This document shows positions 1 to 27,894 of a stretch of 27,894 bases of DNA, piece after piece (position 1 is the stretch's first letter; each line of letters begins with the position of its first letter). The DNA comes from a virus. A program made the translations under genes and the position numbers. The notes below the pieces were generated by a model. The model did no database searches. It worked only from the letters and a program-made list of their open reading frames with translations, and had not been told where the DNA came from. The stretch spans positions 1 through 27,894 of IMG/VR virus record IMGVR_UViG_3300042564_002035. One strand, written 5' to 3'.

Positions 1-1
1 A

Positions 2-616
2 TATACTTTCACTTTTACAGGTAGTGTTCAAAATACTCCTTTTTATCTTTTATCAGGAAATTATTTTAGTCCCGCTGAAAATAATAAGTTTTATATTTAT
101 GGCGCTCAATTAGAAGTAGGCTCATACGCCACGTCACTGATACCAACTCAAGCATCTTCAGTAACCCGTAACGCTGATGTTATTTCTAAAACAGGAATAA
201 GTAGTTTAATAGGGCAAACAGAGGGGACTATATTTTGGGATGCTACTAATTTGTTTACAAGTGGGTCAAGAAGTTTAGCTTTAATATATACAAGTCTCTC
301 TTCTTTTTTTCAAATATATTTAAATTCATCAAATCAAATTAGAGTAGACATAAATGGAAGTTTTCTTTTTTTAGGAGGAAGTATTAATGCTAATACGCAA
401 TATAAAATTGCTTTTGCCTACAAATCAGGAAATTACGCTCTTTATTTAAATGGTGTTCAAATAGCTATATCTACAAGTACTACAATTCCATCAAGTTTAA
501 ATGATTTATATATTGGTAATTCATTAGGCTTTGAACAAAGTGGTTCATACAAATCAGTTCAACTTTACAAAACGCGTTTAACAAATGATGAACTTACTTC
601 ATTAACAACACTATAA
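2..616 (+). CDS. Tail fibre / receptor-binding protein, C-terminal part (5' end cut)
   Basis: The reading frame is open from base 2, so the gene starts before the window; the internal TTG at 251 is not a real start. The visible ~204 residues include a GAQLEVGSYATSLIPTQ stretch followed by VTRNADVISK. In phage fibre and spike proteins this signature closes one carbohydrate-binding-like module and precedes a LamG/concanavalin-A-like jelly-roll. The remaining residues (ALYLNGVQI, then NDLYIGNSLG) fit such a LamG-like beta sandwich. Its likely role is host-surface glycan recognition at the tail tip. It lies one base upstream of the next gene and just ahead of the lysis block, a usual place for fibre genes. 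The class is fairly sure; the receptor is unknown. Confidence 0.75.
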   Translation, partial: YTFTFTGSVQNTPFYLLSGNYFSPAENNKFYIYGAQLEVGSYATSLIPTQASSVTRNADVISKTGISSLIGQTEGTIFWDATNLFTSGSRSLALIYTSLSSFFQIYLNSSNQIRVDINGSFLFLGGSINANTQYKIAFAYKSGNYALYLNGVQIAISTSTTIPSSLNDLYIGNSLGFEQSGSYKSVQLYKTRLTNDELTSLTTL

Positions 617-617
617 A

Positions 618-977
618 ATGATATATAAATTAAACTATACAGACAAAGAAACTGCAATAAAAGACTTCTTAAAAAAAGGAGTCTATATTGAGGTTGAGGA
701 TTTAAACAAAGAAAAGCAACTTGTTTACGGAAAAGGCATCCAAGCTATTGTAGAAATTGGAAAAATTGTTTTAGAAAATGGAACTTACGATGCAGACTTT
801 AATGAAATAACTGCACCTGTTTACGCAGATGGTTACGCTTTTGATGTTATGTCAGATATTGAGTACAAGTTTGAAAGCGAAATATTTCCAAATAATCCAA
901 AGCATAATTTTGCGGGATGTGAGCCAATAAAAGAAATTGATTTTAATTTATTAAGCGATGAGCCGACAGCAATTTGA
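618..977 (+). CDS. Conserved-looking hypothetical protein next to tail fibre
   Basis: A 119-residue acidic soluble protein with no signal peptide or membrane segment visible. It starts one base after the fibre stop codon and its end overlaps the next start by 20 bases, so it is part of the same operon. No family is recognised. Its position between the fibre and the lysis genes suggests a small tail-tip, chaperone or baseplate-associated role, but that is only context. Codon choice leans to GAT and GAA, unlike the GAC/GAG-rich genes downstream, which may mark it as part of an exchangeable fibre module. Confidence 0.7.
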   Translation: MIYKLNYTDKETAIKDFLKKGVYIEVEDLNKEKQLVYGKGIQAIVEIGKIVLENGTYDADFNEITAPVYADGYAFDVMSDIEYKFESEIFPNNPKHNFAGCEPIKEIDFNLLSDEPTAI

Positions 978-1140
978 TGTTATATTAAACAAGTTAATCT
1001 CTCGTAAATTATCCGTTTTCGTGATCGCTTGTATTGGATTGTTTAATCAAACATTAACCTCTTCAGATTGGGTTGTTATTGCGACGGCTTATATTGGTAT
1101 CGAGGGCATTACTAATATAGTTGAACGATTAAGAAAATGA
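958..1140 (+). CDS. Small membrane protein, holin candidate
   Basis: Sixty residues with two hydrophobic segments, roughly 17-31 (LSVFVIACIGLF) and 38-53 (WVVIATAYIGIEGI), separated by a short polar turn with TSSD. The N-terminus is polar and the C-terminus basic (ERLRK). That is the size and topology of a class II holin, which would form inner-membrane lesions and release the endolysin. It overlaps the gene before it by 20 bases and the next by 4 (ATGA). The endolysin follows shortly. Alternatively it could be the antiholin partner of the next gene. Confidence 0.65.
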   Translation: MSRQQFDVILNKLISRKLSVFVIACIGLFNQTLTSSDWVVIATAYIGIEGITNIVERLRK

Positions 1141-1310
1141 GACAGTACTTTTTAGATTTAAAATTATCACTATTAACCGGAACATATTTTATTATATCAT
1201 TCGCAGAGGTTGACGTTGCAATGAAAATTATCGCTTTTATTTTAGCCTCCGGTTATACCTTACGCCGTTGGTATTTAATGGAGAAAAATAAAAATAATGA
1301 GGTTAAATAA
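1137..1310 (+). CDS. Second small membrane protein of the lysis cassette
   Basis: A 57-residue protein starting at the ATGA overlap with the upstream holin candidate. It has two hydrophobic segments, about 9-24 (KLSLLTGTYFIISF) and 29-41 (MKIIAFILASGY), and a charged C-terminal tail (LRRWYLMEKNKNNEVK). Its end overlaps the endolysin start by 14 bases. Tandem small membrane proteins immediately before an endolysin suggest a holin/antiholin or two-component holin pair. No sequence motif decides which of the two makes the hole. Confidence 0.6.
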   Translation: MRQYFLDLKLSLLTGTYFIISFAEVDVAMKIIAFILASGYTLRRWYLMEKNKNNEVK

Positions 1311-1752
1311 CGCGGGTTATCTTTTAATTTGTAAATTTGAGGGCTTGAGCTTGACTCCGTACCTTTGTAGCGCCAAAGTTCCGACAATCGGATACGGAAA
1401 TTGTTACTATAAAAATGGTCAACGAGTGACGATGCAAGACAAAGCAATTACAAAGCCACAGGCGTTTGAAATGTTTAAATTTATAGCCGATAAATTCGCC
1501 GTCAAAGTAAATGAATTAATAAAATCAAACGTCAATCAAAATCAATTTAACGCTTGCGTTAGTTTGAGTTATAATATAGGCCTTAACGCATTTTCAAAAA
1601 GTACCTTATTAAAAAAGGTCAATTTCAATCCGGACGACTTAACCATAAAAAACGAGTTTTTAAAATGGAATAAGGCCGGAGGCAAAGAAGTAAAAGGATT
1701 GACAAATAGAAGAGAACAGGAAAGCCAAATTTATTATGAAAGTAACTTATAA
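1297..1752 (+). CDS. Endolysin, T4-type lysozyme (GH24)
   Basis: A 151-residue muramidase-like protein. The GH24 triad is visible with exact T4 spacing: Glu15 (KFEGL), then a residue nine further on that is Cys24 rather than Asp, then Thr30 in PTIGYGN. The E-8-D/C-5-T arrangement is known in this family, and Cys is tolerated at the Asp position of T4 lysozyme. A QFNACVSLSYNIG segment and a C-terminal KGLTNRREQE (the GLxNRRxxE hallmark) support the assignment. It would cleave peptidoglycan glycan strands after holin triggering. There is no signal peptide or signal-anchor segment, so it depends on the holin. The start codon lies inside the previous gene, which implies coupled translation. Confidence 0.92.
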   Translation: MRLNNAGYLLICKFEGLSLTPYLCSAKVPTIGYGNCYYKNGQRVTMQDKAITKPQAFEMFKFIADKFAVKVNELIKSNVNQNQFNACVSLSYNIGLNAFSKSTLLKKVNFNPDDLTIKNEFLKWNKAGGKEVKGLTNRREQESQIYYESNL

Positions 1753-2728
1753 GGGTGAAATTGTTAGAGAATATTTACTTAAATTTCCACACGCATCCAC
1801 GAACGCAATCAGTCGTCTATTGGTTGCAGATTATCCGATCGACTTTAATAGTGTAGAAAGCGCTCGAGGGATTGTAAGATCGCATCGAGGCGAACTCAAT
1901 AATAGTGTTAAACAAACGACCTCAGTAAGAACAGCAAAGGAAAAAAAACAATTTATGGAAAAAAATTTTGAGTTACCAGAGTCGGACTATGAAAAACAAA
2001 GCGAAGTAATAGTTCCCAACAAAAACATTTTATTTTTATCGGACATTCATTTTCCGTACCAAAACAACGACGCTCTTAAATTAGCGCTCGATTATGGTAA
2101 AAGCGAGAAAGTCGATTGCGTTTATTTAAACGGAGACACAATTGATATGTATATGTTGAGCCGTTTTATTAAAGATAGGCGTCTTCGTAATATGGCCGAC
2201 GAGTTGGAAATGACTCGAAACTTTTTAAAGAATTTACAGGATCACTTTCAAGCTCCGATTTATTACAAAATTGGAAACCACGAGGATCGTTGGCAAAACT
2301 TTTTAAAGTTACAAGCTCCGGAGCTTTTAGGAATACCGGATTTTGAACTCTCAACGATTTTAAGATTTGGAGAGAGTGGCGTTCAAGAAGTAAAAAGTAA
2401 ACAAATTGCCAAAGCCGGTAAATTGCCACTACTTCACGGACACGAATTTTTTAGCGGTTTCGCTCCTCCGGTTAATCCGGCTCGAGGGTTGTATATGAAA
2501 GCAAAGGAAAGCTCAATTATTGGGCATCACCATAGAACTTCCGAACATACAGAGGTTTCGTTGAGCGGAAACGTGACAACGACCTGGAGCGTTGGTTGTC
2601 TTTGTGGATTGCAGCCGGAATATATGCCTTTTAATAGTTGGAATAATGGCTTTGCTCATATTTTAGTGGAAAAAAATGGCGATTACGAGGTGAATAACCT
2701 TAGAATAGTGGAAAATAAAATCCGATAA
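1736..2728 (+). CDS. Calcineurin-like metallophosphoesterase with N-terminal helical (wHTH-like) region
   Basis: A 330-residue protein. All metallophosphoesterase motifs are present in order: SDIHFP (Asp103, His105), NGDTID (Gly133, Asp134), GNHEDR (180-185), LLHGHE (234-236) and GHHHRT (263-267). These bind two metal ions and cleave phosphoester bonds; the substrate cannot be told from sequence. Residues about 8-50 (EIVREYLLKF... NAISRLL... ARGIVRSHRG) look like a small winged-helix fold, which could bring it to nucleic acid. It overlaps the lysozyme by 17 bases and meets the next gene at ATAATG, so it is expressed with lysis genes, an odd setting for this enzyme. Confidence 0.88.
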   Translation: MKVTYKGEIVREYLLKFPHASTNAISRLLVADYPIDFNSVESARGIVRSHRGELNNSVKQTTSVRTAKEKKQFMEKNFELPESDYEKQSEVIVPNKNILFLSDIHFPYQNNDALKLALDYGKSEKVDCVYLNGDTIDMYMLSRFIKDRRLRNMADELEMTRNFLKNLQDHFQAPIYYKIGNHEDRWQNFLKLQAPELLGIPDFELSTILRFGESGVQEVKSKQIAKAGKLPLLHGHEFFSGFAPPVNPARGLYMKAKESSIIGHHHRTSEHTEVSLSGNVTTTWSVGCLCGLQPEYMPFNSWNNGFAHILVEKNGDYEVNNLRIVENKIR

Positions 2729-3201
2729 TGGAAAATAAAATCAAATATTTATTAGTATTATTGCTTTTAGTTGGTTGCGGAACTCGTAAAGTAAACAAAA
2801 GCGATACCGAAACTACGACAAAAACGGAGGTAACTATCTCCGACACTACTAAAATTGTCACAAATACGGCCTATAATATCGACAAAGTCGTTAATGATTT
2901 TGTAATTGAGCCTATTGATACCACAAAAGCAATAGTGATAATTGACAATACCGGCAAAAAAACCTCTTATCTTAATGCTAAAATACGTCACAGACGCGAA
3001 ACGAGCCGAAATAAGACACTAAAAAGCGAGATTGTACAAAGTAGTCGTAAAGAAAATATTAAGCAAACACAGCAAACGAAAACAAGCGTTAAGCAAATAG
3101 AAAAAAAAGCCTCAATAATCACCGAGCTTTGGTGGTTATGGTTGTTAATATTCGTTATCTTATTATACTACCTCAATAAGAAACTAAATTTATTTTTATA
3201 A
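2728..3201 (+). CDS. Probable unimolecular spanin (u-spanin)
   Basis: A 157-residue protein with a short N-terminal lipoprotein signal: MENKIKY, then a hydrophobic core ending in LLVGC, with Cys17 as the expected lipidation site followed by GT (no retention Asp). The centre is polar, Thr/Lys rich and probably coiled or extended. Residues about 133-149 (LWWLWLLIFVILLYYL) form a single C-terminal transmembrane segment, then a short basic tail. An outer-membrane lipid anchor plus an inner-membrane segment in one chain is the definition of a u-spanin (T1 gp11 type), which disrupts the outer membrane in the last step of lysis. It is the last gene of the lysis operon, followed by a terminator. Confidence 0.75.
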   Translation: MENKIKYLLVLLLLVGCGTRKVNKSDTETTTKTEVTISDTTKIVTNTAYNIDKVVNDFVIEPIDTTKAIVIIDNTGKKTSYLNAKIRHRRETSRNKTLKSEIVQSSRKENIKQTQQTKTSVKQIEKKASIITELWWLWLLIFVILLYYLNKKLNLFL

Positions 3202-3210
3202 TACTAATGT

Positions 3211-3292
3211 TTGCTGTATAGAGCAAGTCTTGTAAGGCGATTGTCGACGTTGATCCTTACCGAACTAAACCACTTTTATAAGTGGTTTTTTT
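3211..3292 (+). terminator. Rho-independent terminator after the lysis operon, preceded by two hairpins
   Basis: The terminator is a perfect 9-bp stem (3267-3275 with 3280-3288), TTAT loop, and a T tract through 3292. Upstream are a 5-bp hairpin (TTGCT 3211-3215 with AGCAA 3222-3226) and a 6-bp stem GTAAGG/CCTTAC (3232-3237 with 3255-3260) enclosing a 17-nt loop with the palindrome GTCGAC. Together they form an 80-nt structured 3' region that could be just a 3' UTR or a small RNA released from it. Confidence 0.85.
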
Positions 3293-3341
3293 ATGCCTAT
3301 AAGTGTTAAAATTTTGTTAAAGTTTAATTTTAGTCCCTTAA

Positions 3342-3364
3342 ATTAAAAATAGATTATATCTTTG
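3342..3364 (+). promoter_or_regulatory. Early promoter P1 (Bacteroidetes type)
   Basis: A -7 box TATCTTTG at 3357-3364 matches TAnnTTTG, with the ATTAAAAA block (3342-3349) found at the same place in the other host-type promoters of this window. It drives the small early genes from 3396. The 31-base leader is A-rich with no G/C structure. Confidence 0.6.
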
Positions 3365-3395
3365 CTCTATTATTAACAAACAAATATTTAAAATT

Positions 3396-3482
3396 ATGAA
3401 ATCAAAAAAATTCTATTACAGTTTTTGCGTAATTGCAGCGAGTTATTTTTTAATTCAAATAATTTTGCGTTATGGACACTAA
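3396..3482 (+). CDS. 28-residue membrane peptide
   Basis: A short gene right after promoter P1: ATG at 3396 behind an A-rich leader (AAATATTTAAAATT). The peptide is MKSKKF followed by a hydrophobic stretch (YYSFCVIAASYFLIQIIL) and a short polar end, so it should be a single-pass membrane peptide. It overlaps the next start codon by 11 bases, which supports its translation. Function unknown. Confidence 0.5.
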   Translation: MKSKKFYYSFCVIAASYFLIQIILRYGH

Positions 3483-3666
3483 AAGATTAATTCACGAACA
3501 CCGCAAAAAAATTGCAATCTTAAAAATGATTGAGAACGCAGAGCTTAAGTTTCAAAACCACATTAAAATGGTTGGACTCGGTTTAAATTTAAACGACAAC
3601 TTAGACAAAGCAAAAAAATTAATATCAATCCAGGACAGACTAATCACTTATTATTTATCATTATGA
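3472..3666 (+). CDS. Small hypothetical early protein
   Basis: A 64-residue basic, mostly helical protein (MDTKRLIHEHRKKIAILKM at the start). No known domain is recognised. It overlaps the membrane peptide upstream and the next gene (ATGA-type overlap at 3663-3666). Its place as an early gene suggests host take-over or regulation, without direct evidence. Confidence 0.6.
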   Translation: MDTKRLIHEHRKKIAILKMIENAELKFQNHIKMVGLGLNLNDNLDKAKKLISIQDRLITYYLSL

Positions 3667-3872
3667 CTTTATTAGAAAAATTAAAACCGGAATATTTAAA
3701 AAAATTAGAAATTTTAAAAGAGGAATATCCAACCTCAGCGGAAAAAATAGAATTGAGCTTAAAATACAATCGCAGCGTATTTGGTTTAACAATTAGCGAG
3801 GCAAGTTCAATTTGTATGTTTTTTGATATTGAAGTCACTCTCACTAATATTTTAAATATATTCAATGAATAA
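3663..3872 (+). CDS. Small hypothetical early protein
   Basis: A 69-residue protein with a Lys/Glu-rich amphipathic N-terminal helix (LLEKLKPEYLKKLEILKEE) and a less charged C-terminal half. The pattern EYPTSAEKIELSL-YNRS-F-LTISEASSIC suggests an all-helical fold. No family is recognised. It is coupled to both neighbours by 4- and 8-base overlaps. Confidence 0.6.
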   Translation: MTLLEKLKPEYLKKLEILKEEYPTSAEKIELSLKYNRSVFGLTISEASSICMFFDIEVTLTNILNIFNE

Positions 3873-4008
3873 AAAAAACGCCGGACGCAAGTCAAAATTT
3901 AAAGAGGGAACTCAAACCAAAATAATAAAGAGGTTGATCCCAATAGAGTCAGAAAACGAAATCAAACAAACAATCGAAAAAATCTTAGAAAAATGGAAGA
4001 GAAACTAA
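3865..4008 (+). CDS. Small basic protein, ribbon-helix-helix-like
   Basis: A 47-residue protein. It begins NKKNAGRKSKFKEG, continues TQTKIIKRLIP and then a helix (ESENEIKQTIEKILEKWKRN). A basic GRKSKF arm, a short strand-like TKIIKRLIP and following helices resemble small RHH DNA-binding proteins or the N-terminal tags of phage regulators (GRPxKF...TKxxxxRVP). If so it could be an early transcriptional regulator. The match is by eye and weak; the frame itself is supported by overlaps with both neighbours. Confidence 0.45.
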   Translation: MNKKNAGRKSKFKEGTQTKIIKRLIPIESENEIKQTIEKILEKWKRN

Positions 4009-4112
4009 AACAAATTAAAAAATTTGACAAATGGATGCGTAAAACCGTCCAATCAATCCACTACTCAAACAACGAGAGAATGTGTAACGCTTATCAAAAA
4101 ATCAATTCATAA
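3993..4112 (+). CDS. 39-residue hypothetical protein
   Basis: Starts inside the end of the previous gene and stops at TAATG, sharing one base with the next start. The peptide is basic and hydrophilic (MEEKLKQIKKFDKWMRKTV...). No function can be assigned. I prefer it to the longer frame from 4024, which conflicts with the tight ATG/stop coupling seen here. Confidence 0.45.
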   Translation: MEEKLKQIKKFDKWMRKTVQSIHYSNNERMCNAYQKINS

Positions 4113-4555
4113 TGGGAGCAAGTTCAAAATTATTTTTAGAAAATTCGGAGCAAGTGCTAACAATGTACGAGCCAACCTTTACAAAAAAAGACGCAATACT
4201 TACCGGTAAAAGAATGGTTGACAATGTAATCGAAAGCGGTGAGGTAGATAAGCACCATTTTATGGCAAATATTTGCCGTTTAAAAGAGGTAATCAATTCG
4301 GCCGACTCAGAGATGAGGAAATACTTACCATTTGAAAAATTGAAATATTACGGCGTTGAGTTCGTTCCGACAAATGGAGGCGATACTTTAAATTATAATG
4401 AAGACGAAATTTATTGCCAATTAAAAGCCGATCTCGATGCAAGGGTTGAACTATTAAAGCTCGCTCAAAAACAACCAATAATCGACGCATACGGTAACGA
4501 CGTTCCCAAAGTGGGAACAACGCCGCGCAAAAATTCAATATCACTAAAATTTTAA
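4112..4555 (+). CDS. Hypothetical early phage protein
   Basis: A 147-residue soluble protein. The middle (RLKEVINSADSEMRKYLPF) and the end (LKADLDARVELLKLAQKQPI) look helical, with a short strand-rich part between (GVEFVPTNGGDTLNY). It ends with a DVPKVGTTPRKNSISLKF tail of low complexity. No known family is recognised. Its start shares a base with the stop of the preceding small gene. Confidence 0.65.
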   Translation: MGASSKLFLENSEQVLTMYEPTFTKKDAILTGKRMVDNVIESGEVDKHHFMANICRLKEVINSADSEMRKYLPFEKLKYYGVEFVPTNGGDTLNYNEDEIYCQLKADLDARVELLKLAQKQPIIDAYGNDVPKVGTTPRKNSISLKF

Positions 4556-4559
4556 TATT

Positions 4560-4772
4560 ATGAAACCAACAGCAGTAGAGTTTGCAGTAGAGCAATTAGA
4601 AGAATTAATTCCAAGCGGACATCAATTAGCAATTAGAGCTATTCTTGAACAAGCCAAAGAAATGGAAAAGCAACAGATTATTGAGGGGTATCAAAATGGA
4701 AGTATTGATACATTAAAAGATGAATTAAAATTCGGAAAACAATATTACAACGAACAATTTAAAAACAAATAA
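4560..4772 (+). CDS. Small hypothetical cassette protein
   Basis: A 70-residue protein beginning KPTAVEFAVEQLEELIPSG and continuing as a charged helix (AKEMEKQQIIEGYQNG). Proteins of this style (KPTAVEW-type start, helix, IIEGYxxG) are frequent in Flavobacterium phages, with no known function. Base use is more A-rich than in the flanking genes. The last 20 bases (4753-4772, ending with its stop codon) recur exactly at 11671-11690 between two other cassettes. Confidence 0.6.
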   Translation: MKPTAVEFAVEQLEELIPSGHQLAIRAILEQAKEMEKQQIIEGYQNGSIDTLKDELKFGKQYYNEQFKNK

Positions 4773-4775
4773 CAT

Positions 4776-4988
4776 ATGAAAGTAGGTCAAAAAGTAAAAC
4801 TAAAAGAGACAAGCGTTTTCGCAATCGAAATCGATAAACACAATCCAACCGATAAAATCGGAGTCATTGTCGAAATAGGCAACGAGTTTCAAAATCCAAA
4901 ACGAACTCAAGCGCTGCCGGTTTTGGTTGACTGGGGGAAATTTACAAATAGTTATCGATATTTAGATTTGGAGGCGATATATGAGTAA
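4776..4988 (+). CDS. Small SH3-like hypothetical protein
   Basis: Seventy residues that look like an all-beta, SH3-type barrel: it opens with KVGQKVKLKETS, has DKIGVIVEIGNE, and ends with PVLVDWGKFTNSYRYLDLE. The VxVDWG...NSYRYxDLE ending resembles small phage and bacterial proteins that carry a hypermobile SH3-like domain. No enzyme motif. Function unknown. Confidence 0.6.
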   Translation: MKVGQKVKLKETSVFAIEIDKHNPTDKIGVIVEIGNEFQNPKRTQALPVLVDWGKFTNSYRYLDLEAIYE

Positions 4989-5112
4989 GCAAAGCGAATT
5001 AACCAGGATCAAAAGAGTATTAAATTTTTATTATAAACGAGGCGTAAATTCCGAGAGAGTTAATAATTTATACCGAAAAATTTTGTTAATTAAAAAGAAT
5101 TATATAATTTAG
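4981..5112 (+). CDS. 43-residue basic hypothetical protein
   Basis: ATG at 4981 overlaps the previous gene by 8 bases. The product is very basic (MSKQSELTRIKRVLNFYYKR..., ending LLIKKNYII) and probably helical. No homology is recognised. Its 3' end contains the promoter candidate P2, so this part of the DNA serves two purposes. Confidence 0.45.
   Translation: MSKQSELTRIKRVLNFYYKRGVNSERVNNLYRKILLIKKNYII
5083..5112 (+). promoter_or_regulatory. Promoter candidate P2 for the SSB-like gene
   Basis: TTG at 5083-5085, a 19-base spacer with the shared ATTAAAAA block (5089-5096), then TAATTTAG at 5105-5112, one mismatch from TAnnTTTG. The layout closely parallels P4 at 10067-10098. It sits in the last codons of the preceding small gene. 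Confidence 0.5.
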
Positions 5113-5127
5113 CAATATCATAATACC

Positions 5128-5159
5128 GATGCAAGGTTTTGGCATCTTAATTCAAGACC
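5128..5159 (+). promoter_or_regulatory. Leader pseudoknot upstream of the SSB-like gene
   Basis: An A-B-A'-B' arrangement: stem A GATGC (5128-5132) with GCATC (5142-5146), and stem B GGTTTTG (5135-5141) with CAAGACC (5153-5159; six Watson-Crick pairs and one G-T). Loops are 2, 0 and 6 nt, good geometry for an H-type pseudoknot. An unstructured A/T-only stretch of 17 bases follows up to the ATG. This resembles the T4 gene 32 leader, where the SSB nucleates on a pseudoknot and represses its own translation. Stem A is only 5 bp, so chance is possible. Confidence 0.5.
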
Positions 5160-5176
5160 ATAAATAAAATAAAATT

Positions 5177-5866
5177 ATGAGTACAACTTCAAACCGCAGA
5201 CAAGCGTTTGCACAACCACAAACAAATCCCTCAACTAAATTTATTGAGTGGAAATCCAACGACAAAGGTTTCAGTTATTATGACAAAGAAACCAAAGAAA
5301 ATGTCGCAATCCCTTTGCCTTTTAAATTCTTAGTCCTTGACGAATTGCACACGGTCAAAGGTTGGAACGACGCAAGCTCAAGTCAAATCAATTCCAACGA
5401 GGTAAAATTTATCTCGCGTGACGAAATGGTTGTCAAACCATTCAAAGGAAACGAAATCGCTAAGGGTTTATACAAAGACATTAAGGAGAAAATTAAGGCG
5501 GCCGGAGGGCATTACGTTAAGAGCGTTTATTGTATGCTCGAAGACGGCTCAATCGCTAATTTACAATTAAAAGGCGCAGCTTGCCAATCTTACGGAGATT
5601 TCACAGCAAAGACTCGATCACGTTTAACGGACGAGTGGGTTGTCGTAGCCAAAGCAATCGACGGCAAAAAGGGAGCGGTAAAATATACAACGCCAGGATT
5701 TGCGTTTGATAAGTCATTAAGCGAGTCTGAGGCAGACTTAGCGGACGAGGCTTATAACACGTTGGAGGCCTATTTAAAAACGTATTTAACAAAAGCCGAG
5801 CCTATTGATGCAATCGTTCCAAGTGAGACCGATGAGGTTGTCGATGAGGACGACTTAGACTTTTAA
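5177..5866 (+). CDS. Phage single-stranded DNA-binding protein (SSB-like)
   Basis: A 229-residue protein with a polar N-terminus (TTSNRRQAFAQPQT), then a beta-rich core (FIEWKSNDKGFSYYD; IPLPFKFLVLDELHTVKGW; GHYVKSVYCMLEDGSIANLQL), and a very acidic C-terminal tail ending EVVDEDDLDF. A nucleic-acid-binding beta core plus an acidic tail with terminal Phe is the pattern of phage SSBs such as T7 gp2.5, where the tail contacts replication partners. It stands alone between its own leader and a terminator, and directly precedes the putative origin and the primase-helicase. I infer replication-fork ssDNA protection. The family is recognised by pattern and context, not by a unique motif. Confidence 0.65.
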   Translation: MSTTSNRRQAFAQPQTNPSTKFIEWKSNDKGFSYYDKETKENVAIPLPFKFLVLDELHTVKGWNDASSSQINSNEVKFISRDEMVVKPFKGNEIAKGLYKDIKEKIKAAGGHYVKSVYCMLEDGSIANLQLKGAACQSYGDFTAKTRSRLTDEWVVVAKAIDGKKGAVKYTTPGFAFDKSLSESEADLADEAYNTLEAYLKTYLTKAEPIDAIVPSETDEVVDEDDLDF

Positions 5867-5894
5867 AATATTTGTTTGGTTAATAATGGAAATC

Positions 5895-5919
5895 GGAGGC
5901 TTTGTGCCTCCTTTTTTTT
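5895..5919 (+). terminator. Rho-independent terminator after the SSB-like gene
   Basis: GGAGGC (5895-5900), TTTGT loop, GCCTCC (5906-5911), then eight T. It isolates the SSB transcript from the replication operon downstream. Confidence 0.9.
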
Positions 5920-6152
5920 GCTCAAAACAGCAAAACAGCAAAACACAAAAAAACGCCTCTCTTATATATATATTTTATAAAAGATAAAAAAAAAATATTT
6001 TTCGGCAAAAAGTAAAAAAATGCTGTTTTGCTGTTTTTTATAGTCAAAATGTAATGTAAACCCACGCTATCAGTACAACAGCAAAAAAATGAAATGCTGT
6101 ATTTTTGCTGTATTATGCCGTTATTAAAAAAAAAGTAAAAAAAAAAGTTATT
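5920..6152. repeat. AT-rich intergenic region with seven ACAGCA/TGCTGT repeats, putative replication origin
   Basis: This is the core of a 404-base region without genes. The hexamer ACAGCA or its complement occurs at 5927, 5935 (8 bp apart), 6021, 6029 (again 8 bp apart), 6078, 6095 and 6106. The first two and second two form an exact 17-bp inverted repeat (5924-5940 with 6021-6037); 6078-6087 and 6102-6111 form a 10-bp one. The rest is long A and T runs. Iterated short repeats in AT-rich DNA between SSB and primase-helicase genes fit a replication origin. An operator array for the downstream promoter is the alternative. Confidence 0.5.
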
Positions 6153-6176
6153 ATTAAAAATTAATTTATATATTTG
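6153..6176 (+). promoter_or_regulatory. Early promoter P3 for the primase-helicase operon
   Basis: TATATTTG at 6169-6176 is an exact TAnnTTTG box; ATTAAAAA at 6153-6160 and the following TTAATTT match P4 almost base for base. No clear TTG -33 element is seen here. The transcript would begin about at the 5' strand of the leader stem at 6181. Confidence 0.7.
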
Positions 6177-6180
6177 TATC

Positions 6181-6253
6181 ACTTCGACTATCAAAAAAAC
6201 ATTATTACTAAGGGATAATGAAACCAGTGTCGAAGTTGGTGGATTTATCCCTT
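6181..6253 (+). promoter_or_regulatory. Leader pseudoknot upstream of the primase-helicase operon
   Basis: Stem A is 8 bp, ACTTCGAC (6181-6188) with GTCGAAGT (6229-6236). Stem B is 9 bp, AAGGGATAA (6210-6218) with TTATCCCTT (6245-6253). The strands interleave A-B-A'-B' with loops of 21, 10 and 8 nt, then 17 A/T-rich nt to the ATG at 6271. Stem B alone, followed by TTT, could also act as a weak terminator competing with stem A. Stem A starts a few bases after the -7 box, so the RNA would begin with this structure. Confidence 0.55.
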
Positions 6254-6270
6254 TTTAAATTTATTTAATT

Positions 6271-6504
6271 ATGAAATTATTTATCTCCAATCGTTACGAA
6301 ATGGAAGACGAACTCAAAGAGTTCAAAATTGATCCTAAAATTTTTCATTCAATTGTTTATCACAAACTTTTGAACTCAATCGAGATTGACGATTGCATTC
6401 CCTTAACTTTGTCAGCTAAATTTAACGACGACGATATAGTTGTTTTGAATTTTACAACTACAAAAAACGAAATTTATTATTATAATTTTAAAGCCGTAAT
6501 ATGA
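6271..6504 (+). CDS. Small hypothetical protein of the replication operon
   Basis: A 77-residue acidic protein (MKLFISNRYEMEDELKEF...), with a probable helix at the N-terminus and a beta-rich end (DDDIVVLNFTTTKNEIYYYNF). No family is recognised. It is the first gene after the P3 leader and overlaps the primase-helicase by 4 bases, so the leader structure controls both through coupling. A regulatory or replication-accessory role is guessed from position only. Confidence 0.6.
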   Translation: MKLFISNRYEMEDELKEFKIDPKIFHSIVYHKLLNSIEIDDCIPLTLSAKFNDDDIVVLNFTTTKNEIYYYNFKAVI

Positions 6505-8846
6505 TAACAATATTTTCAAAAATCACAGACGTTGAAAATCCATTTTTTGATGAGATTGACAATGTACTTTTATCATTTAAAGACGGAAGTAATAAAGATA
6601 AAATAGAGTCGTTAAGATTAATCGACGACAAAGAGAAACGCAACCAGGCGAAAGGAAAATTAAAGTCCGTTTGTTTTAGTGGGGAATTTTCTCGACGAGC
6701 TGCAAAAAATTGCGTAACTCATTCCGGATTTGCGTGCTTAGATTTTGACGACGTTGACGATGCGGTTTGTTTACGAGATAGCTTACAGGATAACGAGTAT
6801 ATTTATAGCGCTTTTATTAGTCCCTCCGGAAATGGAGTTAAGGCAATAGTAAAAATACCGGCAGAAATACAAAACCATAAAAAATATTATGAGGCTCTTT
6901 GCGAAACTTTTGACACCAACCTCGACACAAAAACAAAAGATATCTCTCGAGTATGTTATGAGAGTTATGATCCGGAGTTGTTTATTAATCATAATTCAAA
7001 AGTTTGGATTTTAAAAAACGAGTTCACAGAGATAACTCGAAAAAATAATTATCCAACTCATTTTCAAATTAACGATACCTCAAAAAAGGTCGACGTAATT
7101 ATTAAATGGTTTAATAAAAAATTTACCTTAAACGCTGGAGAGAGAAATAACAATCTTTTTAAATTGGCCTCCGGATTAAACAGAGCCGGACTTCCAAAAG
7201 ATGAGGCGTTTGGATTGTTTAAAAATTACTACTCGGCCGGACTTAATGACTCGGAACTCGAAATGATTATTAATAGCGCTTATAAAAATACGAGCGAGTT
7301 TGACAGCCTTACTTTGGTTGACGACAATAAAATAAGAGAGGCTCAGGAAATACTAAAAAAGGGGGTACAAAAAGCCAAAAAACAATTTCGCAAAGACGGA
7401 TTAACGGATACAGATATTGAGGAGTTAATCGATTTCGATTTTGAGGACGATTTTTTGGTTTTTTGGGACGTAGATAAAAACGGGAAACTCTCTTTAAATG
7501 ATTATAAATTTAAATTGTTTTTAGAAAATAGGGGGTTTTATAAAGTCCAATTGAATGACAAAGAGTTTACATTTGTCAAAGTATACAATAATATTATAAA
7601 CGAGGTTAATGAGGTGCAAATCAAAGATTTTGTACTTAATCACGTGATTGAGGTAGATATGCAAGTTTATAACTTCTTTGCTAAGTCAACGACTAAATTT
7701 ACAGAGGGATATTTAAACCAACTCGACACAAAGGATCTCACAATGATAAGAGACACGGCCGACACTTCTTATCTATTTTTTAAAAATAAGGTTGTTGAGG
7801 TAAAAATAGACTCGGTTAATTTTATCGATTATATTAATATCGGAGGCTTTGTGTGGCAAAAAAACATAATAGACTACAATTTTAAAATCACTCAAGACAA
7901 GTCAGATTTTGAAAGTTTTATTTTGAATATATCCAACCAAGACGAAAGCAGAAAATTAACACTTGAAACCTCAATCGGATATTTATTGAATACCTATAAA
8001 AAACAAGACGAGGGCTTGGCGATTGTTTACTACGATGAGACTTTAAACGACAACCCAAGCGGACGAACTGGTAAAACTTTAATATCAAAAGCTCTCGGAC
8101 ATTTGCGTAAAATGGTAACTTTAAACGGAAAGGAATTTAATAACAAAGGTCAATTTCCTTATCAAACGATTAACCTTGACGATAATATCATTTGCTTTGA
8201 CGATATGGAGCGTTCGTTTAAGTTTGAGACGTTATTTAGTATAATAACGGGAAATTTGACTTTAAACAAAAAGAACTTGCAACCTATTGAAATACCATTT
8301 TATAAAAGTCCTAAAATATTATTTACTTCAAATTATATTTTATCCGGAGTTGGAGACTCTCACGACGCGCGTAAAATTGAAATCGAATTATTTAGACACT
8401 ACTCAAAAAAATATAAGCCGGTAAACGAGTTTGGTAAAATGTTTTTTGACGGTTGGAATGAAAACGAGTGGAACGCCTTTTTTAATTATATGATAAGTAA
8501 CATTCAAAAATATTTTAAAAATGGTTTGATTTACTCGGAATTAAAAACCGGTAAAACTAAAAAATTAATCGCCAATACTTGCGAGGATTTTTATGACTTT
8601 TGTGAGAATGAATATTTATGGAAAAATGATTATTTTTATACTACAAAGGAGATAATGCAATCCTATGCCGACGGAGTCCGAGAAATGCCTCGAAATATGA
8701 ATGTGAGTTGGTTTGGACGTTGGTTGGGAACTTACTTTGAGTTTAAACAATGGAAACGAGAAGACACCACAAACGGAGGTATTCGTAAATTTTCAATAAA
8801 CGGATTTAAGACAGAGGACGAAAACGAAGACGACTTAGCTTTTTAA
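6501..8846 (+). CDS. Primase-helicase (VirE/BT4734-like primase domain plus SF3-type helicase)
   Basis: A 781-residue protein with three visible parts. The N-terminal part carries SGFACLDFDDVDD (acidic cluster Asp81, Asp83, Asp84) and SPSGNGVKAIVKI (107-119), the active-site style of archaeo-eukaryotic primases of the BT4734/VirE-N group common in Bacteroidetes. Then comes a helical primase C-terminal segment (GERNNNLFKLASGLNRAG...). The helicase part has Walker A NPSGRTGKT (518-526), Walker B IICFDD (563-568) and motif C ILFTSN (606-611), which fits superfamily 3. It would prime and unwind at the phage origin. The end (TEDENEDDLAF) copies the acidic tail of the SSB-like protein. It is followed 2 bases later by the SF2 helicase. 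Confidence 0.88.
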   Translation: MITIFSKITDVENPFFDEIDNVLLSFKDGSNKDKIESLRLIDDKEKRNQAKGKLKSVCFSGEFSRRAAKNCVTHSGFACLDFDDVDDAVCLRDSLQDNEYIYSAFISPSGNGVKAIVKIPAEIQNHKKYYEALCETFDTNLDTKTKDISRVCYESYDPELFINHNSKVWILKNEFTEITRKNNYPTHFQINDTSKKVDVIIKWFNKKFTLNAGERNNNLFKLASGLNRAGLPKDEAFGLFKNYYSAGLNDSELEMIINSAYKNTSEFDSLTLVDDNKIREAQEILKKGVQKAKKQFRKDGLTDTDIEELIDFDFEDDFLVFWDVDKNGKLSLNDYKFKLFLENRGFYKVQLNDKEFTFVKVYNNIINEVNEVQIKDFVLNHVIEVDMQVYNFFAKSTTKFTEGYLNQLDTKDLTMIRDTADTSYLFFKNKVVEVKIDSVNFIDYINIGGFVWQKNIIDYNFKITQDKSDFESFILNISNQDESRKLTLETSIGYLLNTYKKQDEGLAIVYYDETLNDNPSGRTGKTLISKALGHLRKMVTLNGKEFNNKGQFPYQTINLDDNIICFDDMERSFKFETLFSIITGNLTLNKKNLQPIEIPFYKSPKILFTSNYILSGVGDSHDARKIEIELFRHYSKKYKPVNEFGKMFFDGWNENEWNAFFNYMISNIQKYFKNGLIYSELKTGKTKKLIANTCEDFYDFCENEYLWKNDYFYTTKEIMQSYADGVREMPRNMNVSWFGRWLGTYFEFKQWKREDTTNGGIRKFSINGFKTEDENEDDLAF

Positions 8847-8848
8847 TT

Positions 8849-10078
8849 ATGAAACTCAGAGACTACCAAATTAAAATCTCAGCTCAAGCGGCTGAGGTTT
8901 TAGATCACAAAAAAATCGTCTATTTAGCAATGGAAGTGAGAACAGGTAAAACTTTGACGGCTTTAAATACGGCAAAGATATTCGGAGCTAAAAAAGTCTT
9001 ATTCCTAACTAAGAAAAAAGCAATCTCCTCAATTCAGTGGGACTACGATAACTTTGGTTTTGACTTTGATATAACAATTATAAACGATGAGAGTTTACAT
9101 TTAATTGAGGGAAGTTTTGATTTGATTATACACGATGAGCATCACAGATTTGGAGCATATCCAAAGCCGAATAAAGTCGCTCAGCTATTTAAAAAGCGTT
9201 ATTCAAAATTGCCAATGATATTTTTATCCGGAACGCCAACTCCGGAGAGTCATTCGCAATGGTTTAATCAATTTTGGGTTTCCGATTACTCTCCATTTAA
9301 ACAATATACGAACTTTTACAAGTGGGCGATTGATTATGTTGACGTAAAAGAGAAACGACTTGGATATGCTGTTATAAAAGATTACTCTCAAGCCAAAGAG
9401 TCATTAATCAAAAGAGTAATTCAAAACTATTTATTGACTTTTACGCAAGCTCAGGCCGGATTTACGACCTCAGTTAACGAAATGATTTTAGAATGTGAGA
9501 TGCAACCGATTACCAATTTGATAATTAACAAGCTCAAAAAGAATTTAGTCGTTAAAAATACGGACGGCCAAGTCATTCTCGGAGATACCGGAGTTAAATT
9601 GATGCAGAAAATTCACCAACTGTCAAGTGGGACTTGTAAGTTCGAAGACGGATCGAGTAAAATAATTGATTATTCAAAGGCTGAATTTACTCTCGAAAAA
9701 TTTAAGGGAGTAAAAATTGCTATTTTTTACGTCTTCAAAGAGGAATACAACGCTTTGCTCTCAGTTTTTGGCGTCGAGAACTTGACAAATGACGTCGAAG
9801 AGTTTGACAATTCCGATAAAAATATCGCTTTGCAAATCGTCTCCGGACGTGAGGGAATAAGTTTAAAGAATGCCAAATACTTAGTCTATTATAATATCGC
9901 TTTTAGTGCGACAAGTTACTGGCAATCTCGCGCAAGGTTAACCACAAAAGAGCGTTTAAATAACGAGGTCTTTTGGATATTTAGCAAAGGAGGAATAGAA
10001 CTTGACATTTACAAAGCTGTATTAAAAAAACGCGATTACACTTTGAAAATTTTTAATCAAAATTATTTGCGTAATTAA
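8849..10078 (+). CDS. SF2 DNA helicase / ATPase (SNF2-like)
   Basis: A 409-residue protein beginning KLRDYQIKISAQA (Q-motif-like). Motif I is RTGKT (31-35), motif II DEHH (96-99), motif III SGTP (127-130), motif V GREGISL (333-339) and motif VI QSRAR (359-363). The compact layout without insertions is typical of phage SNF2-type helicases near replication genes. It probably remodels or unwinds DNA in replication or recombination. It lies 2 bases after the primase-helicase in the same operon and ends just upstream of promoter P4, whose -33 element overlaps its last codons. Confidence 0.9.
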   Translation: MKLRDYQIKISAQAAEVLDHKKIVYLAMEVRTGKTLTALNTAKIFGAKKVLFLTKKKAISSIQWDYDNFGFDFDITIINDESLHLIEGSFDLIIHDEHHRFGAYPKPNKVAQLFKKRYSKLPMIFLSGTPTPESHSQWFNQFWVSDYSPFKQYTNFYKWAIDYVDVKEKRLGYAVIKDYSQAKESLIKRVIQNYLLTFTQAQAGFTTSVNEMILECEMQPITNLIINKLKKNLVVKNTDGQVILGDTGVKLMQKIHQLSSGTCKFEDGSSKIIDYSKAEFTLEKFKGVKIAIFYVFKEEYNALLSVFGVENLTNDVEEFDNSDKNIALQIVSGREGISLKNAKYLVYYNIAFSATSYWQSRARLTTKERLNNEVFWIFSKGGIELDIYKAVLKKRDYTLKIFNQNYLRN

Positions 10079-10098
10079 AAATTAATTTTATATATTTG
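10067..10098 (+). promoter_or_regulatory. Early promoter P4 for the DUF3310 operon
   Basis: The best Bacteroidetes-type promoter of the window: TTG at 10067-10069, a 21-base spacer holding ATTAAAAA (10074-10081) and TTAATTTTA, then TATATTTG at 10091-10098. Both elements and the spacing fit the known -33/-7 consensus. Confidence 0.8.
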
Positions 10099-10102
10099 TA
10101 CA

Positions 10103-10168
10103 ACCGCCAAAGTAAAGTATTTAATAATTCCCTTTTCTTTTGCGCTTGGCGGTAGCAATCGAGGAGGG
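10103..10168 (+). promoter_or_regulatory. Leader pseudoknot upstream of the DUF3310 operon
   Basis: Stem A is 8 bp, ACCGCCAA (10103-10110) with TTGGCGGT (10146-10153). Stem B is CCCTTTTC (10130-10137) with GAGGAGGG (10161-10168), 8 pairs of which two are G-T. Loops are 19, 8 and 7 nt, and 15 nt (T-rich) remain to the ATG at 10184. The order and loop lengths nearly repeat those at 6181-6253 although the sequences differ. Confidence 0.55.
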
Positions 10169-10183
10169 TTTATTTTTTATATT

Positions 10184-10444
10184 ATGAAAAAAACTAATTT
10201 TTTTGACTCAGTTCAAAATCCATACGTCAAAAATAATTACGACGAAAATGGAATTACAAAACCTAAGCAATATCAAATCGGTATCGATACCTTTGAGCGA
10301 GCTGAGGCAAACTTAAGTAAAGAGGAAATCTTAGCGATTTGCAAATTTAATATTGACAAATACAACTGGAGAAAAAAATACCAAGACAAAGAGGATTTTC
10401 AAAAAATTATTGATTATGCTAATTGGGCTATAAAAAATTTATAA
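10184..10444 (+). CDS. DUF3310-like phage protein (nucleotide-kinase-related)
   Basis: Eighty-six residues. The region YQIGIDTFERAEANLSKEE, then ILAICKFNIDKYNWRKKYQ, DKEDFQKIIDYANWAI follows the DUF3310 pattern (YxxxIxT...LSxEExxxxCxxNxxKYxxRxxxK...EDxxKxxxYxxWxI). T7 gp1.7, a nucleotide kinase, belongs to this group, so a role in nucleotide metabolism during replication is possible. The catalytic basis is not established for most members. It is the first gene after the P4 leader. Confidence 0.65.
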   Translation: MKKTNFFDSVQNPYVKNNYDENGITKPKQYQIGIDTFERAEANLSKEEILAICKFNIDKYNWRKKYQDKEDFQKIIDYANWAIKNL

Positions 10445-10447
10445 GTT

Positions 10448-10672
10448 ATGGAAACAAAAGAAATTGTAGAACTTATGTTAAAATCATCATTAAATAATCC
10501 ATATATAGGTATATTATCAAAAAAAGATAATTTAATCGCAGCTATTCAATTGGCTAAATTATGTAAAGACTTTGCAGATAAAGGACAAACAGATGAGGCA
10601 ATGAACATACTAAGTGAACAATGGATTAATGTAATTTTTGAATTGGAAGAGATTTCAATAAACTTAGTATAA
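10448..10672 (+). CDS. Small hypothetical cassette protein
   Basis: A 74-residue helical protein (METKEIVELMLKSSLNNP... QLAKLCKDFADKGQTDEAM). No domain is recognised. Its codons (GAA, GAT, TTA, TCA) differ from the GAC/GAG/CGA-rich genes on both sides, so it may be a recent insertion. It lies 3 bases after the previous gene and 1 base before the next. Confidence 0.55.
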   Translation: METKEIVELMLKSSLNNPYIGILSKKDNLIAAIQLAKLCKDFADKGQTDEAMNILSEQWINVIFELEEISINLV

Positions 10673-10673
10673 A

Positions 10674-10913
10674 ATGGACTATCTAATTGTAAAAAATAAT
10701 AAAATCGGTATTCACTTATTGCCTCAAGTCGGAACGGCTGGGCGTGAGTTTCGAATGATTGGAACGGCTAAAAATTTAGAAATGCCCGAGAAGTGGAGCA
10801 ATCAAAAAAAATCCTTTTGCTCTCACTGGATTTATACTTTTAAATATTTAGATAACTCCGAGATTTTTGAAATGGAGTTTGATTATAATGATAACTTTGT
10901 AAAAAAGATATGA
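10674..10913 (+). CDS. Small hypothetical protein
   Basis: A 79-residue, probably beta-rich protein (MDYLIVKNNKIGIHLLPQVG... SHWIYTFKYLDNSEIFEMEF). It has two Trp and one Cys, and no signal or metal motif. It ends by overlapping the next ATG by 4 bases. No function can be given. Confidence 0.55.
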   Translation: MDYLIVKNNKIGIHLLPQVGTAGREFRMIGTAKNLEMPEKWSNQKKSFCSHWIYTFKYLDNSEIFEMEFDYNDNFVKKI

Positions 10914-11137
10914 CAGCAAAAGACAAAGCAAAAGAGTTATTCGATAAATATTGTCACGCTTTGAGAACTGAGGAAGACGACGACGGCTATTTTACAAATG
11001 TAGTTCACGCAAAACGATGCGCGTTAATAGCAGTTGAGCAAGTTCGATTTTTTAACGATGCTTTATTTTATATAAACGAGGGAAGTTTATTTGATTTATA
11101 TTTGGACGATGTTAAACGAGAAATTAAAAACCTATGA
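10910..11137 (+). CDS. Small hypothetical protein, paralog of 11695-11913
   Basis: Seventy-five residues: MTAKDKAKELFDKYCHAL, then HAKRCALIAVEQV and a YLDDVKREIKNL end. This plan (MTxKxKAxELxxKY, AKxCxLIxxEE, xxVKxEIKNx) recurs in the gene at 11695, so the two are diverged duplicates. Members of this type are abundant in Flavobacterium phages without known function. It overlaps the next gene by 4 bases. Confidence 0.6.
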   Translation: MTAKDKAKELFDKYCHALRTEEDDDGYFTNVVHAKRCALIAVEQVRFFNDALFYINEGSLFDLYLDDVKREIKNL

Positions 11138-11226
11138 AATTAATCGCAGCGATTTTATGTTATGAGTTTATAAGGCCGAAAATAGTTTGGTTGTGGTATT
11201 TTTTAATTAAAATAGGCTCAAAATGA
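11134..11226 (+). CDS. 30-residue membrane-associated peptide
   Basis: ATGA overlap with the previous gene and again with the next (11223-11226). The peptide MKLIAAILCYEFIRPKIVWL continues WYFLIKIGSK; it is hydrophobic at both ends around a central FIRPK. It is likely membrane-associated. The double 4-base overlap is the main evidence that it is real. Confidence 0.45.
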   Translation: MKLIAAILCYEFIRPKIVWLWYFLIKIGSK

Positions 11227-11396
11227 AAGGTAAAAGACACGTCCCAAAGGACGACGACTTAATCGAGATCATTCAATTTGTCACCTGGTTGCGATTGGAG
11301 TGCGATTTTAATTCGATTTATCTTTGGGATTACAAAGGTAAAAATTTAACCATTGAGGAATTATTAATTATTTACAGAAAATTAAATGGAAAATAA
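11223..11396 (+). CDS. Small hypothetical protein
   Basis: Fifty-seven residues (MKGKRHVPKDDDLIEIIQF..., YKGKNLTIEELLIIYRKLNG). It has a basic start, then two short helices. No family is recognised. Overlaps with both neighbours (4 and 11 bases) support the frame. Confidence 0.5.
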   Translation: MKGKRHVPKDDDLIEIIQFVTWLRLECDFNSIYLWDYKGKNLTIEELLIIYRKLNGK

Positions 11397-11478
11397 AGAT
11401 AAAATAATCGTTGAAGTTATGGCCTGGATCTCAGTAATCACGTTGGCCGTTGCTTTTATTTATATAATGACAAAGTAA
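11386..11478 (+). CDS. 30-residue single-pass membrane peptide
   Basis: MENKDKIIVEVMAW is followed by a hydrophobic segment (ISVITLAVAFIYIM) and a short TK end. One transmembrane helix is evident. It starts inside the end of the previous gene. Function unknown; tiny membrane peptides also occur at 3396 and 11134. Confidence 0.45.
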   Translation: MENKDKIIVEVMAWISVITLAVAFIYIMTK

Positions 11479-11534
11479 TAATTTTGTCAGGTAAATGATA
11501 GCAAAAACTTGACATTTAAAAAACAAATAAGATT

Positions 11535-11672
11535 ATGAAAAAACTATTTATTAAAGTTTTAGATTTTTTTAAGTTTAAAAGTCCTTGTTGTAATAGTATT
11601 ATGAAAAATACTTATGAGTATAATGGCTCACAAATATATGAATGTAGTAATTGTCAAAAAGAATGGTTTTAA
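11535..11672 (+). CDS. 45-residue zinc-ribbon-like protein
   Basis: MKKLFIKVLDFFKFKSPCCNS is followed by a short spacer and YECSNCQKEWF. Two cysteine pairs (Cys-Cys in SPCCNS and CxxC in ECSNCQ) about 20 residues apart could bind one zinc ion as a small ribbon. The start is chosen at 11535 because it sits behind the AAAAACAAATAAGATT leader shared with the next two genes. Function unknown; such mini zinc ribbons are common phage accessory proteins. Confidence 0.6.
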   Translation: MKKLFIKVLDFFKFKSPCCNSIMKNTYEYNGSQIYECSNCQKEWF

Positions 11673-11694
11673 CAATTTAAAAACAAATAAGATT

Positions 11695-11913
11695 ATGACA
11701 CCAAAAGAAAAAGCAGAAGAATTAATCCGAAAATATTATACTTGGGGAATAAATAAAGAAGGTCAAACATTGAGTTGGTTAGAAGCCAAACAATGTGTAT
11801 TAATAGGAATTGAAGAAATATTAAACACACTTTATTCTATACCATTTGGCAATGCATTAGATAACGAGTTAGAATATTGGGAAGAAGTTAAACAAGAAAT
11901 AAAAAACAAATAA
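11695..11913 (+). CDS. Small hypothetical protein, paralog of 10910-11137
   Basis: Seventy-two residues: MTPKEKAEELIRKYYTWG, EAKQCVLIGIEEI, and an EYWEEVKQEIKNK end. It matches the layout of the 75-residue protein encoded at 10910. The start at 11695 follows the repeated AAAAACAAATAAGATT leader; an upstream in-frame ATG at 11614 lies inside the zinc-ribbon gene and is unlikely. Confidence 0.6.
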   Translation: MTPKEKAEELIRKYYTWGINKEGQTLSWLEAKQCVLIGIEEILNTLYSIPFGNALDNELEYWEEVKQEIKNK

Positions 11914-11917
11914 GATT

Positions 11918-12100
11918 ATGAATCAAACAACGCAAAATTTAGAAGAGCAACAAGAAAAATTTGAACAGGCAGTTAGACCATTAATGAAATATTTGGCTGA
12001 AAATCATCATCCACATACTTCGGTTTATGTTACAAGTAGTACAGCAGAGTTATTGGAGGGTCAAAAATGTTTAAGTACAAATGAATATATTGTAGATTAA
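11918..12100 (+). CDS. Small hypothetical cassette protein
   Basis: Sixty residues with a QEKFEQAVRPLMKYLAENHH core and TSVYVTSSTAELLEGQKC after it. This core is a recurrent small protein of Bacteroidetes phages and prophages, with no known activity. It starts behind the third copy of the AAAAACAAATAAGATT leader. Confidence 0.6.
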   Translation: MNQTTQNLEEQQEKFEQAVRPLMKYLAENHHPHTSVYVTSSTAELLEGQKCLSTNEYIVD

Positions 12101-12106
12101 AACCAA

Positions 12107-12373
12107 ATGACAGAGCAGCAAATACAAACTAAGATAAAAAAGAAACTCCAGGCGCAAGGGTATTTTGTAACCAAGTTAATAAAGACCTCAACAAATGGCA
12201 TTCCGGACTTATTGGCTATCAAAGACGGCCAGGCGACGTTTATCGAAGTAAAAAAAGAAAATGGTATATTGTCACCTTTACAGGAATTAAGGCTCTCAGA
12301 GCTTAAAAAACACGGTTGTTTTGTATATGTTTGGAGTGATTGGAATATTGAATTTAAAACAAAAACAATCTAA
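12107..12373 (+). CDS. VRR-NUC-like PD-(D/E)XK nuclease
   Basis: Eighty-eight residues. The motif GIPDLLAIKDGQATFIEVKK gives Asp in PDLL and the ExK pair in IEVKK; KTSTNG precedes it and SPLQELRLSEL follows, which is the standard stand-alone VRR-NUC layout (GxPDxx...xxxEVKxxxGxLSPxQ). Such enzymes cut branched DNA and may act as Holliday-junction resolvases, here to debranch replicated phage DNA before packaging. It is the last gene before the late region. Confidence 0.88.
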   Translation: MTEQQIQTKIKKKLQAQGYFVTKLIKTSTNGIPDLLAIKDGQATFIEVKKENGILSPLQELRLSELKKHGCFVYVWSDWNIEFKTKTI

Positions 12374-12380
12374 ATTTGTT

Positions 12381-12409
12381 ACAAAATAACTTTTTACCGT
12401 TATATTAAT
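12381..12409 (+). promoter_or_regulatory. Late promoter candidate, copy A
   Basis: ACAAAAT at 12381-12387, then 10 bases with TTTTT, then GTTATA at 12399-12404 and TTAAT. Spacing is identical to copies at 15119, 22578 and 25251. Unlike those, it does not run into an ATG (ATA instead), and it stands ahead of the gene pair that includes the sigma-like factor. Confidence 0.55.
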
Positions 12410-12417
12410 ATATTTAC

Positions 12418-12425
12418 TATATTTG
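12418..12425 (+). promoter_or_regulatory. Host-type -7 box upstream of the sigma operon
   Basis: TATATTTG matches TAnnTTTG exactly. Only four bases separate it from the ATG at 12430, so a transcript from it would be leaderless or nearly so. No well-spaced TTG is seen. Confidence 0.4.
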
Positions 12426-12429
12426 TCAA

Positions 12430-12663
12430 ATGATTAAACCTTACACGATATCGACTCAAATGTGGTTGGAGCAAGAAGACGACAATCTCGGACTCAACGG
12501 ATCTTTTGTGGATTTTAGAGTTAACGTCGATAGTATTGACGGGTTTTGGATTGAGTCACCGGACGAAATTGTGTTAATTATTCGAGGTACGGCCTATTAT
12601 ATTGAAAATGAAACTCACGTATTGCATTTTTTAAGTGAGTTTTTTAATCCGATGAGGCTTTGA
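12430..12663 (+). CDS. Small hypothetical protein upstream of sigma factor
   Basis: A 77-residue acidic protein (MIKPYTISTQMWLEQEDDN..., IESPDEIVLIIRGTAYYIEN). It looks beta-rich, perhaps a small barrel. No family is recognised. It sits directly downstream of two promoter candidates and overlaps the TTG start of the sigma-like gene, so the two are translated together. Confidence 0.6.
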   Translation: MIKPYTISTQMWLEQEDDNLGLNGSFVDFRVNVDSIDGFWIESPDEIVLIIRGTAYYIENETHVLHFLSEFFNPMRL

Positions 12664-13088
12664 TAATCCACGAACTCGCTAAAAAGGACGCTCAGTGGCG
12701 AAAAATGGCTTTACAAATTTGTAAATGCAAGGACTTAGCGGACGAGTTAGTTCAAAATATGTATATTAAATTATCGGAGAGGACTATTCCTGTCTCCGAC
12801 GGATATATTTTTGTAACTTTGAGATCATTATTTTATGACTCTCTTAAAAATAATGACATTTTAATCGACGATTTTAGTAAATTTGAGATTGAAGAGGAGG
12901 AATATAACGAGGGGATTGATTACAAGGAACTTTCAAAAGATTTAACCTGGTATGAAAGGACTCTTTTTGAACTCTCAACGCTACACGGTCAACGTGAACT
13001 CTCAAGACAAACCGGAATACACATTCAAACTATTCACAGAGTTAATAAAATGGTAAAAATTAAACTAAATGGCAAAAAGAAAAACTAA
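12660..13088 (+). CDS. ECF-like sigma-70 family factor
   Basis: A 142-residue protein. Residues 5-40 (ELAKKDAQWRKMALQICKCK, DLADELVQNMYIKL) and 51-64 (FVTLRSLFYDSLKN) look like sigma region 2. An acidic linker follows (EIEEEEYNEG). Residues 96-135 (TWYERTLFELSTLHGQREL, SRQTGIHIQTIHRVNKMVK) form a region-4 helix-turn-helix. I chose the TTG at 12660 because it keeps the full first helix and overlaps the upstream stop; an internal ATG would cut region 2. The likely role is to direct host RNA polymerase to phage late promoters: terminase and structural genes start just downstream. Confidence 0.72.
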   Translation: MIIHELAKKDAQWRKMALQICKCKDLADELVQNMYIKLSERTIPVSDGYIFVTLRSLFYDSLKNNDILIDDFSKFEIEEEEYNEGIDYKELSKDLTWYERTLFELSTLHGQRELSRQTGIHIQTIHRVNKMVKIKLNGKKKN

Positions 13089-13446
13089 AAAAGAAATTCA
13101 AGGATTGGGCGACGTAGTTGCTGCCGTAACCTCAGCCGTTGGGATTGAGCCTTGCGATAATTGCAAAGACAGACAATTCTCTTTAAACCGACTTTTTAAC
13201 TTTAAAAAAGTAAAATCGGAAATGACTCCAAATGATAAGGAGCATTTTAGAATATTCTTAGACGTAAAAGGTCAAAGGATTATCGAGGGAAGACGAACTG
13301 AGTTAGTTTTTGAGGACGTTGACTATTTAAACGGACTTTATAAATTCTATTTTGGAATTGATAATTCAAATTGCCCGAATTGCTCCAAAGTTCACGAAAC
13401 GATTATCAAAGACTTATTTAAATTATACAGTTTTGAAAGTAACTAA
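13069..13446 (+). CDS. CxxC-containing hypothetical protein
   Basis: A 125-residue basic protein with two CxxC pairs, Cys29/Cys32 (EPCDNCKDR) and Cys102/Cys105 (NCPNCSKVH), which could together bind a zinc ion. The start, GLGDVVAAVTSAVGIEPC, is of a kind often found between sigma-like and terminase genes of Bacteroidetes phages. It overlaps the sigma gene by 20 bases. A role in late transcription or packaging is only suggested by position. Confidence 0.6.
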   Translation: MAKRKTKKEIQGLGDVVAAVTSAVGIEPCDNCKDRQFSLNRLFNFKKVKSEMTPNDKEHFRIFLDVKGQRIIEGRRTELVFEDVDYLNGLYKFYFGIDNSNCPNCSKVHETIIKDLFKLYSFESN

Positions 13447-13660
13447 AAAACAACAACAAGCCGAATTTTATCAATTCCTCGATGCTATAATCGAAAACGC
13501 ACCAGCAGACCTCTCAGTGAACGAAATTTGGATGCCGGACAACTTATTCAAGTTATTAAAAACGAAGTCTTATAAGGGGTTTAAAATGTTTACTTCGATG
13601 TTTTTAAAAGATAACGAGGTAATTTTGGGGAGATATAAAGGAGAGGCTCAAATTAATTAG
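13433..13660 (+). CDS. Small hypothetical protein
   Basis: Seventy-five residues if begun at the TTG at 13433 (LKVTKKQQQAEFYQFLDAII...). A longer in-frame start at 13352 would lie deep inside the upstream gene and give an unlikely N-terminus. The body (LSVNEIWMPDNLFKLLKTK, SYKGFKMFTSMFLKDNEVI) appears alpha/beta. Function unknown; it ends 17 bases before the small terminase gene. Confidence 0.5.
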   Translation: MKVTKKQQQAEFYQFLDAIIENAPADLSVNEIWMPDNLFKLLKTKSYKGFKMFTSMFLKDNEVILGRYKGEAQIN

Positions 13661-13677
13661 TTAATTTGTGTTAAATT

Positions 13678-13974
13678 ATGGATAAAAGAAAATTAAACGG
13701 AGGACATTCAACCAAAGCGACAAGACCGGACGATAAAAGATTAATGACAAAGTCCGAAATGCAAGACACTTACGAGAGATTGAAACCTTTTTTACCAGAG
13801 GCGATATTACAACTCGAGGCAGCGATGCAAGCCGGAGAAAAATGGGCGATTGAATTATGGTTTAAATACTTCTTTGGAATGCCAAAACAAACTATCGATC
13901 AGCATATAAGTATTGAGAAACCGATTTTTAATTCCTTAGACTTAGATGTTCCAGAAAACAACGGCACAGAGTAA
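13678..13974 (+). CDS. Terminase small subunit candidate
   Basis: Ninety-eight residues: a basic N-terminus (KRKLNGGHSTKATRPDDKRL), helices (ETYxRLKPFLPEAILQLEAAM-like region) and KWAIELWFKYFFGMPKQTID. Helical proteins with a GGHSTK start and a Y/FGxPKQ motif directly before terL are typical small terminase or TerS-like proteins in Bacteroidetes phages, which recognise the packaging site. It overlaps terL by 29 bases. The role is inferred from context and general pattern. Confidence 0.65.
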   Translation: MDKRKLNGGHSTKATRPDDKRLMTKSEMQDTYERLKPFLPEAILQLEAAMQAGEKWAIELWFKYFFGMPKQTIDQHISIEKPIFNSLDLDVPENNGTE

Positions 13975-15109
13975 AATTGCCAAACTAAGAAAACGAGTTC
14001 GGATTGTGCAAGGTGGGACGAGTAGTTCCAAAACGTTTTCGATATTGCCATTACTTATAACTTACGCTATTCAAAATCCATTTTCGGAGATAAGTATAGT
14101 TAGTGAGTCAATCCCTCATTTAAAACGTGGAGCTTTAAAAGACTTCCAAAAGATAATGTTATTAACTGACAATTATCGAGATGCTAATTTCAACCGCTCA
14201 TCATTAAAATATACATTCTCGAATAATTCCTATATTGAATTTTTCAGCGTCGACCAACCCGATAAATTAAGAGGAGCAAGGCGTGATATTTTATTTGTAA
14301 ACGAGTGCAATAATATCGACTTTGAAAGCTATCAGCAACTCGCAGTCCGTACTAAAAAATTTATCTATTTAGACTACAACCCAACGAATGAGTTTTGGGT
14401 GCAAACGGAACTATTAAACGATGAGGACTCCGACTTTGTTATTTTGACGTACAAAGATAACGAGGCACTCGATCCGGCAATCGTCAAAGAGATTGAGAAA
14501 GCAAAAGACAAAGCGAGTACCTCAACGTATTGGGCGAACTGGTGGAACGTTTACGGACTCGGTCAACTTGGATCACTTGAGGGAGTGATATTTCAAAATT
14601 GGGAGACAATCGACACAATACCTACGGAGGCGAAATTCTTAGGGAGTGGACTTGACTTTGGTTACTCAAATGATCCAACCGCTCACGTTGCTGTTTATGA
14701 TTACAATGGTAAAATTATAGTTGACGAGTTAATTTATAGCACCTCACTTTTGAACTCCGATATAATTCGACTAATGAAACAGGAACGCACCGCTCCAATT
14801 TGGGCGGACTCAGCCGAGCCAAAATCAATTGAGGAGATAAGACGAGCCGGATTTAATATTAAGCCGGTTGTCAAGGGAGCTGACTCAATCAATTACGGAA
14901 TTTCGGTATTACAACAAAAAGAAATCTTAGTCACTAAGTCAAGCACCAATTTAATAAAAGAGTTGAGGAGTTATAGTTGGGACGTTGACAAAACCGGTAA
15001 AAAATTAAACCGTCCTATCGACGAATTTAACCACGCAATTGACGCCTTGAGATACTTCGCTATGATGAGCCTCGCAATAAACAAATCGAGACGCGTAATA
15101 ATCACATAA
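13946..15109 (+). CDS. terL: Terminase large subunit
   Basis: A 387-residue packaging motor and nuclease. The ATPase has Walker A QGGTSSSKT (22-30), Walker B DILFVNEC (114-121; Glu120 catalytic) and the coupling motif IYLDYNPT (140-147). The RNase H-like nuclease has LDFGYSNDPTA (236-246, Asp237), ADSAEP (287-292, Asp288) and EFNHAIDALRY (360-370, Asp366). This is the Terminase_3 (PBSX-like) type. It pumps DNA into proheads through the portal encoded at 25593. The start codon lies in the end of the small subunit gene. It is unusually far from the portal and capsid genes. Confidence 0.96.
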   Translation: MFQKTTAQSKIAKLRKRVRIVQGGTSSSKTFSILPLLITYAIQNPFSEISIVSESIPHLKRGALKDFQKIMLLTDNYRDANFNRSSLKYTFSNNSYIEFFSVDQPDKLRGARRDILFVNECNNIDFESYQQLAVRTKKFIYLDYNPTNEFWVQTELLNDEDSDFVILTYKDNEALDPAIVKEIEKAKDKASTSTYWANWWNVYGLGQLGSLEGVIFQNWETIDTIPTEAKFLGSGLDFGYSNDPTAHVAVYDYNGKIIVDELIYSTSLLNSDIIRLMKQERTAPIWADSAEPKSIEEIRRAGFNIKPVVKGADSINYGISVLQQKEILVTKSSTNLIKELRSYSWDVDKTGKKLNRPIDEFNHAIDALRYFAMMSLAINKSRRVIIT

Positions 15110-15118
15110 TTTTTATAA

Positions 15119-15147
15119 ACAAAATCACTTTTTTTAGTTATATATAT
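15119..15147 (+). promoter_or_regulatory. Late promoter candidate, copy B
   Basis: ACAAAAT (15119-15125), three bases, seven T, A, GTTATA (15137-15142), TATAT, then the ATG of the tail chaperone gene. Spacing is identical to the other three copies. With GTTATA as -10, transcription would begin at or near the A of the ATG. Confidence 0.6.
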
Positions 15148-15840
15148 ATGAGAGTAGTAATTCCAACGGATTTAAAGGAGATTAAATTGTCTCAATATTT
15201 GAGATATTTAAAAGTATTAAAAGACAACCAGGACGATGAGACTTTTGTTTGCATTCAAATGGTTGCTATATTTTGTAACCTCAGCGTGGCCGATGTTATG
15301 AAAATACCCGTTAACGACTTCGCTGAAATAGTCGAAAATTTAGCTAAGGTATTGGATCAAAAACCCGAGAGAGTTAAGACGTTTAAAATGGACGGCGTTG
15401 AGTACGGATTTATCCCGAACTTAGATAAGATTACACTCGGAGAACACGCAACGATTGACTCGTTACTCGGTAGCGATGAGAACTTGGCTTTATTGATGTC
15501 GGTTTTATATCGTCCAATTACAAAAAAGGTAACGCCATTTTATCAGATTGAGGAATACGACGGAGACGAGAGCAAAGCCGAATTATTTAAGGACGTGAGA
15601 ATGGACGTTGTAACCGGAGCAATACTTTTTTTTTGGAGTTTAAGCAAGGAATTATTGAACAATATCCTATCGCATTTGGAGAGCAAATCGATGAGGGAGG
15701 GGAAATCTCTCGAGGAGGTTTTGGGGAGCGCTGGGGTTGGTATCAATCATTTGTTAGACTTTCACGAGAACTTGGACTCAAGCCTCGAGAAGTTGGAAGC
15801 GAGCCTCTTCACGAGTCACTCACGTTATTATCTTACTTAA
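15148..15840 (+). CDS. Tail assembly chaperone, short form (G-like)
   Basis: A 230-residue protein: KLSQYLRYLKVLKDN, a helical middle, then GVEYGFIPNLDKITLGEH and VLYRPITKKVTPFYQIEEY. These blocks are characteristic of a Bacteroidetes phage protein family thought to act as tail assembly chaperone. Residues 154-163 (VVTGAILFFW region) contain the nine-T run where a -1 shift would lead into the overlapping frame 15633-15893. As with lambda gpG/gpGT, the short form would be abundant and bind the tape measure. The tape measure gene is 4.4 kb downstream rather than adjacent, which weakens the call slightly. Confidence 0.6.
   Translation: MRVVIPTDLKEIKLSQYLRYLKVLKDNQDDETFVCIQMVAIFCNLSVADVMKIPVNDFAEIVENLAKVLDQKPERVKTFKMDGVEYGFIPNLDKITLGEHATIDSLLGSDENLALLMSVLYRPITKKVTPFYQIEEYDGDESKAELFKDVRMDVVTGAILFFWSLSKELLNNILSHLESKSMREGKSLEEVLGSAGVGINHLLDFHENLDSSLEKLEASLFTSHSRYYLT
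15627..15633 (+). other. -1 ribosomal frameshift slippery site
   Basis: In the zero frame the codons are CTT TTT TTT TGG, giving the canonical T_TTT_TTT heptamer within a run of nine T (15626-15634). A one-base slip leads to TTG GAG at 15633, the first codons of a frame open to 15893. Confidence 0.65.
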
Positions 15841-15893
15841 TCGACGAAAGCAAAGAAGAGGCAAAACAAATTAAAAATCACTTTAAAAAATGA
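15633..15893 (+). CDS. Tail assembly chaperone, frameshift extension (T-like)
   Basis: An 86-residue frame overlapping the previous gene by 208 bases and starting at the slip site, with only a TTG and no leader of its own. It encodes EEGGEISRGGFGERWGWYQSF-like sequence (the FGERWGWYQSF part is distinctive), then LHESLTLLSYLIDESKEE. A G-rich FGxxWGWYxxx...LHExLxxLxYxxD pattern is what these chaperone T domains look like in Bacteroidetes phages. Read by -1 frameshifting it gives a fusion of 162 plus 86 residues. The fusion would recruit tail tube subunits to the tape measure. The next gene overlaps its stop by 4 bases. Confidence 0.62.
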   Translation: MEFKQGIIEQYPIAFGEQIDEGGEISRGGFGERWGWYQSFVRLSRELGLKPREVGSEPLHESLTLLSYLIDESKEEAKQIKNHFKK

Positions 15894-16354
15894 GAGCATT
15901 TTATCAGGCAATAGAATATATTAAGAGTACGTTGGAAAACGCGCCACTTTTAAATACAATCACTCACGGCACAGACATAATCGACAATGTTAAAAAAAAT
16001 ATTTTTCCGCTTGCTCATATTAATATCCTCAGCTCTTCGATTAATAACGGAGTTGTCAATTTTACTTTCGAGGTGGCTGTTGTCGATATTCGTAATATTT
16101 CAAAGATAAACGCAAACGATAAATTTTTAGGTAACGATAACGAACTTGACAACCTCAACACTTGTCACGCAATCCTCAACTATATGATTACTCAAATGAG
16201 ATTGCAAAGAAGTGACGACGATATTGAACTTCAAAACGATCCAACTTTACAACCGATATTATTAGCGTTTACAAATGCGCTTGACGGTTGGAAATGTGAT
16301 ATTGAAATAAGCGTTCCGAATAACGATTTTACTGTTTGCGATTTTGGAGACTAA
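15890..16354 (+). CDS. Putative tail terminator / tail completion protein
   Basis: A 154-residue protein: MRAFYQAIEYIKSTLENAP, FPLAHINILSSSINNGVVNF, then DNELDNLNTCHAILNYMI and NALDGWKCDIEISVPN. A first helix, a beta hairpin with IFPLAHI, and a GWxxxIEISxPN end are shared by a family of siphophage completion proteins encoded beside a gp10-like connector protein. Such proteins cap the tail tube or join it to the head. The assignment rests on pattern and on the adjacent gp10-like gene. Confidence 0.5.
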   Translation: MRAFYQAIEYIKSTLENAPLLNTITHGTDIIDNVKKNIFPLAHINILSSSINNGVVNFTFEVAVVDIRNISKINANDKFLGNDNELDNLNTCHAILNYMITQMRLQRSDDDIELQNDPTLQPILLAFTNALDGWKCDIEISVPNNDFTVCDFGD

Positions 16355-16868
16355 ATTTGTACAGCAAGCGCTCAACGAGTTCGGTGCGTCCGTAGTTGAG
16401 AGAGCGAGACAAAATTTAAAAACCGGAGGACGCTACGGAACGCACAACGCATCCGGCCAATTATCGAAGTCCTTAGACTACAAAGCCAAAGAGAATAAAA
16501 ATTCGATTGAGTTTGACTTTTACGCTGAGAGTTATTGGAAGGAGTTGGACTTTGGAACGAAAGGAAGTGAGTCAAGTGCGAAAGCTCCGAACTCTCCATA
16601 TAAAGCAAACGCATCAAGGGGTGCGATTGATAAGTGGGTAATCCGCAAAGGCATTCAAGGAGTGCGAGGCGCTGGAGGTCAATTTGCAAATCGTCGAATG
16701 ATGGTGACGTCAATCACGAACTCGATAAATAGAACGGGAACTTTTGAGACTCGGTTTTTTAGAAATGCGTTTGACTTAGAGTATAAAGATTTTAATAATA
16801 ATATAGTTGAAAAATACGGCTTAGATTTGGAGGCGTTTTTAAGATTTACACTAAAAGATAATTTATAA
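16344..16868 (+). CDS. HK97 gp10-like connector / neck protein
   Basis: A 174-residue protein from a TTG start that overlaps the previous stop by 11 bases. It begins METKFVQQALNEFGASVVERA with RQNLKTGG and GQLSKSLDYKAK, then YAESYWKELDFGTKGS. A helix followed by SGxLxxSL and Y...xFGT is the hallmark order of HK97-gp10-like neck proteins. It probably joins head and tail or finishes the tail. It has a very basic middle (PNSPYKANASRG, RRMMVTS). Confidence 0.65.
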   Translation: METKFVQQALNEFGASVVERARQNLKTGGRYGTHNASGQLSKSLDYKAKENKNSIEFDFYAESYWKELDFGTKGSESSAKAPNSPYKANASRGAIDKWVIRKGIQGVRGAGGQFANRRMMVTSITNSINRTGTFETRFFRNAFDLEYKDFNNNIVEKYGLDLEAFLRFTLKDNL

Positions 16869-17975
16869 ATGAAAGTAGTTGAAATAAGAAGTCCGTTTAT
16901 AATTCAAGTCAATGAGCCGACTCAGTTGGGATCAAAGATTGAAGTTTTTATTTGGCGCAATGGAGACACAGAGCCAACGACTCCGACATACACACTAAGC
17001 AAGCCAATACCAACAACAAATCAAAGATTGACGAGTTATAATGTATCAAATTTTGTCAAAGAGTACGTCGATAATATTGCACCTCAATACACTAACGCTG
17101 TTGGATTTGATTACCAAGAAAATTATGCTTTATTTAAAGTGAAACGCTATTGGGATAACGCCGGAGTTTATACATTATTGGATACAAATACTTACGTTGG
17201 CGTTAATGGTTTTACCAATTATATTGACGGAATACAATATGCAGACAATACTCAAATTAAATTGCTATTCAATCCGGAGATAAAAAACAACTATCAAATA
17301 CAAAGCACTTATCCTGAGGACACAATTCAATATTTAAACGTCTTAGTAGATTTTCAAACTGACGCAGATATTTTAGAGGTTATTTATTCTCGAATTGACG
17401 GAACTTCTTACGATTTCACTTTTACTTACGACGATATGACTGGGATTTATCTTTTTAAAATTCCAATATCTTTGGCGAAAGTTGATCCTGAATTTATTAA
17501 TGGTTGCAATGTTAGAATATCATTCACTCCAGAGGGCGAAAGTCCAATTACAAATGATTTAATTACTTACCCAATTTGCGAGCCAAAATATACGCCGGTA
17601 CTTTGTGACTTTATTAATCGTCACGGAGGTTGGCAGACACTAACTTTTTACAAAGCTCAAACCAATACGGCGACAGCTAAAAGCGACGAATATAAATTGA
17701 TGCCAAAAGAAGTCGATTATAATCCACTTAGAGGTCAAAGCAAATCGTTTAATATTCAAGGATCTCAAAACGTTATTTTAAATACCGGTTGGGTTGACGA
17801 GAATTATAGCGAATTGATAACGGACTTACTTTTAAGCGAGACGATTTTATTAGACCGCAAACCGGCCAATTTAAAAACTCAAAGCTCTGAATTGAAAACC
17901 AAGCTAAAAAATAGAATGATTAATTACACAATGGAGTTTCAATATAATTTCAATTTAATTAATGACGTAATATGA
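16869..17975 (+). CDS. Virion structural protein
   Basis: A 368-residue, largely beta protein (VVEIRSPFIIQVNEPTQLGS at the start; FIWRNGDTEPTTPTYTLSKP). It has no signal or membrane segment. The N-terminal RSPFIIQVNE block and the C-terminal NYTMEFQYNFNLINDVI block suggest a structural tail-associated protein of the kind that recurs in Bacteroidetes siphophages. It overlaps the next gene by 4 bases. The exact place in the virion is not clear; tail or baseplate is likely. Confidence 0.6.
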   Translation: MKVVEIRSPFIIQVNEPTQLGSKIEVFIWRNGDTEPTTPTYTLSKPIPTTNQRLTSYNVSNFVKEYVDNIAPQYTNAVGFDYQENYALFKVKRYWDNAGVYTLLDTNTYVGVNGFTNYIDGIQYADNTQIKLLFNPEIKNNYQIQSTYPEDTIQYLNVLVDFQTDADILEVIYSRIDGTSYDFTFTYDDMTGIYLFKIPISLAKVDPEFINGCNVRISFTPEGESPITNDLITYPICEPKYTPVLCDFINRHGGWQTLTFYKAQTNTATAKSDEYKLMPKEVDYNPLRGQSKSFNIQGSQNVILNTGWVDENYSELITDLLLSETILLDRKPANLKTQSSELKTKLKNRMINYTMEFQYNFNLINDVI

Positions 17976-20128
17976 TTTTAAATTTAGCTTTATTTTTAGA
18001 GACTAACGCTTTAATCGACCAAACTCAAGGCTATATCAATTCATTTATTGACAGAGTTCGAGCCAATGGAGGGACTTTTGAGAATTATAATTGCTTAAAT
18101 ACTCAACTTCATTCTTTGGGTGGAGTGTTTGGAGTTAGTAATCAATACCAAAGGACGGATTTATTCAACGATGAGACTATCTCAATCACTCAAGTGATCC
18201 AAGACGTCAAAGATATAAGTCTAATTTTTACCAATTTTACTAAAAGTTTCTCAATTCCGGCAACCGATGAGAATAATAGACTCTTTAAACACTATTATAA
18301 CTACGATATTGACGGAGGTTTTGATGCGAGAATTAAGATAAACGCCTATATCGAGATTGATGCCAACCGATTTAACAGCGGAAAGGTCAAACTGGAGGGC
18401 GTTGAAATGAAAAATAACCAACCTTACGCCTATAAAATTACTTATTACGGCGATACTGTTAACCTAAAAGACAAAATCGGAGAGGATAAATTGAACGCTT
18501 TGCCTTTGTCTCAATACAATTTGGCATATAATAATACTACGGTTAAGACTAAATTCCAAGCCAACCCAGCGACAACCGATGTAATCGCGCCTTTTATCTC
18601 GCACACAAACCGATTTTATTACGATAGCTCAAGCGGACACGGTGAGGACATTCACAACTTATATTATCAAAGCGGAAGCGGACACAATCACGGACTTTTG
18701 TGGAATGACTTAAAATATGCTATTCGATTGGATGCAATTATCAAAGCTATTGGCATTCAATACGGGTTGACTTTTAGCGATGACTTTTTTAATAGTACAA
18801 ATTTAGACTATTATAATTTATTTATGTGGTTGCATAGAAGTAAAGGAGCTGTTCAAGGAGCTGAGGCTAATATATTCCCTCCGGAATTAATTACGACTTT
18901 CCCTTTTGGAAATATATTATCCGTAGGCTCGGGAGAATATGACGCAACCGCAAATTTTAGTATTACTACAACTTCAGCGAGTGACTATAGATTTTCAATT
19001 TTTAGAAACGGAGCTTTGTGGTTTCAAAGCAATACTTTAAACTCAAGCGTTTCAAATGTCCCTATGATTAATTTAAACGAGGCGGGCAATTATCAATTTT
19101 TTATACAAAGTCAGCCAGTTATTACGATAACAAATGTTAGAATTAATTTAGGATATTTTGCACCTGACGGAGTTGGAGGAATTGAGGAGAGATTTACAAC
19201 TTACGACGCCTCAACTTTCAACACAAATTCCACATTTATTTTTGATATTGCTCAACAAATTCCGGAGATAAAAGTAATTGATTTTTTAAGCGGTATTTTT
19301 AAAATGTTTAATTTGACGGCTTACGTTGAAAATGGAATTACAGTTGTAAAAACTTTAAACGATTTTTATAATACGGCAGACGTTTACGACATAACGCAAT
19401 ATATCAAAGTCGATAGCAATAGCGTAAACACGGCCTTACCATTTAAACAAATTGAGTTCGGCTTTGAAGACACAAAAACATTACTGGCATTAAAACACGC
19501 TCAGCAATTCAATTACGATTGGGCAAAGGAGATTTATAATGAAGTACCGGAAATTGAGGGGGAAATTTACAAAGTGACTCTTCCGTTTTCTCATTTTAAA
19601 TATGAGAGACTATTCGACGTAAACGCTCCGACAACTCCTTTAAAAATTCAGTGGGGATATTCGGCAAACGATAATTTTAACGCAGCAACCGGACATTATG
19701 AGGCCGAACTTGGAAAGCCACTTTTATTTTATCCGATATTAGTGACGGGAGTTCCAAATATGAGTTGGAGACCGACAACCTCAAGTCACGAAAATATTAC
19801 CTCTTATATTGCGCCGTCAAATTCTCGAAGTTTTGATCCGAATGTAAGTAAGTCAAATATTAATTTTAAGGCGGAGCTTAACGAGTGGACTTTTACTAAT
19901 GAATTTACCGATACTCTATTTTTAAAATATTATCAGGATTACATTTTACAAGTTTTCAATCCTAAAAATAGACTGACAAAAATCAAAGCGATTTTACCTT
20001 TGTCAATTCTTTTAAATTATAAGTTAAATGATAGGTTTAAAATTGTGGATCGTCTTTTTAGAATAAATAAAATTACTACTAACTTAACAACCGGAGAGAG
20101 TGATATGGAACTCTTAAACGAATTATGA
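17972..20128 (+). CDS. Large tail structural protein (baseplate / distal tail candidate)
   Basis: A 718-residue protein. Near the start is INSFIDRVRANGGTFENY, a motif seen in many Bacteroidetes virion proteins. Then come LFNDETISITQVIQDVKDIS and FTKSFSIPATDENNRLFKHY, a combination typical of large tail proteins in this phage group. Middle regions are rich in Asn, Tyr, Phe and Thr and probably beta-structured; the end is DRLFRINKITTNLTTGESDM. It ends by a 4-base overlap with the small gene at 20125. Tail tip or tail-hub function is likely. Confidence 0.6.
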   Translation: MILNLALFLETNALIDQTQGYINSFIDRVRANGGTFENYNCLNTQLHSLGGVFGVSNQYQRTDLFNDETISITQVIQDVKDISLIFTNFTKSFSIPATDENNRLFKHYYNYDIDGGFDARIKINAYIEIDANRFNSGKVKLEGVEMKNNQPYAYKITYYGDTVNLKDKIGEDKLNALPLSQYNLAYNNTTVKTKFQANPATTDVIAPFISHTNRFYYDSSSGHGEDIHNLYYQSGSGHNHGLLWNDLKYAIRLDAIIKAIGIQYGLTFSDDFFNSTNLDYYNLFMWLHRSKGAVQGAEANIFPPELITTFPFGNILSVGSGEYDATANFSITTTSASDYRFSIFRNGALWFQSNTLNSSVSNVPMINLNEAGNYQFFIQSQPVITITNVRINLGYFAPDGVGGIEERFTTYDASTFNTNSTFIFDIAQQIPEIKVIDFLSGIFKMFNLTAYVENGITVVKTLNDFYNTADVYDITQYIKVDSNSVNTALPFKQIEFGFEDTKTLLALKHAQQFNYDWAKEIYNEVPEIEGEIYKVTLPFSHFKYERLFDVNAPTTPLKIQWGYSANDNFNAATGHYEAELGKPLLFYPILVTGVPNMSWRPTTSSHENITSYIAPSNSRSFDPNVSKSNINFKAELNEWTFTNEFTDTLFLKYYQDYILQVFNPKNRLTKIKAILPLSILLNYKLNDRFKIVDRLFRINKITTNLTTGESDMELLNEL

Positions 20129-20271
20129 TAAATAATATTTTAGAAATGCTCAAACACGCAGAGCAATACGAAAACAATGAAATAATCGCATCCGCCAAAG
20201 GAAAATATGAACTTCCAAAATCTTATTTACAAATATTTAAAAAAGCACTCAAATGGCAATTGAAAAAATAA
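20125..20271 (+). CDS. 48-residue hypothetical protein between tail genes
   Basis: MINNILEMLKHAEQYENNEI, then IASAKGKYELPKSYLQIFKK and ALKWQLKK. Helical and basic at the end. Its ATG is within the stop of the large tail gene (ATGA) and its end overlaps the tape measure by 19 bases. The two overlaps argue that it is translated. Function unknown; possibly a small tail chaperone. Confidence 0.5.
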   Translation: MINNILEMLKHAEQYENNEIIASAKGKYELPKSYLQIFKKALKWQLKK

Positions 20272-22271
20272 TTGATATAAAAGTACAAGGCAATGTCCAA
20301 GAAGCCGTTGGAAGTTTACGCTCACAATTAAAAGAGGCTCAAGCTGAAGTTGCGATTTTATCTGAAAAATTTGGAGTTACTTCCGATGAGGCTGCTAATG
20401 CTGCAATGAAAGCCGCTGAATTACGAGACCGTATCGGAGACGCAAGCGCTTTGACTGATGCGTTTAATCCTGACGCTAAATTTAAAGCTGTGACTTCCTC
20501 TTTGGCTGGAGTTGCATCCGGTTTTGGAGCTATTCAATCCTCAATGGCATTATTTGGAGAAGAGTCTGAGAATGTAGAGAAAACGCTTTTAAAAGTTCAA
20601 AGCGCAATGCAATTAACTCAATTCTTACAACAATCCGGTGAGAGCATTGACTCCTTTCAACAATTGGGTGCGGTTATTCAATCAACAACAGTTTATCAAA
20701 AATTAAATACTCTCGCAACGGCTGCTGCTGCGGCCGTTCAAAAATTATTCACCGGTGCGGTAAATACTACGGCCACTTCGTTCAATGCTTTAAAAACCGC
20801 AATTGTATCGACAGGGATTGGAGCTTTGGTTGTAGGTATTGGATATTTAATATCTAAAATGAATGAGAGCGCTGACGCGACGGAAAAATTAACCTTAGAA
20901 CAAGAGCAACTTAATAAGCAACTTGAAATCACTAAAAAATTAACAGACGATAATGCAAAGGCTATTGATTATGACACTCAGATAAAGTTAGCAAATGCTA
21001 AAAAACTTGGTGCATCGGATAAGGAGTTATTAAGAATACAATTAGACGGTTACGAGGCAAAAGGGAAAGCTAACGCAAAAGAGATTGAGGACATTCAAAG
21101 AACTCAAAGCAAAGCGGTAAATTTAACAAAAGAGCAAAATAAAAGAATACAGGAATTACGAGAGCAAAATCTTGATTTGCAAAGGAAAGGAAATGTCGAT
21201 ATTGCTAATTTGGACGCTGACTTAGCTGAAAAAGGTAGGCAAAATCAGAAAAAAAGTGAAGACGAAAAAGCAGCACAAAAAAAGACAGATGAGGAAAATC
21301 TTGCAGCTCAAAGAAAAAAAGACGCTGAGGCTTTAAATGCAGCATTACAAGCGCAAAAAGATGCTGAATTATTACAAAGACAGGAAATATTAAAAGCAAT
21401 CGGAGACGCTCAAGACAAACAAGCTGAGGCTAATATGACAGCAAGCGAGGTTGAGCAAAGAGTTGTTAAAGATAAATATTTTGGTTTAATTCAATTAGCA
21501 AAACAACAAAAACGATCTGAAGACGAAATCAATGTTTTAGAAGTTCAAAGATTAAAAGAACTCCAAGACATAAAGGATAAATATAGACTTGAAGACGACG
21601 AAAAAGCTGCGGCCAAATTAGAAAAAACTATAAGCGACGAAAGTCTTAGTTTTGAAAATAGACTTGCGGCGGTAGATGCAGAGCAAGCTATATTTCAAAA
21701 ACAACTTGACGATAAACTTATTACTGAGGAGCAATTTAATGATAAGGTAAAAACCTTATCGACTGCGAGACTTAATATTGACAAAGCTGAGGCAGCTGCA
21801 AAGCAAGCGTTATTTGCTAAGACTTCGGAAACCTTAAATAAAGGTGCTGACTTATTGGGTAAAAATACGGCAGCCGGAAAAGCAATGGCAGCGGCAGCGG
21901 CTTTAATAAATACCTATCAGGGTATTACGGCGGAACTTGCAACCAAGACCGTCACTCCTTTTGAAATTGGATTGAAAATTGCCAACGTTGCTATAATCGC
22001 AGCGACAGGATTTAAAGCGGTACAGGATATCGTATCAGTTCAAATTCCTGGCGGAGGTGGTGGCGGTGGAGGTAGCGCGCCAAGTGGTAGCGCTCCGAGT
22101 ATGACAGCTCCAAGTTTTAACACAGTTGGATCAAGTGCCACAAATCAAATCGCTCAAACTTTGGGAAGACAAAGTCAAGAGCCAATACGGAGTTATGTCG
22201 TAGCTTCGGACGTTAGTACGGCTCAGGCTCTCGATAGGTCAATTATTACAAATGCGTCAATCGGAGGATAA
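20253..22271 (+). CDS. Tail tape measure protein
   Basis: A 672-residue protein that sets tail length. It is mostly coiled coil: heptad-like Lys/Glu/Gln/Ala repeats at about 1-70 and 210-520, with a hydrophobic Ala/Gly-rich segment at about 180-205 (IVSTGIGALVVGIGYLI) and another near 550-600 (AAAAALINTYQGIT..., IANVAIIAATG). A run of nine Gly at about 602-610 separates the C-terminal PSFNTVGSSATNQIAQ and SYVVASDVSTAQALDRS, a conserved ending in Bacteroidetes tape measures. Its length would predict a rather short tail of roughly 100 nm using the usual 1.5 angstrom per residue. The gene is followed by a 335-base gap. Confidence 0.9.
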   Translation: MAIEKIIDIKVQGNVQEAVGSLRSQLKEAQAEVAILSEKFGVTSDEAANAAMKAAELRDRIGDASALTDAFNPDAKFKAVTSSLAGVASGFGAIQSSMALFGEESENVEKTLLKVQSAMQLTQFLQQSGESIDSFQQLGAVIQSTTVYQKLNTLATAAAAAVQKLFTGAVNTTATSFNALKTAIVSTGIGALVVGIGYLISKMNESADATEKLTLEQEQLNKQLEITKKLTDDNAKAIDYDTQIKLANAKKLGASDKELLRIQLDGYEAKGKANAKEIEDIQRTQSKAVNLTKEQNKRIQELREQNLDLQRKGNVDIANLDADLAEKGRQNQKKSEDEKAAQKKTDEENLAAQRKKDAEALNAALQAQKDAELLQRQEILKAIGDAQDKQAEANMTASEVEQRVVKDKYFGLIQLAKQQKRSEDEINVLEVQRLKELQDIKDKYRLEDDEKAAAKLEKTISDESLSFENRLAAVDAEQAIFQKQLDDKLITEEQFNDKVKTLSTARLNIDKAEAAAKQALFAKTSETLNKGADLLGKNTAAGKAMAAAAALINTYQGITAELATKTVTPFEIGLKIANVAIIAATGFKAVQDIVSVQIPGGGGGGGGSAPSGSAPSMTAPSFNTVGSSATNQIAQTLGRQSQEPIRSYVVASDVSTAQALDRSIITNASIGG

Positions 22272-22577
22272 ATAAAATCTATTATAAAAATATTTACAAT
22301 AGATAAAATCTTGAGCCGTGAGATATTGAATTTATTAGGATTTTGCGTTAAATTGAAAAACTTTAAAAAGTCAATACAATATACATAAAGTCCTTTTAAT
22401 TAAAATAAAAGCTTAAAAACCGCCTTAGAATTAATATTGATTTTCAATGTAAAAGTTGAAATAAAAAATAAATTTTAAGGTTATAGGTTGAAAATAGAGT
22501 TAAATATTTAAGGTTAAAACCTTAAAAATGAAAAAAAGTTATGTCATTAAATTAAAATTTAATGCAAAAAGTTTATA
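22272..22577. promoter_or_regulatory. Gene-free regulatory region with two operator-like dyads
   Basis: No convincing gene in this AT-rich stretch. Two near-palindromes of the same design (9-bp arms around AA) lie close together: TTTAAGGTT/AACCTTAAA at 22507-22526 and CATTAAATT/AATTTAATG at 22545-22564, centres 38 bp apart. Half of the first dyad also recurs at about 22474 (TTTTAAGGTTA). They precede late promoter copy D by 13 bases, as operators would. A 7-bp inverted repeat (22277-22283 with 22298-22304) follows the tape measure stop but has no T tract. A 16-codon ATG frame at 22528 is too short to credit. Confidence 0.4.
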
Positions 22578-22606
22578 ACAAAACACTAAAAAAAAGTTAT
22601 AGTAAT
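22578..22606 (+). promoter_or_regulatory. Late promoter candidate, copy D
   Basis: ACAAAAC (22578-22584), ACT, a run of A instead of T in the same place, GTTATA (22596-22601), GTAAT, then ATG at 22607. Identical spacing to the other copies. The A tract replacing a T tract suggests that DNA bending or stiffness, rather than base sequence, is read there. Confidence 0.55.
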
Positions 22607-23704
22607 ATGGAGACTTACAAAGTTTTATTTAACGAAGAGGAAAACGAGGGAGTTTATGCTGTCTCTTTGGTTTCCGATCCAGCGATAGGAGTTAATTTTA
22701 TAACACTATCAAAACAAAAAGAAATCAAACTTGCAACCGTAAACGAGGAGCAAAGGATTTTAATGGGTGCAATATTAATTCCAAACCAACCTATTTATAG
22801 AAATCAGGACGGCCACGAATATAATATCGTTTTCCCAAAAGAAACGATTAAACAAGTTCAACAAAATTTTGCATTAAAAGGGTATCAAAATAATTCAACT
22901 ATTGAACACTCGGGAGAGCAAATTCAAAACGTGACATTTGTTGAAAGTTGGATAAAAGAAAACGACGTTCACGATAAGTCGGTACATTACGGATTTAATG
23001 AAGAGATTGGAACTTGGTTTGGATTAATGAAAGTTAATAATGACGAGATTTGGAACGACTACGTTAAGACTGGTAAAGTCAAAGGATTTTCGATTGACGG
23101 AGTCTTTGATATGGAGAAAGTAAATTTAAAAACAGAGATTAATATGAATTTAGAGAGTATCGTTAACGCGATTAAAGACGGTTTCGCTTCGATAAAATTA
23201 TCGAACGAAGTTGAGCAAGTTGAAGTTGTTATTACAATGGCTACAATGATGCTAAAAGATGGTGTGACTATTTTAGAGGCTGAGTCTTTTGAGGCTGGGC
23301 AAGCGGTTTTTATCGTTGCTGAAAATGGTGACAAAGTTGCTGCTCCAATTGGAGAGCATGAACTTGAAGACGGAAGAGTTTTAGTAATCACCGAAGAGGG
23401 AATGATTGCTGAAATTAAAGACGCAATGGTTGAGGAAGTTGAAACTCCAGAGGCTGAGGTTGAGGTTGAAGTTGCAATGACAACAGAGGAAATGATAAAA
23501 GCTATCGTTACCAATATGAGCGTTGAAGTTTCAAAACAAATCGAGGCTATTAGAACAGAGTTAAGCGCTCAGATTGCTGAGGTTAAAACTACTCAAGTTG
23601 AGGTGAAAGCGTCAACAAAAGCTAAGCCGGAAGTTGCTCAAACTTCACCAAAAAATGTGAAACTAACTAGATCACAAAAAATATTAAATAACTTAAAAAA
23701 TTAA
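22607..23704 (+). CDS. Prohead protease (XkdF-like) fused to scaffold domain
   Basis: A 365-residue protein. I set the start at 22607 (METYKVLF), 15 codons inside the longest frame, because the late promoter motif ends exactly there and family members begin with this block. Residues 1-170 form an XkdF-type protease: VYAVSLVSDPAI, MGAILIPNQPIYR, IVFPKETI, STIEHSGE (His101) and KGFSIDGVF (Ser162), matching a His/Ser protease. Residues about 180-365 are Glu/Val/Ala-rich, helical and end in a basic LTRSQKILNNLKN: a scaffold for capsid assembly that the protease removes. The capsid gene follows 10 bases later. Confidence 0.82.
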   Translation: METYKVLFNEEENEGVYAVSLVSDPAIGVNFITLSKQKEIKLATVNEEQRILMGAILIPNQPIYRNQDGHEYNIVFPKETIKQVQQNFALKGYQNNSTIEHSGEQIQNVTFVESWIKENDVHDKSVHYGFNEEIGTWFGLMKVNNDEIWNDYVKTGKVKGFSIDGVFDMEKVNLKTEINMNLESIVNAIKDGFASIKLSNEVEQVEVVITMATMMLKDGVTILEAESFEAGQAVFIVAENGDKVAAPIGEHELEDGRVLVITEEGMIAEIKDAMVEEVETPEAEVEVEVAMTTEEMIKAIVTNMSVEVSKQIEAIRTELSAQIAEVKTTQVEVKASTKAKPEVAQTSPKNVKLTRSQKILNNLKN

Positions 23705-23714
23705 ATTTTAAAAA

Positions 23715-24614
23715 ATGGCTACAACTACAACTGTATCATCAAACTACAACGGAACTGCTGCCGGTATGATTATCGGTCAAGCGTTCAAAACTATTGACAC
23801 TATTGAAAAAAACGCGGTTACTATCGCTGAAAATGTAAACTTCAAATTGTCTTTAAGAAAAATCGCTTACACAGACGGGACAACTGCATACACTTGCGGA
23901 TTTGCACCAGCTGGGACTATCGTATTAAACGAAAACACTATCGAGCCTTTCAAATTCAAAAATGATTTTGACGTTTGTAAAGAAGATTTCAGACAGACTT
24001 GGTCTGACGGAATTATGGGCGCTGGAGCTGCTAACGGAACAGCACCAAGCGATATTATGGACGCAATCCAAGCGGAAGTTTTAGGAGCTATCGGTGAAAA
24101 ATTAGAAACTGATATGTGGCAATCGTCTACTAACTTTGACGGTTGGTTGACTTTATTCGCTGACGATGCAGACGTTAACAAGCCAACTGCTGACGCTGCG
24201 GTTACTGAGGCTAACGTATTGCCTAAATATTTGAAACCAGCTTTAAACGCTGTGCCAGTTGCTTTGAGAAATAAAGAGTTAATCGTTGCGGTTTCTCCGG
24301 ACGTTGCTCAGGCTTACGCTTTTTACTTATCTACTCAAGGTATCACTTACGGTATGGGTAACACTGACTTTCCATTAGCTTTTGGACGTCACACGTTAAC
24401 TGTATTGAACGGATTACCAAGTAACTCAGTAGTTATCTACGAGCGTAAAAACTTAGTTTTCGCTACAGGTTTAACAGCTGACTACAACCAAGTTGCACTT
24501 GTTGACGAAGACGAAATCGGTTTATTGACTGGTAAAGTTAGAGGAAAAGTGGTTTACGCTGTAGGTGTTGGATATTACAACGCTGAGGAAATCGTTTGGT
24601 TATCATTAGACTAA
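23715..24614 (+). CDS. Major capsid protein
   Basis: A 299-residue protein right after the protease/scaffold gene and before a terminator. It starts ATTTTVSSNYNGTAAGMIIG and contains FKNDFDVCKEDFRQTWSDG and DAIQAEVLGAIGEKLETDMW, the long-helix style of HK97-fold capsids, and ends with RGKVVYAVGVGYYNAEEIVW. Codons are noticeably biased to AAC, TTC, TAC and GCT compared with other genes here, as expected for the most highly translated gene. There is no obvious cleaved delta domain at the N-terminus, consistent with a separate scaffold. No promoter of its own is seen. Confidence 0.85.
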   Translation: MATTTTVSSNYNGTAAGMIIGQAFKTIDTIEKNAVTIAENVNFKLSLRKIAYTDGTTAYTCGFAPAGTIVLNENTIEPFKFKNDFDVCKEDFRQTWSDGIMGAGAANGTAPSDIMDAIQAEVLGAIGEKLETDMWQSSTNFDGWLTLFADDADVNKPTADAAVTEANVLPKYLKPALNAVPVALRNKELIVAVSPDVAQAYAFYLSTQGITYGMGNTDFPLAFGRHTLTVLNGLPSNSVVIYERKNLVFATGLTADYNQVALVDEDEIGLLTGKVRGKVVYAVGVGYYNAEEIVWLSLD

Positions 24615-24626
24615 TTAATTAACAAT

Positions 24627-24655
24627 AAAACCGCTCATTAACTTGGGCGGTTTTT
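24627..24655 (+). terminator. Rho-independent terminator after the capsid gene
   Basis: AAAACCGC (24627-24634) with GCGGTTTT (24647-24654), 12-base loop, ending in T tract. It would trim or reduce transcription into the tail tube gene, setting capsid mRNA levels. Confidence 0.8.
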
Positions 24656-24673
24656 AATAAAAAAAATATACAT

Positions 24674-25198
24674 ATGTCATGTCTTATTAGCAAGGGAAAA
24701 TTGCTTGGATGCAAGGATCAGCGTGGCGGTTATAAAAATTTATATTTCGCCAATTACGACGATTATGGTTTTGTTATAGCTGCTCACCAAGTTACAAGTT
24801 TGGGATCTTTGGACGAAGTTTTCAAATACGAAGTTAAAGCGACCACAAACACATTAACAGAAACCGGAACAAGCTCACAGGATAACGGAACATTTTTAAA
24901 CGCTCAATCGTTAGCGGTTACACTTCCAAAATTATCTGCTGACTTGCAAGGTCAAATTCAATTGATTTGTGCGTCTCGTCCTTACGTTTTCGTTGAGGAT
25001 TATAATGGAAATATTCTTTTAGTTGGTGCAGCCAACGGAACAATGTCAAACTGCACAAAAGTAACCGGAGGAGCTGGAGCGGATTTATCAGGTTTCACTT
25101 TGACAATTGCCGGAGAAGAGAGCAATTTAAGTCCATTTTTGGACTCAGCAACTAAAAGCGCATTAATGGCTTTGGTTAGCGACGTGGTTGTTTCCTAA
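24674..25198 (+). CDS. Major tail tube protein
   Basis: A 174-residue protein starting MSCLISKGKLLGCKDQRGGY followed by KNLYFANYDDYGFVI. The CLxxKGxxxxCKDxxGG start and the IYFxNYxD-like strand are a signature of tail tube proteins in Bacteroidetes siphophages. The rest is beta-rich (VFKYEVKATTNTLTETGTS, LQGQIQLICASRPYVFVED), as in tube subunits. It lies alone between two terminators, as befits a highly expressed gene. It has a short A-rich leader (AAAAAAAATATACAT) and no full late-promoter copy. Confidence 0.75.
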   Translation: MSCLISKGKLLGCKDQRGGYKNLYFANYDDYGFVIAAHQVTSLGSLDEVFKYEVKATTNTLTETGTSSQDNGTFLNAQSLAVTLPKLSADLQGQIQLICASRPYVFVEDYNGNILLVGAANGTMSNCTKVTGGAGADLSGFTLTIAGEESNLSPFLDSATKSALMALVSDVVVS

Positions 25199-25218
25199 TT
25201 TTCTTTCATAGTTTGTTT

Positions 25219-25247
25219 AAAAAAAAGTCACTTCGGTGGCTTTTTTT
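25219..25247 (+). terminator. Rho-independent terminator after the tail tube gene
   Basis: A hairpin closed by the stable C(TTCG)G tetraloop (loop 25232-25235), stem AAAAAAGTCAC with GTGGCTTTTTT including one G-T pair, then T tract to 25247. Late promoter copy C begins 4 bases later. Confidence 0.88.
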
Positions 25248-25250
25248 GTT

Positions 25251-25279
25251 ACAAAACGGTTTTTTTTAGTTATATTAAT
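25251..25279 (+). promoter_or_regulatory. Late promoter candidate, copy C
   Basis: ACAAAAC (25251-25257), GGT, seven T, A, GTTATA (25269-25274), TTAAT, then ATG at 25280. It stands immediately after a strong terminator, so a new transcript must start here, which is independent support for promoter function. Confidence 0.7.
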
Positions 25280-25588
25280 ATGTGGATATTTAATTTAACA
25301 GCGCCTTACCAATTTAAGTGCATTCCTCGTAATTTTAACGAGGGCGAATTGACGTTTTTTTTACGCGATGAGCTTAGAGATATTACTTATAATGTCGATT
25401 TTTTATCGGTATCTTATTCAAATAATATAATGACTTTGCAATTTGACGAGCCAATACTAAAAGAGGGGCAAAGTTTTGAGATTACAATCAATGAAGACGA
25501 CGTTTTAATATATAGAGGCAAGGCTTTTGCAACCGCACAAACCGACCTTGAGAATTTTGAACTCAACAAAGGAGTTTTAAAAGTATAA
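25280..25588 (+). CDS. Small virion-associated protein
   Basis: A 102-residue beta-rich protein: MWIFNLTAPYQFKCIPRNFN, FFLRDELRDITYNV, then EGQSFEITINEDDVLIYRGK and AFATAQT. The PRxxNEGxLxFxLRxE and EGQxFEIxIxxxDxxIYRGKAFAT pattern is common next to portal or tail genes in Bacteroidetes phages; its role in the virion is not known. No leader precedes its ATG if copy C is the promoter, so it may be translated from a leaderless mRNA. Confidence 0.65.
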   Translation: MWIFNLTAPYQFKCIPRNFNEGELTFFLRDELRDITYNVDFLSVSYSNNIMTLQFDEPILKEGQSFEITINEDDVLIYRGKAFATAQTDLENFELNKGVLKV

Positions 25589-25592
25589 ATTT

Positions 25593-27338
25593 ATGGAGAA
25601 ATTACAAATTATAAACCTATCAAACTACATTCGTCCCGAGATTAAAGAGGTGAGCGGTAAAAAATGGGTTTTGAACGGAGATAAAAATAGCTTTTATCAG
25701 GTTATTATTGACGCTTACAATGGATCACCAACCAACTCGGCGATAATTGACTCTTATAGTCAGTTTATTTATGGTAAAGGTTTAACCTCAGACGACAAAG
25801 CAAAAAAGCCAAGCGAATGGGCGGCGATTATGTCGTTAGTTTCAAAAAAAGATTTGCGTAAAATATGCAAGGATTTTGAAATGTTTGGAGAGGCTTCTAT
25901 TGAAGTAAAATATATCAATAATAAAATACAACGCTGTTTTCATATTGCTAAGCAAAGGATTGCTCCGGAGGTTGCAAATGAAGAGGGAGACATTACCGGA
26001 TATTATTATAGTTATGATTTCGCAAATGTAAATAAATACAAGCCTGAGCGCTTTGATGCTTTTGGTTTTGGTGACGGCTTAGGCGAACGCTCTGAAATTT
26101 ATATTTTTAGAGATTACCAGGTTGGGCAATTTTATTATTCAAATCCAAGTTACGTTTCCGGAATTTCGTGGGCGCGTATGGAGGAGGAAATAAGTAATTA
26201 TTCAATCAATCACATTCAAAAGGGATTGTCATTCGGTCATATTATAAATATGAACTGCGGAATACAGGAAAGCGCCGAGACAATTCAAGAAAATACTCGA
26301 CAAATTCGTAACCACTTAACCGGATCACAAAACGCCGGAGCTTTCTTTTTAAATTGGAACGATAACAAAGATAGCGAGATCACAATCTCGGCCTTAGAAG
26401 TATCGGACGCTCACCAGCAATATGCTTATTTAAGTACTGAGGCGAGACAACAACTTTGCACCTCTCACAAATTAACGTCTCCGATGTTAGTAGGTATAAA
26501 AGAGGCCAACGGTTTTAGCTCAAACGCTGAGGAGATTAAAGTTGGTTTTGCTGAGTTAATGATTAATGTAATTCGTCCAAAACAGGAAATAATTTTAGAC
26601 GGATTAATGGAGGTTTTCGCCGTTAACGGAATTACTTTGGACTTACAATTTGAAAGCCTTAGAAGTGAAGAGCCAATGATTGTAGAAACTCCAACGATTG
26701 TAGAAACTCCAACGGTTGCACTTACACAATTAGCAAGTCAACACGTTTGCTGCTCAAAAGACGACAACGGACTTTCAGAGGTTGCAGACGCTTTAATTGA
26801 AATGGGCGAAATTGTAAACGAGGACGAGTGGGTTGAAGTTGACGCAATACCGGTGACTCAAGACTTAGAGATTAACGAAATAACTTTGAACTTAGCTAAG
26901 TCATTTGCAAGTTTTCCAAATGTAACGAGCGAACAAGATACGGAGCTTTTTAAGATACGTTATTCTTACGAGGGTAGTTTGGGAGCGGAAAGGGAATTTT
27001 GTAGCAAAATGGTAAGCGCTGGGCGTACTTATCGCAAGGAAGACATAACAATTGCGGAGACGAAAGTTGTTAATCCAGGACTTGGGCCGGACGGAGCGGA
27101 TAATTATTCAATTTGGCTTTATAAAGGTGGCGTAAATTGTAACCATTTTTGGATGAGAAAAATATATTTGCGTAAAAATAACGAGAGAATAACAGTAAAC
27201 CAAGCTCGAAAAATGATTTTAGACTTAGATCCGGCAGACAGACCTCAAGCGCAATGGCAGCAAAATGAAATTGAGGTGGCACAAATTGCCTCTCCGAGTA
27301 ACAATTTTTGGTCATTAACTCCAAATTATAGACAATAA
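25593..27338 (+). CDS. Portal protein with C-terminal extension domain
   Basis: A 581-residue protein. Residues 1 to about 350 look like a portal: NSAIIDSYSQFIYGKGLT, CKDFEMFGEASIEVKYINN, GSQNAGAFFLNWND, and SPMLVGIKEANGFSSNAEEI (a typical portal crown/wing-like order). The portal ring is the DNA channel and terminase docking site. After a linker with a tandem repeat (363-374) and an acidic stretch, residues about 445-530 form a separate domain: FKIRYSYEGSLGAEREFCSK, VNPGLGPDGADNYSIWLYKG, CNHFWMRKIY (Cys516, His518). That domain recurs fused to portals in this phage group; its role is unknown. It overlaps the next gene by 1 base. Confidence 0.8.
   Translation: MEKLQIINLSNYIRPEIKEVSGKKWVLNGDKNSFYQVIIDAYNGSPTNSAIIDSYSQFIYGKGLTSDDKAKKPSEWAAIMSLVSKKDLRKICKDFEMFGEASIEVKYINNKIQRCFHIAKQRIAPEVANEEGDITGYYYSYDFANVNKYKPERFDAFGFGDGLGERSEIYIFRDYQVGQFYYSNPSYVSGISWARMEEEISNYSINHIQKGLSFGHIINMNCGIQESAETIQENTRQIRNHLTGSQNAGAFFLNWNDNKDSEITISALEVSDAHQQYAYLSTEARQQLCTSHKLTSPMLVGIKEANGFSSNAEEIKVGFAELMINVIRPKQEIILDGLMEVFAVNGITLDLQFESLRSEEPMIVETPTIVETPTVALTQLASQHVCCSKDDNGLSEVADALIEMGEIVNEDEWVEVDAIPVTQDLEINEITLNLAKSFASFPNVTSEQDTELFKIRYSYEGSLGAEREFCSKMVSAGRTYRKEDITIAETKVVNPGLGPDGADNYSIWLYKGGVNCNHFWMRKIYLRKNNERITVNQARKMILDLDPADRPQAQWQQNEIEVAQIASPSNNFWSLTPNYRQ
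26679..26714 (+). repeat. 18-bp tandem repeat inside the portal gene
   Basis: Two exact copies of ATTGTAGAAACTCCAACG (26679-26696 and 26697-26714) encode IVETPT twice, in the linker between the portal body and its C-terminal domain. The repeat is in frame, so linker length can change by slippage without breaking the gene. Confidence 0.9.
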
Positions 27339-27847
27339 TGGCAACGACAATACTTTTAAGAGAGAACGAACTTACTAAAAACACGCTTTTAGGTGGGAAT
27401 ATTGATATTGATTTATATATTCCTTGCATCGCAGACGCTCAAAGGATAAGACTTGAGGAGATTTTAGGGGAAACTCTTTATAATAAAATTTGCTTAGACT
27501 TTGAAAACGACGATTTGGAGGGAGATTATTTAACTCTTTACGAGGGATATATTGTACCTTTTATAATTGCAGCCGCAGCGGTTGAATATTTATTGATTGG
27601 AGCTTATAAAGTAAATAACAACGGAATTTTCAAAGCGCAACCGGATAACTCGGTGGCCGTAGATAAGACCGAAGTTGACTATCTCGTTAATAATATGAGA
27701 TTAAAGTCTGAAATGTACCAAGATCGGATGTTAAGGTGGTTGTATAAATTCAATTTGCCTGAGTACGTAAGTAGTTCGACAAACATAGTCAACCCAATGA
27801 GATCAAATTTAATTTGCGGAAAGTGGTGGCTCGATAAACCATATTAG
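27338..27847 (+). CDS. Head-tail adaptor / head completion protein (DUF6712-like)
   Basis: A 169-residue helical protein: TTILLRENELTKNTLLGGNI, DIDLYIPCIADAQRIRLEEI, LGETLYNKI, then YLTLYEGYIVPFIIAAAAVE and a C-terminal NPMRSNLICGKWWLDKPY. An N-terminal strand, helices with an IxxAQxxxLxxxLGxxLY motif, and a long hydrophobic helix are typical of adaptor (gp6-like) proteins that sit under the portal. Its place directly after the portal gene agrees. Confidence 0.7.
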   Translation: MATTILLRENELTKNTLLGGNIDIDLYIPCIADAQRIRLEEILGETLYNKICLDFENDDLEGDYLTLYEGYIVPFIIAAAAVEYLLIGAYKVNNNGIFKAQPDNSVAVDKTEVDYLVNNMRLKSEMYQDRMLRWLYKFNLPEYVSSSTNIVNPMRSNLICGKWWLDKPY

Positions 27848-27848
27848 A

Positions 27849-27894
27849 ATGAGGAAGACAGACAAAAGAACTGAGGTAAACATTAAGAAATTAA
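27849..27894 (+). CDS. Start of an unknown gene (3' end cut)
   Basis: ATG one base after the previous stop; 15 codons are visible (MRKTDKRTEVNIKKL), basic and hydrophilic. The frame is open to the window edge. Too short to classify. Confidence 0.4.
   Translation, partial: MRKTDKRTEVNIKKL

Follow-up and report, generated by a model that had tools for sequence, protein, structure and literature searches.

The two leader regions at 6181-6253 and 10103-10168 of the viral DNA analysed here (27,894 nucleotides, referred to as the window) almost certainly belong to a class of 5' leader RNAs that act in cis and have a common fold, as judged from sequence comparison. It is apparently a large, undescribed leader-RNA class of Flavobacterium-type phages, located right after promoters and before DNA-replication and homing-nuclease genes. 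The original prediction had described two leaders with a common geometry. This geometry is real, but the two leaders are not an isolated pair, and the class comprises at least 61 sequence clusters.

Both window leaders read A-B-A'-B', with two interleaved stems A and B. Their parts and the adjoining genes are as follows:

6169..6176, + strand: -7 promoter box TATATTTG of leader 1; transcription would start at 6181 or 6182, by the spacing in F. johnsoniae (PMC6847099)
6181..6188, + strand: leader 1, stem A (kissing/pseudoknot helix), 5' strand ACUUCGAC, beginning at the predicted first nucleotide
6210..6218, + strand: leader 1, stem B (P2), 5' strand AAGGGAUAA, from scan and covariation
6219..6228, + strand: leader 1, UGAA of the internal loop (6219-6222), P3 5' strand ACCA (6223-6226), then GU
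6229..6236, + strand: leader 1, stem A, 3' strand GUCGAAGU, from scan and covariation
6237..6244, + strand: leader 1, P3 3' strand UGGU (6237-6240) and GGAU of the internal loop (6241-6244)
6245..6253, + strand: leader 1, stem B (P2), 3' strand UUAUCCCUU, with a U-run at 6252-6256 after the GC part
6271..6504, + strand: gene 1 behind leader 1, 77 aa, no assigned function
6501-8846 and 8849-10078: primase-helicase gene (BT4734-like/PriCT primase), then helicase gene, behind leader 1
10091..10098, + strand: -7 promoter box TATATTTG of leader 2; predicted transcription start at 10103 or 10104 (spacing from PMC6847099)
10103..10110, + strand: leader 2, stem A, 5' strand ACCGCCAA
10130..10137, + strand: leader 2, stem B (P2), 5' strand CCCUUUUC
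10140..10158, + strand: leader 2, possible P3 around A', UUGC (10140-10143) with GCAA (10155-10158); weak, with 73% of cells paired and no double changes
10146..10153, + strand: leader 2, stem A, 3' strand UUGGCGGU
10161..10168, + strand: leader 2, stem B (P2), 3' strand GAGGAGGG
10169..10179, + strand: U-rich tract UUUAUUUUUUA abutting stem B of leader 2
10184..10444, + strand: DUF3310 gene, the first gene behind leader 2

An exhaustive scan for interleaved stems 3' of each TATATTTG box returned, as the best pair in each leader, exactly the stems of the original prediction. Stems A and B comprise 8 and 9 bp in leader 1 (loops of 21/10/8 nt) and 8 and 8 bp in leader 2 (loops of 19/8/7 nt). The spacing from B' to the ATG amounts to 17 nt in leader 1 (ATG at 6271) and 15 nt in leader 2 (ATG at 10184), and the 5' strand of stem A opens at the fifth base past the box in both. 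These spacings agree with the earlier description, as do the operon genes named there, the BT4734-like/PriCT primase and DUF3310. The statement that the primary sequences differ completely holds for the transcribed parts alone, since the ~26 nt promoter stretch just 5' of both leaders is 96% identical; the view that structure rather than sequence is kept was borne out. Two other -7 boxes of the window, at 3357-3364 and 12418-12425, are followed by plain leaders without the fold, and the element is therefore not used at every promoter. A strong plain terminator (GGAGGC-TTTGT-GCCTCC followed by eight T) is located at 5895-5911, 5' of the leader-1 promoter.

In dinucleotide-preserving shuffles, the observed stacking energy was matched in 1 of 1000 cases for leader 1 and in 2 of 1000 for leader 2, so that equal scores are rare in this comparison, which had been named beforehand. 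When every position on both strands of the window was scanned irrespective of promoters, the two leaders ranked second and third by stability, and a few other sites, mostly in coding sequence, are similarly stable. The most stable interleaved pair of the 28-kb window is found at 14524 on the minus strand, antisense within the terminase gene, and is taken as a chance occurrence. As this coding-region site outranks both leaders, the stability of a single site is weak evidence; stability alone was therefore dropped as an argument, and comparative evidence is needed. The deciding evidence is the position after a promoter, the recurrence in many phages and covariation.

Relatives were collected as 114 loci of uncultivated viruses, reached via the primase and helicase genes adjoining the leaders, and further loci were added by promoter pattern and by promoter-plus-terminator pattern. 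In the related viral contigs, an interleaved knot of -24 kcal or lower is present in 94 of 468 regions after TATATTTG, compared to 2.7 in shuffles; at -26 kcal or lower, the numbers are 85 of 468 and 0.67, respectively. The wider promoter pattern TAnnTTTG is followed by 3238 regions, and these contain 136 leaders with a knot of -26 kcal or lower (9.7 in shuffles). The expanded set of 173 leaders falls into 101 sequence clusters, 65 of which have a gene start 8-30 nt downstream. The strict class consists of 61 sequence clusters. Leader lengths in the primase/helicase contigs are bimodal, with plain leaders mostly of 20-50 nt and a second group of 80-109 nt. This element accounts for 81 of the 107 leaders of 80-109 nt and is almost never found among the shorter ones. 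A search with the pattern TATATTTG...GGGTTTTTT mostly detected ordinary terminators; 14 of its 78 hits reach -24 kcal or lower (1.6 expected), and about half of these 14 look like clear new members.

Close relatives retain the stems. Leader 1 reappears, slightly altered, ahead of the primase operon, and several dozen contigs have leader 2 behind the helicase gene, before varied genes. In L025, L047, L073, L091, L100 and others, the leader-2 RNA after the helicase gene is almost constant and is followed by a gene that differs by contig, as if promoter plus leader 2 were an exchangeable module. Conversely, L011, L015 and L107 carry leaders of unrelated sequence after the same kind of box with the A-B-A'-B' order kept; in L107, three unlike leaders occur within one phage.

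Comparison of the leaders predicts an RNA in which a loop-loop (kissing/pseudoknot) helix A-A' joins two hairpins. In the usual design, the loop of a 5' hairpin (P1) supplies A. The loop of an inner hairpin (P3) supplies A', and P3 extends P2, which corresponds to stem B; 3' of P2 follow the U-tract and then the start codon. Although P1 and P3 played no part in leader selection, P1 is present in 49 of 68 cases and P3 in 53 of 68, compared to 11.6 and 16.3, respectively, in shuffles. The internal loop between P2 and P3 combines GAGUA with GAAA in 10 clusters and UGA with GAU in 14, and these strand pairs are never mixed. We take the former to resemble the bulged-G (loop E, sarcin-ricin) motif and the latter to resemble tandem G-A pairs. 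The internal-loop motifs occur in only part of the clusters, and no helix base is conserved across clusters. Leader 1 of the window has P2, the UGAA/GGAU internal loop, P3 and the A-A' stem and lacks P1; leader 2 has P2, the A-A' stem and the weak P3. The window leaders are thus a shortened form of the class, with no clear P1 and with stem A itself at the predicted transcript start. The pseudoknot geometry first proposed applies to this reduced form, but most members show loop-loop kissing of two hairpins and not a bare H-type pseudoknot.

Transcripts of F. johnsoniae begin 4-5 nt past the -7 box (PMC6847099). The first base of P1 is located 4-5 nt past this box in 24 of 45 clusters and 2-7 nt past it in 40 of 45. 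With the start site predicted from the F. johnsoniae spacing, at most a few bases at the 5' end would remain unpaired. On the 3' side, 80-88% of positions +1 to +5 after P2 are T, and the share is ~35% ten bases further on. Because this profile was made on a set prefiltered for T, the U-tracts were recounted without the filter: at least four T within 8 bases 3' of P2 are present in 61 of the 65 clusters that have a gene 8-30 nt downstream, the T count not having been used in choosing these 65 clusters. A stable hairpin with a directly abutting U-tract, as in an intrinsic terminator, is accordingly found in 61 of 65 clusters, and a few clusters, e.g. L028, have no U-tract. The U-tracts are mostly runs of 5-6 T and are shorter than that of the plain terminator at 5895-5911. 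The start codon is in most cases 9-26 nt from P2 (range 8 to 48 nt), whereas the distance between P2 and the U-tract is constant; the U-tract remains at P2 even when the ATG is 20-46 nt away. The element thus appears to span the transcript from about +1, with the start predicted, to a terminator-like end.

Covariation in homologs had been suggested as a check, and it was found. In the leaders of NUMOD4-HNH genes (alignment A1), 95.9% of cells are paired, compared to at most 49% with the partners slid. Eleven pairs changed on both sides, located in P1, A and P2, and there are 30 doubly changed cells versus 9.5 in shuffles. The leader-1 family (A3) has 7 pairs changed on both sides versus 1.1. 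In the leader-2 family (A2), stem B shows 9 doubly changed cells versus 2.8, and stem A is invariant in 16 homologs. The expectation that covariation would show both stems to be kept therefore holds in this family for stem B alone, the invariant stem A being uninformative. As each family is small and made up of related members, these counts are not probabilities; the slid-partner controls retain the relatedness and yet fail. Taken together, covariation in the three families supports the predicted P1, kissing stem and P2.

The class has been found so far only in phage sequences. Among cultured phages, Flavobacterium phage FCL-2 (F. columnare) carries one member (37482, + strand) before gp54, an O-like replication initiation protein, and phage elemoF (Baltic Flavobacterium) also carries one. 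No clear member was found in Cellulophaga phi46:1 and phi12:1, Polaribacter Leef_1, Bacteroides BT-TP2, Flavobacterium FpV9 and pippi8-1, or in 50 of the 61 kb of Manatee Spring phage; a presence in all Bacteroidetes phages was thus rejected. Host-type contigs of two Bacteroidetes MAGs (470 boxes, ~310 kb) gave 7 knots versus 10.4 at -24 kcal and none under the strict definition, and a host leader type was rejected for lack of an excess. Leaders also accompany the phage helicase in contigs assigned to MAGs of Flavobacteriaceae (L215) and Bacteroidetes (L216); the L216 leader behind the box at about 11468 is a member with P1. The downstream genes include those for primase-helicase, DEAD helicase, DUF6291/DUF7833 and O-like initiators, DUF3310, KilA-N and MT-A70 methylase as well as NUMOD4-HNH, GIY-YIG and T5orf172 nucleases; no structural gene was found among the downstream genes with a family match. 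In four contigs, a tRNA-like gene lies within ~10 nt of a leader-2-type RNA, with no start codon near. Rfam confirmed the tRNA-like genes in both contigs tested, L091 and L092, and L064 and L098 show the same arrangement by eye. The genes at L091:7307-7410 and L092:8309-8412 are ~104 nt long and match the Rfam tRNA model with 29.7 and 39.2 bits, although ARAGORN reported no tRNA beside these leaders.

As to function, the original prediction had named translation, RNA stability or attenuation. The U-tract after B', absent from that prediction, points to transcription, and the other two remain as rivals. With somewhat less than even confidence, we propose from the arrangement of the leaders that they may act as promoter-proximal conditional or partial terminators (attenuators) of replication and homing-nuclease genes. 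P2 and the U-tract would form a pause or termination signal. The A-A' contact would form as the RNA exits the polymerase, so that the P2 hairpin loop would be held by the RNA 5' end, and would determine if P2 closes, or at what rate. In this way, expression would be limited or timed for early genes that are dosage-sensitive (replication initiators, primase-helicase, homing nucleases). An effect on transcription is favoured because the U-tract is fixed to P2, because the genes are dosage-sensitive and because leaders occur before tRNA-like genes. As the helix sequences vary, even among the leaders of one phage, a sequence-reading ligand is unlikely, and the fold or its stability should matter. 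No mutually exclusive antiterminator pairing is evident by eye, and no conserved aptamer was found. Against an attenuator speak the U-tracts, shorter than that of the plain terminator, the few clusters that have none, and the pairing from the first nucleotide, which would fit protection of the mRNA equally well. We also consider, though with considerable doubt, that the leader is a sequence-agnostic device: a kissing-hairpin RNA, extending in full from about +1 to the U-tract, that would control the polymerase transcribing it by its fold alone (termination, pausing or antitermination), without ligand or sequence-specific protein, and that Flavobacterium-type phages would use as an exchangeable module before replication and homing genes.

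Chance interleaved complementarity in A/T-rich leaders might be suspected from the similarly stable single sites elsewhere in the window. It has next to no probability in view of the excess after TATATTTG boxes, the share of the element among leaders of 80-109 nt, covariation while slid controls fail and the lack of enrichment in host-type contigs. A coincidence of the two window leaders was likewise rejected, given the class-wide excess, the 101 sequence clusters and the 81 of 107 long leaders. A role as 5'-end protector, in which the leader would seal the first mRNA nucleotides in a helix against RNA pyrophosphohydrolase and 5'-end-dependent nucleases and so stabilise phage mRNAs, would agree with P1 beginning where F. 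johnsoniae transcripts start (PMC6847099), exactly the place of stem A in the window. Stabilisation of mRNA by 5' secondary structure is known (reviewed in PMC3997798), and freely varying sequence suits a purely structural role. Such a protector would, however, need neither a U-tract fixed to P2 nor a kissing contact, the genes served are not abundant structural ones, tRNA processing would presumably remove any leader ahead of a tRNA-like gene, and the start site is itself a predicted position. We therefore regard this role as fairly unlikely.

Control of translation, with the knot near the start codon governing ribosome access, perhaps with a phage protein bound to it in the manner of the T4 gene 32 leader, seems to us distinctly improbable. 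The ATG is usually 9-26 nt past P2, the tail of the leader is rich in A and U, in T4 gene 32 a 5' pseudoknot likewise precedes an A/U-rich start region (PMC535899), and mRNA structure near the start tunes flavobacterial initiation (PMC6847099). On the other hand, it is the ATG distance that varies from 8 to 48 nt and not that between P2 and the U-tract, the leaders of one phage have no obvious common recognition sequence, and some leaders precede tRNA-like genes. A put-like antiterminator, i.e. a nascent leader that would bind its own RNA polymerase and make it resistant to downstream pausing or termination like HK022 putRNA, would share with putRNA the site right after an early phage promoter, a similar size, two touching hairpins and replication operons downstream, and putRNA needs no phage protein (PMC9378689). 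Since putRNA works via specific bases and its pause site is 21 nt past stem II, whereas here the U-tract touches P2, the helix sequences vary freely and several leaders precede apparent single nuclease genes, we give this explanation little credence.

Comparison with known systems shows partial likeness only. The T4/RB69 gene 32 operator is a 5' leader pseudoknot followed by an A/U-rich start stretch in which structure is required more than sequence (PMC535899). The present leaders share with it the location in a phage mRNA leader, the 5' pseudoknot, the A/U-rich start region and the replication gene. That operator, however, comprises ~28 nt before a single gene, without P1, kissing loops or a hairpin-fixed U-tract, and controls the gene of its own single-strand-binding protein, while here many genes are served (primase, helicase, initiators, DUF3310, nucleases), with several unlike leaders per phage. 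HK022 putRNA, an RNA-only antiterminator of ~73 nt with a pause site 21 nt after stem II and no need for a phage protein (PMC9378689), is similar in its cis-acting position directly after early phage promoters and in its two contacting hairpins from near +1. It differs in acting via specific bases, in having no described kissing contact of this kind and in carrying no U-tract on a hairpin. Its conserved bases contact the zinc-binding domain of polymerase beta'; across the clusters here, no helix base is conserved, and the internal-loop motifs occur in part of them. The 5' stem-loops of the ompA/papA type also hold the 5' nucleotides in a helix (PMC3997798), but as described they are single hairpins without loop-loop contact or U-tract. 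The STAXI motif consists of tandem repeats of two or three pseudoknots and, as described, is not tied to a promoter plus U-tract. Plasmid rep attenuators of the pT181 and pIP501 type are leaders before a replication initiator gene that end in a terminator-like hairpin with a U-tract and are driven by antisense RNA. The leaders described here resemble them in position and in this end; unlike in those plasmids, antisense promoter boxes are not in excess (0.74 versus 0.61 per kb), and antisense control was rejected.

Rfam covariance models gave no match in the window at gathering score, the two window leaders reached chance-level scores only, and members in FCL-2 and other contigs gave tRNA matches only. 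A known riboswitch or other Rfam family was thus rejected, in agreement with the suggestion of a new phage RNA element in the original prediction. No description of leader pseudoknots or kissing leaders in phages or Bacteroidetes was found in the open-access literature. Phage leader RNAs acting in cis are a known kind of element. To the extent that the present searches reveal, the novelty lies in the build of kissing hairpins between +1 and the U-tract, in the tolerance of sequence change and in the broad use within one phage group. As the fold is highly tolerant of sequence change, searches with sequences or with one covariance model will probably overlook the class. It would be a new structured leader RNA family in phages of Flavobacterium-type hosts, and its recurrence before replication initiators, primase-helicase genes and homing nucleases, whose dose is worth controlling, would offer one common, testable control point. 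With a member in each of the cultured phages FCL-2 and elemoF, the question can be addressed now.

Some further RNAs were observed beside the class. The HNH-nuclease leaders at L155:7190-7303 and L158:502-631 have a much longer A helix (~10 and ~16 pairs, respectively) and a short B stem and are possibly a class variant. At L237:614, L253:3613 and L289:2043, leaders or small RNAs after TATATTTG have a strong terminator end and no clear knot. Two of them, in L253 and L289, carry CCAAACGAGGGC near the 5' end and may represent another phage RNA family.
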